A DNA stretch of 64,000 bases from contig JACAEM010000031.1 of assembly GCA_013388855.1 (NCBI GenBank), forward strand, positions 1 through 64,000, read 5' to 3'. The translations under genes were made by a program, and so were the position numbers. Source of the DNA: Chloroflexota bacterium (GTDB lineage: Bacteria; Chloroflexota; Anaerolineae; Anaerolineales; Villigracilaceae). This document shows, piece after piece, positions 1 to 64,000 of the stretch (positions are counted from its first letter, which is position 1; every line of letters starts with the position of its first letter). The notes below the pieces were generated by a model. It did not search any database. It was not told where the DNA came from and saw nothing but the letters and a program-made list of their open reading frames with translations.

Positions 1-120
1 AACGTGAACCTGACGGTGGAGTTGATCGTGCCGGTGGCGTTGGAGCAGGGTTCGAAGTTCGCCATCCGTGAAGGCGGTCTCACCGTCGGCGCCGGCGTCG
101 TCACTAAAATCATTGAATAA
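1..120 (+). CDS. tuf: Elongation factor Tu, C-terminal end (partial)
   Basis: The frame is open from the window edge and ends at the TAA at 118-120. It encodes the last 39 residues of EF-Tu, with the typical domain III ending [20 protein letters not shown] and [12 protein letters not shown]-Tu is the GTPase that carries aminoacyl-tRNA to the ribosome. Its position ahead of rpmG, tRNA-Trp, secE and nusG is the common bacterial order. The GTPase domain lies outside the window. Confidence 0.95.
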
Positions 121-142
121 GATAGAAAGTTGGTAAGTTAGC

Positions 143-313
143 ATGGCATCAAAGAAGAAAGATATTCGCCCAGTCATTACACTCCAATGTAATGACTGCA
201 AGGAGCGAAATTACACGACCGAGAAGAACCGCCGTAACGATCCCAATCGTATGGAGTTCAGCAAGTTTTGCCCGCGATGCAGAAAACATACCATGCATCG
301 CGAAACGAAGTAG
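143..313 (+). CDS. rpmG: 50S ribosomal protein L33
   Basis: A 56-residue basic protein beginning [19 protein letters not shown]. It has the Cys-x2-Cys pairs of the zinc-binding form of L33 (CNDC near the N-terminus, CPRC near the C-terminus) and ends in KHTMHRETK. Length and sequence fit the family. It starts 22 bases after tuf and precedes tRNA-Trp, a conserved arrangement around secE-nusG. L33 is a structural protein of the large ribosomal subunit near the E site. Confidence 0.96.
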
Positions 314-344
314 ATCATAGGGGCAGGCTTGCCTCGCCCCATAA

Positions 345-417
345 AGGCCAGTAGCTCAATTGGTAGAGCACTCGTCTCCAAAACGAGCGGTTGTGGGTTC
401 AAGTCCTGCCTGGCCTG
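345..417 (+). tRNA. tRNA-Trp (CCA anticodon)
   Basis: A 73-base cloverleaf. The acceptor arms AGGCCAG (345-351) and CTGGCCT (410-416) pair fully and G417 is the discriminator base usual for tRNA-Trp. The anticodon stem CTCGT/ACGAG encloses the loop CTCCAAA with anticodon CCA at 378-380. The T arm contains the GGGTTCAAGTCC type sequence. CCA is not encoded at the 3' end. It sits between rpmG and secE. Confidence 0.96.
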
Positions 418-429
418 TACGTACGAAGC

Positions 430-459
430 AAAACGCCGCTGTGAGTAGGGCGGCGTTTT
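430..459 (+). terminator. Hairpin terminator between tRNA-Trp and secE
   Basis: An inverted repeat, AAAACGCCG (430-438) and CGGCGTTTT (451-459), has a 12-base loop and ends in a T run. It has the form of an intrinsic terminator or processing hairpin after the tRNA and could work on either strand. How much transcription passes on to secE-nusG cannot be told from sequence. Confidence 0.6.
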
Positions 460-487
460 AGCCGTAAGAATGAAGGAGTAATAAGCC

Positions 488-700
488 TTGGCTGAAAAGG
501 ATAAGAGCAGGAAGCAGAACCCCATCCAGGTATATTTCCGCGAAACGATTGGCGAACTTCGCAAGGTCTCGTGGCCCACAAGACGGGAAGTCCTCCAATT
601 GACCGGAATTGTCCTGGTTGTAATGATTGTGATGGGTATCATCCTCGGGTTGACCGATGGGGGTGCCCGCTTCCTTTTGGATTTGATCCTTGGTTTGTAG
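488..700 (+). CDS. secE: Preprotein translocase subunit SecE
   Basis: A 70-residue protein with a hydrophilic N-terminus, the conserved amphipathic segment ETIGELRKVSWPTRREVLQL (about residues 18-37) and one C-terminal membrane helix, as in single-span SecE. It is the clamp subunit of the SecYEG channel. The start is TTG at 488, supported by AAGGAG about 10 bases upstream and by the lack of a usable in-frame ATG near it. It is followed closely by nusG, the classical pair. Confidence 0.95.
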   Translation: MAEKDKSRKQNPIQVYFRETIGELRKVSWPTRREVLQLTGIVLVVMIVMGIILGLTDGGARFLLDLILGL

Positions 701-719
701 GAATAGTTTTGAGGTCCTA

Positions 720-1442
720 ATGTCTTTGCAGGAACCGCAAGAACAGTTTGAACGCGAATCAGAAGATTCGATCGAGGAAATTCAGAACACCTCGGACGAA
801 TCCCCCTTATCCGATTCGGATGTGCATGCCTCCTCCGCCGAATCCGGATCTGTAAACGTTCCTGCTACCGAACACCTGCCTCAGTCTTCGGACAATTTGT
901 CCCATCCCGACGCGCCGGAAGGCCCCGCCTGGTATGTAATCCACTGCTATTCGGGCTATGAGAACAAGGTTCGCCACAACCTGGAACAGCGCATCGAGAC
1001 GATGGGCATGAAGGACAAAATCTTTGACGTGGTCATCCCGACCCAGGAAGAGATCGAAGTCAAGGATGGCAAGCGCCGCACGGTGGAGCGCCATATTTTC
1101 CCCGGTTACGTGCTGGTGAATATGCTGCTCTCCGAAGAGTCGTGGTACGTTGTCCGCAACACTCCGGGTGTGACAGGTTTCGTTGGCATGGGCAACAATC
1201 CTACGCCATTGCGCCCCGAGGAAGTATCGCAAATCATCAAGCGCATGGAAGCCGAAGCGCCGACCGTCAAGGTCACGTTCAAGGTAGGGGAGCGTGTCCG
1301 CATCATCGATGGACCGTTCAACGATTTTCGCGGTGTGGTTTCCGAGATCGATATGGAGCGCACAAAAGTGCGTGTGATGGTGTCGTTCTTTGGGCGTGAG
1401 ACGCCGGTCGAGTTGGATTTCTTGCAGGTAGAGAAGGCATAA
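720..1442 (+). CDS. nusG: Transcription termination/antitermination factor NusG
   Basis: A 240-residue protein. The NGN domain begins near residue 70 (AWYVIHCYSGYENKV) and contains HIFPGYVLV. The C-terminal KOW domain (GERVRIIDGPFNDFRGVVSE) binds Rho or ribosomal S10. The start is ATG 720, preceded by GAGGT; an upstream in-frame TTG at 690 overlaps secE and has no ribosome-binding site. Residues 1-69 are an acidic Ser/Glu/Asp-rich extension absent from the E. coli protein, probably disordered. NusG binds RNA polymerase and influences pausing, Rho termination and coupling to translation. Confidence 0.96.
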   Translation: MSLQEPQEQFERESEDSIEEIQNTSDESPLSDSDVHASSAESGSVNVPATEHLPQSSDNLSHPDAPEGPAWYVIHCYSGYENKVRHNLEQRIETMGMKDKIFDVVIPTQEEIEVKDGKRRTVERHIFPGYVLVNMLLSEESWYVVRNTPGVTGFVGMGNNPTPLRPEEVSQIIKRMEAEAPTVKVTFKVGERVRIIDGPFNDFRGVVSEIDMERTKVRVMVSFFGRETPVELDFLQVEKA

Positions 1443-1577
1443 TTTAGACGGTAACAAGCTGCGGCTTGAAAAGAAGCGAAAGCGAAGTCCGGCAGCTTGA
1501 TACGGTGGGAGGGCGTCCCCTCGCCAGAAAAGCACTGGCATAAGAAAAGCGCCCGCCAAAACCACTAAGGAGTAAAA

Positions 1578-2003
1578 ATGGCAAAGAAGTTTAAAGCAAT
1601 TGTCCGCCTCCAGCTCGAAGCTGGAAAAGCCAATCCGGCGCCCCCGGTGGGGCCGGCATTGGCTGGTCATGGTATCAACATCATGGCTTTTTGTAAGGAG
1701 TATAACGCTCGCACGTCCAATCGTCCGGGCGAAATTCTCCCCGCTGAGATCACTGTTTACACTGATGGTTCCTTCACCTTTGTGTTGAAGACCTCGCCTG
1801 CGGCTGTGTTGCTCCGCAAGGCGGCGAAGGTGGAAAAGGGTTCCGGTGTGCCGAATAAGGAAAAGGTCGGCAAGGTCACCCGTGCGCAGATCAGGGAAAT
1901 CGCTGAGAACAAGATGAGGGACCTCAACGCGATCGACCTCGAAGGCGCGATGAAGCAAATCGAAGGTACCGCCCGCTCGATGGGTATCAATATCGTTGAT
2001 TAA
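1578..2003 (+). CDS. rplK: 50S ribosomal protein L11
   Basis: A 141-residue protein of standard L11 length. It has the N-terminal [20 protein letters not shown] segment with the conserved [14 protein letters not shown] motif, and the C-terminal rRNA-binding domain ending in [10 protein letters not shown]. It binds 23S rRNA at the GTPase-associated centre together with the L10/L12 stalk encoded downstream. AAGGAG lies just upstream of the ATG. The 135-base gap after nusG contains a short AAGCTGC/GCAGCTT stem but no recognised regulatory element. Confidence 0.97.
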
Positions 2004-2053
2004 TTTTGTGGGAGGGTCGCCTCAAGCGGCCCGCTTGTACCACGGAGGACAAA

Positions 2054-2773
2054 ATGGCTAAACACGGAAAGAAATACAAAGCCGCTCTGGCTAAGGTGGA
2101 TCTGAACAAGGAATATTCCGCCCGCGAAGCAGTCGCTCTTGCCAAAGAGACCAGCACCACCAAATTCAATTCGACAGTGGAGGTTCACATGCGCACTGCG
2201 CTTGACCCGCGTCAGGCGGATCAGCAGGTGCGTGACGTGGTCGTTCTGCCGCATGGTCTTGGTAAGACTGTGCGTGTGTTGGTGTTTGCCCAAGGTGAAG
2301 GCGCGGCGGCGGCTCGCTCTGCCGGTGCCGATCTCGTTGCTGATGATGACGAGACGTTGAAGAAGATCGAAGGCGGCATGCTCGATTTCGATGTGGCAAT
2401 CGCCACGCCGGATGCAATGGGTAAAGTCGGTCGCTTGGGTCGCGTGCTCGGTCCGCGCGGCTTGATGCCGAATCCGAAGGCTGGTACGGTCGTCAATGCC
2501 GCGGATCTGCCGCGTGCGATCAAGGAGGCGAAAGCCGGTCGTGTGGAGTTCCGTCTCGACAAGACCGCCAATATTCATGTTTCGGTGGGGAAGGTTTCGT
2601 TCAGCGCCGATCAGTTGTACGAGAACTTCGCTGCATTGATGGAAGCTGTGCATAAAGCGCGCCCGTCTGGTGCAAAGGGCGAGTATATCAAGCGTATTAC
2701 CATCACCACCACCATGGGACCTGGGATCAAGGTTAATCCCAGCGACACACTCAAACTTGAGGTAAGCGAGTAA
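2054..2773 (+). CDS. rplA: 50S ribosomal protein L1
   Basis: A 239-residue L1 protein with the family signature [15 protein letters not shown] and the motif [21 protein letters not shown]1 forms the mobile stalk at the E site, and in several bacteria it represses its own operon. The start ATG 2054 is preceded by CGGAGGAC; a longer in-frame start at 2006 falls in the rplK-rplA spacer and lacks a Shine-Dalgarno sequence. rplK lies 50 bases upstream, in the universal L11-L1 order. Confidence 0.97.
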
Positions 2774-2989
2774 AATAAGCACTCGATAAACCTGAAAGCC
2801 ACTTCGCCAATGACGGCAGGTGTGGCGTTTGGTTTCGATATGTCCTTTCGGGCTATTCGACCAACGGATGCCACTTAATTCCCTGCTCAGGTGGAGACGA
2901 TAAGCAAATAGTCCCTCCTTTGGGTTTTGCTGAAAGTCTTTGCCTGCAAAGTGGCAAAGACTTTTATATTGAAAGGAGGTGAATACCCT
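2774..2989 (+). promoter_or_regulatory. Probable ribosomal protein L10 leader RNA
   Basis: This 216-base untranslated stretch lies between rplA and rplJ, where many bacteria carry the L10(L12)4-binding leader that represses rplJL. It contains several potential stems. Most distal is a strong hairpin, AAAGTCTTTGCC (2933-2944) and GGCAAAGACTTT (2953-2964), directly before the rplJ ribosome-binding site AAAGGAGGTG. That hairpin resembles an attenuator. The assignment rests on position and structure; I did not verify the kink-turn consensus. Confidence 0.55.
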
Positions 2990-3529
2990 TTGGCAGTCTC
3001 AAAAGAACATAAAGAGGCAACACTGGCATCATATGCTGAGTGGTTGAAAAAAAGCCAGGCTGTCATCCTTGTGGAATATACCGGCGCCAGGATGAAGGAT
3101 TTGGACGGTATCCGCGCGAAAGTTCGTGAATCGGGCGGTGAATTCCACGTGGTTAAGAACACACTGGCGCGCCGTGCTTTTGCAGACAGCGGAATGTCCG
3201 TTCCCGCGGATTACCTTGTAAAAAGCACAGCCGTTTTGTTTGCCTTCACGGATCCTGCATCGACAGCAAAGGCTTTGACAGAAGCGTCGAAAGGAAAAGA
3301 CTTTATCAAGGTCAAAGGCGGCTTTATGAGTGGACAAGCGCTCAACCCCGCCCAGGTCAAGGCGCTGGCTGATATGCCGCCTCTGCCCGTTGTCCGTTCC
3401 CAGTTGTTGGGCGTGTTGCAAGCCCCTGCCGGCAAACTCGTCCGCACGATCGCCGAACCCGCCCGTGGTTTGGCAGCTGTTATCAAAGCCTTCGCCGAGA
3501 AGGCGAGCGCAGCGAATGTCGCGGCATAA
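2990..3529 (+). CDS. rplJ: 50S ribosomal protein L10
   Basis: A 179-residue L10, the base of the L12 stalk. It begins LAVSKEHKEATLASYAEWLK and contains the conserved VVKNTLARRAF motif. The C-terminal helix (IAEPARGLAAVIKAFAEKAS) binds L12 dimers. The start is TTG 2990, chosen because AAAGGAGGTG lies 8-9 bases upstream and because the longer in-frame start at 2927 would place the leader hairpin inside the gene. rplL follows after 68 bases. Confidence 0.95.
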   Translation: MAVSKEHKEATLASYAEWLKKSQAVILVEYTGARMKDLDGIRAKVRESGGEFHVVKNTLARRAFADSGMSVPADYLVKSTAVLFAFTDPASTAKALTEASKGKDFIKVKGGFMSGQALNPAQVKALADMPPLPVVRSQLLGVLQAPAGKLVRTIAEPARGLAAVIKAFAEKASAANVAA

Positions 3530-3597
3530 TCGCTCTGAACGTTGCGCAATAAAAAAAACAAAATAATCATCTCATGTAAGTAAGGAGTATTACTACA

Positions 3598-3984
3598 ATG
3601 TCTGCAAATCTCGATCAAATCGTGGAACAACTTTCCACACTATCCGTCCTTGAGGCGGCTGAACTTGTGAAGAAGCTCGAGGAGAAGTGGGGCGTTTCCG
3701 CTGCCGCTCCGGTGGCTGTTGCTGCCGTTGCTGGTGGTGGAGCTGCCGCCGCCGCTGAACCCGTTGAAGAGAAGACCGAATTCGATGTGGTCATCAAGGA
3801 TGCCGGCGCCAAGAAGATCGACGTTATCAAGGTCATTCGCCAGTTGACCAACCTTGGTCTCGGTGAAGCCAAGACCATGGCTGAAACCGCTGGTTCCAAG
3901 GTCCTTTCCGCTGTAGGCAAGGATGCCGCCAACGAAGCCAAGAAGAAACTGGAAGAAGCCGGCGCTTCCGTCGTTCTTGAGTAA
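3598..3984 (+). CDS. rplL: 50S ribosomal protein L7/L12
   Basis: A 128-residue L7/L12 with three standard parts. An N-terminal dimerisation domain ([20 protein letters not shown]) is followed by an Ala/Val-rich hinge at about residues 36-55 and a C-terminal factor-binding domain ([20 protein letters not shown]). It forms the stalk dimers that recruit translational GTPases. It is last in the block; a strong terminator follows and lexA is convergent, so rpoB is not downstream as it is in many bacteria. Confidence 0.97.
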
Positions 3985-4001
3985 TTTCATTCTCGAACAA
4001 G

Positions 4002-4036
4002 AAAAGGCGATATGCAAAAGCATATCGCCTTTTTGA
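4002..4036 (+). terminator. Intrinsic terminator after rplL
   Basis: The perfect stem AAAAGGCGATATGC (4002-4015) and GCATATCGCCTTTT (4020-4033) has an AAAA loop and a following TTT. The A-rich left arm lets it also serve the convergent lexA transcript. It closes the ribosomal protein operon. Confidence 0.85.
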
Positions 4037-4091
4037 TTTTAATACCTCCTGCAAGAATGCCATCTCTTTTGTCTTGCTTCCTATGTTAATG

Positions 4092-4778
4092 TTAAGCCGC
4101 CAATGGTCTGTCCATTTTGCGGATGACCATGACCACCTTACCTTTGATCTCCAGTGGATCGGTCTTTTTGATGAAGATCGGTTTCATGGTCGGATTGGCG
4201 GGCTGGAGGCGATAACGGTCTTTTTCCTTGAAGAAGTACTTCAAGGTTGCTTCGTTGTCTCGCGGCAACCAAACCGCCACCATTTCACCATTGCGTGCCT
4301 CGGAGGCGGGACGCATCACGACAATATCGCCATCGTTGATCATGGCGTCGATCATGGAGTCTCCCTTGACTTCCAGGGCAAAGAGATTGTCTCCCTTTTC
4401 TTTGGCAGGGAGGAGGCTGCGGGCGATTTCCACAGCATGAGCTTCATTGTCGGTAACGAAACTGACACCAGGTTGAAGCTCGGGGAGGGGGATACCAGCC
4501 GCAATGGGGCCCAGAATCGGGACGCGAAGGGTGTCAACTGATTGAATCGGACCCGCCACCCGCACACCGCGCGAAATCCTGCGGTCACGTTCGATCTTTC
4601 CCATTTTCTCGAGTTGGTCAAGGTAATAATTCACAACTGAAGTGGAGGTTATACCGGTCTTCTCGCCGATCTCACGAATTGACGGCGGATATTTATTCTC
4701 GCGTTGATATTCCGCAAGGAAGTCCAATATCCTTTGGTGACGTTCGCCTAAACCTTTGCTTTTCCGTACCATCATCAT
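4092..4778 (-). CDS. lexA: LexA repressor
   Basis: A 228-residue SOS repressor and self-cleaving serine protease. An N-terminal winged helix (HQRILDFLAEYQRENKYPPS, then a recognition helix near TSTSVVNYY) is joined to the S24 domain. The cleavage site is Ala94-Gly95 in PILGPIAAGIPLPE. The catalytic dyad is Ser141 (KGDSMIDAMI) and Lys180 (NEATLKYF). The start MMMVRKSKG is chosen because AGGAGG lies 8 bases upstream; an in-frame ATG 10 codons earlier has no such site. The upstream promoter contains a LexA box, indicating autoregulation. Confidence 0.95.
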   Translation of the reverse strand: MMMVRKSKGLGERHQRILDFLAEYQRENKYPPSIREIGEKTGITSTSVVNYYLDQLEKMGKIERDRRISRGVRVAGPIQSVDTLRVPILGPIAAGIPLPELQPGVSFVTDNEAHAVEIARSLLPAKEKGDNLFALEVKGDSMIDAMINDGDIVVMRPASEARNGEMVAVWLPRDNEATLKYFFKEKDRYRLQPANPTMKPIFIKKTDPLEIKGKVVMVIRKMDRPLAA

Positions 4779-4841
4779 AGCAAGCCTCCTGCCAACGAAT
4801 ATTGGCATGATAAGAGCATTCTTCGCTCATTTGTGCTATGA

Positions 4842-4870
4842 ATGATAATCGAACGCCTGTTCTGTGTCAA
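4842..4870 (-). promoter_or_regulatory. lexA promoter with embedded SOS (LexA) box
   Basis: On the minus strand, -35 TTGACA (4870-4865) and -10 TATCAT (4847-4842) are separated by exactly 17 bases. The spacer contains AGAACAGGCGTTCG (4863-4850), which differs only at its first base from the Gram-positive type LexA consensus CGAACRNRYGTTCG. Bound LexA would block polymerase, giving the expected negative feedback. Confidence 0.85.
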
Positions 4871-4896
4871 GACCTGTGTTGGTTACAAAATCAAGC

Positions 4897-5889
4897 CTAG
4901 ATCCATGTCCGGCGGCGCATCCAGAGGTACATCAGGATGGGGGTGATTGTCAGGAGTCCTAGCGTGAGATAGAAAACCGGGCGCTGCATTAATTCCCACA
5001 CCGCGTCATTTGGTCGGGGCAGAAAGAAATTCATCCCGAAAACGGCGGCAATAAAGGACATGGGCATGAAGAGCGTGGTGATCGTTGTCAACGTCTTCAT
5101 GATCTCGTTCATGCGGTTGTTGACCACGGACAGATACATATCCAGGGCGCCGCTGACGAGGTCGCGCAAACTTTCGTTCAGATCGTGCAGGCGGACGAGG
5201 TGGTCGTAAATGTCGCGGAAGAAGATGCGATCCCTTGGATCGATCACGCGGTAATCGTCACGGGCGAGCTTGTTCAGCACCTCGCGCTGGGGAAGCAGGA
5301 TGCGTCTCATTGCCAGGAGGACGCGTTTTAACGCGAACAGTCTCTCCAGAGTCCGAGGCGAGGGTTTGTCGAAGACCTGATCTTCAATCTCATCAATGGC
5401 GGCGTCGATCTTTTCCACGGAGGGCATATATCCTGCAACAAGGTTGTCCGCAATTTTGTAGAGCAAATGGTCGGCTCCATCCTGAAGGGTGCGGGAGTCC
5501 CGGTCACAGACATCCCAGGTTTCTTCGATGGCGGAGACCGGGTAGTCGTGATGGGTGACGATATAGTTCTGACCAAGAAATATATCCAGTTCGTCTACTT
5601 TGGTCTCCCAATACTCGTCGCCATTCGTGATAACCATATAATTGAGGACAATGTATAGATAATCTCCCCAGTCGTCGAGTTTGGGAACGTGGGTTTCCTG
5701 GAGGGCATCATCGATTGCCAATGGATGAAAGCCAAAGCCCTGCAAAATGGGGAGGCAGGAACTGGCAGGCTCATCGGTAAAATCGACCCAGAGTAACCCG
5801 CGCCGGTTTCGGATGAGTCCGGGGAACTCTTTTGGAGATACATTTTTGCGGATGGGCTTACCGGGGAGATAGTATAGTGAACGTATCAT
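4897..5889 (-). CDS. corA: CorA-family magnesium/cobalt channel
   Basis: A 330-residue CorA-type divalent cation channel. It has a large cytoplasmic N-terminal domain, a long helical stretch and two C-terminal membrane helices. The signature GMN motif is present in FGMNFFLP at the end of the first membrane helix, and the protein ends in a short positive tail (WMRRRTWI). CorA pentamers admit Mg2+ and can pass Co2+ or Ni2+. It is transcribed towards lexA as a single gene; AAAAGG lies upstream of the ATG. Confidence 0.92.
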   Translation of the reverse strand: MIRSLYYLPGKPIRKNVSPKEFPGLIRNRRGLLWVDFTDEPASSCLPILQGFGFHPLAIDDALQETHVPKLDDWGDYLYIVLNYMVITNGDEYWETKVDELDIFLGQNYIVTHHDYPVSAIEETWDVCDRDSRTLQDGADHLLYKIADNLVAGYMPSVEKIDAAIDEIEDQVFDKPSPRTLERLFALKRVLLAMRRILLPQREVLNKLARDDYRVIDPRDRIFFRDIYDHLVRLHDLNESLRDLVSGALDMYLSVVNNRMNEIMKTLTTITTLFMPMSFIAAVFGMNFFLPRPNDAVWELMQRPVFYLTLGLLTITPILMYLWMRRRTWI

Positions 5890-5984
5890 CGATGCCTTTT
5901 ATTGGTTGAAAATATGATTTCTTTAATTTTTCCGATTTTTATTCAATTATATTTATATGAAAATAAATTAAATGAAAAATTAAC

Positions 5985-6012
5985 TTGACAAAATAAATAA
6001 AAGGGCTATAAT
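5985..6012 (+). promoter_or_regulatory. Consensus promoter of the DUF2089 operon
   Basis: TTGACA (5985-5990) and TATAAT (6007-6012), both full consensus hexamers, are 16 bases apart within an AT-rich stretch. This leaves a leader of about 110 bases before the ATG at 6132. It is the only promoter seen for the four-gene operon, which suggests strong basal transcription. Confidence 0.8.
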
Positions 6013-6131
6013 ATTTTTAGGAATTGGTTTTTAACTTATGATTTTTGAATCCAGTCGACACCATTAGAGATTTTGAAACTATTATAAATCCATCCGCGGA
6101 AGAATCGTCTATTATCAGGAGGTTCCCTGTC

Positions 6132-6515
6132 ATGTATGCCGCACCATCTCATTGCCCTGTCTGTCGTTCGGAGTTGGAGGTCAGCCGCCTGCACTGCCCG
6201 TCGTGTGACACCACAATCGATGGCAGATTCACGGGCGGTCCTTTTGCGCATCTGACCGCGGAACATTTGGATTTTATCGTGACCTTTGTCCGTTGCGAGG
6301 GGAAGATCAACCGGATGGAACAGGAACTCGGTCTTTCCTACCCGACGATTCGGAACCGTTTGCATGAAGTGATCCGCACCCTCGGCTTTGAACCCGGCAA
6401 AGATGAACCCATTGAGATCACTGCTGAGAAACGGAATGCTGTGCTCGAAAGCCTGAACGCCGGGAAGATTTCAGCCGATGAAGCCATGCGTCTATTGCGC
6501 GGTGAGGAGGAGTAA
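6132..6515 (+). CDS. DUF2089-type zinc-ribbon protein
   Basis: A 127-residue protein. Residues about 8-30 form a zinc ribbon with two Cys pairs (CPVC and CPSC). The middle holds a helix-turn-helix-like segment (INRMEQELGLSYPTIRNRL). The C-terminus ends in the helical motif LNAGKISADEAMRLLRG, which recurs in the next three genes. This layout matches the DUF2089 family. DNA binding is plausible but unproven. The ATG at 6132 has AGGAGG 9 bases upstream; an earlier in-frame ATG at 6045 has none. First gene of the operon; the stop lies 3 bases before the next ATG. Confidence 0.85.
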   Translation: MYAAPSHCPVCRSELEVSRLHCPSCDTTIDGRFTGGPFAHLTAEHLDFIVTFVRCEGKINRMEQELGLSYPTIRNRLHEVIRTLGFEPGKDEPIEITAEKRNAVLESLNAGKISADEAMRLLRGEEE

Positions 6516-6518
6516 ACA

Positions 6519-7619
6519 ATGTCCCAAACAATCTCTGCGGGTAAAACACCCAGAATCGTGGTGGATCATGTTGGCGGAGACCTCAGTGTGGTCGGCTGGG
6601 AAGGCGCCGACATTCTGGTCAAGGGTGATGATGACGAAGTCCACCTTGAGCAAGCCAATGATCTGGTGACACTATCCTGTGAAGGCGATCTTTCATTGCG
6701 CGTCCCGAAGGCTTCCTCTTTTGAGTTTAAAATGATCGGCGGCGATGCGTCCATTCGCGGTGTGTTTGGAAATATCGAGTTGAGGGAGATCGCCGGAGAC
6801 CTGTCCATCCGTGATTCCGGCTCGATTGCCATCGATACCGTTCGCGCGGATTTCAGCCTCCGCAATGCCAAAGGGGATTTATACATCAAGAATGCTCACA
6901 GCGATGTCTCCATCCGTGACGTGGAGGGGAGCGTGACAATCGAATCAGTGGCGAACGATCTTGCCCTGCGCGGCGCGCGCGGCAATGTGAACGTCAATGT
7001 AGGGGAGGATGTGGTGGTGTACCTTGAACCGAAGCCGGAGGGTACCTATTATGTCAATGCAGGTGATGATATCCTGCTGGTTTTGTCGCCCAGTGCAAAT
7101 GCCACACTCACGCTCCATGGCGATACCATTAATGTCGACTGGCCTGGTATCAAGAACGATGAAGATGCGACAGAGCGTATCCTCACGTTTGGGAATGGTT
7201 CTGCCAAAATCACCCTGGAGGCGGGCGGCGATGTGCGCGTCTCCAACCGGGCGGATGCCGCCGAATCAGCGGATGAATTTGGAAATTTTGCCGGGTTGAA
7301 TTTTGACTGGTCGGGTTTTGGGGAACGGATCTCGCGCCAGGTGGAACAAGCCACACGCCATGCAGCTCAGCGTGCCGAGGAGGCCGCCCGCCGCGCGGAA
7401 CTTCATGCCGAACGCCATGCCCGCAAGTGGAATGCCAACGTCAAGGTGGGGCGTTGGAATTGGGACTTCAATTCGCAGAATGTGCCTCCGCCGCCTCCGC
7501 CTCCTTCTGAGCCGGTGACGGAGGAGGAACGCATGATGATCTTGAAAATGCTGGCAGAAAAGAAAATCACTGCCGCACAGGCGGATGAATTGCTCGCCGC
7601 GTTGGAAGGAGGCAAATAA
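6519..7619 (+). CDS. Beta-solenoid (DUF4097-like) protein with C-terminal helical motif
   Basis: A 366-residue protein without signal peptide or membrane helix. Residues about 10-225 are repeated short beta strands with turns such as GDLSLR, GDASIR, GDLSIR and SDVSIR, resembling the DUF4097/LiaX-YvlB adhesin-like fold. Next comes an Ala/Arg/Glu-rich helix (about 265-305), a run of eight prolines and a C-terminal segment ERMMILKMLAEKKITAAQAD followed by ELLAALEGGK. That last motif is shared by the operon. In Firmicutes, LiaX/YvlB-type proteins act in envelope-stress sensing; a similar role here is inference. Confidence 0.75.
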   Translation: MSQTISAGKTPRIVVDHVGGDLSVVGWEGADILVKGDDDEVHLEQANDLVTLSCEGDLSLRVPKASSFEFKMIGGDASIRGVFGNIELREIAGDLSIRDSGSIAIDTVRADFSLRNAKGDLYIKNAHSDVSIRDVEGSVTIESVANDLALRGARGNVNVNVGEDVVVYLEPKPEGTYYVNAGDDILLVLSPSANATLTLHGDTINVDWPGIKNDEDATERILTFGNGSAKITLEAGGDVRVSNRADAAESADEFGNFAGLNFDWSGFGERISRQVEQATRHAAQRAEEAARRAELHAERHARKWNANVKVGRWNWDFNSQNVPPPPPPPSEPVTEEERMMILKMLAEKKITAAQADELLAALEGGK

Positions 7620-8257
7620 TGTCCTCTGAAGAGCGCAAGAAAATATTAAAAATGGTCGAGGAAGGTAAGATCTCTGCCGACGAAGCCGGGAAGTTGATGA
7701 ACACCCTTGAAGCGGATGCTGATCCGGCAGAGGTGGAGGTCGAGGTCTTTCAATCGGAGCCCAGTTCCGGCTTTGATGGAGGCGCTCCATCCGCGCAAGA
7801 GTTTGAACGGGTGAAAGCGCGGGCACGTCAATTCGCGATGATCCCGTTGTGGATTGGGGTCGTGATCGCGGTGTTCAGTGCATGGGGCCTTTATTCGATC
7901 CAGCGAAACGCCGGGGCGAATTTTTGGTTTTATTGCTTGATCTTCCCATTGTTGCTCGGTGTTTTATTGATTGCCCTGGGCGCGGGCGGACAAAGCTCCA
8001 AATGGCTGTATGTGAATGTGGATCGGCGTCGGGCTCACGACGGGCCGAAAACTATCACGCTTGGCTTTCCCCTCCCGTTGGGATTGACTGCGTGGTTTCT
8101 GCGAAATTTTGGACATACTATTCAAGGCATGAAAAACACGAATGCGGATGATATCATCCAGGTTTTGGATGCGACCGGCGCGTCGGGGGAGCCGCTCATC
8201 GTCAATGTGCAAAATGATGATGGGGACGGCGAGCGTGTGCAGGTTTACATAGGATAA
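7619..8257 (+). CDS. Two-helix membrane protein with N-terminal shared helical motif
   Basis: A 212-residue protein. The N-terminus SSEERKKILKMVEEGKISAD is the same motif found at the end of the previous product. An acidic linker follows, then two membrane helices at about residues 78-97 and 103-125, and a C-terminal soluble domain with QVLDATGASGEP and VNVQNDDGDGERVQVYIG. The final ERVQVYI segment is echoed by HVEIYV in the next product. Its ATG overlaps the preceding stop (TAATG), so translation is probably coupled. Function unknown; it may anchor a complex of the operon's proteins to the membrane. Confidence 0.75.
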   Translation: MSSEERKKILKMVEEGKISADEAGKLMNTLEADADPAEVEVEVFQSEPSSGFDGGAPSAQEFERVKARARQFAMIPLWIGVVIAVFSAWGLYSIQRNAGANFWFYCLIFPLLLGVLLIALGAGGQSSKWLYVNVDRRRAHDGPKTITLGFPLPLGLTAWFLRNFGHTIQGMKNTNADDIIQVLDATGASGEPLIVNVQNDDGDGERVQVYIG

Positions 8258-8268
8258 GGAGGCGCAAC

Positions 8269-8649
8269 ATGGCCAGTGCTGAAGAAAGAATGAAGATTTT
8301 GAAGATGATCGAGGAGGGGAAGCTCAGCGCGGAGGAGGGAACAAAACTTCTCGCGGCATTGAGCGACAAACGTCCGCCTGTTCCGCCTCGTGCGCCGGGG
8401 ATGCCGGGTGCGCCGCGCTGGTTACGCATCCGTGTGACGGATGTCCGCTCGGGTCGTTCAAAGGCGTCGGTGCAGATCCCGTTGGCGTTGGTGGATGCGG
8501 GAATGAAGATTGGTGCCCATTTTGCGCCTGAAGTGCAGGGTGTGGATATGTCCAACGTAATGGAAGCCGTACGGTCCGGTATGGTGGGTAAGATCATCGA
8601 TGTGACCGATGAAGAGGATGGGGAGCACGTAGAGATTTATGTGGAGTGA
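8269..8649 (+). CDS. Small soluble protein with N-terminal shared helical motif
   Basis: A 126-residue protein. It starts ASAEERMKILKMIEEGKLSA, the operon motif, continues through a Pro-rich linker (PPVPPRAPGMPGAP), and ends with a domain containing WLRIRVTDVRSGRSKASVQI and EEDGEHVEIYV. The C-terminal half resembles the soluble tail of the preceding membrane protein, suggesting duplication. AAGGAGG lies before the ATG. It is the last gene of the operon; a stem-loop follows. Function unknown. Confidence 0.75.
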   Translation: MASAEERMKILKMIEEGKLSAEEGTKLLAALSDKRPPVPPRAPGMPGAPRWLRIRVTDVRSGRSKASVQIPLALVDAGMKIGAHFAPEVQGVDMSNVMEAVRSGMVGKIIDVTDEEDGEHVEIYVE

Positions 8650-8683
8650 GTGCCAACCAATCCGACATAAACCGCGTGTGGAG

Positions 8684-8724
8684 AAAGTCGAAAAATCCCG
8701 CAGATTGCGGGATTGTTCGACTTT
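8684..8724. terminator. Stem-loop after the DUF2089 operon
   Basis: A near-perfect stem, AAAGTCGAA (8684-8692) with TTCGACTTT (8716-8724), encloses an inner ATCCCGCA/TGCGGGAT pair. It lies 35 bases after the operon's last stop. No long T run follows on the plus strand, so its efficiency as an intrinsic terminator is uncertain. Confidence 0.6.
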
Positions 8725-8812
8725 GGCGGACTGACCATCCTCTCCCGCATGATCTGGCACGACCTGCTCGACAATTAAAATGACTTTACAAGTTTATAGC
8801 CCGTTGTACGGG

Positions 8813-8855
8813 TTGTTTTATCTTTGGGGCTGTGTTATGCTCTCCGATCGGAGAG
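8813..8855 (+). promoter_or_regulatory. Possible MFS-gene promoter with 16-bp palindrome
   Basis: A candidate -35 TTGTTT (8813-8818) and -10 TATGCT (8836-8841) are 17 bases apart. The perfect palindrome CTCTCCGATCGGAGAG (8840-8855) overlaps the end of the -10 and the expected transcription start and ends one base before the ATG at 8857. It looks like a repressor site, but no regulator gene is adjacent. Confidence 0.45.
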
Positions 8856-8856
8856 T

Positions 8857-10380
8857 ATGGTCAGTTCTTATTTTTCATTTCGACGCCCAAACGGTATGTG
8901 GGGGTTGTTTGTCATCTGGCTGGGACAGATGATCTCTGGAATCGCTTCCAGCATTACCTTTTTTGCTCTCCCCAATTGGATTCTCGAATCAACTGATGTG
9001 AGCGGCAGCGCCCTCAGCTACTGGGAATCGGCGTTCTTTGGATCATATCTCCTGATCATCCTTTTTGCTGGTGTTCTCATCGACCGGTATAACCGCAGGA
9101 TGATGATGCTCGTATACGATTTTTTGGGGCTGACCACGGTCGCCATCCTGCTGGTTCTGCAAACAACCGGGAATCTGACGGTCTGGCACTTGTACATCGC
9201 GGCGGTCCTTCAGGGAATTGGCTTTGCTTTTCAGGCACCGTCTTATGCAGCCGCGATCACCACCATGGTGCCTCGGAAACAATTAGTGCGCGCCAACGGA
9301 TTTATTTCTCTGCTGGATAATGCTCCAGGGATTGCAGGTCCTTTCCTGGCGGTATTTATGGTCGGTTTCGTTGGCTTGAGTGGTGTTTTGGCATTCAATC
9401 TGTTTTCGTTCATTTTGTCGATTGGTACGTTACTCTTTGTGGAAATTCCGCCGACTCCTCATACTGCCGAAGGTGAAATGTCCCACAGCCGATTTTGGAG
9501 GGAGGTGATTTTTGGTATCAGATATATTTTCCAGCGGCCCGGTTTGCTGGGCATTCAACTCGTATTCCTTTTCGGGAATTTCTTTTCAGGGATTGCCCTT
9601 TCATTGACCGCTCTCTATACCATGGTCTTTCTGCGAACCGGAGGCGACCCCAATGCTGCGAACCTTCTTCAATCCGTTGGTGCGGCAGCGGCGGTCATCA
9701 TTGGCATCATCCTTGCCGGTTTTGGTCGGATCAAACGTCCCATTCGGGTGATCCTGTTGGGGTGGGTTATATCGAGTTTTTTTGGCATGGGTTTGTTGGG
9801 AATGGGACAGTCGATAGTGATCTGGCTGATTGCGATGGTGCTCGATTCGAGTTTCGAGCCGATCGTAAATGTTTCGATTGACACCTTTTTACAGACAAAA
9901 GTTCCGCCCGACTTGCAGGGGCGTGTCTTCTCAGCCAGTGATTTCCTTGCGCAGATACTGATCCCTATTACGCCTCTGTTGGCAGGTGTGTTGGGAGAGA
10001 GGGTCTTCGAACCAGCCATGATGGATGGGGGGGCGCTCGCCGATTCCTTTGGTTGGCTGGTTGGCACCGGACCTGGTGCGGGGTTTGGGTTAATGATCCT
10101 GATGTGCGGCATCGGAGGGACACTGGTTGGTCTGTTTGGTTATTTGACGCCTGCCATTCGCAATGTGGATGCGATATTGCCGGACTACGAACTCTCCCCG
10201 CACCCAGTGGATGGGGCAGCTCGCGTCCTGCTGGGGGGGAAAGCTTTGCCTCCCTCCTCCACAGATGAGACTTCGGCGGGTGCCGGAATCGGAAAACCTG
10301 TGCCTTCTGGGAACCCCGGAAAGAAAAAAAGATCGGGGAAGACACGCAAAAAAAAGAGGCAGGGAACTGCCTCCTCCTAA
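8857..10380 (+). CDS. MFS transporter
   Basis: A 507-residue major facilitator superfamily permease with about 12 hydrophobic helices. It begins MVSSYFSFRRPNGMWGLFVI and has the conserved cytoplasmic loop motif DRYNRRMMM between helices 2 and 3. The C-terminal tail is long, basic and Lys-rich (GKKKRSGKTRKKKRQG), unusual for the family. This resembles MFS proteins annotated as drug or macrolide efflux pumps; the substrate is unknown. The start at 8857 is preferred to a TTG at 8824, which lies upstream of the likely transcription start. Confidence 0.85.
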   Translation: MVSSYFSFRRPNGMWGLFVIWLGQMISGIASSITFFALPNWILESTDVSGSALSYWESAFFGSYLLIILFAGVLIDRYNRRMMMLVYDFLGLTTVAILLVLQTTGNLTVWHLYIAAVLQGIGFAFQAPSYAAAITTMVPRKQLVRANGFISLLDNAPGIAGPFLAVFMVGFVGLSGVLAFNLFSFILSIGTLLFVEIPPTPHTAEGEMSHSRFWREVIFGIRYIFQRPGLLGIQLVFLFGNFFSGIALSLTALYTMVFLRTGGDPNAANLLQSVGAAAAVIIGIILAGFGRIKRPIRVILLGWVISSFFGMGLLGMGQSIVIWLIAMVLDSSFEPIVNVSIDTFLQTKVPPDLQGRVFSASDFLAQILIPITPLLAGVLGERVFEPAMMDGGALADSFGWLVGTGPGAGFGLMILMCGIGGTLVGLFGYLTPAIRNVDAILPDYELSPHPVDGAARVLLGGKALPPSSTDETSAGAGIGKPVPSGNPGKKKRSGKTRKKKRQGTASS

Positions 10381-10401
10381 TGCATTTCGTTCAATTCTGT
10401 T

Positions 10402-11265
10402 TCAACCTGTCAGATCACCCATCAACTCCATTGGTATGACTGCCGCACCGACAATCCCCGGACCCGTGTGCACACCCAGCACCGGTGAAATACGCTGAAT
10501 TTCCATTTTTGCGATGTTCAACCTCTGCCTGATCTCGTTGGACAATGCTTCTGCTTTTTCGGCGAAGCGTCCGTGAAGTACCGTTACCCATACCGGAGTA
10601 TTCCCGTATTTTTCGTACAAGTGGTCCACAATGGAGGTCATGGACCTGGTCAGCGTGCGACCTGTGGTGACGGTGCTATACTTGCCGTCGGCGTCCACAC
10701 GGATGACCGGCTTAAGATTCAACAGCGCGCCAGCCAATGCCTTGACGCGTCCGATGCGCCCGCCGCGTGCCAGGTACTCAAGCGTATCGAGTGTGTAAAT
10801 AACCTCCGTCTTTTCACGGATTTTTCCCAGCCGTTCATGGATCTTATCCATCGCCCAACCGGCTTTGGAAGCCAATGCCGCCGCCATCACCTGGAAGCGT
10901 TCCCCGCCCGAGAGGGTGAGCGTATCCCAAAAACGGACATCCGCTTCACCTTTCACCTGTTCGCCACCGTCGCGCGCTGAATTGATCGTGCCGCTCAATC
11001 CTGAGGAGATGTGAATGGACAAGATGTTCTTCTCCACCTGCGCCAGTTTGCGGTACAACTCTGCAAAGATACCGCTGGATGGTTGCGCCGTGGTAGGAAT
11101 CTGCGGCCGCATGGCTTCCAGTCGGTTATAGAAATCGTCCGATGAAATGTCAGCCGAATTCACCTCGCCTTCAGGGAATTGAATGAAAAGCGGCGCCTGG
11201 ACAATGCCCAGTTTCTCAAGCTCCTCAGCGGTCATATCCGCCGCGCAGTCAGTTACGATCTTCAT
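10402..11265 (-). CDS. DegV family fatty-acid-binding protein
   Basis: A 287-residue DegV/FakB-type protein. It begins MKIVTDCAADMTAEELEKLG and contains PTTAQPSSGIF, the SIHISSGLSGTINSA segment and YLARGGRIGR, all typical of this fold. Characterised members bind a fatty acid and present it to a FakA kinase; FakA is not in this window. AAGGAG precedes the ATG. It is a single gene, convergent with the MFS gene. Confidence 0.92.
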   Translation of the reverse strand: MKIVTDCAADMTAEELEKLGIVQAPLFIQFPEGEVNSADISSDDFYNRLEAMRPQIPTTAQPSSGIFAELYRKLAQVEKNILSIHISSGLSGTINSARDGGEQVKGEADVRFWDTLTLSGGERFQVMAAALASKAGWAMDKIHERLGKIREKTEVIYTLDTLEYLARGGRIGRVKALAGALLNLKPVIRVDADGKYSTVTTGRTLTRSMTSIVDHLYEKYGNTPVWVTVLHGRFAEKAEALSNEIRQRLNIAKMEIQRISPVLGVHTGPGIVGAAVIPMELMGDLTG

Positions 11266-11284
11266 GGATGCTCCTTTTTTATTT

Positions 11285-11414
11285 TGTCATTGCGAGGCGA
11301 CGTTCTTTCGAAGCAATTTCCCAATGTATTGAAAGGATTGCCTCACAAAGAATACTCACAATACCTGCACCTGACGCACCCTTGCCCCGGGCGCAAGTCC
11401 CGGAAGCGCAGGTG
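11285..11414. repeat. Intergenic repeat-like modules
   Basis: Two modules lie between degV and the truncated oxidoreductase. The first begins GTCATTGCGAGGCGAC and continues to GAAGCAATTTC, a wording found in dispersed intergenic repeats of many bacteria (recalled from general knowledge, not searched). The second, 11368-11414, is an imperfect inverted repeat with ends CACCTG and CAGGTG. They sit exactly where the neighbouring oxidoreductase gene is cut short. Confidence 0.5.
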
Positions 11415-11447
11415 TGACGTTTCAGTTTTTCTTCTCCAAAAATCATT

Positions 11448-11645
11448 TCACCGTATCCCTTGGAAGGATTTGAACAACGAATCCAGGTTCAAAACATCGC
11501 CCTCCACCGCCTCGACCTCCAAACCGGAAATTGATTCAACGCTTTCGCCGGGCAGGATCAACGCCCGCACCTTCTCCCCGCGTCCGATGAGTTTTCGTAC
11601 AAGTACATTGCCGATATGTCCCGTAGTGCCTGTTACTAGCCACAT
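11448..11645 (-). pseudogene. Truncated NAD(P)-binding oxidoreductase/epimerase fragment
   Basis: Only 65 codons remain. They encode the N-terminal Rossmann segment of an atypical SDR/NAD-dependent epimerase: MWLVTGTTGHIGNVLVRKLI with the TGxxGxxG dinucleotide motif, then VEAVEGDVLNLDSLFKSFQG. Family members are usually about 300 residues, so the catalytic part is missing. No continuation is found in other frames downstream, where repeat modules lie instead. It starts 9 bases after the tetR stop, so it was probably the regulated partner of that repressor. Confidence 0.7.
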
Positions 11646-11654
11646 GCCTGCGCC

Positions 11655-12239
11655 TCATTTCTTCATCAAACTGTTTACCAGCAGGTTCGTACTCTCTCGC
11701 GCGACCTTTTCCCAATCGGCGCCTTTGGGGTCAAGCAGACTTTGCAGCAACAGTCCCATCGCTGTGGAAACGATCATGCGCGAGGCGAGAGCCGGATCCA
11801 CTTCGACAAACGATCCTTCATCCACGCCCTTTTTGATGAGTGATGTGAAATATTTGTGATAACGACGGTAAGGGGCAATACTGGCATTCCAGATCTTCTT
11901 GTCGCGGCTGGCTTGCAGCCAGAACTCCAGGAACATTGGCAACCCGTCGCCTGCGGTCTCGAAAATATAGGGGAACGCTTCCGTCATTTGCTGGAAAGTT
12001 TCGGGCGCAGACTTGTCTATGGATGCTTCAATGGCATGGTCGATAGTTTGAAGCCAGCCATCGAGCAACGCAAGGAAAAGCCCCTGTTTGCTTTTGAAGT
12101 GATGGTAGAACGCGCCTTTGCTGATACCCGCTTCTGCGCAAATATCATCCACACTGGCTTTATTGTAGCCTTGTGTAGAGAACAATTTGACGGCTGATTC
12201 CATGATCTTTGTCCGCGTCTCTTCACTGCGTTGCTGCAT
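11655..12239 (-). CDS. TetR/AcrR family transcriptional regulator
   Basis: A 194-residue repressor. The N-terminal helix-turn-helix (residues about 10-55) reads RTKIMESAVKLFSTQGYNKA, then SVDDICAEAGISKGAFYHHF, a close TetR match. The C-terminal domain should bind a small ligand, which cannot be predicted. GAGGAT lies upstream of the ATG. A perfect inverted repeat and a promoter lie immediately upstream, pointing to autoregulation. The downstream gene it probably controlled is truncated. Confidence 0.92.
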   Translation of the reverse strand: MQQRSEETRTKIMESAVKLFSTQGYNKASVDDICAEAGISKGAFYHHFKSKQGLFLALLDGWLQTIDHAIEASIDKSAPETFQQMTEAFPYIFETAGDGLPMFLEFWLQASRDKKIWNASIAPYRRYHKYFTSLIKKGVDEGSFVEVDPALASRMIVSTAMGLLLQSLLDPKGADWEKVARESTNLLVNSLMKK

Positions 12240-12277
12240 GGGAATTGTTCATCCTCACTTTTGGAAGAAAGAGATTA

Positions 12278-12325
12278 AAACCGACTGGTCGGTTTGTTTT
12301 TACCCCCGACCGATTGCACTGTCAA
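12278..12325 (-). promoter_or_regulatory. tetR promoter and palindromic operator
   Basis: On the minus strand, -35 TTGACA (12325-12320) and -10 TAAAAA (12302-12297) are 17 bases apart. The operator AAACCGAC-TG-GTCGGTTT (12278-12295), with perfect 8-base arms, follows directly downstream of the -10 and covers the expected start site. A related half-site, GACCGATTG, lies in the spacer. The layout fits TetR self-repression. Confidence 0.75.
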
Positions 12326-12340
12326 GGGTAGCGTTAGATG

Positions 12341-12371
12341 AAAACAGGCGGACACTGTTTCCGCCTGTTTT
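12341..12371 (-). terminator. Terminator after arsM
   Basis: The perfect 12-bp stem AAAACAGGCGGA (12341-12352) and TCCGCCTGTTTT (12360-12371) lies downstream of arsM and just before the tetR promoter. T runs at both ends make it potentially bidirectional. About 130 bases separate it from the arsM stop, with nothing recognisable between. Confidence 0.65.
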
Positions 12372-12499
12372 GATACCGGGTGGAGCTATATGAATGGCCG
12401 TCTCATTACAAAGAATAGCGTACCGCGCAAGAGCCAGCCAATCGCGCGCCAACGTGCCGGAGAACCATCAGCCCATTGAAAAAAACATTTTCGAATATG

Positions 12500-13309
12500 T
12501 TATGCCGGTTTGTATGCGGTGATCTTTGCGCTGTACACCGCTTGATACACGCTCTCACGCGGGTATTGGTTTATATCCAGTTTCATTTCTTCCAGCGCGG
12601 AGTCAACAGTTTCCTTGTCGAAAAAGACGGGCTTGATGGTGATATCGGTAAAGCCGGCGGCTTCCATCATGGCGGTGTATTCCTTTGCTTCGACTGCACC
12701 CGCCACGCACCCCGCCCACGCGCTCAGGCTTTGCTTGACTTCCTCAGGCAAGGGCCCGCCCGTGACGATATCGCTGACAGCGAATTTACCGCCGGGTTTC
12801 AAAACACGGAAGGCTTCGCCGAAGACTTTGGGCTTGTCGGGCGAGAGGTTGATGACGCAGTTCGATATGACGACATCCACACTGGATGAGTCCACGGGCA
12901 GGGCTTCGAGATAACCCTGACGGAATTCCACGTTATCGAGATTCATCCGTTTCGCGCTGGACCTGGCGCGTTCGATCATTTCGGGAGTCATGTCCACGCC
13001 GATGACGCGTCCCGCCGCGCCGACTTTTTTCGCGGCGAAAAAGCAATCGAGTCCCGCGCCCGAGCCGAGATCGAGGACGGTCTGCCCGGGCTGGAGCGAT
13101 GCAAGCGTGATCGGGTCACCGCAGCCGTAACTGACGGCTGATTCGCCCTCAGGGAGGGTGGCAATCAACTCGGCGGGGTAGAGGTTGCTGTCGGATGTGG
13201 AACAACAATCGGAGCCGCCTCCGCAGCAGGATGCGTTGTTTTTTATCCGCTCGGCGTAGTGTTCGCGCACGGCGTCGTGGATGGGAGTGAGGGATGAGGT
13301 GGTGGTCAT
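12500..13309 (-). CDS. arsM: Arsenite S-adenosylmethionine methyltransferase
   Basis: A 269-residue class I methyltransferase. The SAM motif is VLDLGSGAGLDCFFAAKKVG. ArsM-specific cysteines are present: CCGGGSDCC near the N-terminus, SYGCGDP, the Cys after the SAM motif, VISNCVINLSPDKP and the later WAGCVAGA. The enzyme methylates As(III) to methylated arsenicals. The ribosome-binding site AAGGAG is 6-10 bases before the ATG. An ArsR-type palindrome lies 14 bases upstream and arsR is the preceding gene, so arsenite induction is likely. Confidence 0.95.
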   Translation of the reverse strand: MTTTSSLTPIHDAVREHYAERIKNNASCCGGGSDCCSTSDSNLYPAELIATLPEGESAVSYGCGDPITLASLQPGQTVLDLGSGAGLDCFFAAKKVGAAGRVIGVDMTPEMIERARSSAKRMNLDNVEFRQGYLEALPVDSSSVDVVISNCVINLSPDKPKVFGEAFRVLKPGGKFAVSDIVTGGPLPEEVKQSLSAWAGCVAGAVEAKEYTAMMEAAGFTDITIKPVFFDKETVDSALEEMKLDINQYPRESVYQAVYSAKITAYKPA

Positions 13310-13322
13310 TGTGTCTCCTTAT

Positions 13323-13338
13323 ATAGAAGTTTGTCTAT
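13323..13338 (-). promoter_or_regulatory. ArsR-type operator upstream of arsM
   Basis: The inverted repeat ATAGA-AGTTTG-TCTAT (13323-13338) lies between arsR and arsM. It matches 14 of 16 bases with the site in the promoter of the upstream arsR operon (14045-14060), and the similarity extends into the flanks. No [18 protein letters not shown] -35 element accompanies it, so arsM may also be read from the upstream promoter. Confidence 0.65.
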
Positions 13339-13386
13339 GTATTTTTGCAAAATAAACGGGATGCCGCCTAGGATGACATCCCGCGA

Positions 13387-13704
13387 TTAACTTTGAAGTG
13401 TTTGTTTGACCGTGAGCGTGGTCTCCGATTCGGGAGCGAACTTGAGCATGATCTGACCGCAGCAGACCGCGATGCGTTCCTGATTGAGGGAGTAGAATGT
13501 CTGCTTGCCTTCCTCGCGCACGTTGACCAGTCCCGCCTCGCGCAGAATGGCGAGGTGATGTGAAACGGTGGGCTGGGACACGTCCAGTTTTTCCACAATT
13601 TCGCTGACGGAGAGTTCGCAGCAACAACACTCGCTCATGATTTTTTGGCGGGTGTCATCGGCGATGGCTTTGGCAAACAGGACGGGGTCAACCTTTGTTT
13701 TCAT
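13387..13704 (-). CDS. arsR: ArsR/SmtB family metal-responsive repressor
   Basis: A 105-residue winged-helix repressor. The recognition region VSQPTVSHHLAILREAGLVN is typical. Cysteines cluster at IMSECCCCELS (about residues 23-30) and AVCCGQ (about 79-83), where a soft metalloid could bind. The position with arsM and the matching operators make arsenite the probable inducer. The start overlaps the stop of the upstream small gene (ATGA), so the two are translationally coupled. Confidence 0.93.
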   Translation of the reverse strand: MKTKVDPVLFAKAIADDTRQKIMSECCCCELSVSEIVEKLDVSQPTVSHHLAILREAGLVNVREEGKQTFYSLNQERIAVCCGQIMLKFAPESETTLTVKQTLQS

Positions 13705-14018
13705 GCAAACGCGTCTTGAAATTCCTCACGTAAAAATTCCTGTGTGCCGTCGGGGCCGGTGAGGGTGAGAGAAATCGGTTTTTTGTTGGGCTCGACTTTT
13801 AGCGTAAATTCCAAAAACGGGCAGCACATCTTTTCTTTGGAGATGAACTCTGCGAGTTTTGTCATTTCCGTCGTGTGCGGGAAGAGGAATTCATATCCGT
13901 TTTCCACCGCGCGAATATCCCGCACGCTTTGGTAGAGTTGCAGCGTGTTCTGAATGTGACTTTCGCGCTCGACGGGCGTGAATACGGTCATGTCGCAGGC
14001 AAGCGGGGATGTGTTCAT
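13701..14018 (-). CDS. Small cysteine-pair protein of the ars operon
   Basis: A 105-residue soluble protein of unknown function. It contains EFISKEKMCCPFLEFTLKVE (about residues 58-77) with an adjacent Cys pair, followed by ISLTLTGPDGTQEFLREEF. Similar small CCP-containing proteins occur beside metal-regulator genes, from memory and not searched. It is the first gene of the operon, behind a consensus promoter with an embedded ArsR operator, and overlaps arsR by 4 bases. A role in metalloid binding or delivery is inference. Confidence 0.7.
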   Translation of the reverse strand: MNTSPLACDMTVFTPVERESHIQNTLQLYQSVRDIRAVENGYEFLFPHTTEMTKLAEFISKEKMCCPFLEFTLKVEPNKKPISLTLTGPDGTQEFLREEFQDAFA

Positions 14019-14039
14019 ATTGACGCTTATCTATGCGAG

Positions 14040-14067
14040 ATTATATCGAAGATTGTCTATTTGTCAA
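14040..14067 (-). promoter_or_regulatory. ars operon promoter with embedded operator
   Basis: On the minus strand, -35 TTGACA (14067-14062) and -10 TATAAT (14045-14040), both consensus, are 16 bases apart. The spacer is filled by the palindrome ATCGA-AGATTG-TCTAT (plus-strand reading, 14045-14060), nearly identical to the site before arsM. Repressor bound there would exclude polymerase. Confidence 0.85.
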
Positions 14068-14153
14068 GGGAAAAGGAACTTCGGAACTTTCGCATATATC
14101 GCCGCGGCATTTCCGAGATCTACGGATACTGCATTGCACTTTTTCTCACACGA

Positions 14154-14510
14154 TCAACCTGCCTTGCTTTTGGGCAGGTCGAACCCCATGAAAGCCAGCA
14201 TAGAGATCTCTGCAATCTTGGCATAATAACCGGTGGCGGCTGTCGTTTCGACTTGGAAGGTCTTGTCGCCGAAAATGATCCACAACAGGATCGTGAGAAG
14301 GATATATCCAGCCAAAACCCGGAAAACGTTGCGGTGCCTGCTTTGAAAATAAGGAATGGGCAGGAAATACGCGCCCAGCAGGGCAATGGTCCCGAAGCCG
14401 TTGAGGACGATCCAGTCGAGATAGCCAAAATCCGAATAGAGAGATATGTGCAGAAAGGCTGTGGTGAGACCGGTGAGGATGATTCCGTAGTGCTTGAAGG
14501 AAAGCTTCAT
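14154..14510 (-). CDS. Four-helix membrane protein, unknown function
   Basis: A 118-residue integral membrane protein with about four hydrophobic helices (YGIILTGLTTAFLHISLY, VLNGFGTIALLGAYFLPI, VLAGYILLTILLWIIFG, and a C-terminal segment around ISMLAFMGFDL). The start MKLSFKHYG is chosen because AGGAGA lies about 9 bases upstream; a longer in-frame start exists without a good site. No family recognised. It is separate from the ars operon, whose promoter lies downstream of its stop. Confidence 0.65.
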   Translation of the reverse strand: MKLSFKHYGIILTGLTTAFLHISLYSDFGYLDWIVLNGFGTIALLGAYFLPIPYFQSRHRNVFRVLAGYILLTILLWIIFGDKTFQVETTAATGYYAKIAEISMLAFMGFDLPKSKAG

Positions 14511-14576
14511 GGAGCGTCTCCTGAGGTGGGATTGATGGATAGACGGAATTGAGCGCTGATTAATTACGAACATCAC

Positions 14577-15006
14577 CTCCCATATTCATGCTGGTGCAGG
14601 CTGCCTACCTATAGGCTCATGTGTAAAACCCGTGCTTTTTCTGCCCGCCGTTAGAGACTGTATTTATACTGGCATTTTGTGCGTAAGCGACGTTAGAAAA
14701 CGTCGCCAGCGGATGCGCAAGAGAGCGCATCCTATGCAGTACGAAATGAAATGAATGGAAGGACTTTTTAACACTTTCTTACACCGGGTAGCATATACGC
14801 GCGTAGCAGCATGTTGATTTTGGCCCATGTGTAGAATGGGTGTGCCCGACGTTGGAGAGCGTCTTTTACACACTATGGAGGCGCACAGCAAATGTTCTCT
14901 AACGTTTGCACATTGTTTACAGATGAACCTTTTGTGTTTTATCGGTAAATTCATCGAAAATAAAAAGACTTTGGAAGTCTTGCAAACTCCCAAAGTCTAA
15001 TACCGA
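14577..15006. other. 430-bp intergenic region with hairpin repeats
   Basis: No convincing gene is seen here. There are two adjacent perfect hairpins, GCGACGTT/AACGTCGC (14687-14706) and GGATGCGC/GCGCATCC (14711-14732). Variants of the word CGTTAGAGAACG recur at about 14650, 14690, 14850 and, inverted, at about 14893. A 109-codon open frame on the minus strand crosses the hairpins and has no ribosome-binding site, so it is not called. The 3' end holds the glmS terminator. Confidence 0.6.
14955..14998 (-). terminator. Intrinsic terminator of glmS
   Basis: Read on the minus strand, AGACTTTGG (14998-14990) pairs with CCAAAGTCT (14974-14966), followed by TTTTATTTTC. It lies 8 bases after the glmS stop. 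Confidence 0.8.
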
Positions 15007-16794
15007 TTAATCCACTGTCAAAGTCTTGCTCAGATTTCGCGGAAAATCGGGGTCGTAGCCGCGCAGGACGCTCATGTGATAGGAAAGCAGTTGCAGCGGC
15101 AGGACGCCGAGCAACGCCGCAATCTGCGGATCGGTCTTGGGAAGCACGATCACATTGTCCGCATTGGCGCGCAGGCGCGGGTCATCCTCCGCGATGACAA
15201 TCGTCCGTGCGCCGCGCACTTTGACCTCATTGATGCCGCTGATGATGAGCGGCGTCGCGCTGCCATCCGAGACGAAGAGAATGGGGTAGCCCTTGCTCAC
15301 GGCGGAGAGCGGTCCGTGTTTGAACTCGGTGGAGAGCATCCCTTCGCAGTGGGCGTAGGTGACCTCTTTCAGTTTCAGCGCGCCTTCGAGCGCAATCGGG
15401 AACGTTGTGCCGTAGCCAAGACAGTACAGGTCGTTCCATTGGTTGATGTCTTCCACAATCGCCTTGACTTGCGGCTCGACCATTTCAAGCGTCTTGTCCA
15501 TCAATTCAGGAATCACATCCAACTCGCGCACGTCCCTGCCCGCCATCTTGTACGCCAGATACAAAAACGTCACGACCTGATTGGTAAAAGTCTTCGTGGC
15601 GGGGACGCTGATTTCGTAGCCACAGCACAGGGGGAGGCAGAACGAGGCGGCTTTGGTCAGGGTGGAGCCGACCACGTTCGCCAGCCCGAAGCATTCCATG
15701 CCGCGCGCCTCCGCCGCCTCCAGCGCGTTCAGCACATCCTTGGTCTCGCCCGACTGGCTGACGAAGATTCCCACGTCCTCGTGATTCACCGTCGGGGCGT
15801 ATTGGGCGATGAACTGGGGCGCGAGAATGGGGATGACCGCCCGCCCCGCCAGTTGCGCGAAATAGACCGCGCCCGCCAGCGCGGCGTGATAACTCGTGCC
15901 GCAGCCAATGAAATACAGATTGCGCGCCTGCTTCATTTTGGCGATGAGCGTTTCGACCTCGCGGTTGCCGTTCAACACGTGGAGCAGTTCGCGCGCCGCC
16001 TGACTTTGCTCGTGGATTTCCTTCAACATGAAATGCGGATACCCGCCCTTTTGCACCGCGTCCATAGACTCGGTGACGGTTTCGGGTTTCCGCTCAATGA
16101 GTTTCCCGTCCTTGACCGAGCGCACCTCGACGCGATCCGCCCAGAGTGTGACGATCTCGCCATCCTGCGGACGAATGACCTGGCGCGTCAACGGCAGAAT
16201 CGAAGGCAGGTCCGATGAAACGCAGGTGAACCCTTCGCCGATTCCCACCACCATGCCCGAACCTTTTTTGAAGGCATAGAGTTTGTCGTCGTTGACGCGC
16301 CCGATGACGAAGGCATAATCGCCCTCGAGGTCGCCGTATGCCAGCCGAATCGCGTCAATGAACTCGTAGCCGCGGTTGAGATAGCGCTCCACCGCATGGA
16401 CGCAGGTCTCGCCGTCGTTCTGCGAGCGGACGGTGAGTCCCTCGGCGATGAACTGCTCGCGCAATTCGGCATTGTTGACCACGTTGCCGTTATGCGCGCC
16501 CACGAGATCGCCGTCCGAGTCTAGGTGCGGCTGGGCGTTGACCTGCGACGGTTCGCCGAAGGTTGCCCAGCGCAACTGAACAATCCCGCGCGAGCCGCTC
16601 ATGTCCGCAAAATGGTATTTTGTGCTGACCTCCTCCACCTTGCCCACATCTTTTCGCAGATCAATCTTGCTGCCGTTCAACGTCGCCGCGCCGACCGAAT
16701 CGTAGCCGCGATAGGTCAGCCGCTTCGCCGCTTCGATGAGGATGAGGCCGAGTTTTTCGTCTTTACTGGTGACGTACCCGAAGATTCCGCACAT
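15007..16794 (-). CDS. glmS: Glutamine-fructose-6-phosphate aminotransferase (isomerizing)
   Basis: A 595-residue GlmS. Cys2 in MCGIFGYV is the N-terminal nucleophile of the glutaminase domain (residues about 1-225; LRWATFGEPSQVNAQPH is its substrate loop). Two SIS sugar-isomerase domains follow (GCGTSYHAALAG with VSQSGETKDV, and YCLGYGTTFPIALEGALKLK). The protein ends DPDFPRNLSKTLTVD, as GlmS does. It makes glucosamine-6-phosphate, the entry to UDP-GlcNAc. AGGAG lies upstream of the ATG. It follows the DUF1786 gene on the same strand. Confidence 0.97.
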   Translation of the reverse strand: MCGIFGYVTSKDEKLGLILIEAAKRLTYRGYDSVGAATLNGSKIDLRKDVGKVEEVSTKYHFADMSGSRGIVQLRWATFGEPSQVNAQPHLDSDGDLVGAHNGNVVNNAELREQFIAEGLTVRSQNDGETCVHAVERYLNRGYEFIDAIRLAYGDLEGDYAFVIGRVNDDKLYAFKKGSGMVVGIGEGFTCVSSDLPSILPLTRQVIRPQDGEIVTLWADRVEVRSVKDGKLIERKPETVTESMDAVQKGGYPHFMLKEIHEQSQAARELLHVLNGNREVETLIAKMKQARNLYFIGCGTSYHAALAGAVYFAQLAGRAVIPILAPQFIAQYAPTVNHEDVGIFVSQSGETKDVLNALEAAEARGMECFGLANVVGSTLTKAASFCLPLCCGYEISVPATKTFTNQVVTFLYLAYKMAGRDVRELDVIPELMDKTLEMVEPQVKAIVEDINQWNDLYCLGYGTTFPIALEGALKLKEVTYAHCEGMLSTEFKHGPLSAVSKGYPILFVSDGSATPLIISGINEVKVRGARTIVIAEDDPRLRANADNVIVLPKTDPQIAALLGVLPLQLLSYHMSVLRGYDPDFPRNLSKTLTVD

Positions 16795-16890
16795 GCAATG
16801 TGTTTCTCCTGATTTGAATTTTTGAGAGGATTATATCTTTGTAAAACTTTCATCCTGTAGAACGTTTTGCACGATTCAAGCGGAGATTTG

Positions 16891-18111
16891 TCACGCATCC
16901 CACGGCGCGACGCCGCGCCCGCGTCCGCTTCGCAGCGACCCGAAAACGGGTTCCGCCAAATCGGGCAGAATCTCCGCTGTTGCCGCCAGCAGACCGAAAC
17001 AGCCCGCAATCATCATATCCCCAAAAGGAGCGGCGAAATAAGGACGCAGACTCCCCCCTCTCCCATAGGGAGAGGGGGTGGGGGTGAGGGCAAACATACT
17101 TCGACGCGGACCTGTTACAACCACATCGAATTCGTCCTTTCCAAACTCGAAAACTTCGTCAGTGTACATCAACGCGCCGTGACCCATGTCGTCGAAGACA
17201 TCCTCGTGTTTGAGGGAGGCGTCCGCCAGTTTGCGGATCAGCCCCTCCAGTTTCGGCAAATCAATCTCGCCGGTGTGATGCTCGAAGACGCCCTCGATGC
17301 CTTTCTCGCCCAGCCGAAACGCCAGCGTGTGGAAGTTACCTACGTTACAGACAATCATTGCTTTGCGCGTAGGCAAGCTGGAAGGGTGGGTGTCATGGAG
17401 GTTGTTCGAGTGATAAACACTGAGTTTGGAATCAAACATTGCGCCCAACACCGCGGCGGGAGCCGTGTCCATCACCACCAGCGGACAGGGCAGGTCACGC
17501 GCCGAGTCTGCCACTGCCTGAAGGCGCGTCATGATGGGAGGGATGTCGGAAGAAAGGAAAGCGAAAGTGGAAAGAGAGTTCCTTGCGCGAATCCGCTCAT
17601 CGAGATAATCGAACCGAAACTGACGATCTGAAACGCCGGGCGGCGCGTTGCCGTGATCGAACACCGCCACCGCGACAGCTGCCAAATCCTTCAGCGAGAC
17701 GCCGTAATCGGCAAAGGTCTTAGCAACCAAAGGAAAGTCAAAATCCTTCAATTCCAGACGTTCGACTTTTGACTTGAGACTTTCAACTTCATCTTCCCCA
17801 ACAATCGTTATTCCCAGCGCCTCTACCTTCTCCAATTCATCGTTGATTGTCCTCGCCGCGTCGGGCGTCATATACACGGGGATTCCGGCGCGGGCGTATT
17901 CTTCGATTGCCCAAGCGGAGGGACCGCCTCCCATTTGATGTCCGTAAAGCAGGACCGGGGTCCGCGAAGGAAACGCCTGCTTGAGACGGCGGTACACCAT
18001 CATGGTAGGCGAAGGCAGGACTAGTTTGAATCCGTTCTCAATGTCGAGATTCGAATCGTAGAGAAAAATATCCTGTGTGCCTGTGCCGATGTCTACCGTT
18101 AAGATTTTCAT
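16891..18111 (-). CDS. DUF1786 family protein
   Basis: A 406-residue protein beginning MKILTVDIGTGTQDIFLYDS, an ASKHA-like phosphate-binding start. Further conserved parts are LLYGHQMGGGPSAWAIEEY, AVAVFDHGNAPPGVSDRQFR, and VVTGPRRS followed later by YFAAPFGDMMIAGCFG. These match DUF1786, sometimes labelled pyruvate formate-lyase-activating-like without proof. Between the last two motifs, residues about 340-353 (ALTPTPSPYGRGGS) are encoded by a palindromic repeat inserted in frame. It lies between the VIT gene and glmS on the same strand. Function unknown. Confidence 0.8.
   Translation of the reverse strand: MKILTVDIGTGTQDIFLYDSNLDIENGFKLVLPSPTMMVYRRLKQAFPSRTPVLLYGHQMGGGPSAWAIEEYARAGIPVYMTPDAARTINDELEKVEALGITIVGEDEVESLKSKVERLELKDFDFPLVAKTFADYGVSLKDLAAVAVAVFDHGNAPPGVSDRQFRFDYLDERIRARNSLSTFAFLSSDIPPIMTRLQAVADSARDLPCPLVVMDTAPAAVLGAMFDSKLSVYHSNNLHDTHPSSLPTRKAMIVCNVGNFHTLAFRLGEKGIEGVFEHHTGEIDLPKLEGLIRKLADASLKHEDVFDDMGHGALMYTDEVFEFGKDEFDVVVTGPRRSMFALTPTPSPYGRGGSLRPYFAAPFGDMMIAGCFGLLAATAEILPDLAEPVFGSLRSGRGRGVAPWDA
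17052..17093. repeat. Palindromic repeat inserted in the DUF1786 reading frame
   Basis: A GC-rich element with the palindrome CCCCCTCTCCCATAGGGAG and its continuation AGGGGG, followed by GGGGGTGAGGGCAAA. A close relative with the same order of parts lies inside fmt at 37350-37388. Here it is read on the minus strand as TPTPSPYGRG and keeps the frame open. Confidence 0.8.
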
Positions 18112-18133
18112 GTCAGAGTTGAAGGAGGCGAGG

Positions 18134-19009
18134 TTAAATCTCGATCCCTAGCCATTGCCGAATGAAGTAACCGATGACGAACGAGAATAATGCCACACCA
18201 AGACTCAAGCCTGCCATTTCCAGGAACCGTGCCTTGAATGACTCGCCCTTGGCCACAGAGATGTAATAGTTGAAGACCGCGATGATGATGACGGCAGTCG
18301 AAAGCGCGATAACAAGGTCGGCATAGAAGTTTTCGGGCATGAGCAGGTAGGGCAGGACGAGCAGGGTCACGGTGATGATGTAGGCAATGCCCGTGTAAAT
18401 CGCCGCGCGGATGGGGTTCTTGTTGGTTTGCTCCGAGCGGGTGGAGAGATACTCGCTTGCCGCCATTGAAAGCGACGCGGCAATGCCCGTGATAAGACCG
18501 GAAAGGGCGATGAGTTTTCCATTTTGCAGGGCAAGCGTCAACCCGGCGAGCGCGCCGGTCAGTTCCACCAGCGCGTCGTTGAGACCCAGCACCACCGAGC
18601 CAGCATATTGCAACCGCTCCTCATCCAGCATATTGAGAAGTTGCTCCTCATGTTCGTCCTCTTCCTCCCGGATTTGTTTTGCTTCGGGGATCACGCCGAT
18701 AATTGCGCCATAATTTTCCTGCGCGGCTTCCTCGCCCTGCTCCATGAGTTTGACCCCGAACGTAAACCCAAAAACAATGCTGACAAGATAATAAAACCAC
18801 ACAAAGAACCAGCGTGGTTTCACGTCTTCATTCGTATACTTCTTCCAGCCGTTGTAATGCCTGAGTTCATCCTCGGCGATCTGGTCGAGAATCTTTGCGT
18901 TTTCCGGCGAATTGATACGTTTTGCAAGCCATTTGTAGATGTGATATTCCGTGATCTCAGTCTGTTGGAACAGGACCACTTTCTTGTGGATGTCTTCTGT
19001 GAGTCGCAT
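18134..19009 (-). CDS. Ferritin-like/VIT1 fusion iron transporter (Er-VIT1 type)
   Basis: A 291-residue protein. The N-terminal part (residues about 1-60) has a rubrerythrin/ferritin-like look, with QQTEITEYHIYKWLAKRI and IAEDELRHYNGW. A hydrophobic stretch and EEDEHEEQLLNML follow. The C-terminal VIT1/CCC1 membrane domain contains LGLNDALVELTGALAGLTLA and SMAASEYLSTRSE, plus about four more helices. Related fusions (MbfA, plant VTL) export or store Fe2+ or Mn2+. It is first of a possible VIT-DUF1786-glmS transcription unit. Confidence 0.85.
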   Translation of the reverse strand: MRLTEDIHKKVVLFQQTEITEYHIYKWLAKRINSPENAKILDQIAEDELRHYNGWKKYTNEDVKPRWFFVWFYYLVSIVFGFTFGVKLMEQGEEAAQENYGAIIGVIPEAKQIREEEDEHEEQLLNMLDEERLQYAGSVVLGLNDALVELTGALAGLTLALQNGKLIALSGLITGIAASLSMAASEYLSTRSEQTNKNPIRAAIYTGIAYIITVTLLVLPYLLMPENFYADLVIALSTAVIIIAVFNYYISVAKGESFKARFLEMAGLSLGVALFSFVIGYFIRQWLGIEI

Positions 19010-19237
19010 ACTGGTCTCCTTGATGTTCGTATTTTAAGCCATTTTGCGGAGGTGGATCCGCTTCTTCCGAAGCCGGCAGTGGTCTCCGTTTCGCCGCCGA
19101 TTTCTCACCCAAATGGAGTCTCAAGCCTGGTTATCAGACAAAATTACCGTCCAAATGTAATTGGAAAATCGACAAAATTTTTGTTTTTGGGCATCAACTG
19201 TATTATGATTGATTTGTCGACCCTAATGGAGGAAATT

Positions 19238-20014
19238 ATGAAACATGGAAAATTCAAGCCGGTCTATTTAGTTATCCTTATACTACTTCTGGTCTCACTT
19301 GCATGTAATACAACAGCACCAGAGCCTACAACCACCAGTACACCGATCCCGCCGACCGCCACCGAACCCCCCATACTCACATCCACACCCAGCCCCACCA
19401 ACACACCCAAACCGACCAAGACCCCCAACCTGGCCGCGACCCAACAATCTGAAGTATTTAACGCTGAAGCGCAGGAGTACTTCGAAAAGGGATACCTCAC
19501 CACAGCCAATGGCTCATTCATGGAGTTCGATGATTTCAATGAAGATTGGGCGCAACTTGGCTGGTATAACTGGTGGATTCTGGACGAAAGAGCCAGTGAC
19601 TTTTTCATGAGCGCCCATTTTAAATGGTCCACTGCCTGGGAATATAACAATGTTTCCGGGTGCGGTTTTGTGTTCGCCATCCAGGATAACAACGATCATT
19701 ATGCCGTGTTTCTCGATAAATCAAGGGTCCTGTTCATCAATATGGATCAAAGCCGAGGCAGGGCTTATGAGGTGGGCAAAACAAAAGGCACTGGGCGCGT
19801 GAAATTCGATAACCCCGCTGAAGCTGACTTTACTCTGATCATCAAAGATTATTATGCCTACGTGCTGGTGGACGATGAACTAGTCGGCGAATATACCCTG
19901 GCGAAGAACAAGCCAATCGACGGTTATCTAGGGCTCACGGTCCTTTCCGGTACCAACAAGGATTATGGCACACATTGCGAAATAACCAACCTTCATCTCT
20001 GGCGCCCCAAATAA
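19238..20014 (+). CDS. Secreted lipoprotein with Thr/Pro linker and concanavalin-like domain
   Basis: A 258-residue predicted lipoprotein. Residues 5-22 form a signal helix ending LVSLAC, so Cys23 is the likely lipidation site. A Thr/Pro-rich linker follows (residues about 25-68, many TPTPT-type words). The C-terminal domain (FMEFDDFNEDWAQLGWYNWW to VLVDDELVGEYTL) resembles jelly-roll domains of the LamG/DUF1080 kind. The ATG at 19238 has GGAGGA 6-7 bases upstream; the frame is open far upstream, over the divergent VIT gene, but that part is not coding. Substrate unknown. Confidence 0.75.
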   Translation: MKHGKFKPVYLVILILLLVSLACNTTAPEPTTTSTPIPPTATEPPILTSTPSPTNTPKPTKTPNLAATQQSEVFNAEAQEYFEKGYLTTANGSFMEFDDFNEDWAQLGWYNWWILDERASDFFMSAHFKWSTAWEYNNVSGCGFVFAIQDNNDHYAVFLDKSRVLFINMDQSRGRAYEVGKTKGTGRVKFDNPAEADFTLIIKDYYAYVLVDDELVGEYTLAKNKPIDGYLGLTVLSGTNKDYGTHCEITNLHLWRPK

Positions 20015-20081
20015 TTGGGACCCGTAAACAGAAAGTCCTTTCGGAGCGGAAGGTCTGTGTGTAAGTAGCCCGTTGGATGAA

Positions 20082-22886
20082 TTATTTCAATCCTTCGAGC
20101 GAATAGATCTGGACCGGCTGTTCCCGCCCTTTGACGAAGATTGCCTCCAGCGGTGAGACAACTACATTCCCGGATACGATATCGAAGGTTGTTTTTTGCA
20201 GGAGGATCTGCCCTGGCTTTGCGGATGCCTGTAATCGTTGCGCAATGTTGACTGTGTCGCCGATGGCAGTGTAGTTGAACAATTCGTTCGTCCCCACGTT
20301 GCCAATGATGGCGGGACCTGTTGAAATGCCAACGCGGAAGACCATATGCTGGGATGGATCCGTAATGCCCTGGTTCATTTCCTGCGAACGGCATACGATG
20401 TTCCACGCAGCGCGAACCGCGCGCAGGGCGTGATCCTCCTGCGGATCGGGGCTGTTCCATAGAGCAAGCACCGCATCGCCCATGAATTTGTCGAGCGTGC
20501 CCTCCTCTTCGAGGATGGCTTGCGCCGCCAGCGATAGATAGGAATTCAAGGTCTTGAATACAACTTCCGGTGGATTCTTTTCACTAAAGGTGGAGAACCC
20601 GGAAATATCGGCAAAGAGAGTGGTGACGATTTTCTTGTCGCCATCAAGGCGGAGGTTGCCAGGGTCTGCCAGCAGGCGGTCACGCACACGCGGGGCAACG
20701 ACGCGCCCAAATGTCTGGCGGATGCGTTCCTGTTCGGCTTCGAGTTTGCGGCGTTCGGTGAGGTCCTCGAAGACGATGGTTGCTCCCTTGGTGCCAAGAC
20801 GCGCATCGCGCAGCGGCGAAAGGGACAGGTGCAGGATCAGATCGCCGCGATCGGGCAGGGAACTGTTCAGTTCGCTGACCTGGGAGGAGCCTTTCAATGC
20901 GTTTTCAACGGCGTGTTCCATCTGTTTTCCAAATCCCGGTATCACCTTGGAGAGCGTGTTGCCGATCACGTTGGAGATGGGAATGCCAAGGATCTTTTCA
21001 GCGGCGCGGTTGAAAAGGGTTACGCGCCGCTTGGTATCCATCGTGATGATACCCGTCGCCATCGAGGCAAAGATGTCGTCCATCAGGTTTTTCATTTCGA
21101 GGGTCTGGTCGAGGGTGCGGCGCAGGTTAGTGAACAGACGGGCGTTTTCCAGCGCCAGCGTGGATTGTCCTGCGACTGTCTCTAGGAATTCGAGATCGTC
21201 GCTTGTGTACAGGTCACCGGAGCGGCGCGGGCCGAGGGCGATGAATCCAATCAGGCGGTTCTCGTATCGAAGCGGGACAAAGACGTAGCCATTGAGTCGC
21301 GCATAAACGGGAACGGGCTGAAGTCTGGCAGGAAGCGGAAGTCCGGGTGCAAGCCAGATGGGATGATCCGATGTTTTGATCATTTCCACAAGCGGATCAC
21401 CGGCAGGGTAAGGTGGGGCGCTGTCCTCACGCGTGGCGTGTGGAAAATATTCCCCCAACTCGTCGTTGTACAGATAGATGACGAACCGCTCGGGGTTGAG
21501 GGCGAGGTTCAATTCCTGGTCGAGGATTCGCAGGGTTTGTGAGAGGTTGGGCATGACCACCAGACTGCGCGAGAGGCTGGTGAGGATGCGGCGGTAATCC
21601 GCCCGGTCGCGATAGAAGAGCCGGTCGATGATGCGTTGTATGGTGTTGTGGAGCGGGTTGAGTCCAATGACCAGCAGGAGCATGAATCCGGCAATGACTG
21701 CCGGGTTGTTGGCTTGTATCGTGCGTTGGAAGAACAGAGAGAGCAGGGTCAGCAAGCCGTAAAACGCGCCGATCACGGCGGCGGTCATCAATGTGTAGGT
21801 GAGGGCGCGGGTGAAGATGGCATCCACATCAAGCAGACGATACCGCAGAATGGCATACGTGATCGAAAGCGGCATGATGATCATCGGCGGGAAGAAGACC
21901 CAGCCGCGCAATTGAACCGCGTTGCCGCTTCCAAGCATGGCAAGGTAGAAGATAATGGGTGCCAGTGCAATCGTTGTGCCGAAAATAATGATGCGGCTTT
22001 GTTGGCGGATGAGCGGGGATTGTGCCCGGATGATCCTCCAGACCAGCATGCCGATCAGGAGGAGAAATCCCAGCACGATGGTGAGATAACCCAACTGCCA
22101 CATTGTGCCGTAAAAGTAGCGGTTTGATTCGCTGAGAACGGAGTAAACCATCGCCGGGACGAGCAAGGCAACCCCAGCCCAGGGGAGGAAGCGCAATTTC
22201 GGGTTCAAGCGCACGATGCGCGCAGGGTGTGGAAAGACAAGCGCTAGGTACATCATGCCGCCTGAAGCGAGCAGCACCGCCACTCCCCAAAGGACATTGG
22301 TGTAGCGTGTAGTACTGATGTCGAACAATGTAGATGTGAGAATGCTGACCCCCGAAACGAACAAGACGAGTGCGCGACTCTCCCAGCGATCCCTGCGCAG
22401 GCGATATGCCCACAAGCCAATGAGTAAAAAGACAAAACCGACCAAGCTGGGGACGATGTAATAGGAAACCAGGTCTTCCAATGGGAAGGGGATGGGTGTG
22501 ATCGTTACGCTGTATTGCGTGCCATCGGGACGGGTGAACGCGGCTTCGATGGGCTGATATCCGTTAACAGACATGAGTCTTTCGAGGTCCCGCGCAGTGA
22601 AAACGGGTTCCCCGTTCAACGAATCGAGATGATCACGATATTGTACGCCCGCGTCATAGGCGGGCCAGCCTGCACGACCCAGTGAAGCGACTACATTGTT
22701 GGTCTCGATGAACGTCCCCAAAAACGGCAGACGCGCAAACCGCATTGCCCAGAAGGGCGTCAGGATCAGCAAAGCAATAGCGACCCCCGCCGCCAAAATG
22801 GGAGGGAAGTGTGATAGCCAGGTACTTTTATATTGCGGGGTCTCCAAATGTGCCTCGCAAACGATTATAAGCGATATTAAAGTCAT
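20082..22886 (-). CDS. Membrane-bound sensor class III adenylate/guanylate cyclase
   Basis: A 934-residue multidomain signalling protein. In order: one N-terminal helix, a PDZ-like segment (SLNGEPVFTARDLERLM, about residues 88-130), about eight membrane helices (140-410), a GAF-like domain (about 440-590), a PAS domain (MDDIFASMATGIITMDTKRR, about 605-700) and a class III cyclase catalytic domain (TTLFADISGFSTFSE, DKFMGDAVLALW, GDTVNIAQRLQ). It probably makes cAMP in response to membrane or redox signals; the ligand is unknown. The start is uncertain, as a TATAAT-like box lies just inside the first codons. Confidence 0.85.
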   Translation of the reverse strand: MTLISLIIVCEAHLETPQYKSTWLSHFPPILAAGVAIALLILTPFWAMRFARLPFLGTFIETNNVVASLGRAGWPAYDAGVQYRDHLDSLNGEPVFTARDLERLMSVNGYQPIEAAFTRPDGTQYSVTITPIPFPLEDLVSYYIVPSLVGFVFLLIGLWAYRLRRDRWESRALVLFVSGVSILTSTLFDISTTRYTNVLWGVAVLLASGGMMYLALVFPHPARIVRLNPKLRFLPWAGVALLVPAMVYSVLSESNRYFYGTMWQLGYLTIVLGFLLLIGMLVWRIIRAQSPLIRQQSRIIIFGTTIALAPIIFYLAMLGSGNAVQLRGWVFFPPMIIMPLSITYAILRYRLLDVDAIFTRALTYTLMTAAVIGAFYGLLTLLSLFFQRTIQANNPAVIAGFMLLLVIGLNPLHNTIQRIIDRLFYRDRADYRRILTSLSRSLVVMPNLSQTLRILDQELNLALNPERFVIYLYNDELGEYFPHATREDSAPPYPAGDPLVEMIKTSDHPIWLAPGLPLPARLQPVPVYARLNGYVFVPLRYENRLIGFIALGPRRSGDLYTSDDLEFLETVAGQSTLALENARLFTNLRRTLDQTLEMKNLMDDIFASMATGIITMDTKRRVTLFNRAAEKILGIPISNVIGNTLSKVIPGFGKQMEHAVENALKGSSQVSELNSSLPDRGDLILHLSLSPLRDARLGTKGATIVFEDLTERRKLEAEQERIRQTFGRVVAPRVRDRLLADPGNLRLDGDKKIVTTLFADISGFSTFSEKNPPEVVFKTLNSYLSLAAQAILEEEGTLDKFMGDAVLALWNSPDPQEDHALRAVRAAWNIVCRSQEMNQGITDPSQHMVFRVGISTGPAIIGNVGTNELFNYTAIGDTVNIAQRLQASAKPGQILLQKTTFDIVSGNVVVSPLEAIFVKGREQPVQIYSLEGLK

Positions 22887-22954
22887 TCAACGCCAAGGGA
22901 TACACACCTGATACGGTCTGGTGGATTGATTGACAGGTCGGTATAATTTATTGC

Positions 22955-22993
22955 ATGGCGTTTCCTGTCCCTGAGGGGAAGTATGAAACGTGA
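22955..22993 (+). CDS. Possible 12-residue leader peptide overlapping the next start
   Basis: An ATG at 22955 follows TATAAT (22942-22947) by 7 bases and opens a short frame, MAFPVPEGKYET, whose TGA (22991-22993) lies just past the ATG of the downstream gene at 22983. If transcription starts from that TATAAT the peptide would be leaderless and its translation would run through the ribosome-binding site of the main gene. There is no good -35 element and no way to confirm translation. Confidence 0.25.
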   Translation: MAFPVPEGKYET

Positions 22994-24287
22994 ACTTGGC
23001 AGCCTTGAGCGCGCTCTGATCATCTCAGATCAATATGCGCCGTTTCATTCTGTTTGCGTTCTCAAACTCGAATCCCCGCCTCCGCCGCAGATCCTCAAGC
23101 AGGCATTGCGATCCGTACAAATCCATCATCCCTTCCTCCAGGCGCGGCTTCTGAAGGAAAAGGGACGTTATTTCCTTGCCACCCTCGCGGATGCAATTCT
23201 CCCCTTCCACGTTCTGCCGCGCTGGAACGATGAACACTGGGTTCAAGTTGCCGAAGTGGAACTGGAGACGCGCATTGAAATTTCGGATAAGCCGATCTTC
23301 CGTTGTACCTACTTGTACAGCGCAAACCATTCCCGCGCGGAGATTCTCCTGTCATTCTTTCACCCTATTGTGGATTCCGCGTCGCTCGGACAACTCATAC
23401 AGGAACTGTTGACCACCTGCGCTTCATTCATGGATGAGAGAACTGTCGCCGTTTACGAACTTCCTCCCAGCCCGCCGGTAGAATCCCGCCTTCCCTACGG
23501 GTATCGCGGCGTATGGCTCGGCTGGCACATCCTGCGCATTGCCGTTCAACAGGCTGGTGACGAAATCCTGTATCGTCTGCAGACCCGCGGCAAGCGCACA
23601 CCGCCACTGCGGGGACAGTCGCATGGGCATATCCTCTCCCTCCAATTTCCCGAGTCATTCGTGGAAACACTTGTGCGCCGCGCTCAATTGGAAACAGTAA
23701 CCCTCAATGCCCTGCTCACCGCCGCGATGCTCACCGCCATCAACCGCAATTTGTATGCCGGCCAATATGTCCCCATGCGGACTCTCTCCTTTGTAGACAT
23801 GCGTCCCTTCGTGGAGCCTCCGCTGACAAATGAAAACCTTGCCTGTTATATATCGATGTTGCGGCATACCGTTCCAGTGAAGGGCGGGATCGATTTCTGG
23901 CTTCTAGTGCGTCGCCTGCAGCGCAAAATGAATGCCTCATTTCGTTCTGGCGATCATTTTGTTTCCACTGTGATGGTCGAATCTCTGTTGAAAATACTCA
24001 CCCGGTCGCAGTCCTTCCGCCTGGGGGCCACAGCCTTGAATTTTGACGGTGTTTCCCCGCTGAAAACAGAATACGGTGGGATCCGGCTGGTGGGGGTCCA
24101 TCAGTATGCCTCTGCCTATACGTTAGGCCCCGAATTTGCCGGGCAGGCGAGGCTTTTCAACGGTCAACTGATCTGGGACTTTGTCTACCTCGACACCGAC
24201 ATGAGTGCAGACGAGGCAAAGGCAATCGTCGAGGAGACCCGGAGCATTTTGAATTCCGCCCTGACCAGCCCATTGTTCAGAATCTAA
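22983..24287 (+). CDS. Condensation-domain-like acyltransferase
   Basis: A 434-residue protein of the condensation/alcohol-acyltransferase superfamily (PapA5 and WS/DGAT relatives). It begins MKRELGSLERALIISDQYAP. The active-site region reads SFFHPIVDSASLGQLIQEL, where His and Asp fit the HxxxD motif although the usual second His is Phe. The C-terminal half has MRTLSFVDMRPFVEPP and ends near LIWDFVYLDTDM. Likely activity is transfer of an acyl group to an alcohol or amine. GAGGGGAA precedes the ATG. No NRPS or lipid genes lie nearby to name the substrate. Confidence 0.7.
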   Translation: MKRELGSLERALIISDQYAPFHSVCVLKLESPPPPQILKQALRSVQIHHPFLQARLLKEKGRYFLATLADAILPFHVLPRWNDEHWVQVAEVELETRIEISDKPIFRCTYLYSANHSRAEILLSFFHPIVDSASLGQLIQELLTTCASFMDERTVAVYELPPSPPVESRLPYGYRGVWLGWHILRIAVQQAGDEILYRLQTRGKRTPPLRGQSHGHILSLQFPESFVETLVRRAQLETVTLNALLTAAMLTAINRNLYAGQYVPMRTLSFVDMRPFVEPPLTNENLACYISMLRHTVPVKGGIDFWLLVRRLQRKMNASFRSGDHFVSTVMVESLLKILTRSQSFRLGATALNFDGVSPLKTEYGGIRLVGVHQYASAYTLGPEFAGQARLFNGQLIWDFVYLDTDMSADEAKAIVEETRSILNSALTSPLFRI

Positions 24288-24898
24288 AACCTTCCCAGAA
24301 GGCCCTTCCATAATTGATATAAACCGAAACAGAATAGCGCCGCCGCCGAGATGCCAAGCAGAACGCGGCGGACCGTATTTCCGAGATTTCTCATGAAACT
24401 GAACACAAAGATGATCACCATCAGGGAAAGAATGAATGTAACGTAGAAGCCTACCATGAAGGCGAATCCCCACGCCGGGTTTTCGCGCCAGCCTGCGACC
24501 AGGATCGGACCTGTCACGAGGCTCCAAAAGATGTAGGGCCCTGGGCTTAGCACATTCACGAACGCGGCTTTGAACACACTTTGTTGTGCTGATGTCTCTG
24601 TCACGGTTGTGTTGGTTTCGAAATCCCGCCACGATCTATACGTGCCATATGCCAGATACAAAACAAACAATCCCCCGGCAACATAAAGAAATTTCTGAAA
24701 CCAGGATGGTACTTGACTCAACGCCAGCAGGCAGAGCGCGATGATCGGCCCGTCGCTGATCAGCGGTGCGAACGCGGCGGGCAGCGATTTTTTCCATCCC
24801 CTGACAAGCGCCTGGGAGATGATGTAGGTTTGCAGGGGACCCGGTTGAGCCGCTGCGGCGAATCCATAACCAATACCTTGCAGGATGTAGATCCACAT
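24284..24898 (-). CDS. LysE family translocator
   Basis: A 204-residue membrane protein with six helices. It begins MWIYILQGIGYGFAAAAQPG, with the AAxPGP motif of the LysE/RhtB family (AAQPGPLQ), and has NVLSPGPYIFWSLVTGP midway. Members export amino acids or small metabolites. It is the last of a minus-strand set (small oxidase-related gene, ABM monooxygenase, LysE) and converges with the acyltransferase gene, overlapping it by 4 bases. Confidence 0.85.
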   Translation of the reverse strand: MWIYILQGIGYGFAAAAQPGPLQTYIISQALVRGWKKSLPAAFAPLISDGPIIALCLLALSQVPSWFQKFLYVAGGLFVLYLAYGTYRSWRDFETNTTVTETSAQQSVFKAAFVNVLSPGPYIFWSLVTGPILVAGWRENPAWGFAFMVGFYVTFILSLMVIIFVFSFMRNLGNTVRRVLLGISAAALFCFGLYQLWKGLLGRF

Positions 24899-25213
24899 TT
24901 ATGACTGTCCCACCACTTCGTAATGGACAACCTTCGGTTCGAACTCGAGCAGAAATTCCTCGTCTTCCGGGTAATACCTGGCAACTTCCGCATCTTCACC
25001 GGCAAAGGCTTTGATGGAGTCCATGTTTCTCCAAAAGGTAAGTGTGATGAAGTGAGTGATGTCACCTTCCACCCGTTCGAGGATATGGACACTGAGATTC
25101 CCTGCCACGGCTTGATAATCCGGAATGGCGCGCTTATTCAAAAACGCACGATATTCTTTTGCCTTGATGCTTGGCACCCTGCCATGCCACATTCTGACGA
25201 TCATCCCGGTCAT
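24899..25213 (-). CDS. Antibiotic biosynthesis monooxygenase-like protein
   Basis: A 104-residue ferredoxin-like-fold protein. It has the ABM-domain layout: MIVRMWHGRVPSIKAKEYRA at the start, HILERVEGDITHFITLTFW in the middle and a C-terminal FEPKVVHYEVVG strand. Family members range from quinone monooxygenases to heme-degrading enzymes; many are uncharacterised. Its ATG overlaps the stop of the upstream 55-codon gene (ATGA) and lysE follows directly, so the three genes form an operon. Confidence 0.75.
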   Translation of the reverse strand: MTGMIVRMWHGRVPSIKAKEYRAFLNKRAIPDYQAVAGNLSVHILERVEGDITHFITLTFWRNMDSIKAFAGEDAEVARYYPEDEEFLLEFEPKVVHYEVVGQS

Positions 25214-25377
25214 TCTGCCTCAAACACGAACTTGGTCGGATCTTGTGTGAAATTCGACCACGCGATGCACGGACGCGGGGTGAATACGAACGGTCCGCTC
25301 TCGTCCCATTGATGGGCGGGCGACAGGCCCACATATCCAGGGGGAAATGTCGGACGGGTGATCTTTGGTGTATTCAT
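25210..25377 (-). CDS. 55-residue protein resembling the ends of a flavin-split-barrel protein
   Basis: A 55-codon gene with a clear AAGGAG 9 bases before the ATG and a 4-base overlap with the next gene. Its first half (ITRPTFPPGYVGLSPAHQWD) resembles the N-terminus, and its second half (FVFTPRPCIAWSNFTQDPTK, then FVFE) the C-terminus, of pyridoxamine-5'-phosphate-oxidase-like proteins about 140-170 residues long. The flavin-binding middle is absent, as though lost by an in-frame deletion. This comparison is from memory. It may be a remnant that still supports coupled translation. Confidence 0.6.
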   Translation of the reverse strand: MNTPKITRPTFPPGYVGLSPAHQWDESGPFVFTPRPCIAWSNFTQDPTKFVFEAE

Positions 25378-25420
25378 GTTTGTCTCCTTATTAAAGTCCG
25401 ATCAGTCATGCGAACATCGT

Positions 25421-26041
25421 TTAGGTGTGCGCCGGCCGCATCCGATTGAACTTCAAAGTATCCCACCAAAGCCCAAAACGGTACCCCAGCCAGCCGGTGA
25501 TGTATCCGCCGAATACATCCACGATGTAATGCTGTTTGGTGAATAATGTGGAAAGCGAAACGATGATGACGATCACGAACCACAGCCATTTTTGTTGGGG
25601 ATACCAATCACTGTACAAGAGAGCGAGGATCGTGGTGATATAAACGTGCGCGCTGGGAAATGCATCGTGATCGCCGCCTGCCACCTGGATGGAAAGCAAT
25701 AGCTTCGAGAGAAAATCGATGCCGGGGATTTCCGTCTGAGTCACATACGTAGGGAACAAAAGAAAGATGGAGACGCCAAGTGTGCAGGTGAAAAAGAGTC
25801 CGGCGATGGCTCTGCGGAATCGCTGCTCATCCATTTTCCATACCAGCCATCCAAGCGCAAATACCCATAATGGATAACAGGCCACGTATGGAATGACCCA
25901 ACCCACTTGCAGTGGAAAGACATCCCATGGCAGTTTGGGCTCGATGCCGCCTTCCATGAACAGGCTCGTAGGTGTGTAAATCGCCTGTATCATGATTACG
26001 GCAACGAGCAGCAAAATTCGTTTTCTAAGCGGCGTTTTCAT
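25421..26041 (-). CDS. PAP2-family phosphatase
   Basis: A 206-residue membrane phosphatase with about six helices. The PAP2 active-site motifs are visible: GGDHDAFPSAHVYITT (PSAH) and SLSTLFTKQHYIVDVFGG (SxxTxxHxxxD). The first motif's Lys/Arg region is not obvious, as in inositol-phosphotransferase-like members. It would dephosphorylate a lipid phosphate or transfer a phospho-group at the membrane face. Its start overlaps the end of the homocysteine methyltransferase gene by 17 bases. Confidence 0.85.
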   Translation of the reverse strand: MKTPLRKRILLLVAVIMIQAIYTPTSLFMEGGIEPKLPWDVFPLQVGWVIPYVACYPLWVFALGWLVWKMDEQRFRRAIAGLFFTCTLGVSIFLLFPTYVTQTEIPGIDFLSKLLLSIQVAGGDHDAFPSAHVYITTILALLYSDWYPQQKWLWFVIVIIVSLSTLFTKQHYIVDVFGGYITGWLGYRFGLWWDTLKFNRMRPAHT

Positions 26042-26984
26042 GTTGACTTGGCAATCTTACCCAACTGGCAATGTCTTGTATATCTTTGGGCGATGTGCGG
26101 CAGCAGCCGCCAATCAGACGCGCACCCGCAGCGTACCAAACCTTGGCTTCTTCGCCGAAAGACGAATACGCGGAATGCCCGTCCCAGTCGTTTTTCGAGG
26201 CGTCGTAGGTTTCGCCCGAATTGGGATACACGAGAATGGGCTTGCTCGTCGCCTTCTTTGCCTCACGGATCAATGCCGGGATAAAACGCGGCGAAGTGCA
26301 ATTGACTCCGACCGCCGCCACCTGCGGACTCGCCTCGACCTGCCGGATACACACTTCGAGCCTTTCCTCCTCACAGACGTGCGCTTCATCCTTACAACTG
26401 AAACTGATCCACGCGCTCACGCCGGGGAACTCGCCCAAGAGTTTGACCAGCGCCCGCGCCTCGAGGGGGGAGGGAATCGTCTCGCAAGCCAGTAACTCCG
26501 CGCCGGCTTCAATCAGGGCTTTCATGCGCGGACGGTGGAACGCAATCAACTGCTCCTCGGTCAAACCGTAATTTCCGCGATACTCCGAGCCGTCAGCCAG
26601 ATACGCGCCGTACGGTCCGACAGAGGCGGCGACGAATGGCTTTTCCCGGCCAATGCGGTTCTTTTCATCCACCCAGAATTCATCCCGCGCTTCGATGGCG
26701 AGCCGCACCGATTTTTTGACGAGTTCGACAGCCTGTTCCCGGCTCAAACCGCGCTTTATGAAACCCTCGAGGGTGGCTTGGTAACTGGCGGTGATGGCGC
26801 AGTCCGCGCCGGCTTTGAAATAGTCATAGTGGAGCTGTTTGATGGCTTCGGGTGTTTCCAACAGCACCTTCGCCGACCACAACTCATCCTTCAGGTTGTA
26901 GCCGCGGCGTTCGAGTTCGGTGGCGAGCGCGCCGTCTATGACGAGTACGGGATAGTGGTTCAGGATGGATGCGATGGGGTTCAT
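26025..26984 (-). CDS. mmuM: Homocysteine S-methyltransferase
   Basis: A 319-residue zinc-dependent methyltransferase of the MmuM/BHMT type. It has VIDGALATELERRGYNLKDE, the Zn ligand region VGVNCTSPRF and the Cys-Cys pair IGGCCRTSPKDI. The gene most resembles S-methylmethionine-using enzymes, making methionine from homocysteine. No Shine-Dalgarno sequence precedes the ATG. Instead TGG-TATCCT lies 7 bases before it, so the mRNA is probably leaderless. The PAP2 gene overlaps its 3' end. Confidence 0.9.
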   Translation of the reverse strand: MNPIASILNHYPVLVIDGALATELERRGYNLKDELWSAKVLLETPEAIKQLHYDYFKAGADCAITASYQATLEGFIKRGLSREQAVELVKKSVRLAIEARDEFWVDEKNRIGREKPFVAASVGPYGAYLADGSEYRGNYGLTEEQLIAFHRPRMKALIEAGAELLACETIPSPLEARALVKLLGEFPGVSAWISFSCKDEAHVCEEERLEVCIRQVEASPQVAAVGVNCTSPRFIPALIREAKKATSKPILVYPNSGETYDASKNDWDGHSAYSSFGEEAKVWYAAGARLIGGCCRTSPKDIQDIASWVRLPSQHENAA

Positions 26985-26991
26985 GTGCGCG

Positions 26992-27000
26992 AGGATACCA
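26992..27000 (-). promoter_or_regulatory. Start-proximal extended -10 of mmuM
   Basis: On the minus strand, TGG precedes TATCCT (26997-26992), which lies 7 bases before the ATG at 26984. This is the spacing expected for transcription starting at the initiation codon. The -10 matches 4 of 6 bases plus the upstream TG. Confidence 0.5.
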
Positions 27001-27070
27001 TGAATTCACTCATTCGAAAGAACGCCCCTCTATCATATCCCGACCTTCAGGACGGCTCGTTCAACGACCA

Positions 27071-27121
27071 TTGACAGGCAACGGCATATCGAGTATGATA
27101 TATCATATTATGATATATCAT
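27071..27121 (+). promoter_or_regulatory. padR promoter with repeated PadR-type operator
   Basis: TTGACA (27071-27076) and TATGAT (27094-27099) are separated by 17 bases. The perfect palindrome ATGATATATCAT occurs twice, at 27095-27106 and 27110-27121, on a 15-base period, and a partial third copy continues to about 27129. The first copy overlaps the -10. This fits PadR self-repression. Confidence 0.8.
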
Positions 27122-27144
27122 ATTATGATTATTAGGTGAAACCC

Positions 27145-27495
27145 ATGGCATATGATCCCATCTTCTACTTACCCCTGACCGAGTCAACATTTTATATTTT
27201 GCTCAGCCTCGCGCCCGGCAGAAAACACGGATATGCCATCATGAAGGATGTAAAGGACTTGAGCCGGAGAAGGGTAAATCTGAGTACGAGCACCCTGTAT
27301 ACGGCGGTCGGACGCCTGTTGGATCAGGGGTTGATCGAACGTCTTCATGACGGCGGACAAGAATCGGGTCCGGGTTTGACGCGTAAATCCTACGAGCTGA
27401 CCGATCTGGGCAGGCGAGTCCTTGAAGCGGAGCATGTTCGTTTGCAGGGCATGGTCAAGGAAGCGCGCCTGCGCTTGAGGGAGGGCGGGGCATGA
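27145..27495 (+). CDS. PadR family transcriptional regulator
   Basis: A 116-residue PadR winged-helix protein. It begins MAYDPIFYLPLTESTFYILL and contains HGYAIMKDV, LSTSTLYTAVGRLLDQGLIE and the wing segment RKSYELTDLGRRVLEAE. The ATG at 27145 is preferred to a GTG at 27136 because AGGTGA lies 5 bases upstream of the ATG. Repeated palindromes overlap its promoter. Its stop overlaps the start of the next gene (ATGA), a common pairing of PadR with a membrane protein. Confidence 0.93.
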   Translation: MAYDPIFYLPLTESTFYILLSLAPGRKHGYAIMKDVKDLSRRRVNLSTSTLYTAVGRLLDQGLIERLHDGGQESGPGLTRKSYELTDLGRRVLEAEHVRLQGMVKEARLRLREGGA

Positions 27496-28532
27496 AAAGC
27501 CTGTATGCCCTGCTCTTGTATTTGTTCCCGAGGACGTATCGGGAGGAATACGGCGAGGAATTGCAGGCGGTCTTCAATTTGTCAATGGACGATGCGTCAG
27601 CCAAAGGGGGCTTCGAAGCGATGAGCGTCACCCTGCGTGAATTGAGAGGATTGCCGTACGCGATCCTCCATGCGCATCTGCGAGAGAGGAGAAAGGCAAA
27701 GATGGCTGGAAAATTCGCTTCACGCTTTGACTTTGAGCCGGGTTCGGGCAAAGAGACCTTTGCCGCGCTGACGCCGTTCCTGTTCAGCATGGCAATGGTC
27801 CTGTTTGGTTACCTCGCCAGGCATTGGATCGCCCCCATATGGGCGTCGATTGCCTTTGTCATCCTCTTTTGGTCCGCGGTGCTTGGCTTGTTCCTGCTCG
27901 GCTCCGCCAAAGGCTTGCCGCGCTGGTTCCTGCCGTATTTGGGGGTACTGTTGGCAATTGCCTCCCTTCTGTTCTTCAACTTCCTTGTAAATTTGAGGTT
28001 GGACGTTTGGTGGCACAGATCATCAGGGTGGGGGGACGATTTCAATTTTGGAAACTTCTTATGGATAGGATTGATCCTTCTGGTGTTCCTTTTGCTTGCC
28101 ATATCGAGATCGGTTCCGAGGTTCCGCCCCTTTTACCAGCGGCTCCGGGACGATTGGCCCCTTCTTTCTTTTTTGTTGTATGGGACGATCCCCATGATCC
28201 TCTGGCTTAACTTCGATGATTACGTGAACGAAGAGCCTTTTTTCGCCCTATCCATCTTGATGCTCACGCTTGGCGGATGGTTCTATCTGCGAAAGGACAA
28301 ACCGTTGAACCGCTTCATGTCGTTGCAGATCGGGCTGGGTTTGTCCATGGTCACGGCAGCGGCGGGCAAGGCGGCTTTGATATTATGGTCCCGGTCTCAG
28401 GAACTCGATTTTATTTTGACAGATGAACTGGTCTTCACGCTGGAGACCTGGCTCTGGCTGGCGGCGATTCTGTCGCTTCCGTATTTATTCCGTCTGTTGC
28501 CGCGGGCAGAGCTGCCTTCTCAAACAGTTTGA
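27492..28532 (+). CDS. PadR-coupled multi-span membrane protein
   Basis: A 346-residue protein. Its cytoplasmic N-terminus MKSLYALLLYLFPRTYREEY with GEELQAVFNLSM is typical of proteins encoded directly after padR genes. About eight to nine membrane helices follow (for example TPFLFSMAMVLFGYLARHWI and ASIAFVILFWSAVLGLFLLG). Function unknown; it may sense or respond to membrane conditions under PadR control. It overlaps the convergent MFS gene by 13 bases. Confidence 0.8.
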   Translation: MKSLYALLLYLFPRTYREEYGEELQAVFNLSMDDASAKGGFEAMSVTLRELRGLPYAILHAHLRERRKAKMAGKFASRFDFEPGSGKETFAALTPFLFSMAMVLFGYLARHWIAPIWASIAFVILFWSAVLGLFLLGSAKGLPRWFLPYLGVLLAIASLLFFNFLVNLRLDVWWHRSSGWGDDFNFGNFLWIGLILLVFLLLAISRSVPRFRPFYQRLRDDWPLLSFLLYGTIPMILWLNFDDYVNEEPFFALSILMLTLGGWFYLRKDKPLNRFMSLQIGLGLSMVTAAAGKAALILWSRSQELDFILTDELVFTLETWLWLAAILSLPYLFRLLPRAELPSQTV

Positions 28533-29695
28533 TTCATCTCTATGCGGGGCTTTCTCCCAGTCATTCGGAGGATCAGGAAGATACCAATAAGCAAAATTAA
28601 AACGACCGTGTACGCCAAGCGGATTCCGACGGCGTCTGCCAGCCCGCCCAATGCGAGGGGCAGGGCAAGGATTGCTGTCCCTGACGCCAGAGTGGCTCGC
28701 GCTCCCGCCTGGACAGTGTTCCCGTTCGAGGCGTTGATCGCCAGTGACAGGGTCAGGGGATAGAGATTGGCGACCCCCAAACCGGTGAGGAAGAGACCGC
28801 TCAGCGCGGCAAGAACGTTCTCTGTGCGCCAGAAGAGCAGAAAGCCGATCCCGGCGACGACAATGGAAACGGTAACCACAGCACGAGTCGAGAACCACTG
28901 GACGAGCCGGCTGCCGAGGAGCCGCCCGATGATCATCGCCATGAGGAACAAGCTGACCGCTTGAGCCGCATCGGCCTTGGTTAACCTGAGAACTTGTTCG
29001 ATGTAGTCCGCGCTCCAGAAGACCATGCAAAATTCCACGGAGACCCCGAGCACGATGCCCACCCAGTAAAGCCAGAAGAGGGGAGGAAGAGGCTGTTCGG
29101 ACTGGACCAATTCTTTGGTGGAGGTTGAAGCGGCGGCAGAGGAGGAGTCCCTTCCGATGGTGAGGAACATCAAGAGCGGAATCCCTGCCATGAGACCCAG
29201 AGCCCACCGCCATTCCCCGATGGAATGAGCGGACCATCCCACCAGCAACGGCACAAAAGTGGAGAACAGGGAGGCGATGACATTGGCTTCGGAGAGCGCG
29301 ACTGCTTTCATCTCGCCGTGCTGATCTGCCAGCGCCGCTGGGACGATGGCGAGAATAAGCGAGCCGACCAGTCCCATGAGGAAGGATGCGCCGATGGTGA
29401 CGACGGGATGCCTGCCTGCGAGCAGGAGCAGGGCGCTCAGGCTCATGCCGAAAAGCCCTAGCCAGAGGGAGTAACGGGGTCCGATGCGCCGAATGACCAG
29501 ATGCCCGCCCACGCCGACCAGCAGGATGCCGATGGCAAATGCCGTGAAGTGGAAACTGCTGACGGTGTACGTCAGTTGGAGTTCCTCCTTGATGAACGGT
29601 GTGATGGGCCCCAGTGCGTTGAGATAGTAGCCGTAGAAGGCGATTGAAAGATACGCCAACCACGTGAAGCGGTCACGGTGAAAGGTGTGTTGCAT
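28520..29695 (-). CDS. MFS transporter
   Basis: A 391-residue permease with 12 predicted helices. It begins MQHTFHRDRFTWLAYLSIAF, has a central hydrophilic loop at about residues 190-210 (RDSSSAAASTSTKELVQSEQ) and ends RKPRIEMNQTV. The N-terminal half has GHLVIRRIGPRYSL in the loop 2-3 position. Substrate unknown. GGAG lies upstream of the ATG. It sits downstream of gcvPB, separated by a strong terminator, so it is probably its own unit. Confidence 0.85.
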   Translation of the reverse strand: MQHTFHRDRFTWLAYLSIAFYGYYLNALGPITPFIKEELQLTYTVSSFHFTAFAIGILLVGVGGHLVIRRIGPRYSLWLGLFGMSLSALLLLAGRHPVVTIGASFLMGLVGSLILAIVPAALADQHGEMKAVALSEANVIASLFSTFVPLLVGWSAHSIGEWRWALGLMAGIPLLMFLTIGRDSSSAAASTSTKELVQSEQPLPPLFWLYWVGIVLGVSVEFCMVFWSADYIEQVLRLTKADAAQAVSLFLMAMIIGRLLGSRLVQWFSTRAVVTVSIVVAGIGFLLFWRTENVLAALSGLFLTGLGVANLYPLTLSLAINASNGNTVQAGARATLASGTAILALPLALGGLADAVGIRLAYTVVLILLIGIFLILRMTGRKPRIEMNQTV

Positions 29696-29740
29696 GATGA
29701 GGGTCTCCTTGTGAGGGCATTGTAATCCGCTTTGTGGAAT

Positions 29741-29777
29741 GAAAAGACCTCGGAATTCTCAAAGAACTCCGAGGTCT
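29741..29777 (-). terminator. Terminator after gcvPB
   Basis: On the minus strand, AGACCTCGGA (29777-29768) pairs with TCCGAGGTCT (29754-29745), followed by TTTTC. A second inner pairing extends the stem. It lies about 50 bases beyond the gcvPB stop and closes the glycine cleavage operon. Confidence 0.75.
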
Positions 29778-29827
29778 CGCCTTTTGAAATGGCAGGGGCA
29801 GATAGCTGCCCGCCCCTACGAATAACA

Positions 29828-31339
29828 TTACGCTTCCAAATCGTAATTCTCCGGCAGCCAGCAGCAAAGCACCAATTCTCTCGCCGCTTTGACCTCGTCC
29901 ATTCTGCCGAATTTGGTGGTGTGCGGCGCAGACTTGACGAGTTCGGGCTGGGTCTTCGCTTCTTCGGCAATCTTGATGAGCGCGTCGGCAAAGGCGTCGA
30001 GCGTGTCCTTGTTTTCGGTCTCGGTCGGTTCGATCATCAGCGCTTCGTGGACGATGAGCGGGAAGTAGTTGGTGGGCGGATGGAAGTTGTAGTCCATCAG
30101 GCGCTTGGCGATGTCGAGGGCGCGCACGTCGGAACCTTCGAAGCGTCCTTCGGCGACGAACTCGTGCATGCACGTTCTATCGTATGGGATGTGATAGGTA
30201 TTTCGCAAGCGGGCTTGCAGATAGTTGGCATTCAGCACCGCATACTGGGCGATGTCCTTGAGTCCGTCGGGACCGTGCATGGCGATGTAGGTGAAGGCGC
30301 GCACCAAACCGCCGCCGAAATGTCCGTGGAAGGCTTTCATGCGCCCGATGGTCTTGGCGGGTTTGACGAAGCCATAGAGCGGGGGCATGTCGTCTTCGCC
30401 CTCTTCGATGATGCCGACGATCGGCTCGGGGAGGAAGTCCACGAGATGCGCGGCGACTCCCACTGGACCTGAACCTGGTCCGCCGCCCCCGTGCGGGACA
30501 GCAAACGTCTTGTGCAGGTTGAAGTGCATCACGTCGAAGCCCAAATCGCCGGGGCGGACAATGCCGAGCAGGGCGTTGAGGTTTGCGCCGTCGCCGTACA
30601 TCAAGCCGCCGCAGCCGTGAACGAGTTCGATGACCTTCTCGATGTTTTCATCGAACAGACCGAGCGTGTTGGGGTTGGTGAGCATCATGCCGACGACGGT
30701 ATCGTCGCAGGCGGCTTCAAGGGCTTTGAGGTCCACGTTGCCGCGCGAGTCGGAGGGGATTTGGACGACCTGCAAGCCCATCATGCCGGAGGATGCGGGG
30801 TTGGTGCCGTGCGCGGAATCGGGGATGAGCATCTTCACGCGTTTATGGTCGCCGCGCGATTTGTGGTAGGCGCGCATGATGAGTACGCCCGTGAATTCTC
30901 CGTGTGCGCCCGCGGCGGGCTGTAACGTCACGCCTGCGAAGCCGCTGATTTCCTTCAGCCATTCCTGCAACTGGTACATCAGTGCAAGGTTGCCCTGCAC
31001 GGTTTCGATGGGCTGCAAGGGATGGGTGTAAAGGAATCCTGGCAGGCGGCAGGTGTCTTCGTTGATTTTCGGGTTGTACTTCATCGTGCAGGAGCCGAGC
31101 GGGTAGAAGCCTGTGTCCACCGAATAGTTGAAGGAGGAGAGGTGCATGTAGTGGCGGACAACGTCCACTTCGGCGAGTTCGGGCAGGGGCAGGTCGGGGC
31201 GGAGTAACTCTTCGGGAGGCAGAGCAGTTTCGGGGACGTCGGAAGCGGGGAAGGTCACGCCCGTCCGTCCTGGAGAGGAGAGTTCGAAGATGGTCGGTTC
31301 GACGATCTTGACCTGGGTTTGTTCAGGGGCTTCAATCAT
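29828..31339 (-). CDS. gcvPB: Glycine dehydrogenase (decarboxylating), subunit 2
   Basis: A 503-residue PLP-dependent P-protein subunit. The PLP lysine lies in HFNLHKTFAVPHGGGGPG (about residues 265-282). Conserved parts include PLGSCTMKYNPKINE and FTGVLIMRAYHKSRGD. It pairs with GcvPA to decarboxylate glycine and pass the aminomethyl group to lipoyl-GcvH. Its start overlaps the end of gcvPA by 8 bases. It is last in an operon controlled by a glycine riboswitch. Confidence 0.97.
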   Translation of the reverse strand: MIEAPEQTQVKIVEPTIFELSSPGRTGVTFPASDVPETALPPEELLRPDLPLPELAEVDVVRHYMHLSSFNYSVDTGFYPLGSCTMKYNPKINEDTCRLPGFLYTHPLQPIETVQGNLALMYQLQEWLKEISGFAGVTLQPAAGAHGEFTGVLIMRAYHKSRGDHKRVKMLIPDSAHGTNPASSGMMGLQVVQIPSDSRGNVDLKALEAACDDTVVGMMLTNPNTLGLFDENIEKVIELVHGCGGLMYGDGANLNALLGIVRPGDLGFDVMHFNLHKTFAVPHGGGGPGSGPVGVAAHLVDFLPEPIVGIIEEGEDDMPPLYGFVKPAKTIGRMKAFHGHFGGGLVRAFTYIAMHGPDGLKDIAQYAVLNANYLQARLRNTYHIPYDRTCMHEFVAEGRFEGSDVRALDIAKRLMDYNFHPPTNYFPLIVHEALMIEPTETENKDTLDAFADALIKIAEEAKTQPELVKSAPHTTKFGRMDEVKAARELVLCCWLPENYDLEA

Positions 31340-32687
31340 GGCTCACCTCCGACAACACTTCGACAAGCGTGTCAATATCTTCCTTGGTGTTCATCTCGGT
31401 CACGGCAATCAGCATGTGGTCTTTGAGCGCGGGGTAATCCTGACCGAGGTCGTAGCCGCCGAGGATGCCGTGTTCGAGCAGATGCGCGTTGACTTCCTCG
31501 ACGGGACGGTTGACGCACAGTGCAAACTCATGGAAGAACGGTTCGCTGAAGCACAGACCCATGCCTTCGATTTTGCTGAGTTGCGCGGCGGCGTAATGCG
31601 CTTTTTGATAGCACAGTTCAGCAACCTGGCGCAAACCCTTTTTGCCAAGCAGGGAAAGATAGACCGCCGTGCCGAGGGCGACCAATCCCTGATTGGTGCA
31701 GATGTTGGACGTGGCGCGTTCGCGTTTGATGTGCTGTTCGCGCGCGGTGAGGGTGAGGACGTAGGAACGCTGTCCCTTGCTGTCCACCGTTTCGCCGACG
31801 AGACGCCCCGCCATCTTGTGGACGTATTGTTTGCGCGTCGTGAAAAAGCCAACGCTGGGTCCGCCATACCACATGGGGATGCCCAGCGGCTGTCCGTCGC
31901 CGACGACGATGTCGGCGCCCATCGAGCCTGGGGTCTTGAAGAGGGCAAGAGCGGTGGGGTTGGCGACGATGCAGGCTAACGCGCCTTTGGCGTGGATGCC
32001 TTCGATGAGTTTGGTGTAGTCGTAAATGCGCCCGAAGAAATCGGGGTATTGGACGATGACGAGGCAGGTGGCATCGTCCACGAGGGACAGCAGGTCAGAA
32101 GGCTGGTAATCGGTAATGGGGAATTGGTCGTCGCCGGCGAGTTGCAGGTCCATGCCCTGGGTGTAGGTGCGGATGACGGCGCGGTATTGCGGGTGGACGG
32201 TGGGCGCGACGACGACTTTCCTGCGCTTGCCGCGGAATTGTGCAAACGCCATGTTGACGGCTTCTGCGGCGGCGGTGGCGCCGTCGTAGTGCGAGGCGTT
32301 CGAGACCTCCATGCCTGTCAGCGCGCACATGAGGGACTGGTACTCGAAGATGGCTTGCAGAGTCCCTTGCGAGATTTCAGGCTGATAGGGAGTGTAGGCG
32401 GTGTAGAACTCGCCGCGGCGCAGGATGTGGTCCACGACGGAGGGGATGTAGTGGTTGTACATGCCCGCGCCGAGGAAGGAGATGAGGTCGCTGCGGACGT
32501 TTTCGTTCGCCTGCGCGAGACCTGAGAGTTCGTCCAGCGCTTCCATTTCGGTGAGCGCGGGGGGCAGGTCGAGTTTGGGGAAGCGATGTTTGGCGGGGAC
32601 GTCCTCGAACAGTTCGTCGAGCGATTGGACGCCGATGGTCGCCAGCATCGCATCCCGTTCTTTGGGACTGATGGGAATATAGGTCAT
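31332..32687 (-). CDS. gcvPA: Glycine dehydrogenase (decarboxylating), subunit 1
   Basis: A 451-residue N-terminal half of the split P-protein. It starts MTYIPISPKERDAMLATIGV and contains GAGMYNHYIPSVVDHILRRG, TAYTPYQPEISQGTLQ and YGGPSVGFFTTRKQYVHKMA. It lacks the PLP lysine, which is on GcvPB, as expected for the two-gene form. It overlaps gcvPB and is separated from gcvH by a 56-base linker made almost wholly of a palindrome. Confidence 0.97.
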   Translation of the reverse strand: MTYIPISPKERDAMLATIGVQSLDELFEDVPAKHRFPKLDLPPALTEMEALDELSGLAQANENVRSDLISFLGAGMYNHYIPSVVDHILRRGEFYTAYTPYQPEISQGTLQAIFEYQSLMCALTGMEVSNASHYDGATAAAEAVNMAFAQFRGKRRKVVVAPTVHPQYRAVIRTYTQGMDLQLAGDDQFPITDYQPSDLLSLVDDATCLVIVQYPDFFGRIYDYTKLIEGIHAKGALACIVANPTALALFKTPGSMGADIVVGDGQPLGIPMWYGGPSVGFFTTRKQYVHKMAGRLVGETVDSKGQRSYVLTLTAREQHIKRERATSNICTNQGLVALGTAVYLSLLGKKGLRQVAELCYQKAHYAAAQLSKIEGMGLCFSEPFFHEFALCVNRPVEEVNAHLLEHGILGGYDLGQDYPALKDHMLIAVTEMNTKEDIDTLVEVLSEVSHD

Positions 32688-32699
32688 GGTGACTCCATG

Positions 32700-32741
32700 T
32701 TGGTAATTGGTAAATGGTAATTACCACTTACCAATTACCAA
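32700..32741. repeat. Intra-operon palindrome of repeated words
   Basis: TTGGTAATTGGTAA (32700-32713) is mirrored by TTACCAATTACCAA (32728-32741), with GGTAATTACC at the centre. The arms are tandem copies of TTGGTAA. It occupies nearly all of the gcvH-gcvPA spacer. It would form a stable RNA hairpin without a clean T run after it, so it is more likely a repeat or mRNA-stability element than a terminator. Confidence 0.75.
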
Positions 32742-32743
32742 TA

Positions 32744-33121
32744 CTAATGGGCGCGTTCCGCGCAATATTTCTCATACGCAGCGGCGTCCATGACATCGCC
32801 CGGCGTGCCGCCTTCGAGTTGGATCATCCAGGCTTCGCCGAAGGGGTCGGAGTTGATGAGTTCGGGCTTATCGGGGAGGGCTTTGTTGACCGCCGCGACT
32901 TTGCCGGAGGCAGGCGAATAGACCTCCGCCGAGGCTTTGACCGATTCGACCGAGGCGATGGGCTTGCCGGCTTCGATGGTATCGCCTGCTTCGACGAGGA
33001 TTTCGACAAAGACGATGTCGGAGAGTTGTCCCTGGGCGTAGTCGCTGATCCCTGCTTTACCGGAGGCAGGGTCGAACCATTCATCGGACTTGGTGTATTT
33101 CAAATGGGCGGGGGCGTTCAT
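32744..33121 (-). CDS. gcvH: Glycine cleavage system H protein
   Basis: A 125-residue lipoyl-carrier protein. The lipoylated lysine is in IASVESVKASAEVYSPASGK (Lys of ESVKA, residue 60 or so). Residues 15-35 read EWFDPASGKAGISDYAQGQL. It shuttles the aminomethyl group between the P-protein and the T-protein. It is the first gene of the operon; a tandem glycine riboswitch and terminator lie upstream. AAGGAGC precedes the ATG. No gcvT lies in this window. Confidence 0.96.
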   Translation of the reverse strand: MNAPAHLKYTKSDEWFDPASGKAGISDYAQGQLSDIVFVEILVEAGDTIEAGKPIASVESVKASAEVYSPASGKVAAVNKALPDKPELINSDPFGEAWMIQLEGGTPGDVMDAAAYEKYCAERAH

Positions 33122-33162
33122 GGAATATTGCTCCTTTAGTTGGAATTTTGGCGATTAAATAC

Positions 33163-33192
33163 AAAAGGCGCACGAAATACATCATGCGCCTC
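33163..33192 (-). terminator. Riboswitch-controlled terminator before gcvH
   Basis: On the minus strand, AGGCGC (33192-33187) pairs with GCGCCTTTT (33171-33163), giving a hairpin with a T run. Its 5' arm shares bases 33190-33192 with the P1 stem of the second glycine aptamer. Aptamer P1 and terminator therefore cannot both be fully formed, the usual ON-switch logic. Confidence 0.7.
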
Positions 33193-33397
33193 TGTAGTGT
33201 GACCTGAGAGATTATCCCATAAGGGATTTACACCGTCGGTATCCCGTGAGGGATTTTCCAGAGTTGGGTCGGGGCAGGGTCCTTTTGCCTGAGAGTTTCA
33301 CCTGGTTTCGCCTTGCCAGGTTTGCCCCTTCGGCGTCCGTCGCTTGGTCTCGATACTTTTGTACTCGGCCAGCGCGTCGGATCTCTTCCCTGTTGCC
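33190..33397 (-). ncRNA. Tandem glycine riboswitch
   Basis: On the minus strand there are two glycine aptamers in series. Aptamer 1 (33397-33275) is bounded by CAGGG and CCCTG and contains GCCGAAGGGGCAA and CTCTCAGGCAAAAGGACC, the family consensus. A linker of about 11 bases follows. Aptamer 2 (33263-33190) is bounded by CTCTG and CAGAG and contains CCGACGGTGTAA and TCTCTCAGGTCAC, a diverged but recognisable core. It precedes gcvH, so glycine should activate the cleavage genes. Confidence 0.93.
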
Positions 33398-33414
33398 CGT
33401 TCATTTATGATTCC

Positions 33415-33443
33415 ATTTTATGGTTTTGGAGAACGAGAGTCAA
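33415..33443 (-). promoter_or_regulatory. Promoter of the gcv operon
   Basis: On the minus strand, TTGACT (33443-33438) and TAAAAT (33420-33415), each 5 of 6 to consensus, are exactly 17 bases apart. The predicted start lies about ten bases before the first aptamer. The 3' part of the sulfatase gene lies just upstream. Confidence 0.75.
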
Positions 33444-33469
33444 GAGGACGAAAATCCCCAAATTAGGTT

Positions 33470-34807
33470 TTATTTTTCGGGAGGAGCAACTCTGACCTGT
33501 TCCTCCCGCCGCATGATGGCTTCCAACTCCGCAATCTGTGACTGATATTCCGGATCATTGATCAGGTTGTTCAGCTCATACGGGTCGATTTTCAGATCGT
33601 AAAATTCGGAAAGGTCATTGTCGGTCTCGATGTATACCGAGTCTCCGGTGTGGATCGCCGTCCAGTGACCACGGTCGGGCCAGGCTTCGAGCAGCAAATG
33701 AGTTCGCCACTCTCCCTCGCCTCGCAATAATCTGACCAGTGACATCCCATCGATGATCTCCGGCATGGGTGTTTCGGACAGTTCATAGAGCGTGGGTGCG
33801 ATGTCGATGTTGGACGCGAGCCCCTCCTCGGTGTACGGCGTGGGGACCAAAGGCGGATACCGTAAAGCGAACGGTATTTTCACGGACTCTTCGTATGCCG
33901 TGCTTTTCGAGTCCATGCGGTGTTCGCCCCAGTGCTTACCGTTGTCGGATATAAAAATGACGACCGTGTTATCGAGTTCGCCGGTCTCTTCGAGTTTTTT
34001 CATGATTTCGCCAATTGACCGGTCCAACGCGATCAAAGTCAGAAGTTGCCTTCGCCGGGTGTTGTCGATCTGAGTCGCGGCTTCCTCGGAGAGAAGCCCC
34101 TTGCTTGCAATCGAAGACGGTTTGTCGGAAATATCCTCCTCATTGTAGTTTGGCGGGCGGAAGGGAGGCAGATCGGTGAGGAGTTCCTTGTCCTCTTTGA
34201 GCGGCGTGAACGGCGCATGAGGGGCATTGGGCGCAAAGATCAGTAGGAAAGGCTTCCGTTGACTCGCGGCTTTGTCCAGATACTCCCTGACATACTCTTC
34301 AAACAGGTAGGTGATATAACCGGTCTTTTTCTCCCAAGTGCCATTGATATTCAGATTGGGGTCGTAATAATTTGGCACGGTCCCGCCAAAGAAGGAAACC
34401 CAATAATCGAATTCGGATCGCGGCTCCCCCTTCCACGAATTGAGATATTTCCCAACCAGCCCCGTATAGTATCCGTTGTTGTGCAAGTCCTCCACCACGG
34501 TTGGAAGGTTGAGTTTATCTTCATTGACATGCACATAATGATTATGAGCGTACAGACCGGTCAATATGCTGGCGCGGCTCGGGCAGCAAAACGGCGTGGT
34601 GATGTAGCCGCGCGAAAATGTGACACCCTGATCGAAGATCAATTGCCGGGTGTTGGGCATATACTCCATGGTGTCAAAGCGTTGATCGTCTGTGATGATG
34701 ATCAAAAAGTTGGGCCGTTTGTCATTAAGGCGAGGCAATGCCTGGCAGGCTTGCAGAAGAAACGCGAAGACAATGAACGACAGGATGAATTTTCTGTAGC
34801 GGAGCAT
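33470..34807 (-). CDS. Sulfatase, probable lipoprotein
   Basis: A 445-residue type I sulfatase. The signal helix ends LLQAC, so Cys21 may be lipidated, which would place it outside the membrane. Metal ligands start at IIITDDQRFD. The formylglycine motif CxPSR is PFCCPSRASILTG with Cys74 as the residue to be modified. FISDNGKHWGEH gives the later metal-binding Asp-Asn pair. It would hydrolyse sulfate esters, perhaps of polysaccharides, and needs a formylglycine-generating enzyme not seen here. Single gene. Confidence 0.9.
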   Translation of the reverse strand: MLRYRKFILSFIVFAFLLQACQALPRLNDKRPNFLIIITDDQRFDTMEYMPNTRQLIFDQGVTFSRGYITTPFCCPSRASILTGLYAHNHYVHVNEDKLNLPTVVEDLHNNGYYTGLVGKYLNSWKGEPRSEFDYWVSFFGGTVPNYYDPNLNINGTWEKKTGYITYLFEEYVREYLDKAASQRKPFLLIFAPNAPHAPFTPLKEDKELLTDLPPFRPPNYNEEDISDKPSSIASKGLLSEEAATQIDNTRRRQLLTLIALDRSIGEIMKKLEETGELDNTVVIFISDNGKHWGEHRMDSKSTAYEESVKIPFALRYPPLVPTPYTEEGLASNIDIAPTLYELSETPMPEIIDGMSLVRLLRGEGEWRTHLLLEAWPDRGHWTAIHTGDSVYIETDNDLSEFYDLKIDPYELNNLINDPEYQSQIAELEAIMRREEQVRVAPPEK

Positions 34808-34871
34808 GAGACTCTCTTGATGTGAGGTTTGGGTCGATTGTATCGCGATACACGGGCATTGATTAAATGAA

Positions 34872-34900
34872 ATCAGGTCACCACTGATCGGTGACCTGAT
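34872..34900 (-). terminator. Terminator of the 34915-35439 gene
   Basis: On the minus strand, ATCAGGTCACC (34900-34890) pairs with GGTGACCTGAT (34882-34872), followed by TTCATTT. It lies 14 bases after the stop codon. Confidence 0.7.
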
Positions 34901-34914
34901 CGACTCTGGAAGAT

Positions 34915-35439
34915 TTATGCGACCTTGCGTGTCCGCGGCTTCTTTGGTTTTTCGGGTTCTGCCGGCGCTTCCTCGGCGGGAGGTGCAGGCGGCTCTGGGA
35001 GAACAGGAGCCGGCTCCGGTTCAGGGACTGAGGCGGGTTCCGTCATCGGAGCGGGAACTGCAGGGGCGGCAATCCCGTTTATGCGGGCGAAGTACTCCTT
35101 GACCACCATATCGTTATAAAAGACCAGGGAGAGAATGCCGACCGCCATCGAGAAAATATTGCCGGTCACGACACACGCGATTTCGAAGACTGCAATGTTC
35201 GTGGAGGGTTTCACCGGCTGAGCCGGGTTGCTGAAAAGTTTTGCGGCATAGATGATCTCGAAGATACCAAGGATGGTGGGCAGGATGGTAATGGGAATGC
35301 AAAAAATGCCAATGACCGACGCGAGCGCCGTGCCGGAAGCGGCGATGCCCCAAAAGAGGTTGACGATGCCGCTGGCGAGGGTCATCCAAGCAATCACGTT
35401 GACAAGAGTGGGTTTTTGCAGGTTGTTCTGTGTGTTCAT
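34915..35439 (-). CDS. Membrane protein with Pro/Glu-rich tail, unknown function
   Basis: A 174-residue protein. Three or four membrane helices fill residues about 12-115 (VNVIAWMTLASGIVNLFWGI; FCIPITILPTILGIFEIIYA; VVTGNIFSMAVGILSLVF). Residues about 128-174 form a tail rich in Pro, Glu and Ala (PEPEPAPVLPEPPAPPAEEA) ending in a basic RTRKVA. The start MNTQNNLQK has AGGAGA 9 bases upstream; a longer in-frame start lacks this. No family recognised. Next to two other small membrane proteins on the same strand. Confidence 0.65.
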   Translation of the reverse strand: MNTQNNLQKPTLVNVIAWMTLASGIVNLFWGIAASGTALASVIGIFCIPITILPTILGIFEIIYAAKLFSNPAQPVKPSTNIAVFEIACVVTGNIFSMAVGILSLVFYNDMVVKEYFARINGIAAPAVPAPMTEPASVPEPEPAPVLPEPPAPPAEEAPAEPEKPKKPRTRKVA

Positions 35440-35605
35440 TTCTTTCTCCTGAAAAGTTCTCACTTTCATATACGGTATTCCAAAAGATTGGTTGCGCTGA
35501 AAATAACGCATACCCGGCCGATCCGACTCGGCCGGTTGTGCGTTATTCTTATTCAGTTTTGGAGAAGTAATTAACAGGGATGATTATGCCCTACTGCCTA
35601 TTTGT

Positions 35606-36058
35606 TTAGCCGGTCAAAGTGCTTCGCACCCAGTCGCCCACCAGCCAATATTTGAAATCCTGTCCCTGACTGGTCTGGATTCCGCCATAGATTCCATATC
35701 CAAGGGCTACCAGGGGCATTGCACTGATAATGCACGCAATGGGAATGCACAGGATGCCAATTAAAACCGTCGAAAGGAGACTGGTGATAAACCATACCAC
35801 GCCCGCGAGTATCCCGCCCCCAACCCACCAAATAAGCTGAAAAATAAGCGCTTGCAGGGAATGGTACGCCACATATCTTGAACGATCTTTATAGACCATA
35901 TAGATGATCAAAGGAACCACCGGTCCCAGGATGCCTGAAACGAGATTGACCAGCACGCCGAGATGAGCAAACATCGCCCATTGCCTCTCTTCATTTTGTG
36001 AAAGGGGTATTTGGTCTGCGCCGGGGACAGGGGTGGAGGGGAAAGGTTCGTTGTTCAT
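35606..36058 (-). CDS. DUF4870-type membrane protein
   Basis: A 150-residue protein. It has a polar N-terminus, then EERQWAMFAHLGVLVNLVSG and the family hallmark RYVAYHSLQALIFQL, where a charged YH segment precedes a membrane helix. Three or four helices in all. This matches DUF4870/Tic20-like proteins. Function unknown. The start MNNEPFPS is chosen by AAGGAT upstream and because it gives the usual short polar head. A hairpin with 8-bp arms (35514-35535) lies about 70 bases downstream. Confidence 0.8.
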   Translation of the reverse strand: MNNEPFPSTPVPGADQIPLSQNEERQWAMFAHLGVLVNLVSGILGPVVPLIIYMVYKDRSRYVAYHSLQALIFQLIWWVGGGILAGVVWFITSLLSTVLIGILCIPIACIISAMPLVALGYGIYGGIQTSQGQDFKYWLVGDWVRSTLTG

Positions 36059-36116
36059 GGGAAATCCTTTATATGATTGCGGAAACGATGAGGGTAGTCT
36101 ATCACAAATAAAATAA

Positions 36117-36144
36117 AACGGCTCATGAAAAATCATGAGCCGTT
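36117..36144 (-). terminator. Terminator of the 36162-36470 gene
   Basis: The perfect 12-bp stem AACGGCTCATGA (36117-36128) and TCATGAGCCGTT (36133-36144) is followed on the minus strand by TTATTTTATTT. It lies 17 bases beyond the stop and upstream of the DUF4870 gene. Confidence 0.85.
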
Positions 36145-36161
36145 ATCCGTTCAAAATATGC

Positions 36162-36470
36162 TTATGCCCAGCCTTGTTTGCGGACAAAATCACTAATCAT
36201 TGGAATGCGTACATCCTGACCCATATACGCCTGATACGCCCACCAAAGCATGACGAGGAAAAGGACGGCGCCGAAACCACAGGTGACTGTGGAAAGGATC
36301 GAAAGCACCACAGTGGCAACAAGCGATTGCACAGCGTTGAACTTAATGTAAGGTCTGGACTTCTTATCCTCCATAAAGAGAACGATGAGAGCAATCAGGG
36401 GGATTACATAACCGAGTGCAGCCCACAGTTTGTCATCACTGGTTATGTCAGACATGGGTTCTTGAGACAT
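36162..36470 (-). CDS. Small DUF4870-like membrane protein
   Basis: A 102-residue protein. It begins MSQEPMSDITSDDKLWAALG, then YVIPLIALIVLF, and has the RPYIKFNAVQSLVATVVL segment equivalent to the YHSLQAL motif of DUF4870 proteins. Two or three helices. It ends IPMISDFVRKQGWA. CGGAGGA lies before the ATG at 36470, which rules out longer in-frame starts. Paralogue-like neighbour of the 35606-36058 gene; function unknown. Confidence 0.8.
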   Translation of the reverse strand: MSQEPMSDITSDDKLWAALGYVIPLIALIVLFMEDKKSRPYIKFNAVQSLVATVVLSILSTVTCGFGAVLFLVMLWWAYQAYMGQDVRIPMISDFVRKQGWA

Positions 36471-36586
36471 GATACATTCCTCCGGGATGGTCTGGTTTTG
36501 GATTTGCGCAATTTTACAACCAATTAAGACAAAAAGCAACCAATTTTTAAAACCCATCAGTACGGGCAAGGTTACACAATTCCTGC

Positions 36587-36595
36587 TGGTACAAT
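36587..36595 (+). promoter_or_regulatory. Start-proximal extended -10 of fmt
   Basis: TGG-TACAAT, with TACAAT at 36590-36595, ends 6 bases before the fmt ATG. There is no Shine-Dalgarno sequence in between, so the mRNA would begin at or next to the start codon. Confidence 0.6.
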
Positions 36596-36601
36596 AACAG
36601 C

Positions 36602-37537
36602 ATGACAAAAGTTGTTTTCATGGGCTCTCCCGATTTTGCCTTACCTTCATTGCGGGCACTTGCACAACAATATGATGTCGTCGGCGTCGTCACCCAGCCG
36701 GACCGCGCCTCCGGGCGCGGGCGCGAACTCAAAGCACCGCCGGTCAAAGTGCTGGCGCAGGAACTGGGTATCCCGGTCGTGCAGCCGGAAAAACTCAAAC
36801 AACCCGAAGCGATGGAACAACTGCGCGCCTGGGAACCAGACTTGATCGTGGTCGCCGCGTTCGGTCAAATACTCCGCAAGGATGTTTTGGACCTGCCGCG
36901 TTTCGGGTGCATCAACGTCCACGCCTCGCTGTTACCCCGCTGGAGGGGCGCTGCGCCGATCAATGCTGCCATCCTTGCCGGGGATGAAGAGACGGGTGTG
37001 ACCATCATGCAAATGGACGTGGGACTCGATACCGGTCCCATCCTGGCAAAACGCGCCATCCGCCTCAAACCGGACGATACGGCTGCCTCCGTTACCGAGG
37101 CTTTGTCCAACCTAGGAGCGGACCTTCTCATCGAAACCCTGCCCGATTACCTGTCTGGCAAATTGATCCCTCAGCCGCAGCCCGAAGATGGAACGACCTA
37201 TGCGCCGATGCTCAAAAAGGAAGAGGGTAAACTTGATTTCACGCGCGACGTGGGCGAGTTGGAACGCCGAATCCGCGCCTTTAATCCCTGGCCCGGCGCC
37301 TTCATGGACTTCGACGACACGATGCTCAAAGTCCATCGCGCACATGTTACCCCTCTCCCCGCGGGAGAGGGGCTAGGGGTGAGGGCAATAGAGGCGGGGC
37401 AAAGGCTCATTGTTGAGAACCAGCCCGCCGTCGCGGCGCGAGGCGGGGTTCTCGTCCTCGATGAAGTTCAACCGGCGGGGAAAAAGCCGATGAGCGGGAA
37501 GTCTTTCCTCGCCGGCGCGCGGAATTGGCTTGAGTAG
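36602..37537 (+). CDS. fmt: Methionyl-tRNA formyltransferase
   Basis: A 311-residue Fmt. It begins MTKVVFMGSPDFALPSLRAL. The formyltetrahydrofolate-binding segment INVHASLLPRWRGAAPINAA contains the catalytic Asn and His, and the SLLPRWRGAAPI loop is typical. The C-terminal tRNA-binding domain includes VLDEVQPAGKKPMSG. Residues about 250-262 (TPLPAGEGLGVR) are encoded by an in-frame palindromic repeat not usual for the family. It formylates initiator tRNA. No def gene is adjacent. No ribosome-binding site; probably leaderless. Confidence 0.95.
   Translation: MTKVVFMGSPDFALPSLRALAQQYDVVGVVTQPDRASGRGRELKAPPVKVLAQELGIPVVQPEKLKQPEAMEQLRAWEPDLIVVAAFGQILRKDVLDLPRFGCINVHASLLPRWRGAAPINAAILAGDEETGVTIMQMDVGLDTGPILAKRAIRLKPDDTAASVTEALSNLGADLLIETLPDYLSGKLIPQPQPEDGTTYAPMLKKEEGKLDFTRDVGELERRIRAFNPWPGAFMDFDDTMLKVHRAHVTPLPAGEGLGVRAIEAGQRLIVENQPAVAARGGVLVLDEVQPAGKKPMSGKSFLAGARNWLE
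37350..37388. repeat. Palindromic repeat inserted in the fmt reading frame
   Basis: CCCCTCTCCCCGCGGGAGAG with its continuation GGGC, followed by TAGGGGTGAGGGCAAT. It has the same architecture as the element inside the DUF1786 gene (17052-17093): a CCCTCTCCC/GGGAGAGGG palindrome and a GGGGTGAGGGCAA tail. It is read here on the opposite strand relative to the element, giving TPLPAGEGLGVR, again without breaking the frame. Confidence 0.8.
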
Positions 37538-37538
37538 T

Positions 37539-40728
<3,190 letters not shown>

Positions 40729-40781
40729 TTGTGTAAAGACGCGGACGATTACTCCGGTTTGAAAACCTATTCTGTCTGACA

Positions 40782-40819
40782 AATCAGGGTTGTGTAGAAA
40801 CACACAACCCTGATTTTTT
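40782..40819 (+). terminator. Intrinsic terminator of katG
   Basis: The perfect 14-bp stem AATCAGGGTTGTGT (40782-40795) and ACACAACCCTGATT (40802-40815) is followed by TTTTG. It separates katG from glpK. Confidence 0.9.
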
Positions 40820-40852
40820 GTTATAAAATAAACGCAACTTGGAGGCAAAATC

Positions 40853-42337
40853 ATGCCAAAATATGTTGCCGCAATCGATCAAGGTACGACCAGCACTCGT
40901 TTCATCATTTTTGATCACGGGGGAAATATTATCGCTATTGACCAGAAGGAACATCAGCAAATTTACCCGAGACCTGGCTGGGTGGAGCATGATCCGTTGG
41001 AAATCTGGGCGGTCACGCGTGACGTAGTGGCTGGCGCGCTCTCGAAAAGCGGAATCGCCCCTTCGGAAATCGCCGCCATCGGCATTACCAACCAGCGCGA
41101 GACGACAGTCGTATGGGAAAAATCCACGGGCAGGCCAGTCTATAACGCCATCGTCTGGCAGGATACGCGCACCGACGAGATTTGCAACGAACTCGCCAAA
41201 CAAGGCGGGCAGGACCGTTTTCGCGCAAAGACCGGCTTGCCGCTGGCGACGTATTTTTCGGGTCCAAAAATCAAATGGATTTTGGATAACGTGGAAGGGG
41301 CGCGCGCCAAAGCCGAACAGGGCGACCTGCTCTTTGGGACGATGGACACCTGGCTGATTTGGAATCTGACCGGCGAGCACGTCACCGATGTGACCAACGC
41401 CTCGCGCACGCTGTTGATGAATCTGCACACGCTGGATTGGGACGATGAGATTTTGGGGATTCTCGATATTCCGCGCGCGATGCTGCCGAAAATCAAATCG
41501 TCGTCGGAGGTGTATGGGGCGGTTCGTTCCGGCGACCTGAAGAGCATCCCCGTTGCAGGCGACCTCGGCGACCAGCAGGCGGCGCTCTTTGGGCAGACCT
41601 GTTTCGAACCGGGCGAGGCGAAGAACACCTACGGCACGGGCTGTTTCATGCTGTTAAACACCGGAGAAAAAGCGGTGCCATCCTCCGCCGGTCTGCTCAC
41701 CACGCTGGGATACAAAATCGGCAGTCAGCCCGCCGTGTATGCGCTGGAAGGCTCGATTGCCATCACCGGCGCGCTCGTCCAATGGCTGCGCGACAATCTG
41801 GGCTTGATCGAAAAATCGTCCGACATCGAAGCGCTGGCGCGGACGGTGGAAGACAACGGCGGCATCTACTTCGTCCCAGCCTTCAGCGGGTTGTTCGCGC
41901 CCTATTGGAAGTCCAATGCGAGGGGCGTCATCGTCGGCATGACGCGCTACGTCAACAAGGGACACCTCGCTCGTGCCGCGCTCGAAGCCACTGCCTACCA
42001 GACGCGCGAAGTGCTGGACGCGATGGAGGCGGATTCGGGCGTCAAACTTACCGCCCTCAAAGTGGACGGCGGCATGGTTTTCAATGAACTGCTCATGCAA
42101 TTCCAGGCAGACGTGTTGAATGTGCCGGTCATCCGCCCCAGGGTGGCGGAGACTACCGCCCTCGGCGCGGCTTACGCGGCGGGGCTGGCGGTCGGCTTTT
42201 GGAAGGACTACGACGAACTGCGCGCCAACTGGGCAAAGGACCGGGAATGGCGCCCCAGCATGGACGCCGGGACGCGAAAGAAGTTATACTCTGGCTGGAA
42301 GAAGGCAGTCACAAGGACATTCGACTGGGTTGAATAA
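40853..42337 (+). CDS. glpK: Glycerol kinase
   Basis: A 494-residue FGGY-family kinase. It begins [20 protein letters not shown] with the phosphate-1 motif, then [20 protein letters not shown] with the glycerol-binding Arg-Glu and IVWQDTRT. The ATP-site segments include [13 protein letters not shown] and [20 protein letters not shown]. It phosphorylates glycerol to sn-glycerol-3-phosphate. TTGGAGG precedes the ATG. It is paired with glpD 70 bases downstream. Confidence 0.97.
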
Positions 42338-42350
42338 AATAAAGCGTCAT

Positions 42351-42403
42351 GTTCCAAGTTTCAAGTTCCGCGTTGTTTGGAACTGAAACCTGGAACTTGG
42401 AAC
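42351..42403. repeat. Palindromic repeat in the glpK-glpD spacer
   Basis: An imperfect 53-base inverted repeat. The left arm starts GTTCCAAGTTTCAAGTTCC and the right arm ends CTGGAACTTGGAAC. The arms are built from repeated GTTCCAA/GTTTCAA words, the same style as the gcvH-gcvPA palindrome. It nearly fills the spacer between the two genes. Confidence 0.75.
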
Positions 42404-42407
42404 GGAT

Positions 42408-44108
42408 ATGAACCGACAGGAAATCCTCTCTCGCATCAAAGAAAACCCCGAAGTCTCTGTGCTGATTGTGGGCGGGGGCATCAACGGCATCGGCGTATTC
42501 CGCGAACTGGCGTTGAACGGCGTGGACGTTCTGCTCGTGGAGCGCGGGGATTTCTGTTCCGGCGCGTCGGCGGCGTCCTCGCACATGGCGCATGGCGGCA
42601 TCCGCTATCTGGAAAATGGGGAATTCCGCCTCGTGCGCGAAGCAGTGCGGGAACGCAACTTGTTGATCCAGAACGCGCCGCACCTGGTCAAACCACTGCC
42701 CACGACCATCCCCATGTTCAAGCGGTTCTCCGGTCTGCTCAATGCACCGTTGAAGTTTCTGAAAATGTTGGACAAGCCCTCCGAGCGCGGGTCACTGGTC
42801 ATCAAACTTGGCTTGATGATGTACGATGCCTACACTGATGCGCAGGGCGGGAATCGGATCGTTCCCAGACACAAATTCCATTCCCGGAAAAAGTCGCTGG
42901 CAAACTGGAAACTCCTCAACCCGGAAGTGCTAAACACAGCTGTATATTACGATGGCGCCATCCTCCAGCCTGAACGGCTGGCAGTTGAAATCCTGCTTGA
43001 CGCCGAAAACGAAAACCCAAACGCGCGTGCTTTGAACTATATGAGCATGATCGGCGGGAGCGAGAATACCATCATCCTGCGCGACGAATTGACCGACGAG
43101 AATTACGACGTGCATCCGAAGCTCGTCGTCAACGCCGCTGGTCCGTGGATCGATTTTACGAATCGCAAGCTTGGTTTGTCCACGCGTTTCATTGGCGGCA
43201 CCAAGGGTTCGCACATCGTCGTCAAACACGATGAGTTGCGCGAAGCGATCGGCGAGAATGAATTCTTCTTCGAAAATAAGGATGGTCGTATCGTCCTCAT
43301 TTTCCCGCTCTATGACAAGGTATTGATCGGCACGTCGGATATTGCCGTCGAAAATCCCGATGAAGTGCGTTGTACGGAGGAAGAGGTCGAATATTTTCTG
43401 GAGATGGTAAAGCGCGTCTTTCCGACCATCAAGCTGACCCCGTCAAACATCGTTTTCCAATTCTCGGGTGTTCGTCCGTTGCCCCATTCCGGCGCGAAGA
43501 CCACCGGACAGATCTCGCGCGACCACAGCATCGAAGTAGTCAGCGGCGATTGGACGAATCTTTCCTTCCCGATCTATTCACTGGTTGGCGGCAAGTGGAC
43601 CTCCTTCCGTGCCTTCTCAGAGCAGGTGACCGATAAAACGCTGGCATTCCTTGGCATGAAACGCCAGAAGGACACACGTTCCCTGCCCATCGGCGGCGGT
43701 CGCGGTTATCCGCGCACCGCAGACGAACTGAAACGCCAGATCGAAAGCCTCTCCGCGTGGACAGCATTACCCAAAGATCGAGTGCAGATTTTGTTCGAAC
43801 GTTATGGTACGCGCGCCGAGTCCATCGCCACGTTCATGAGCGGCGGCACCGACCAGGTATTACGCTCCCTGCCTGATTACACCCGCCGTGAAATCATCTT
43901 CCTCGTCCAACATGAAAAGATACACCATCTTGATGACTTGATCCTGCGCCGGTCCATGCTGGCGATGCTCGGGCGTCTCACGCTCGACTCCATCCATGAA
44001 CTGGCGGGAGTGCTGAGCAACGCGCTGGGCTGGGGCGATGAGCAGATATCCGCTGAAGTGGCGCGCACCCTGTCCATATTGGCGGACAGGCATGGGGTCC
44101 GGTTATGA
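42408..44108 (+). CDS. glpD: Glycerol-3-phosphate dehydrogenase (FAD)
   Basis: A 566-residue flavoprotein. The FAD motif is SVLIVGGGINGIGVFRELAL (about residues 16-35), then GDFCSGASAASSHMAHGGIR near the flavin. The middle has KGSHIVVKHDELREA and LIGTSDIAVENPDEV. The C-terminal domain (about 400-566) is the helical DAO_C part. It oxidises glycerol-3-phosphate to dihydroxyacetone phosphate at the membrane and passes electrons to quinone. Operon partner of glpK. No glpF or regulator adjoins. Confidence 0.95.
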   Translation: MNRQEILSRIKENPEVSVLIVGGGINGIGVFRELALNGVDVLLVERGDFCSGASAASSHMAHGGIRYLENGEFRLVREAVRERNLLIQNAPHLVKPLPTTIPMFKRFSGLLNAPLKFLKMLDKPSERGSLVIKLGLMMYDAYTDAQGGNRIVPRHKFHSRKKSLANWKLLNPEVLNTAVYYDGAILQPERLAVEILLDAENENPNARALNYMSMIGGSENTIILRDELTDENYDVHPKLVVNAAGPWIDFTNRKLGLSTRFIGGTKGSHIVVKHDELREAIGENEFFFENKDGRIVLIFPLYDKVLIGTSDIAVENPDEVRCTEEEVEYFLEMVKRVFPTIKLTPSNIVFQFSGVRPLPHSGAKTTGQISRDHSIEVVSGDWTNLSFPIYSLVGGKWTSFRAFSEQVTDKTLAFLGMKRQKDTRSLPIGGGRGYPRTADELKRQIESLSAWTALPKDRVQILFERYGTRAESIATFMSGGTDQVLRSLPDYTRREIIFLVQHEKIHHLDDLILRRSMLAMLGRLTLDSIHELAGVLSNALGWGDEQISAEVARTLSILADRHGVRL

Positions 44109-44114
44109 GGCGGA

Positions 44115-44123
44115 TGGTACAAT
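44115..44123 (+). promoter_or_regulatory. Start-proximal extended -10 of the first GT2 gene
   Basis: TGG-TACAAT (TACAAT at 44118-44123) ends 8 bases before the ATG at 44132. The string TGGTACAATAAC is identical to the one before fmt. No Shine-Dalgarno sequence is present, so the mRNA is probably leaderless. The element lies 9 bases after the glpD stop and separates the two units. Confidence 0.6.
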
Positions 44124-44131
44124 AACGCTCT

Positions 44132-45046
44132 ATGAATCTTTCCATTGTGATTCCGGTCTACCGGGGCGAGACGTACATCGAGCCTCTGGTCGAGCGATTA
44201 AACCGGGTTCTGCCTGATATTGCCGACAAGTACGAAGTTATTTTTGTGAATGATGGAAGCCCGGATGGAAGCTGGGGGGTTATCGAGCGCCTCGTAAAAA
44301 AGTATGCGTGGGTGAGAGGTATCCGCTTGATGCGTAATTACGGTCAGCACAATGCCACGCTCTGCGGTGTGCGCGAGGCGCGTTATGAAGTGACCGTCAC
44401 CATGGATCAGGATATGCAGCACCCGCCGGAGGGAATCCCCCTGTTGTTGGCGGAACTCGAAAAGGGAGCTGATGTCGTCTACGGTGCTCCCAAAAAATTA
44501 CCTCAGGGTTTTGTCCGTAACATCCTGACTGCGGTCATCAAGCAGATTCTGGCGAATATCATGGGCGTTCCGTCGGTGAAGACCATCTCCTCTTTTCGTG
44601 CTTTTCATACCCATTTGCGCTCCGCATTCGAAAATTTTCGAAGCCCCACGTTGACGCTCGATGTCTTGCTTTCGTGGGGGACCAAAGGGTTTACCACGGT
44701 TCAGGTCGATATTGCGGAGGCGCGCGAGTCAAACTACAACTTTGCCACACTGGTGGAAGCCACGGTTTTGATCCTGACAGGCTATAGCACCATGCCTTTG
44801 CGCCTCGCAAGCTGGGTCGGTTTTATCATGACTCTGTTTGGGTTGGGGGTTTTTATTTATGTGCTTGTTGTCTATTTCACATTGGGCAGTCTGCCTGGGT
44901 TTCCGTTTCTGGCCTCCATCATCGCTTTATTCAGCGGCGCGCAACTCTTTGCACTGGGGATTTTCGGCGAATATCTTGCGCGCATCTTTGACCGGGTCAT
45001 GGACCGACCTCCCTATGTCATCCATCAGGCATTGGAACAGAAATGA
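44132..45046 (+). CDS. Family 2 glycosyltransferase (DPM/GtrB-like)
   Basis: A 304-residue membrane-attached glycosyltransferase. The GT-A domain reads MNLSIVIPVYRGETYIEPLV, VIFVNDGSPDGSW and VTVTMDQDMQHPPEGIP (the DxD-like metal site is DQD). Two C-terminal membrane helices follow (about residues 225-250 and 262-285). Relatives (GtrB, ArnC, DPM1) transfer a sugar to polyprenyl phosphate. It is first of a five-gene cluster with 4-base overlaps to the next genes. The TKGFTTVQVDIAEARESNY region differs from the second GT2. Confidence 0.88.
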   Translation: MNLSIVIPVYRGETYIEPLVERLNRVLPDIADKYEVIFVNDGSPDGSWGVIERLVKKYAWVRGIRLMRNYGQHNATLCGVREARYEVTVTMDQDMQHPPEGIPLLLAELEKGADVVYGAPKKLPQGFVRNILTAVIKQILANIMGVPSVKTISSFRAFHTHLRSAFENFRSPTLTLDVLLSWGTKGFTTVQVDIAEARESNYNFATLVEATVLILTGYSTMPLRLASWVGFIMTLFGLGVFIYVLVVYFTLGSLPGFPFLASIIALFSGAQLFALGIFGEYLARIFDRVMDRPPYVIHQALEQK

Positions 45047-45750
45047 ACGTTGTCATCCTGCAGCCTTCCTACATACCCTGGCGTGGATATTTCGACCAGA
45101 TCCGCCGCGCCGACCTTTTCGTCTTCTATGATGACATCCAGTACGACAAGCACGGCTGGCGCAATCGCAACCAGATCAAGACTCACCAGGGCAAGAAGTG
45201 GATCACCATCCCTGTGCATTCGAAAGGCAATACGCAAGGGGTTCCGATTAAGGATGTCCGCATCGATTGGTCGAAGCCCTGGGCGAAGACCCATCTGAAG
45301 TCGATCACGATGTCTTATTCCAAGGCGCCTTATTTCGAACGGTATCTGCCGCTTTTGGAGTCCTTTTTTCAGCGGCGGGATGAGTTTCTGGCGGATTTCA
45401 CCATCGAGACTTCGATCATCCTCGCCCGTGAGCTGGGGTTCACTTCGACGCGTTTCATGCGCTCCTCAGAGTTATCCGGCATCGAGGGACAAAAGACCGA
45501 CCGGGTGATTAATGTGTTAAAACGAGTTGGCGCCACGTATTATATTTGCGGCCCATCCGCCAGTAGTTACATGGAACCTGAAAAGTTTGCCGCCGCGGGA
45601 ATCCCGTTTGAGTATATGCAATACAATTATCCAGAATACCCGCAGTTGTATCCGCCTTACGACCCGTATGTGACGATCTTTGACACGCTGTTTATGGTGG
45701 GGCCGCGGATCGGCGAATATTTTTCACAGACCGCGAAGGATGAAAAATGA
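45043..45750 (+). CDS. WbqC family protein
   Basis: A 235-residue WbqC-like protein. It begins MNVVILQPSYIPWRGYFDQI, the family's hallmark, with FYDDIQYDKHGWRNRNQIKT and KKWITIPVHSKG. WbqC proteins occur in O-antigen and other surface-glycan clusters and are thought to act in amino-sugar acylation or modification; the reaction is not settled. ATGA overlaps join it to the GT2 gene upstream and the methyltransferase downstream, so all three are co-translated. Confidence 0.9.
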   Translation: MNVVILQPSYIPWRGYFDQIRRADLFVFYDDIQYDKHGWRNRNQIKTHQGKKWITIPVHSKGNTQGVPIKDVRIDWSKPWAKTHLKSITMSYSKAPYFERYLPLLESFFQRRDEFLADFTIETSIILARELGFTSTRFMRSSELSGIEGQKTDRVINVLKRVGATYYICGPSASSYMEPEKFAAAGIPFEYMQYNYPEYPQLYPPYDPYVTIFDTLFMVGPRIGEYFSQTAKDEK

Positions 45751-46382
45751 GCACTGAGGAAACACAACGGAAGTTGAACCGGTATTTTTCCGAAAAATTG
45801 GATGAATTTGGCGCGACCCCCAGAGGCGTGGATTACAACGGTCCTGAAGCCCAGGAACGTCGCTTCGAGCAATTGGTGAAGGTCATCGATCCGTCCCGCC
45901 CGTTTACGGTGATCGATTATGGAAGCGGGTATGGGGCGATGTTCGATTTCCTGAACAAAATGGGCTGGCAATTCGAGTATTACGGCGTGGACTTGATCGA
46001 GAAAATGGTCCTGGCTGGGCGCGAGTCCCACAAGAATTTTCCCAATGCCCACTTTACAACCAACGACCGTGAACTTCCAGTTGCCGATTATCTACTGGCG
46101 GGCGCGATCTTCAATATTAAGCTGGATGAAACGTATGAGAATTGGCAGAGTTTTGTTGTTGAGACCTTGGAAAGAATGAACGAATTGTGTTCCAGGGGCT
46201 TTTCATTCAACATGCTGACAAAATATTCCGATCCCGACCGTGTGGCACTACGCCCCGATCTTTTTTTTGGCGATCCCCTATTCTTCTTCGACCAGTGCAA
46301 ACGCAGGTTCTCCAGGAATGTCGCCCTGCTCCATGATTATGGGTTGTATGATTTCACCATTCTTGTACGCAAGGATATGTAG
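45747..46382 (+). CDS. SAM-dependent methyltransferase
   Basis: A 211-residue class I methyltransferase-like protein. The SAM motif is RPFTVIDYGSGYGAMFDFLN (about residues 50-70), then YYGVDLIEKMV as motif II. The C-terminal part has NELCSRGFSFNMLTKYSDPD. The substrate is probably a sugar or acyl intermediate of the surrounding glycan cluster (inference). It overlaps the WbqC gene by 4 bases; 27 bases separate it from the aminotransferase gene. Confidence 0.8.
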   Translation: MSTEETQRKLNRYFSEKLDEFGATPRGVDYNGPEAQERRFEQLVKVIDPSRPFTVIDYGSGYGAMFDFLNKMGWQFEYYGVDLIEKMVLAGRESHKNFPNAHFTTNDRELPVADYLLAGAIFNIKLDETYENWQSFVVETLERMNELCSRGFSFNMLTKYSDPDRVALRPDLFFGDPLFFFDQCKRRFSRNVALLHDYGLYDFTILVRKDM

Positions 46383-46409
46383 TTTATCCATCCCTGCCTG
46401 CATTATGCG

Positions 46410-47357
46410 ATGAACATTGTCCAGGCGCCGCGCGCTTCCGCGATCCTTTTTCATCTTCTTAAGAGCCGGAAGGATGTTCGTCCCTGGCTGTTGCCAGCCA
46501 ATATTTGCCCGATTGTTCCCATAACGTTCCTGAAGGCGGAGATTCCGTTCGAACTCGTCGATATTTCGGCGGCGACTCTGCACATGGACCTGGATCAGGC
46601 TGAGGCGTTGGTCAGGACGCGTCGGTTTGGGGGATTGCTGTACGCGCACACATACGGTGAAGCGTCCACACCGGTCGATTTTTTCCGTCAAGTAAAGCAA
46701 CTGGACGATTCCATACTCCTTGTGGATGACCGTTGTCTTTGCTTGCCGGGTTTACAGCCCGATGAGAACAATCCTGCCGATGTTCAGTTGTTCAGCACGG
46801 GATACGCAAAGATCGTCGATCTCGGGCAGGGTGGGTACGCGTTCCTTCGTGATGGAATTTCCTACCACCCGTTTCATGTACCGTTCACTTCGCGCGACCA
46901 TGAGCGGATCGAGCAGGAGTACAAGAAGGCACTCCATGACCGGACTGTGTTCGAGTACAAGGATTGCGATTGGCTGGAGACTGACGCCGAACTTAAGCCG
47001 TGGTTGGAATATCGACAACAGATTGATGAAGAACTTGGGCGATCATTGAAACGACGCCTCAGCTTGAACGCCATGTACATGCGCCTCCTGCCGCCGGAAA
47101 TTCAGTTACCCGACGGATACCAGATATGGAGATTCAACATCCGGGTCGAAAACAAACCCCAAATCTTAAAAGCGATATTCGACGCGTCCCTGTTTGCCAG
47201 TTCGCATTACGCTTCCCTCGCGGGGGTCATGGCGGCGGGATCTGCTCCGCAGGCTGAACAGCTTGCTGGCAAGGTGATCAATCTGTTCAATGACCGCCAC
47301 TTCGATGAGCAAAAAGTGGAGATGGTCTGTGAAGTGGTGAAGTCGCTCCTGCCTTGA
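46410..47357 (+). CDS. DegT/DnrJ-like PLP aminotransferase, short and divergent
   Basis: A 315-residue protein with a DegT/DnrJ/EryC1 outline. ICPIVPITFLKAEIPFELVD is the N-terminal segment, ILLVDDRC carries the Asp that would bind the PLP ring nitrogen, and FSTGYAKIVDLGQGGYAFL has Lys134 at the Schiff-base position. It is shorter than usual (about 370), lacking part of the C-terminus. It could aminate a keto-sugar or act on another glycan precursor. It sits between the methyltransferase and the second GT2. No ribosome-binding site is obvious. Confidence 0.65.
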   Translation: MNIVQAPRASAILFHLLKSRKDVRPWLLPANICPIVPITFLKAEIPFELVDISAATLHMDLDQAEALVRTRRFGGLLYAHTYGEASTPVDFFRQVKQLDDSILLVDDRCLCLPGLQPDENNPADVQLFSTGYAKIVDLGQGGYAFLRDGISYHPFHVPFTSRDHERIEQEYKKALHDRTVFEYKDCDWLETDAELKPWLEYRQQIDEELGRSLKRRLSLNAMYMRLLPPEIQLPDGYQIWRFNIRVENKPQILKAIFDASLFASSHYASLAGVMAAGSAPQAEQLAGKVINLFNDRHFDEQKVEMVCEVVKSLLP

Positions 47358-47385
47358 GTAGTGCGCGAAAGTTCAAATGTGGGCA

Positions 47386-47394
47386 TGGTAAAAT
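47386..47394 (+). promoter_or_regulatory. Start-proximal extended -10 of the second GT2 gene
   Basis: TGG-TAAAAT (TAAAAT at 47389-47394) ends 8 bases before the ATG at 47403, with no ribosome-binding site between. Same design as the elements before fmt and the first GT2 gene. Confidence 0.55.
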
Positions 47395-47402
47395 GATTTC
47401 CT

Positions 47403-48350
47403 ATGTCTTCCAGGAAACCCAAACCTGTCATTGACCTTGTGATACCGGTTTTCAACGAGGCGGGAGTGGTCGAGCAGACGTACGAAAAAGTCCGTGAGGT
47501 GATCGATTCCCTGCCATACCAGTTCAGCGTCTATTATGTCGACGATGGTTCGACAGACGGCACCTCTGAATCGCTTGCCGCTCTTGCCAGGAAGGATAAA
47601 CGCATCACCGTGCTGCAACTGGCGCGGAATTTCGGTCATCAAGCGGCGCTCACTGCCGGACTTGACGCCTCGCATGGTGATTTTGTCATTTCGATGGATG
47701 CGGATGGGCAGCACCCGCCGACAATGATCCCTGAAATGATTCGCTTATTCGAGCAGGGATATGACATTGTACAGGCGCAACGCATCGAGGATGGTCAGGG
47801 CGTCTCATTCAAGCGGATTACCTCATCGGCTTTTTACAGCCTCATCAACCGTATCAGCGGGACACGCATCGCACCCGGCGCGGCGGATTTCCGCGGCATG
47901 AGTCGTCAGGCAGTGGACGCGTTGAAGTCCATGCCGGAGTTTCATCGTTTTTTACGCGGCATGATCTCGTGGATCGGCTACAAGACCGTCATCCTGCCGT
48001 ATCATGAGACGACGCGTGTGGCGGGCAGGTCGAAATATTCCCTTGGCAAGATGTTCCGTCTGGCAATGGATGCCATCTTTTCGTTCTCATTGATGCCGCT
48101 TTATATCGGCTTGAGCGCGGGCGGCGTGTTCTTCTGCCTCGCCGCGCTGGAGATGATCTATGTGTTGTCGTTCTGGATCGAGGGTGATACGTCCACCCTC
48201 GCCCCAGGTTGGAGTTCGCTCATGTTCGTCATCCTGATCGCCAGCGGCATGTTGATGATCCTGCTTGGCTTCATCGGTGTGTATGTCGGGTACATCTTCC
48301 AGGAAGTCAAACGCAGACCCATTTACCTGTTGAAAAAGGGAAATACATGA
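47403..48350 (+). CDS. Family 2 glycosyltransferase (GtrB/DPM-like)
   Basis: A 315-residue polyprenyl-phosphate glycosyltransferase type protein. VIDLVIPVFNEAGVVEQTYE, VYYVDDGSTDGTSESL and FVISMDADGQHPPTMIPEM form the GT-A site, and RVAGRSKYSLGKMFRLAMDA is the conserved juxtamembrane segment. Two C-terminal helices follow (LYIGLSAGGVFFCLAALEMI; LMFVILIASGMLMILLGFIG). It probably loads a sugar onto undecaprenyl phosphate. Its TGA overlaps the ATG of the phosphatase gene. Confidence 0.92.
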   Translation: MSSRKPKPVIDLVIPVFNEAGVVEQTYEKVREVIDSLPYQFSVYYVDDGSTDGTSESLAALARKDKRITVLQLARNFGHQAALTAGLDASHGDFVISMDADGQHPPTMIPEMIRLFEQGYDIVQAQRIEDGQGVSFKRITSSAFYSLINRISGTRIAPGAADFRGMSRQAVDALKSMPEFHRFLRGMISWIGYKTVILPYHETTRVAGRSKYSLGKMFRLAMDAIFSFSLMPLYIGLSAGGVFFCLAALEMIYVLSFWIEGDTSTLAPGWSSLMFVILIASGMLMILLGFIGVYVGYIFQEVKRRPIYLLKKGNT

Positions 48351-49015
48351 GTTCAAGTGAACGACCGATTTATCATTTTACCTTGCTGCGTCACGGGGAA
48401 TCGGTGGGCAATGCCGAATCGCGCTGGCAGGGACAGTCCGATTATCCGTTGACTGACAAGGGACGCGCCCAGGCGCGCGCATTAGCGGAAAGATGGAAAT
48501 TGGAAAAGGTCCGCTTTGACCTGGCGATTGCCAGCCCGCTGGAACGTGCGCGCGAAACGGCTGAGATTGTCGCCGCCACTTTAAACGTCAAACTCGAACT
48601 CGACCCGATCTGGATGGAACGCGACATCGGTGAAATGGAAGGGCTGACAGCCGAGGAAGTGCGCCAGAGACCCCAGCCGCCGTTTACCACCCCGTATGAC
48701 TCAATCGGCGGCGACGGCGAAGGGGATTGGGAATTATTCCTGCGCGCCGGGCAGGCTCTGCATGACCTCCTGCGCCGACCGGCGGGCAGTTACCTCATCG
48801 TGTCGCACGGTGGTTTGCTCAATCAGTTGATGCACGCCATCGTTGGGATGGCTCCGCACGTCGATCCCTCCGGTGTGCGTTTTCGATTCGAGAATACGTC
48901 TTTTGCGCGGGTCGTTTATTTCCCGCATCAGCATCGTTGGGCGATCGATGCCGTCAACGACCACGCACACCTTAAATCTCAAAAACAACAAGAAGTGGAC
49001 CATGGCATTGTCTGA
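48347..49015 (+). CDS. Histidine phosphatase family protein
   Basis: A 222-residue phosphoglycerate-mutase-like phosphatase. The catalytic RHG motif is FTLLRHGESVGNAESRWQGQ, DYPLTDKGRAQA follows, and the second His is in YLIVSHGGLLNQL. The acid residue lies in ERDIGEMEG. Substrates of such enzymes vary widely. The ATG at 48347 overlaps the preceding stop; an earlier in-frame start lies inside the GT2 gene and is not used. It overlaps the ketopantoate reductase gene by 14 bases. Confidence 0.9.
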   Translation: MSSSERPIYHFTLLRHGESVGNAESRWQGQSDYPLTDKGRAQARALAERWKLEKVRFDLAIASPLERARETAEIVAATLNVKLELDPIWMERDIGEMEGLTAEEVRQRPQPPFTTPYDSIGGDGEGDWELFLRAGQALHDLLRRPAGSYLIVSHGGLLNQLMHAIVGMAPHVDPSGVRFRFENTSFARVVYFPHQHRWAIDAVNDHAHLKSQKQQEVDHGIV

Positions 49016-50093
49016 ATCATCGAGCCACCTCAACGGCAAATTGAAAGTCCTCACCTTTGGCGCAGGGGCAATCGGCACCTATATCGGCGGGAGCCTCGCG
49101 TTGGCGGGGCATCAAGTCGTTTTCGTGGAACAACCCAAGATCGTTGAAGACCTGCGTCAACGCGGCATGCGGCTCGATCTCACTTTGGATGTACGCCGCA
49201 GGACGAAGGAAGCCTCCCGCCTGGACCCCTCCGCGTTCGTGATCGTTTCCTCCTTGGATGATGCGCTTCGCTACGGACCGTTTGACGTGGCTCTGTTTGC
49301 CCTGAAATCATTCGATACCCCTGCTGCGCTGGAGGGGCTCAAGCCTTTCGCGGACAAAATACCGCCCGTCCTGTGCCTTTCCAACGGTGTGGATAACGAA
49401 CCCTTGATCGCGGACGTACTCGGCAGGGATAAGGTCATCTATGGCACAGTGACATCCGCCATCGGGCGGCGCGGCGCAGGCGATATCGTGCTGGAACGTC
49501 TGCGCGGGATGGGCGTGGCAAGGGGACATCCCATGTCGGAAAAATTGAACTCCGCTCTCGACAAAGCATTTCTCAATTCGCGCCTGTTCGACGACGCGGC
49601 TTCGATGAAATGGTCGAAAATGCTTACCAATCTGCTGGCAAACCCGACCTCCGCCATTTTGGATATGACGGCGGGTGAAGTTTTTGCCAACCGGGACCTG
49701 TACAAGGTTGAGATCGCGATGCTTAAAGAATGCCTCGCAGTAATGGAAGCGCAGAGGATTAAAGTCGTTGACTTGCCGGGGACCCCTGTCCGGGCGCTGG
49801 CATTCGCGACGAAATTGCCTTTGTGGCTGTCAAAGCTTTTGCTTGGACGCGCGGCGGGGGCGGGGCGGGGCGGAAAGATGCCATCGTTCCACATCGACCT
49901 GCACTCCGGGCGCGGCAAAAGCGAAGTGGAATTTTTGCATGGCGCGGTGGTACGGGCCGGGGAGAAGTTCAACGTGCCGACCCCTGTCAATAAAACGCTG
50001 ACTAACACACTGTTGGCGCTCACAAACAAGGAAATCCCGCTTGAGGAGTTCGCCCGTAAACCGGAAAAACTTCTACGGTTATTGGAAAGGTAG
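49002..50093 (+). CDS. panE: Ketopantoate reductase family protein (2-dehydropantoate 2-reductase)
   Basis: A 363-residue NAD(P)H-dependent reductase. The Rossmann motif is LKVLTFGAGAIGTYIGGSLA and LFALKSFDTPAALEGL gives the conserved Lys region. LTNLLANPTSAILDMTAGEV and the C-terminal VNKTLTNTLLAL segment fit the PanE/ApbA fold. It is longer than E. coli PanE (303), so ketopantoate may not be the only possible substrate. The start MALSESSSH is chosen because earlier in-frame codons lie inside the phosphatase gene. Confidence 0.82.
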   Translation: MALSESSSHLNGKLKVLTFGAGAIGTYIGGSLALAGHQVVFVEQPKIVEDLRQRGMRLDLTLDVRRRTKEASRLDPSAFVIVSSLDDALRYGPFDVALFALKSFDTPAALEGLKPFADKIPPVLCLSNGVDNEPLIADVLGRDKVIYGTVTSAIGRRGAGDIVLERLRGMGVARGHPMSEKLNSALDKAFLNSRLFDDAASMKWSKMLTNLLANPTSAILDMTAGEVFANRDLYKVEIAMLKECLAVMEAQRIKVVDLPGTPVRALAFATKLPLWLSKLLLGRAAGAGRGGKMPSFHIDLHSGRGKSEVEFLHGAVVRAGEKFNVPTPVNKTLTNTLLALTNKEIPLEEFARKPEKLLRLLER

Positions 50094-50102
50094 CAAGCCG
50101 GG

Positions 50103-50142
50103 AAGTTTGCAAGTTAACCTCCACGCCTCAACTTGTAAACTT
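50103..50142. repeat. Palindromic repeat in the panE-kinase spacer
   Basis: AAGTTTGCAAGTT (50103-50115) and AACTTGTAAACTT (50130-50142) are inverted copies matching at 12 of 13 positions. The arms again consist of a doubled AAGTT-type word. It fills most of the 63-base spacer, as do the palindromes at 32700 and 42351. Confidence 0.65.
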
Positions 50143-50156
50143 GAAATCGAGAGACC

Positions 50157-51854
50157 ATGTCCATTCAAATCGTACAACCAAGAAATGAAGTCGAAATCCA
50201 TCTTCCCGATGGAAGAGTGTTGTCAGGGCCGCGCGGGGCAACGGTGGGGGAATTCCTCGCGGCAATCGAGCATGACTCGCAATTGGTGGCCGCGATCGTC
50301 AACGATGAATTGCGGGAACTGACCTACCCGATTGAGATCGAATCGGAGGTCCAGCCGGTGACGATCACGGGACCGGACGGGGCGCGCATTTACCGCCGTT
50401 CGCTCACGTTTTTGCTTGAAATGGCTTTTGCCGACCTGTTCCCGAATGCCAAGCTGTTTGTGGATCATTCCGTCGCGTCGGGGGGGTATTACTGTCAGGT
50501 GACGGGACGCAGCCCGTTATCTGAGTCCGAACTCGAGGCGTTAAAAATCCACATGCAGGAACTCGTCGAGTCCGACCAGCCGTTCGAACGCAAGGAAGTC
50601 CCGTTGCAGGAAGCCGTCGAATATTTCCGTTCGCGCGGCTACGACGACAAGGCCTATCTGCTGAAATATCGCAAAAAGGATTATCTGACCCTCTACCGCC
50701 TTGGCGACCGTATGGATTATCACCACGGCTACATGGTACCGTCCACGGGGTATTTGCGCGTGTTTGACCTGGTGCCGACTGATGGCGGATTCACGTTGCG
50801 CTATCCGCGCCGCCATGCACCTGATGTCCTCCTGCCGATGCCGGAATACCCCAAACTGCTCGCCGCATTCCGTCAGTACGGCGGCTGGCTGACGCGTCTG
50901 GGCATCGATAATGTCGGCTCGTTGAACGACGCCATTGAAGGCGGGCGCGCCGACGAGATTGTGCTGGTTTCGGAGGCATTCCATGAGCAGAACCTCTCGA
51001 CCATCGCCCGCCAGATTGCGGAACGGATCGACCGGAGACATTTGATCCTGATCGCGGGTCCTTCGTCTTCCGGCAAGACCACGTTCTCGCGGCGGCTCAC
51101 CGTACAGTTGCTGGCGCTCGGGATTTCACCGTTCCCGCTCGAACTGGATAATTATTTTCTCGACCGCGACAAGACCCCGCTTGGCGAGGACGGCAAACCG
51201 GATTTCGAATCGATCGAAGCCCTGAACCTGCCCCTGCTTTCCGAGCATTTGCCGCGCCTGATCCGGGGCGAAGAAGTTCAGTTGCCGCACTATAACTTCA
51301 AGACCGGGAAGAGTGAAGCAGGGCACGTCATCCAGCTCAAGCATGGACAACCGATCATCCTCGAAGGCATTCATGGACTCGACCCGCGGCTCATCCCCGA
51401 AGATTTGAGCGGCGAGACCTTTCGGATCTACGTCTCCTGTCTGACCCAGTTGAACCTGGATCGTCACAACCGCGTCTCCACCACCGACACGCGGCTTCTG
51501 CGCCGCATCGTGCGCGACGCGCGCGAACGCGGCTATACCGCCGCCCAAACCATCTCGCGCTGGGAATCGGTGCGAAGCGGCGAAAAACGCCATATCTTTT
51601 TGTTCCAGGAGAATGCGGATGTAATCTTCAACTCAGCGCTGGCGTATGAAATGGCGGTGTTGAAACCGTATGCCGAGCCGCTGCTGAGACAGGTCCCGCA
51701 CGGCACGCCGGAGTATATCGAAGCCAAGCGGCTACTTGCTTTCCTCGAATGGTTCCTGCCGTTGGATATCGATCTCGTGCCGGATAATTCGCTCCTGCGC
51801 GAATTTTTAGGCGGCTCGATCCTGAAAGATTTTACGGTGTGGAAAAATAAATAG
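50157..51854 (+). CDS. Uridine-kinase-like nucleoside kinase with TGS/ThrRS-like N-terminus
   Basis: A 565-residue protein. Residues about 1-75 resemble a TGS domain (EIHLPDGRVLSGPRGATVGE). The middle (about 80-280) resembles the threonyl-tRNA synthetase second additional domain, with DHSVASGGYYCQV and MDYHHGYMVPSTG. The C-terminal P-loop kinase (about 300-565) has LIAGPSSSGKTTFSRRLTVQ, FPLELDNYFLDRD and IILEGIHGLDPRL. Such fused proteins occur in many bacteria as uridine kinases; substrate choice is unverified. Single gene behind a palindromic spacer. Confidence 0.85.
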   Translation: MSIQIVQPRNEVEIHLPDGRVLSGPRGATVGEFLAAIEHDSQLVAAIVNDELRELTYPIEIESEVQPVTITGPDGARIYRRSLTFLLEMAFADLFPNAKLFVDHSVASGGYYCQVTGRSPLSESELEALKIHMQELVESDQPFERKEVPLQEAVEYFRSRGYDDKAYLLKYRKKDYLTLYRLGDRMDYHHGYMVPSTGYLRVFDLVPTDGGFTLRYPRRHAPDVLLPMPEYPKLLAAFRQYGGWLTRLGIDNVGSLNDAIEGGRADEIVLVSEAFHEQNLSTIARQIAERIDRRHLILIAGPSSSGKTTFSRRLTVQLLALGISPFPLELDNYFLDRDKTPLGEDGKPDFESIEALNLPLLSEHLPRLIRGEEVQLPHYNFKTGKSEAGHVIQLKHGQPIILEGIHGLDPRLIPEDLSGETFRIYVSCLTQLNLDRHNRVSTTDTRLLRRIVRDARERGYTAAQTISRWESVRSGEKRHIFLFQENADVIFNSALAYEMAVLKPYAEPLLRQVPHGTPEYIEAKRLLAFLEWFLPLDIDLVPDNSLLREFLGGSILKDFTVWKNK

Positions 51855-51871
51855 ACTCTATCGGAAATCAA

Positions 51872-51952
51872 ATTGGGATGCAGATGAACGCTGGCTTGCG
51901 TTGATTCAAAGAGAAAAAAATCTGCGTTTTCTGTATTTATCAGCATCCAAAT
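51872..51952. repeat. Intergenic inverted repeat
   Basis: ATTGGGATGCAGAT (51872-51885) and ATCAGCATCCAAAT (51939-51952) are inverted copies with two mismatches. The interior contains TCTGCGTTTTCTGTATTTATC, phrases that look like a repeated TCTGCGTT word. It lies between the convergent kinase and VIT1 genes and may act as a terminator in addition. Confidence 0.55.
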
Positions 51953-51986
51953 CAAGTTTTCGGCTTATTACCGATCAAGTCTAAAT

Positions 51987-52724
51987 TTACGGCACTGTCG
52001 GCGCTTTGAACAGCAGCCCTACCACATAGCCTGCCAGCGCGCTGACCGTCCCAATGACGGCCATTTCCATTCCACTGCGGAAGGGTTTGCCGACCGTGAC
52101 CCGGGCTTTGTACGCGCCCACGATGAACAACGTCAACGCGGCGATGACGACGGCAAACCAGATGCTTATGCTCACGTTCAGGAAGAAAAACGGAGCGAGC
52201 GGGATGAGGGAACCGATCAGAGCGGAGAGTCCGACCAGGAGGGCGGAGCGAAACGCTTTTGATTTTTCCGGCGGCGTCAACTGAAATTCCTCCGACATCA
52301 TCACGTTGACCCACACATCCGGGTTGGAGGTGATGACCTCCACGATCTTGTCGAGCGTCTCACCGTCGAAGCCCTTTTTGCGGTAAATCTCGCGGATCTC
52401 CTCGATCTCCACATCGGGGGCAAAGTGGATGTGGCGGTGTTCGCGCTCGCGCTCGCTGTGATAGAGGTCGTGTTCCGCCAGTTTGGACGTGTACGCGACC
52501 GCGCCCATCGAAATGGATTCGGCAAAGGTCGCCGCGAGACCCGCCGCAATGACGATGCGGGAATCGGCGGTCGCCGCTGCGACCCCCAAAATGACGCCGA
52601 GCACGTTGACCAGCCCGTCCTGCCCTCCCAGGATCACATCCGATAGGAAAAATTCGCCGTGATGTGGATCGTGATGGTCGTGTAAACGAACTTGTTCGAT
52701 CAGTTTACCGATTTCGTTTTGCAT
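51987..52724 (-). CDS. VIT1/CCC1 family iron/manganese transporter
   Basis: A 245-residue membrane protein. It starts with a His-rich segment (RLHDHHDPHHGEF) and has the family motif SDVILGGQDGLVNVLGVILG, then ESISMGAVAYTSKLAEHDLY. A cytoplasmic helical metal-binding stretch (about 85-150) precedes three more helices. Members move Fe2+ or Mn2+ out of the cytosol. It lies 2 bases after the CDF gene on the same strand, so the two form a metal-efflux unit. Confidence 0.9.
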   Translation of the reverse strand: MQNEIGKLIEQVRLHDHHDPHHGEFFLSDVILGGQDGLVNVLGVILGVAAATADSRIVIAAGLAATFAESISMGAVAYTSKLAEHDLYHSEREREHRHIHFAPDVEIEEIREIYRKKGFDGETLDKIVEVITSNPDVWVNVMMSEEFQLTPPEKSKAFRSALLVGLSALIGSLIPLAPFFFLNVSISIWFAVVIAALTLFIVGAYKARVTVGKPFRSGMEMAVIGTVSALAGYVVGLLFKAPTVP

Positions 52725-52726
52725 GG

Positions 52727-53665
52727 TTATCTGTCCAGATTCATGTCATCCATTGAAATCTCATCTTCTGCCGGTTCAAGATGGGTGAAGACGGTGACCA
52801 CGCCTCCCATTGCAGAGCGGAGATCTGTCTCGAAATCCTCCACGATGTGGTGAGCATCGTGGACGGTGGTCTCGACGGGGACGAGGACATGCACCGAGAT
52901 GAATCGGCGCGCCGCCGCCTGACGTGTGCGCAAAGCGTGAAACTCCACGCCTCTGGCGCGATACCTTGCCATGACATTTTCGATCAGATCGCGTTCCTGC
53001 TTGGGCAGCGCCGCATCCATGAGACCGGAGACCGAGCGGCGAACCAGTTGGATTCCTGTCCAGATGATGTTGAACCCAACGAGGATTGCCACAATCGGAT
53101 CGAGCGATTGCCAGCCGGTGAGCCCGGCGACTGCCACGCCGCCAATCACACCGGCGGATGTCCATACATCGGTCATGAGGTGATGTGCGTCCGCTTCGAG
53201 CGAAATGGAATGGTGCTCTCTGCCGACTTTCAGCAATACGCGTGAGACCGTGAAGTTGATTAGCGATGCCGCCGCTGAAACGACCAGCCCCAGTCCGAGT
53301 TGTTCCATTGCTTTTGGGTATATCAACCGTTGGACTGCCGTGATGAGAATGCCTGCCGCTGCGCCGAGGATCAAGAGTCCTTCCGTGATACTGGCAAAGT
53401 ACTCCGCCTTGGTGTGCCCGTATACATGATCTTCGTCAGCGGGACGCGCCGCAATGGCAAGCATGAACAGCGCCATCGCCGCGCCTGCGAGGTTGACCAG
53501 CGACTCAATCGCATCGGACAGCAGACCGATTGATCCCGTTAAAGCATAAGCTCCGGCCTTGAGCGCGATGGTTGCAACTGCCGCGCTAATGGAAAGCCAG
53601 GCGAAGCGGGTGAGCGATTCCCGGTTTTTCATCGTGCCCCGGCGTTCGGCGGGTTTGTGAGACAT
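52727..53665 (-). CDS. Cation diffusion facilitator transporter
   Basis: A 312-residue CDF protein with six helices and a cytoplasmic C-terminal domain. Metal-site residues are in GLLSDAIESLVNL (helix 2) and LEADAHHLMTDVWTSAG (helix 5, HxxxD). The C-terminal domain has ISVHVLVPVETTVHDAHHIV. It exports Zn2+, Fe2+ or Mn2+ against protons; helix 2 has SDAxE rather than HxxxD, which may alter the metal choice. No Shine-Dalgarno sequence; a TATCAT box lies 6 bases before the ATG. Confidence 0.92.
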   Translation of the reverse strand: MSHKPAERRGTMKNRESLTRFAWLSISAAVATIALKAGAYALTGSIGLLSDAIESLVNLAGAAMALFMLAIAARPADEDHVYGHTKAEYFASITEGLLILGAAAGILITAVQRLIYPKAMEQLGLGLVVSAAASLINFTVSRVLLKVGREHHSISLEADAHHLMTDVWTSAGVIGGVAVAGLTGWQSLDPIVAILVGFNIIWTGIQLVRRSVSGLMDAALPKQERDLIENVMARYRARGVEFHALRTRQAAARRFISVHVLVPVETTVHDAHHIVEDFETDLRSAMGGVVTVFTHLEPAEDEISMDDMNLDR

Positions 53666-53671
53666 TTAATT

Positions 53672-53677
53672 ATGATA
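53672..53677 (-). promoter_or_regulatory. Start-proximal -10 of the CDF gene
   Basis: TATCAT (minus strand, 53677-53672) ends 6 bases before the ATG at 53665. A possible -35 TTATCA lies 17 bases further upstream. No ribosome-binding site is present, consistent with a leaderless mRNA. Confidence 0.45.
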
Positions 53678-53726
53678 CATGTGGGCGGGATTATTGATAA
53701 TGGACAAAAGTCACAACTTAAAACCG

Positions 53727-53755
53727 AAACGGGATGGGGAAAGCCCATCCCGTTT
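53727..53755 (-). terminator. Terminator of the DUF2214 gene
   Basis: The perfect 12-bp stem AAACGGGATGGG (53727-53738) and CCCATCCCGTTT (53744-53755) lies 17 bases after the DUF2214 stop. On the minus strand it is followed by CGGTTTTAAG, a weak T run. Confidence 0.75.
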
Positions 53756-53771
53756 ATGCGACGGGAGACCT

Positions 53772-54224
53772 TCAATTCATCCCGATTCCGCGCGTCATCA
53801 TTGGTGCTGCCAGCAGGATGAACACGATGCCCGCCACCTCCAGCCAGAGCACGAGTCGAGTTCGTTTGTATTCGCTTTCACTGATCTCCGGTGGGTTGTC
53901 TCTGCTCACGACCTTATTCCAGCGGATGTAGCGGATGGTCGGGTCAATGGACAACAGTCCAACGATGGCGAATGCTGCCATCTTCACCCAGAAGAACGGG
54001 TTGTGGATGTAAAAGTTTACACCCTTTTCAAAAAGGAACACGCGCAACAGGCCGATGATCAGCAATATACCGGCGGAAATGCCATAAACCAAATCCACGC
54101 GTTGGATGCGGCGCGCCTCTTCGATGGTCATCCCTTTGCGGAAGGCAATAAATTCATAGACCAGGCTTGCCACCAGCGTGAACGCAAACAGGTGATGCAA
54201 AAATGCCATGAATGCGGTTGTCAT
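53772..54224 (-). CDS. DUF2214-like membrane protein
   Basis: A 150-residue protein with four membrane helices, beginning MTTAFMAFLHHLFAFTLVAS. The adjacent His pair in helix 1, RIQRVDLVYGISAGILLIIG and the basic loop RYIRWNKV match DUF2214. Function unknown; some relatives are suspected heme or redox membrane proteins because of the His residues. AAAGGAG precedes the ATG. 199 bases lie between it and the DUF4188 gene upstream, without a recognised feature. Confidence 0.8.
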   Translation of the reverse strand: MTTAFMAFLHHLFAFTLVASLVYEFIAFRKGMTIEEARRIQRVDLVYGISAGILLIIGLLRVFLFEKGVNFYIHNPFFWVKMAAFAIVGLLSIDPTIRYIRWNKVVSRDNPPEISESEYKRTRLVLWLEVAGIVFILLAAPMMTRGIGMN

Positions 54225-54423
54225 AAAATACTCCTTTAGATTTTACTTGTAGATCTGGTACATATAGGACTTTCGCTTCTCGAAAACCGACGATCATAGA
54301 CCGTGTTTATGCAGTCTGAGCGGGAGCCCGGAAACCTTCCCCGGCTGACTCTTGAATCAATCCGTCGTCTCCGCCGATTGCCCCGCTCCCAAAACAACGT
54401 GATTGATCGTCATGGCGATATGT

Positions 54424-54927
54424 CTATTTCTCCGATACCGGCGTGCCAGTTCGATTGCTCTCAAGACGCTTCCGCGCCGTTTCGCGCCGACCCACTGCCT
54501 GCACGTGTTCCATCGCCGCGGCAAGACCGAAGCGCGGCATGTTCCCGTATACACATTCGAACTGATTTGGATGGACGATGTACGTCTCATGCCAGATACC
54601 CACACTCCCATCGGCGCCAACGGCTTGATTGAATTTCTTCCAGGGACCAAGATGTGGGTCGGATGGATTGCGGGCGAATTTTTCAAGATCTTCAAAGGAA
54701 CGCCAGTATTGAATCAGCACAGGTCCGCTGAGGTTCCAATAGAACTCAGCATGCAAGAATCCCTTTTCGGGATTTGTAAACAACGACTGCAACATCGGTC
54801 CCATTGCGGCCGATACGGGAATCCACTTGTCGAAACGCCACCATTTGTTGACACGCATTCCGATCAGAAATACGACGAAGGGTTCGTCTGTCTGGGCGGT
54901 GTAGCGACCGTTAAAGATTTTACTCAT
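54424..54927 (-). CDS. DUF4188 family protein (monooxygenase-like)
   Basis: A 167-residue soluble protein. It begins MSKIFNGRYTAQTDEPFVVF, with LIGMRVNKWWRFDKWIPV, YWRSFEDLEKFARNPSDPHL and WHETYIV, the DUF4188 hallmarks. The fold is predicted to be a dimeric ferredoxin-like barrel related to heme-dependent aldoxime dehydratase or ABM proteins; activity is unproven. It starts 3 bases after the tetR stop, so it is the likely target of that repressor. Confidence 0.85.
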   Translation of the reverse strand: MSKIFNGRYTAQTDEPFVVFLIGMRVNKWWRFDKWIPVSAAMGPMLQSLFTNPEKGFLHAEFYWNLSGPVLIQYWRSFEDLEKFARNPSDPHLGPWKKFNQAVGADGSVGIWHETYIVHPNQFECVYGNMPRFGLAAAMEHVQAVGRRETARKRLESNRTGTPVSEK

Positions 54928-54930
54928 TCG

Positions 54931-55620
54931 TTACTCCGTGAAGAATTGTTTAGCGATGGAATTCATTTCATACATGTACAACTCATCGCCATTACTCCCG
55001 AAGGGAGGCAGGTTGTTTGCAATTTCCAGCGAGACAATACCGTGCACGCGCGACCAGATGATCATTGCAACCGACATGGATAATAAATCTGCATCGCCGC
55101 CGTACTTTTTCCATATTTCAAAACTTTCCTGATACTCTTTCTTGACCCTGGGGAAGGTCGTGATCTTCAATTTTCCTGCCACACGCAACTTCTCAACAAT
55201 ACTGACGAGGGCGCTGAGTGAACGAGCCGCGGAAGGCAGGACTTCCATCTTCGGCGCTTCATAGCCTGGGATGGGCGTCCCAAAGATGAGCTGATACCGT
55301 TGCGGATGGGTATGCGCCCAATTGCGATATGCCAAACCGATCGCCAATAAACGGGCGAGGTCGTTATCCCCTTTGACCGCATCCCGCGCCTCGATCTGTG
55401 AGTCGCCGAAGGATGTATACGCGTCGATGATGAGTGCAGTCACCAGCGCGTCGCGGTCGGGGAAGTAATTGTAGATGGCGGGCGCAGTAATCTTAAGCTC
55501 ACGCGCAATGGCGCGGAGCGAAAGGGCAGGGGTGCCAAACTCCGCAATCTGCTTCCATGCGGTTTCCTTGATGGCTTCCTGCAAATTGGGGATCTGTTTC
55601 TTCTTGACCGGTCTGACCAT
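54931..55620 (-). CDS. TetR/AcrR family regulator with WHG-type C-terminus
   Basis: A 229-residue repressor. The helix-turn-helix spans residues about 10-60 (LSLRAIARELKITAPAIYNY, then FPDRDALVTALI). The C-terminal domain with HPQRYQLIFGTPIPGYEAP is of the WHG/TetR_C_33 kind. It is the first gene of an operon with the DUF4188 gene. AGGAGAG lies before the ATG. A perfect palindrome overlaps the promoter, indicating autoregulation; the inducer is unknown. Confidence 0.92.
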   Translation of the reverse strand: MVRPVKKKQIPNLQEAIKETAWKQIAEFGTPALSLRAIARELKITAPAIYNYFPDRDALVTALIIDAYTSFGDSQIEARDAVKGDNDLARLLAIGLAYRNWAHTHPQRYQLIFGTPIPGYEAPKMEVLPSAARSLSALVSIVEKLRVAGKLKITTFPRVKKEYQESFEIWKKYGGDADLLSMSVAMIIWSRVHGIVSLEIANNLPPFGSNGDELYMYEMNSIAKQFFTE

Positions 55621-55630
55621 GTTCTCTCCT

Positions 55631-55673
55631 AAATAAACACTGTAAATATACAGTGTTTATTTACTCTTGTCAA
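55631..55673 (-). promoter_or_regulatory. Promoter and operator of the tetR-DUF4188 operon
   Basis: On the minus strand, TTGACA (55673-55668) and TATATT (55650-55645) are 17 bases apart. The palindrome AAATAAACACTGTA (55631-55644) and TACAGTGTTTATTT (55649-55662) has perfect 14-base arms around a 4-base centre and covers the -10 and start site. AAGGAG-like sequence and the ATG follow at once. Confidence 0.88.
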
Positions 55674-55826
55674 GGGATTTGACTCCGGGCGTTTTCTCTT
55701 TTTCGCGGATCGCGCATAGTTCAATATGGGCTGATATATTTCATCTACCAAGTCCGCGGCTATAATTGTTCTGGCAAATTTGCTGTTACTTTTTTGCTCT
55801 CCCTGCAACATATGTTTGGATTCCCG

Positions 55827-56897
55827 ATGAAGAGACTTTTTCTCCTTTTGATACTTTTCCCGTTGTTATTTGCCTGGAGCCTGCCGTCGGCGCCGGTTCA
55901 CGCCGGAGACCCGAACCAGCCTCCGCTGCAGGAAGAATCGCCCACTCCGACTCTTTTCCCTCCCACCCCGGCAGAGATCATCGAAGCGGTCAATAACCTG
56001 CGTCTCTCACTTGGGTTGAAACCGCTGTCCGTGCATCCCGTCTTGATGGAAGTCGCCGCGTTGCAGGCAAACGCGCTTGCCGCCTCTGAAGGCGCAGTGG
56101 GACACGAACGCCCCTGTGGCATGACCCTTGGACAGCAATTGCTTTCGATGGGCTATCCCCTCCTCGGCGACCTCACAATGGACGGTTACCGGTCCGAGAA
56201 CTGGGTGACAGCCATGACGAAGGAAGATGCGATTGCATTCTGGTTGAGCGACGACGAGCACACCAACACCATGCTTTCCCCCAACCGCAGCGACATCGGC
56301 GCGGCGGTGGCAGTCAGCGACCAGATCTATGTGGTGCTCGAAACCGCATGGAGCACCAGCAGTGGAAAAATGCAATATGATGCCTATCGCATTCTGACCG
56401 CCATTCCTCTGACCCAGTCAGCCTGTTTGAGGATGGCGACGCTCAACGCTGATGGAAGCATCTCGCAATATTCGATCCCGGTTGTCGTCAGCACCGCGCG
56501 CCTCGATGGGGATGTTATCCACGAAGTGAAATATGGGCAAACCTTGTGGACTCTTGCAGACCAGTACAAGGTCAGTGTGGAGGAGATCAAACGTTTGAAC
56601 GGTCTTACGGAGGATACCATCGTCCCGGGGTGGAAATTGTTGATCCAAAAAGCCGCAACACAACCCGTACCAGTGACGGACACTCCGCTCAGGCCCCCGC
56701 TCACGTTGACTTCCACGCCATACCCGACTTCCATTCCATATCACACGCCCACTTTCACCGCCACCCCGACCATCCCGCCTGTGGACGCGGGGCAATTTGT
56801 AAAACAAAACAGCACGGTCCTGGTCGCGCTGTTGGTCAGTCTTTCGGTATTGGTGGCGGGAGTTGTTGGTTTCGGGAGGAAAAAGAAGGAAAATTAA
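55827..56897 (+). CDS. Surface protein with CAP domain, LysM domain and C-terminal anchor
   Basis: A 356-residue exported protein. A signal peptide (MKRLFLLLILFPLLFAWSLP) is followed by a CAP/SCP-like domain (about 40-195; EIIEAVNNLRLSLGLKPLSV with WLSDDEHTNTMLSPNRSDIG), a LysM domain (VKYGQTLWTLADQYKVSVEE) and a Thr/Pro-rich spacer. It ends in a membrane helix and basic tail (GFGRKKKEN), like a sortase- or membrane-anchored surface protein. It probably binds peptidoglycan-like glycan. ATGs at 55812 and 55827 are both possible; the second gives the more standard signal peptide. Confidence 0.82.
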   Translation: MKRLFLLLILFPLLFAWSLPSAPVHAGDPNQPPLQEESPTPTLFPPTPAEIIEAVNNLRLSLGLKPLSVHPVLMEVAALQANALAASEGAVGHERPCGMTLGQQLLSMGYPLLGDLTMDGYRSENWVTAMTKEDAIAFWLSDDEHTNTMLSPNRSDIGAAVAVSDQIYVVLETAWSTSSGKMQYDAYRILTAIPLTQSACLRMATLNADGSISQYSIPVVVSTARLDGDVIHEVKYGQTLWTLADQYKVSVEEIKRLNGLTEDTIVPGWKLLIQKAATQPVPVTDTPLRPPLTLTSTPYPTSIPYHTPTFTATPTIPPVDAGQFVKQNSTVLVALLVSLSVLVAGVVGFGRKKKEN

Positions 56898-56930
56898 AGG
56901 CGGCAGTCGAATTTACACCGACCGCCGCCT
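56898..56930. terminator. Hairpin between convergent CAP-LysM gene and bioY
   Basis: AGGCGGCAGTCG (56898-56909) and CGACCGCCGCCT (56919-56930) are inverted copies with one mismatch. The plus-strand left side is A-rich, so read on the minus strand it ends in TTTAATTTTCC and suits bioY termination. Confidence 0.7.
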
Positions 56931-56954
56931 AGCACTTGCAAATTCAAGAGGGCC

Positions 56955-57527
56955 CTATTTCACCAGTTTCCACGCGATGGGCAAGACCAGCGCGGCGGCG
57001 AGCAGTTTGACCGCGTCGCCGATTAGGAAGGGAAGCACTCCAGCCGCAATTGCCTTGCCAATCCCGCCGAGGACGACGGACAGCCACGCAACACCAAAAG
57101 CATAAATAATGACCGTCCCGACCAAAAACGGCAGCATGGATGTGCGAACGCTTCGCTCTAAGCCGCGTTCTGCCAGCAGACCAATGACATACGCCGCGAC
57201 GATGAAACCGACAAGATATCCAGCCGTTGCGCCGGTCAGGATGCCGAATCCGCTTACGCCGCCGGCAAAGAAGGGAAGTCCGAACGCGCCCTCAGCAAGA
57301 TAAAGCATGAGAGATGCCGCGCCGCGTTTCGAACCCAGCGCCGCGCCGATGAGCAGAACGCCGAACGTCTGCCCGGTGATCGGAACGGGCGTGAATGGCA
57401 GGAGGATCTCCACCTGGGCCAGGGCCGCCACGAGCAGAGAACCGGCAACGATCAGGAACAGGTCACGAACCCAGCTCGCTGTGCGAGGAAGGTAACGATG
57501 GGAAAGGGTGGGTGCTAAAGTAGTCAT
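56955..57527 (-). CDS. bioY: Biotin transporter BioY
   Basis: A 190-residue ECF-type substrate-binding membrane protein with about six helices. VEILLPFTPVPITGQTFGVL is the BioY signature near the first helices, followed by GSKRGAASLMLYLAEGAFGL. It binds biotin for uptake, alone or with an ECF energising module that is not encoded nearby. GGAAAAAA lies before the ATG. No BirA box was recognised upstream. Confidence 0.93.
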   Translation of the reverse strand: MTTLAPTLSHRYLPRTASWVRDLFLIVAGSLLVAALAQVEILLPFTPVPITGQTFGVLLIGAALGSKRGAASLMLYLAEGAFGLPFFAGGVSGFGILTGATAGYLVGFIVAAYVIGLLAERGLERSVRTSMLPFLVGTVIIYAFGVAWLSVVLGGIGKAIAAGVLPFLIGDAVKLLAAALVLPIAWKLVK

Positions 57528-57690
57528 TTTTTTCCTTTGCTATTACTATAAGTTTGTGAATTAAACACGGTTCTGCCCCGTTGGTTTTCCCTCATTATGA
57601 GCGAGGGAGCGGCTAAATTCATGGGCTTTTTGGCAGTTTTATCCTTATGGACGAAAAAGGCCCACCCCAATAACCGCTCCCGCTACGAGT

Positions 57691-57719
57691 GGGCACGGCG
57701 ATGACGATTCACCGTGCCC
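57691..57719 (-). terminator. Stem-loop after the cDPG-synthase-like gene
   Basis: GGGCACGG (57691-57698) and CCGTGCCC (57712-57719) pair perfectly, 8 bases beyond the stop on the minus strand. There is no T run, so it may protect the 3' end rather than terminate. The rest of the 57528-57726 gap shows no other feature. Confidence 0.5.
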
Positions 57720-57726
57720 CAACCGG

Positions 57727-59046
57727 CTATTTCTTTCCGAATTTCTTCATCAAAATATCCTGCAGAGTCGGTTGACCGATCTCCTGTAGTTCATACCGCA
57801 CACGCTGATAAGGCTTTGTGATCTTGATAACGCGGGTCAGATCGATGGGTGTGCCGATTACGACCATATCCACGTCGGACGCGTTGATCGTTGCTTCCAG
57901 GTCCCTCATCTGCGCTTCGCCGTATCCCATTGCCGGGAGGATGGGTCCCGTCTTCGGGTACTTGGCATATGTTGCCGCGATGGATTTCACTGCGAACGGG
58001 CGCGGGTCCACGATCTCCTTCGCACCGAAGCGGCGAGCTGCCACGTAGCCGGCTCCATACGCCATCTCACCATGCGTGAGAGTTGGTCCATCTTCCACGA
58101 CCAGAACACGCTTGCCGCGGATTGCTTCGGGGTCATCCACGAAGAGCGGAGAGGCACCTTCGATCTGGATCGCCTTCGGGTTCAACTTGCGCAGCGACTC
58201 ACGAACTTTGATGACGTTCTCGGGGTCAGCGGTGTCCACTTTGTTGATAACGAACACGTCCGCCAAGCGGACATTCGTCTCACCGGGGTGATAAGAGAAT
58301 TCGTGACCGGGACGATGCGGATCAGCCACCACGATTTGCAAGTCGGGGACGTAGAACGGAAAGTCATTGTTACCGCCGTCCCACAGGATAATATCCACTT
58401 CCTTCTCTGCCGCGCGCAGGATTTTCTCGTAATCGACACCGGCATACACAATCACACCGTTGTCGATGTGTGGTTCATATTCCTCACGCTCTTCAATGGT
58501 AGTCTGGTGCTCGTCGAGATCATCATAATCTGCAAAGCGCTGGACTTCCTGCGCAACCAGATTACCATAAGGCATCGGGTGGCGGATGGCAGCGACTTTG
58601 TAACCCAGCTCTCTCAGGATGAGGGAAACCCGCCTCGTTGTCTGACTTTTGCCTGATCCCGTGCGAACAGCGCAGACCGAAACGACCGGCTTGGTGGACT
58701 TGACCTGGGTGTATTTCGTGCCCATCAGGCGGAAATCTGCGCCCGCAGCATTGACGATGCTCGCCTTGTGCATGATGTATTCGTGCGGCACATCGCTGTA
58801 TGCAAAGACAACCTGTTCCACACCATGTTGTTTGATGAGGTCGACCAGTTCCTCCTCCGCCCGAATGGGGATTCCGCTGGGGTACAGGTCACCAGCCAGT
58901 TCCCTGGGATAGACGCGTCCTTCGATGTCCGGGATCTGAGTCGCGGTAAAAGCCACGACTTCATAATCCTTGTTGCCGCGGAAAAACGTATTGAAGTTGT
59001 GGAAGTCGCGTCCCGCGGCGCCCATGATGAGAGTTTTGATTGGCAT
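57727..59046 (-). CDS. Cyclic 2,3-diphosphoglycerate synthase-like P-loop protein
   Basis: A 439-residue protein. It begins MPIKTLIMGAAGRDFHNFNT, the cDPGS hallmark, and includes YSDVPHEYIMHKASIVNAAG. The P-loop NTPase core is VCAVRTGSGKSQTTRRV, with later HPGETNVRLADVFVINKVDT (NKxD). Archaeal cDPGS makes a thermoprotectant phosphoglycerate, but bacterial homologues of this GTPase-like family are uncharacterised, so the reaction is not certain. GGAGAA lies before the ATG. Single gene between terminators. Confidence 0.85.
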   Translation of the reverse strand: MPIKTLIMGAAGRDFHNFNTFFRGNKDYEVVAFTATQIPDIEGRVYPRELAGDLYPSGIPIRAEEELVDLIKQHGVEQVVFAYSDVPHEYIMHKASIVNAAGADFRLMGTKYTQVKSTKPVVSVCAVRTGSGKSQTTRRVSLILRELGYKVAAIRHPMPYGNLVAQEVQRFADYDDLDEHQTTIEEREEYEPHIDNGVIVYAGVDYEKILRAAEKEVDIILWDGGNNDFPFYVPDLQIVVADPHRPGHEFSYHPGETNVRLADVFVINKVDTADPENVIKVRESLRKLNPKAIQIEGASPLFVDDPEAIRGKRVLVVEDGPTLTHGEMAYGAGYVAARRFGAKEIVDPRPFAVKSIAATYAKYPKTGPILPAMGYGEAQMRDLEATINASDVDMVVIGTPIDLTRVIKITKPYQRVRYELQEIGQPTLQDILMKKFGKK

Positions 59047-59157
59047 AGGGTTCTCCTATCATTAAAAGTCACGCTGAGGACAGTGTCCAAAGAGTCCCGG
59101 TTTTGGTTTTGGACCCTTTGTTTTTACCCAGTGTGACGTTTTACACTGTGATGCGAT

Positions 59158-59203
59158 TCTAAATAAAACAGGCTAAACGTAAAAGATAACGTTTAGCCTG
59201 TTT
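59158..59203 (-). terminator. Intrinsic terminator of argS
   Basis: The perfect 15-bp stem AAACAGGCTAAACGT (59166-59180) and ACGTTTAGCCTGTTT (59189-59203) begins one base after the argS stop region. Read on the minus strand it ends in TTTTATTTAG. Confidence 0.88.
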
Positions 59204-59204
59204 C

Positions 59205-61016
59205 CTACATGACCTCTGGCGCTTGGATGTCCAGCAATCGGAGCGAGTTGGCGATGACCTGCTTTGCCGCCGCCACCAGCCGCAGGCGGGCATTCTTGAT
59301 GTTCTCATCCTCGCTTTGCAAGACCGGCACCGCATGGTAGAACGAGTGGAAGGCGTTTGCCAAATCGTAGGCGTACGCCGCCATCACCAACGGACGGTAC
59401 TCATTGGCCGCCTGTTGCACCGCGTCGGGAAAGCGGGAAATCTGTTCGATGAGTTCGATCTCGTGTTTGGTAAGTTCGAAATTGAAGGCGGCAGGTTGAA
59501 GGTTGGCGGCTTGAACATTGGCTTTCTTCAAGATGCTGTTGGCGCGTACGTGCGCATTCTGAATGTAGGGACCTGTGCGCCCATCGAAGGATAGCGCCTC
59601 GTTGATGTCGAAAACGATGTCCTTGTTATTGTCCACTGCCAGCATGGAGTAGACCAACGCGCCCAACCCGATTTGTTCGGCAATTTTTACGCGTTCATTT
59701 TCGGGGATGTTACCGCTGCGTTCCGTCTCCAACGACAGCACACGTCTGACCGCCTCATCGTAGACCTCCTTGAACAGCACCACGCGTCCGCGCCGTGCCG
59801 ACATCGCACCTTCGGGCAGGGTCACATACCCATATGCCAGGTGATAACATTTGGGCGCCTGCGGAAACCCCCATAGTTCCAGAATTTTGAAGACCTGCTG
59901 GAAGTGCAGACTCTGACGAAAGTCGACCACATAGATCGAACGATCCACGTGATATTGCTCGAATTTTTGCTTGGCGAGCGCCAGATCGTTCGTGCTATAG
60001 AGTGCAGTGCCGTCGCTGCGCAGAATGACCATCGTGCGATACTTTTCCTTGCTCAGCCCCAACTTTTTGTCGATCTTGACGATAACGGGACCCTCCGGGC
60101 GTTCATCATCCGCAATGCCCTTGGCAATCAACTCGTCCACGATCTCTTTGCCGAGCTCATGAGCGGTGCTCTCGTAAAACCAGACATCAATGTTGACATC
60201 CAGCATTTTCAGCACTTCGCGTAATTCGTCGAGACTCCACTCGCGGGTCGTGTTCCACAATTCCCTCACGTACGGATCGCCTGCATCCCACTTGCGGAGC
60301 ATCTCGCGGCGCTCGGCATCATAGGACTCCCGTTGCGCAGCCTCTTCGGGCGTCTCATTTTCCTTCTTTTCGAGCTTGGCTGTCGCTTCGGCATAGATTT
60401 TCAACAACCATTGACCACGCTCGTGAACGCCCTGCGGCTCCTGTCCCTTGTAAAACCTATCGTATGCCCACAACACGGTAATGACGCCAAGACCAATATC
60501 GCCGGGATATGAAGCGCGGATCGTATCGAAACCCGCGAATTCCACCAACCGCGCCAGCACCTCACCCAAAATCGTGTTGCGCGCATGTCCGATGTGGAAC
60601 GAATGGTGGGTATTAGGTTGGGCATACTCCACCATCACGCGTTCGCCCTTGGGTCGACCGCGGCCAAAATCATCCCCGGCTGAAAGCACTTCATCCACCA
60701 CCCGCCGCGCATAATCGGACGTCTTGAAGTAGACGTTGAGATACCCTTTCACCGCTTCCGCGTGACTGATGCCTTCAACGCCTCCCACCTCCGCCTTGAC
60801 CTGCTCGGCGATCTCCTGGGCGCGTTGCGGCACCGGAAGCTTTTTCCCTTTTCCGGCGCGCACCTCGTCCGCTGCGGTCTGGAAAAAGGAGGTGGACATG
60901 CCCCACTCTCCCGAGAAAGGAATGGCAGTCCACTTCAACGCCGCAAGGGGAATATCGTTTGCCGCGCAGTATGCTTTTATTTTGTCTTCGATGGTTTGCT
61001 GGATGTCTTTAAACAT
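59205..61016 (-). CDS. argS: Arginyl-tRNA synthetase
   Basis: A 603-residue class I synthetase. An N-terminal tRNA-binding domain (residues 1-120) precedes the HIGH motif at 141-144 (HHSFHIGHARNTILGE). The KMSKS-equivalent region is diverged (LPEGAMSARRGRVV), as is common in ArgRS. The C-terminal DALR anticodon domain ends LANSLRLLDIQAPEVM. It charges tRNA-Arg. No Shine-Dalgarno sequence; TGA-TATAAT lies 8 bases before the ATG, suggesting a leaderless mRNA. rpsT lies upstream with its own terminator. Confidence 0.96.
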   Translation of the reverse strand: MFKDIQQTIEDKIKAYCAANDIPLAALKWTAIPFSGEWGMSTSFFQTAADEVRAGKGKKLPVPQRAQEIAEQVKAEVGGVEGISHAEAVKGYLNVYFKTSDYARRVVDEVLSAGDDFGRGRPKGERVMVEYAQPNTHHSFHIGHARNTILGEVLARLVEFAGFDTIRASYPGDIGLGVITVLWAYDRFYKGQEPQGVHERGQWLLKIYAEATAKLEKKENETPEEAAQRESYDAERREMLRKWDAGDPYVRELWNTTREWSLDELREVLKMLDVNIDVWFYESTAHELGKEIVDELIAKGIADDERPEGPVIVKIDKKLGLSKEKYRTMVILRSDGTALYSTNDLALAKQKFEQYHVDRSIYVVDFRQSLHFQQVFKILELWGFPQAPKCYHLAYGYVTLPEGAMSARRGRVVLFKEVYDEAVRRVLSLETERSGNIPENERVKIAEQIGLGALVYSMLAVDNNKDIVFDINEALSFDGRTGPYIQNAHVRANSILKKANVQAANLQPAAFNFELTKHEIELIEQISRFPDAVQQAANEYRPLVMAAYAYDLANAFHSFYHAVPVLQSEDENIKNARLRLVAAAKQVIANSLRLLDIQAPEVM

Positions 61017-61024
61017 GATGAAAA

Positions 61025-61033
61025 ATTATATCA
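61025..61033 (-). promoter_or_regulatory. Start-proximal extended -10 of argS
   Basis: On the minus strand TGA precedes TATAAT (61030-61025), a full-consensus -10, 8 bases before the argS ATG. It lies just after the rpsT terminator and gives argS its own promoter. Confidence 0.65.
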
Positions 61034-61043
61034 GGTAACAAAA

Positions 61044-61065
61044 GCGGGAGCCTTTCGACTCCCGC
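61044..61065 (-). terminator. Terminator of rpsT
   Basis: GCGGGAG (61044-61050) and CTCCCGC (61059-61065) pair around an 8-base loop. On the minus strand TTTTGTT follows. It lies 26 bases after the rpsT stop. Confidence 0.8.
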
Positions 61066-61090
61066 AATGTTCACTTGCCTTCTGTATCGG

Positions 61091-61381
61091 TTACTTTGAC
61101 TTTGCCTTCGGGGCTTCAGCAGGCTTGAATGAAGCGAGTTTCTTCATCAGACGTGCCTTGCGGCGGGCGGCATTGTTCTTGTGGATCACACCCTTTTCGG
61201 CGGCTTTGTCGAGGGCGCTGATCGCCTTCAAGACGGCTTCCTTTGTCTCGGGATCACCTTCTGCAAAGGCAGCGCGAGCCTGATTCACGGCAGTACGGGC
61301 TGCTCCGCGAACATTGCGATTGCTCAGACGGCGCTTCTCGTTCTGACGGTTACGTTTGATTTGCGACTTGATATTAGCCAA
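61091..61381 (-). CDS. rpsT: 30S ribosomal protein S20
   Basis: A 96-residue basic, helical protein. It begins MANIKSQIKRNRQNEKRRLS with RNVRGAARTAVNQARAAF, and has GVIHKNNAARRKARLMKKL as S20 does. It binds 16S rRNA at the base of the body. GGAGGAAGAC lies before the ATG. Monocistronic, with a terminator and then argS. Confidence 0.97.
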   Translation of the reverse strand: MANIKSQIKRNRQNEKRRLSNRNVRGAARTAVNQARAAFAEGDPETKEAVLKAISALDKAAEKGVIHKNNAARRKARLMKKLASFKPAEAPKAKSK

Positions 61382-61460
61382 GGTCTTCCTCCAGTGTATT
61401 ACTTGCCTTTACGACAGCGGACGGTATTTTACATGAGGGGACTTGATTTGTCCAGCAATT

Positions 61461-62672
61461 TTACGGTTTCGCCGAGACGACCACGAAGTACCCGCCGAGC
61501 AGACTCTTCTCCGAAGAGACGTACGCCACACCGAAGACAGTGGTGTTTGGATTCAACAGGTCGGCTTTGCTGGTGGGGTCATTATTCCACCAAGTGAACG
61601 CGGACTGCGGGTTGCCGCCATAGAACGGGCTCAAGGCATACAGATTCTCGACTACGAGCGAGGCGGTGAATCCCTGTGCCTGGACGCGCGTCTGCGGGGT
61701 GGAGCTGTTCGACCCAGTGTGACTCAGGGTGTTGGTACAGAGCAAGTCAATGGCATGCGTCCGGGCGGCGGCAGTCAACTGCGCGTTGACACTTAACGCG
61801 GCGAGTCCGTTGCTGGTGCGGGCGGTGTTAATCAGATTTTGCAGTTCGGTCACGAATGCCGGGTTTTCCTGATATTCACAAGTAGCTGAGGAAGAAGGAG
61901 CCACCGGGGTATTGCCTCCCGATGCAGCAGGGGTCGCAGTAGCTATCGGAGCTTGACCCTGCGGCGTTGGCGTCGGTGATGAAGTAGAAGTAGGAGGAAG
62001 CGTCGCGGTCGCCGTCACGAGGTTGACGGGAATCTTCAGAATCTGCCCCGGTTGCAGGTCATTGGCGTTTTCGATATTGTTGACTGTGATGATCTCATCC
62101 AGAATGCTGTTGAATTTTGCCGCAATGCCTGCCAGGGTGTCGCCAGGCAGGACGCGGTAGTCGATGCGTGTGCCGCGCGTCAAGTTAGGGGGGAGGGATG
62201 TGGCAGTGGGAAGCGTGGATCCTGGTGCCGGGATTGTGATGATCTGTCCCGGGACAATATTGAAATTATCTGTGAGCGATGCGTTTGCGTTTAGGATCAA
62301 TAACACACCATCTTCGCCCAGGTCGAATCTTTCAGCGATGGAGATCAGCGTGTCGCCTTCCTGAATGATGTAATCGGTCGGTCCGGAGCGGGTGGGAGTC
62401 AGGGTGATAGTCGGCGTTTCAGTGATCGTCGCAGTAAAAGTGGGGGTCGTGGTGTTGGTGGGGGTGAACGTTAGCGTGGCAGTGGGCGTGTCAGTAGGGA
62501 ACAATTCACCGATTGGGTTCTGTCCCGAACCGAACAGCCAGACTAGGATGATGATGATTCCTATCACGACCAGTGCAATAGCGCCGTACACCAACAATGG
62601 CCCCCTCTGCTGGCGTCGTTTTCGGTAAGAGCTGATGACATTCGAAGTATTGGATGGATTTCGATTCAACAT
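61461..62672 (-). CDS. Membrane-anchored protein with two LysM domains and a CAP domain
   Basis: A 403-residue protein. It has a cytoplasmic basic head, one membrane helix (LLVYGAIALVVIGIIIILVW, about 28-47), a Thr/Pro-rich spacer, LysM 1 (YIIQEGDTLISIAERFDLGE), LysM 2 (YRVLPGDTLAGIAAKFNSIL), another Thr/Pro spacer, and a C-terminal CAP domain (ELQNLINTARTSNGLAALSV, with AARTHAIDLLCTNTLSHTGS). The domain order is the reverse of the 55827 protein. The start MLNRNPSNT is chosen by AAAGGAA upstream. Cell-wall binding with CAP of unknown action. Confidence 0.82.
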   Translation of the reverse strand: MLNRNPSNTSNVISSYRKRRQQRGPLLVYGAIALVVIGIIIILVWLFGSGQNPIGELFPTDTPTATLTFTPTNTTTPTFTATITETPTITLTPTRSGPTDYIIQEGDTLISIAERFDLGEDGVLLILNANASLTDNFNIVPGQIITIPAPGSTLPTATSLPPNLTRGTRIDYRVLPGDTLAGIAAKFNSILDEIITVNNIENANDLQPGQILKIPVNLVTATATLPPTSTSSPTPTPQGQAPIATATPAASGGNTPVAPSSSATCEYQENPAFVTELQNLINTARTSNGLAALSVNAQLTAAARTHAIDLLCTNTLSHTGSNSSTPQTRVQAQGFTASLVVENLYALSPFYGGNPQSAFTWWNNDPTSKADLLNPNTTVFGVAYVSSEKSLLGGYFVVVSAKP

Positions 62673-62793
62673 TTTTATTATTTTCCTTTGAGAATGCAAA
62701 AGGAATACGTTCAAGGTATCCTTTTACAGTGAAAATAATTCTACCTGAAAAATATGAGTTTCGCATAAGCGGTTTGGTGGTAGGACAGGCAGA

Positions 62794-62835
62794 GAAACAA
62801 AGTGGGCGCGTTCCAAAACGCGCCCACTTTGTTTC
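62794..62835 (-). terminator. Terminator of uvrA
   Basis: A 19-bp perfect stem, GAAACAAAGTGGGCGCGTT (62794-62812) with its complement at 62817-62835, and a CCAA loop. It begins 20 bases after the uvrA stop on the minus strand. The symmetric ends make it usable from either side. Confidence 0.8.
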
Positions 62836-62855
62836 TTCTTTATCGAAAAATCTTG

Positions 62856-64000
62856 TTATCTGTTCACGTGTTCTTTCAAATACTTGCCCGTAAACGAATC
62901 TTTAACCTTCATCACTTGTTCGGGTGTGCCCTCGGCAATCAACTCACCGCCACGGTCGCCGCCTTCGGGACCCAGGTCGATCAGCCAGTCGGCGACCTTG
63001 ATGATGTCGAGGTTGTGTTCGATGATAAGCACCGAGTTGCCCGCGTCTACCAGCCTTTGCAGGACCTCGATCAGTTTGTGAACATCTGCCGCATGCAGCC
63101 CCACAGACGGTTCGTCCAACACGTACAGCGTGCGTCCAGTGGCGCGGCGAGAAAGCTCCTTCGAGAGCTTGACGCGCTGCGCCTCACCGCCGGATAACGT
63201 TGTAGCCGGTTGACCGATTCGGACGTAGCCCAATCCCACCTCCTGAAGCAATTTTAGTTTGCTTTGCATCGGGGGATAGTTCTTGAACTCCTCCAGCGCG
63301 TGGTCGACAGTCATATCCAACACATCGGCGATGGAATACTTGTCGCGGAACAACACCTGCAAGGTCTCGCGGTTGAAACGCTTTCCGTGACATACATCGC
63401 ACGGCACGTACACATCCGGCAGGAACTGCATCTCGATGCGCAGTTCACCCTGTCCCTGGCAGGCTTCGCAGCGACCGCCATGCACATTGAATGAGAAACG
63501 CCCCGGCTTATAGCCGCGCACCTTGCTTTCGGGCAGTTCGGCAAACAACTTTCGGATCTCATCAAACAACCCGGTGTACGTTCCAGGGTTCGAGCGTGGT
63601 GTGCGTCCAATGGGTGACTGGTCGATGTTGATGATCTTATCGAGATGCTCGATGCCTTCGATCTTCTTATGCTCGCCCCATTGCGTATGCGCGCCCATCA
63701 GTTTCGCGGCAAGCGCGTTGTACAGGATGTCACTCATCAGCGTGGACTTGCCAGAGCCGGAGACGCCTGTGATACACACCAGCTTCCCCAGCGGAATCTT
63801 GACATCGATATTCTTCAAATTGTTGGCGGATGCGCCCACGATCTTGAGACTTTTTCCGTTCCCCTCCCGCCTCTTTTTGGGGATCGGGACTTGTTTCCGC
63901 CCCGAAAGGTAGGCGCCTGTCAATGACTTTGGATGCGCCAGAATCTGCTTCGGCGTTCCCTCCGCAATGACTTGACCGCCGTGCTCGCCCGCCGCGGGAC
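62856..64000 (-). CDS. uvrA: Excinuclease ABC subunit A, C-terminal part (partial)
   Basis: The frame is open to the window edge; 381 codons of UvrA are present. Visible are [20 protein letters not shown], the second Walker A ([18 protein letters not shown]), the zinc finger CEACQGQG with CDVCHG (19 residues between pairs), the ABC signature [17 protein letters not shown], and Walker [14 protein letters not shown]. It recognises DNA damage in nucleotide excision repair. The N-terminal ABC half lies outside the window. No SOS box is visible because the start is missing. Confidence 0.97.

Follow-up and report, generated by a model that had tools for sequence, protein, structure and literature searches.

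A DUF2089-Toastrack operon of Anaerolineae with a SHOCT-like domain in each of its four proteins, nearby MFS genes and a candidate operator array

DUF2089 and SHOCT-like domains occur across diverse bacterial lineages, and a DUF2089-Toastrack four-gene context has already been published (PMC11237479, mSystems 2024). In the passages available to us, that work places a DUF2089 protein of zinc ribbon, HTH and SHOCT-like domains with a Toastrack protein, predicts a role in membrane-stress signalling and names PspC, LiaI-LiaF-TM and B-box as membrane partners. LiaX/LiaXYZ of enterococci and YvlB of Bacillus subtilis likewise combine Toastrack with a helical SHOCT-like part and belong to the antimicrobial-peptide response (PMC10269926 and PMC11237479, in part). 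In leaderless-bacteriocin clusters a DUF2089-family protein lies by small membrane proteins and an efflux system, but the efflux is of the ABC/HlyD type and the table rows shown hold no Toastrack protein (PMC7332713, PMC10707071). The classical SHOCT domain is a short, two-helix domain found at the ends of many unrelated proteins (PMC3581485, in excerpt). The literature passages at hand report no experimentally shown role of DUF2089 or SHOCT-like domains in such an operon, and a search of titles and abstract openings returned no operator or MFS link for it.

The operon analysed here lies in a 64,000-nucleotide stretch of DNA (the window), and its genes are:

6132 to 6515, + strand: P1, DUF2089 protein with zinc ribbon PF22747, HTH PF09862 and C-terminal SHOCT-like PF22746
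6519 to 7619, + strand: P2, Toastrack (DUF4097) with C-terminal SHOCT-like domain
7619 to 8257, + strand: P3, SHOCT-like domain, two predicted membrane helices and a C-terminal domain (CTD)
8269 to 8649, + strand: P4, SHOCT-like domain and CTD, predicted soluble

The start of P3 overlaps the stop of P2 by 1 base. As in the published context, the DUF2089 gene adjoins the Toastrack gene and a membrane protein belongs to the same set; here, however, the membrane partner is a 2-helix SHOCT-like/CTD protein. The initial annotation had called P1 a zinc-ribbon DUF2089 protein, which the matches to PF22747 (E 1.7e-14, 54.1 bits, cut-off 27.6) and PF09862 (E 1.7e-20, 72.9 bits, cut-off 33.4) bear out, and P1 is the only DUF2089-HTH match in the genome. 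P2 matches DUF4097 'Toastrack' at 28.4 bits (cut-off 22.9) in its N-terminal part and carries the SHOCT-like domain at residues 336-366. The description of P3 as a two-helix membrane protein also holds, given two hydrophobic stretches with two long helices predicted at the same places; P3 has no match at E <= 1 to the PspC, LiaI-LiaF-TM or B-box models of Pfam.

A proposed equivalence to LiaX/YvlB turns out to be loose. At E <= 1 the NCBIfam LiaX model NF038025 (cut-off 350 bits) does not match P2, and it matches P3 with 10.9 bits over residues 4-42 only; the match of P2 to the LiaG model is weak (15.6 bits, cut-off 285). The helical part of LiaX is N-terminal and its beta part C-terminal, the opposite of the order in P2, and P2 is paired with a DUF2089 protein as putative regulator, whereas LiaX works with LiaFSR.

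All four proteins had been said to share one motif, placed at the C-terminal end of P1 and P2 but at the N-terminal end of P3 and P4, and PF22746 (SHOCT-like) matches each of them in exactly that arrangement:

6426 to 6506, + strand: SHOCT-like hairpin of P1
7524 to 7616, + strand: SHOCT-like hairpin of P2
7628 to 7714, + strand: SHOCT-like hairpin of P3
8281 to 8373, + strand: SHOCT-like hairpin of P4

The Pfam E-values are 1.7e-5, 1.6e-8, 1.3e-10 and 2e-11 for P1 to P4. P2, P3 and P4 exceed the curated cut-off of 27 bits, while P1 reaches 24.7 bits alone, below the cut-off, and 27.7 bits with its frame neighbours. Beyond these four copies, the 4.03 Mb genome has no PF22746 match at E <= 0.001. 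From this distribution we infer that the proteins may assemble through the shared helical hairpin, as the initial annotation suggested, and its interpretation as a whole is partly supported. The hairpins could instead be separate membrane anchors, each taking its protein to the inner leaflet alone, as PMC11237479 proposes in the passages seen. One reported case of a classical SHOCT domain that does not self-oligomerise points the same way and counts against hairpin assembly, but that test used the classical domain, and PF22746 is a separate, SHOCT-like model (PMC3581485, in excerpt). P3, however, keeps a strong SHOCT-like domain despite two predicted membrane helices of its own, which would make anchoring alone redundant there, and we consider separate anchoring somewhat unlikely.

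Conservation of the gene order, a check set beforehand, is clear: among 80 loci from relatives, all 70 that bear P1 have P1-P2-P3-P4 in this order on one strand, and in the other 10 P4 lies at most 3.1 kb from a contig end. The four genes are uninterrupted by any profiled gene in 37 of the 70 loci; in the other 33 an MFS gene is interleaved, 32 times between P3 and P4 and once between P2 and P3. PF22746 and DUF2089 are both found above their cut-offs in 55 of 61 genomes. The six genomes without PF22746 comprise five without a DUF2089 match and one with a weak DUF2089 match below the cut-off.

MFS genes accompany the operon more widely still, and the window has one downstream:

8796 to 8816, + strand: terminator-like hairpin that separates P4 from the MFS gene, a pattern match only
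8857 to 10380, + strand: MFS exporter of the downstream (D) group, Mef-like / H+ antiporter type, by Pfam MFS_1 above cut-off and by clustering

Terminator-like sites number 6 in the window against 3.4 expected from shuffles. Within the set limits, 54 of 70 loci have efflux-type MFS genes inside or adjoining the operon, and 16 have no MFS gene. Clusters of these genes track their position (18/18 upstream, 33/33 inside and 39/42 downstream; clustering of 96 genes, 3 of at most 300 residues left out beforehand), and the window's own gene clusters with the downstream group. They belong to efflux-type families at superfamily level only, since scores against the named exporter models (TIGR00900, Mef, Tet) are below cut-off in all matches listed; the window's gene scores 182.7 bits against TIGR00900 (cut-off 319.6). 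For the M-type pump the window's genome offers nothing close: the best match by E-value has 27% identity over part of the length. Since MFS exporters accompany the operon so often, they point to a phenotype worth seeking.

A single consensus promoter had been noted before the operon, and a site identical to the consensus at 12 of 12 positions is indeed there:

5985 to 6012, + strand: sigma-70 promoter TTGACA-N16-TATAAT, 12/12 consensus

The perfect form is kept in 56 of 78 non-redundant group A loci, the window included. Counting at most 500 bases before the operon's first gene, we find the 12/12 N16 promoter in 57 of 114 non-redundant upstream regions, against 0 in each of 50 shuffled sets. 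An earlier count on shorter stretches gave 25 of the 62 regions listed, a low figure because an MFS gene ahead of P1 left some of the stretches short. The genome holds 20 perfect promoters with spacers of 15-19, against 1 for the reversed control, and N16 is the commonest spacer among them (12/20), so the spacer is nothing special to this operon.

Around this promoter lies a candidate operator array of three palindromes, spaced 21 bp apart (two helical turns); offsets are counted from the first base of the -35 hexamer, and scores are against a 13-bp model, T-Y-R-A-T-A-n-T-A-T-Y-R-A:

5943 to 5955, no strand assigned: candidate operator site 1, TCAATTATATTTA, centred at -36, 11/13
5964 to 5976, no strand assigned: candidate operator site 2, TAAATTAAATGAA, centred at -15, 9/13, degenerate
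5985 to 5997, no strand assigned: candidate operator site 3, TTGACAAAATAAA, centred at +6 and overlapping the -35 hexamer, 10/13

With these scores the window itself has a weak array, in which sites 1 and 2 jointly have p = 0.0039 at fixed positions under mononucleotide shuffles. In 71 promoter-aligned regions, the window included, scores of at least 10 are reached by site 1 in 30, site 2 in 39 and site 3 in 50. The score of site 3 gains from the fixed TTGACA letters; its half outside the hexamer has a mean of 3.99/6, whereas 42 control offsets average 2.36 and reach 3.39 at most. Offset +29 outscores -36, probably owing to the fixed letters of the -10 hexamer.

The array is concentrated at this operon. 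Of 158 upstream regions 80 bases or longer, 114 were left once 44 near-duplicates had been removed. Palindromes in tandem at a 21 bp spacing are present in 49 of them, whereas 60 shuffled sets average 0.18 such regions and never exceed 2; 59 of the 114 have no tandem pair at spacings 20-22. Secondary spacing peaks are seen at 30 bp (20/114) and 31 bp (12/114). Outside group A the 21 bp pair is limited to 6 of 36 regions. Palindrome clusters number 53 in 49 kb of upstream sequence versus 4 in the remaining 1.22 Mb of the same loci, and 2 of those 4 (L143, L161) fall inside annotated corA, no more than 150 bases from P1. The palindrome model was picked after motif discovery on 25 of the same promoters and its consensus is partly fitted; more independent evidence comes from the spacing peak and from the fixed offsets. 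The group A signal appears with the specific palindrome model; a generic inverted-repeat scan of group A gives no 21 bp peak, with 18 and 24 bp leading (10 and 9 of 78). The same scan of the wider loci finds no clear alternative array, and one-base-gap repeats are commonest there at 21 bp (5/36, shuffled maximum 2).

The position of the sites bears on what the array might do. Activators bind upstream of the -35 box, and two of the three candidate sites lie there, so P1 could be an activator; alternatively, the array could serve another regulator, for example a Fis- or CRP-like global protein, with the P1 target elsewhere, and the many P1-bearing loci without an array would fit either reading. 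Activation, however, sits poorly with a consensus-perfect promoter, which leaves little need for it, and with the overlap of site 3 and the -35 box. A global protein is disfavoured by a strict tandem pattern searched in 61 genomes: assigned by hand from locus positions, its matches fall at this operon in 16 genomes and at 10 other places, little above the 6 of the reversed control, and there is none in the window's genome. Against both readings, in the loci listed the array precedes the operon's first gene, be it P1 or, where an MFS gene stands before P1, that MFS gene. Together we judge these two readings unlikely.

We instead favour, at about an even chance, a self-contained membrane-stress switch in which P1 would bind the array and control the operon and its pumps, with P2-P4 coupling it to the state of the membrane. 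The zinc ribbon/HTH protein P1 would bind the tandem array of three 13-bp palindromes, most likely as a cooperative repressor, because site 3 sits over the -35 hexamer, in a promoter that matches the consensus perfectly. P3 would be anchored by its two membrane helices, with the SHOCT-like hairpin and the CTD on one side, presumably the cytoplasm, and would be joined by P2 as a Toastrack scaffold and by P4, which has the P3 CTD without the membrane helices. Contacts between the SHOCT-like hairpins on all four proteins could then exchange P1 between DNA and the membrane complex, and membrane damage or membrane-active drugs would release the operon together with the MFS exporters that many relatives have within or beside it, putative drug pumps that may be co-transcribed. 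If P1 is titrated by SHOCT-like contacts in this way, the operon would provide a compact membrane-to-promoter route without a kinase. Points against the switch are the weak array of the window, the upstream regions that have no tandem pair, the loci that have no MFS gene and the presence of P3 in just 2 of 40 wider loci. More tentatively, and less likely than not, the DUF2089 repressor might form a one-protein alternative to two-component envelope sensing across Anaerolineae, shuttling, by one interchangeable hairpin present on all four proteins, between a three-site phased operator on the perfect promoter and the membrane complex and directly controlling resident drug-efflux pumps. A candidate operator concentrated at one operon is DNA on which binding by the DUF2089 HTH could be tested directly.

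The MFS genes, the promoter kept perfect across loci and the palindrome array go beyond the initial annotation, as does the full CTD of P3 and P4. The CTD, the MFS pumps and the operator array are absent from the passages of PMC11237479 seen, and a word search of its main text found no 'MFS', 'major facilitator', 'efflux' or 'operator'. The two copies of the CTD are:

7997 to 8251, + strand: CTD of P3, residues 127-211, no Pfam model
8416 to 8643, + strand: CTD of P4, residues 50-125, by sequence, HMM and predicted structure

A VxIYV ending common to P3 and P4 had been pointed out; it is present, but it understates the likeness, being the tip of this domain of ~80 residues without a Pfam model. 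Single-chain structure models are of moderate confidence (mean pLDDT 75.7 and 74.2, pTM 0.50 and 0.49 for P4 and P3), and we assign no fold to the modelled domain. Foldseek gave no match at E <= 0.001 with either model; the best for P3, the kinase CpxA, was rejected at E 0.059 and TM 0.29, and a SPAK/OSR1 CCT fold for P4 (Z 4.7, rmsd 3.9-4.0 A over 74-77 residues) was set aside as possibly a mere common arrangement. PDB sequence searches with P1, P2 and the P3 + P4 profiles gave no convincing relative. The matches discarded were designed TIM barrels (best E 1.2e-4, but with no single stretch that passes by itself) and antitrypsin for P4, calmodulins for P3 (best E 0.0029), a zinc protein and a sigma factor for P1 (E 0.15-0.52) and a single entry for P2 (E 0.94).

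The two CTDs resemble each other by BLASTP (E 3e-5), an HMM seeded from either matches both, and their models have predicted strands and helices in the same order. That P3 and P4 have both end domains in common, and that P4 is widespread while P3 is found in 2 of 40 wider loci, would suit a shared motif that merely records gene duplication (P3 being a P4 into which a membrane hairpin was inserted) and plays no part in assembly, but this explains neither why P1 and P2, which are otherwise different, carry copies nor why all 70 P1-bearing loci retain the four genes, and we hold it to be very unlikely. A plasmid search with P4 returned 3 records, all from Paraclostridium.

The operon packs four genes, all on the + strand, into less than 2.6 kb.

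5985–6012: promoter, TTGACA-N16-TATAAT
6132–6515, + strand: P1, with DUF2089 zinc ribbon, DUF2089 HTH and C-terminal SHOCT-like domain (Pfam)
6519–7619, + strand: P2, with Toastrack (DUF4097) and C-terminal SHOCT-like domain (Pfam)
7619–8257, + strand: P3, with N-terminal SHOCT-like domain (Pfam)
8269–8649, + strand: P4, with N-terminal SHOCT-like domain (Pfam)

The initial annotation had placed one helical motif in all four proteins, C-terminal in P1 and P2 and N-terminal in P3 and P4, and the Pfam matches to a SHOCT-like helical hairpin (PF22746) bear this out. In a whole-genome search, PF22746 is found at four places (E <= 0.001), each inside the operon, and the DUF2089 HTH at a single place, P1. 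Counting the window's own, 55 of 61 genomes contain PF22746 and 55 have DUF2089 over its cut-off; among the six without PF22746, the DUF2089 match is absent in five and weak in one.

A conserved four-gene order in Chloroflexota, for which the initial annotation had proposed a search, is present. Scanning one genome per species gave 473 relatives of P4, and the best 80 loci, titled Anaerolineae or other Chloroflexota and nearly all from MAGs, were kept. P1 is present in 70 of these 80, and all 70 have the order P1 P2 P3 P4 on the same strand, counted from profile matches (in one locus P3 was detected by its membrane/C-terminal profile only). The genes follow without interruption in 37 loci, while an efflux-type transporter (MFS) gene stands between P3 and P4 in 32 and between P2 and P3 in one. 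Where P1 is missing (10/80), the contig ends within 3.1 kb of P4. Median gaps are 3 bases for P1–P2, −1 for P2–P3 and 10 for P3–P4 where adjacent. Further afield, 40 wider Chloroflexota loci drawn from P4-profile matches contain P1 in 37 cases, and P1 together with a P4 combining the SHOCT-like and C-terminal domains in 35, the latter domain matching weakly in a few; across the phylum, 144 of 301 members match the P4 profile, partial matches such as the SHOCT-like end alone included. Some relatives carry a second Toastrack–SHOCT gene 3' of P4 (L055 3037–3930, L085 5488–6492, L089 2866–3807). On Paraclostridium bifermentans plasmids (L175 5565–6408, L176 5609–6396) a DUF2089 gene adjoins a P4-like gene, with rod-shape (MreB) and sigma-factor genes nearby. 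Divergent from the operon in the window lies corA (Pfam CorA), followed by a gene that we take to be lexA-like (4092–5889, − strand), and this pair adjoins the operon in many relatives.

The ending that P3 and P4 had been noted to share extends over their last ~85 residues, which align with an E value of 3e-5 in a comparison of the two sequences. Iterated HMMs seeded from either protein match both, and AlphaFold2 models of this C-terminal domain (CTD; P4 51–125, P3 129–211) have the identical order strand-strand-helix-helix-strand-strand. PF22746 was matched in 24 of 24 P4 relatives, whose remaining Pfam matches were scattered and weak (best 0.0029, a GatB domain, in 3/24). Between hairpin and CTD, the P3 model has two long helices (58–98 and 102–126). 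P3 can be read as a P4 carrying an inserted membrane hairpin; its detection in 2 of the 40 wider loci, as counted from their listing, accords with this.

In 54 of the 70 loci an MFS gene is found at most 400 bases upstream of P1, at most 1.5 kb downstream of P4, or interspersed among the operon's four genes. From 96 such genes, 3 of at most 300 residues were removed and the window's own (8857–10380) was added to the remaining 93. Linked at >40% identity over >250 residues, the clusters track position: upstream 18/18, inside 33/33, and downstream 39/42 plus the window's gene, the other three downstream genes forming one cluster of two and one of one. Since MFS_1 matches in the window's 4.03-Mb genome number 41, some being fragments of one gene, such position-specific clusters are not background. 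The genes match drug-efflux models (Mef, Tet, TIGR00900), scoring below the cut-off in every match listed; for the inside type, the PDB yields a match to NorA. In the window a terminator-like hairpin separates P4 from the MFS gene, making co-transcription of the MFS gene with the operon uncertain.

Upstream regions (80 to 500 bases before the operon's first gene) numbered 158, or 114 after removal of near-duplicates: 78 from the window, its genus, family and order relatives and named loci, and 36 wider ones. The single consensus promoter proposed initially holds up, as the perfect TTGACA-N16-TATAAT element occurs in the window and in 57/114 regions overall (the window counted), 56 of them in the group of 78, and in none of 50 shuffled sets. 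Perfect promoters with spacers of 15–19 are rare in the genome (20, 12 of them N16; reversed control 1). Another perfect N16 element in the window (14040–14067, − strand) has beyond it, on the same strand, a large ORF (12500–13309), presumably an arsenite methyltransferase-like gene.

Motif discovery on the DNA preceding the −35 box returned an A+T-rich palindrome (12.7 bits versus 9.5–10.0 in six shuffled sets). With a 13-base model of this palindrome, 49/114 regions contain tandem pairs spaced by 21 bp (mean 0.18 and at most 2 in 60 shuffled sets), and all other spacings of 14–31 bp occur in 0 to 10 regions, save secondary ones of 30 bp (20/114) and 31 bp (12/114). Of 66 promoter-aligned pair matches, 24 are centred at (−36, −15) and 27 at (−15, +6) relative to the first base of the −35 hexamer, giving a candidate array of three sites, the last over the hexamer. 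Mean palindrome scores rank +6, −15, +29, −36; fixed hexamer letters raise the score at +6 and probably that at +29. Where the +6 site extends beyond the hexamer, that half averages 3.99 of 6, against 2.36 at control offsets (maximum 3.39). Palindrome clusters number 53 in 49 kb of upstream DNA versus 4 in 1.22 Mb elsewhere in the same loci. In listed loci with an MFS gene before P1 the array stands ahead of that gene, and it is also present in listed loci where the divergent corA was not found, so its association is with the operon rather than with corA. Across whole genomes, a strict tandem pattern (at most three mismatches) hit 22/61 genomes, at the operon in 16 genomes and at 10 other places (reversed control 6). 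It was not found in the window's own genome; the window's three sites score 11, 9 and 10 of 13, sites 1 and 2 jointly reaching p = 0.0039 (fixed positions, mononucleotide shuffle). The array is thus a trait of the operon family that the window itself shows only weakly.

The DUF2089–Toastrack gene context is already in print (PMC11237479), and the kind is therefore known. The present operon differs in the P3/P4 CTD, the MFS genes and the candidate operator, none of which comes up in the consulted passages of that paper; the terms 'MFS', 'major facilitator', 'efflux' and 'operator' do not occur in its main text. The simplest reading is that P1 binds the array, since it is the genome's sole DUF2089 protein, Pfam finds a DNA-binding domain in none of the other three, and the sites are concentrated at its own operon. 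P1 would then repress the operon promoter; repression is favoured because a site overlaps the −35 box and the promoter is consensus-perfect. The four proteins may be linked to the membrane through P3, the Toastrack scaffold and membrane-localising SHOCT-like domains, the latter two roles both being proposed in the portions of PMC11237479 at hand. The presence of pumps suggests a membrane-active or exported drug as signal. DUF2089 genes adjoin efflux genes in leaderless-bacteriocin clusters, according to excerpts of PMC7332713 and PMC10707071; these clusters and the LiaX work, as excerpted from PMC10269926, point the same way, short of proof. A classical SHOCT domain gave a negative self-association test in the relevant part of PMC3581485, which counts against a self-associating hairpin. 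P3-type proteins of two relatives carry a tandem pair of SHOCT-like hairpins (L078 5095–5805, L091 4253–5014), and this naturally occurring fusion may be a hint of hairpin–hairpin contact.
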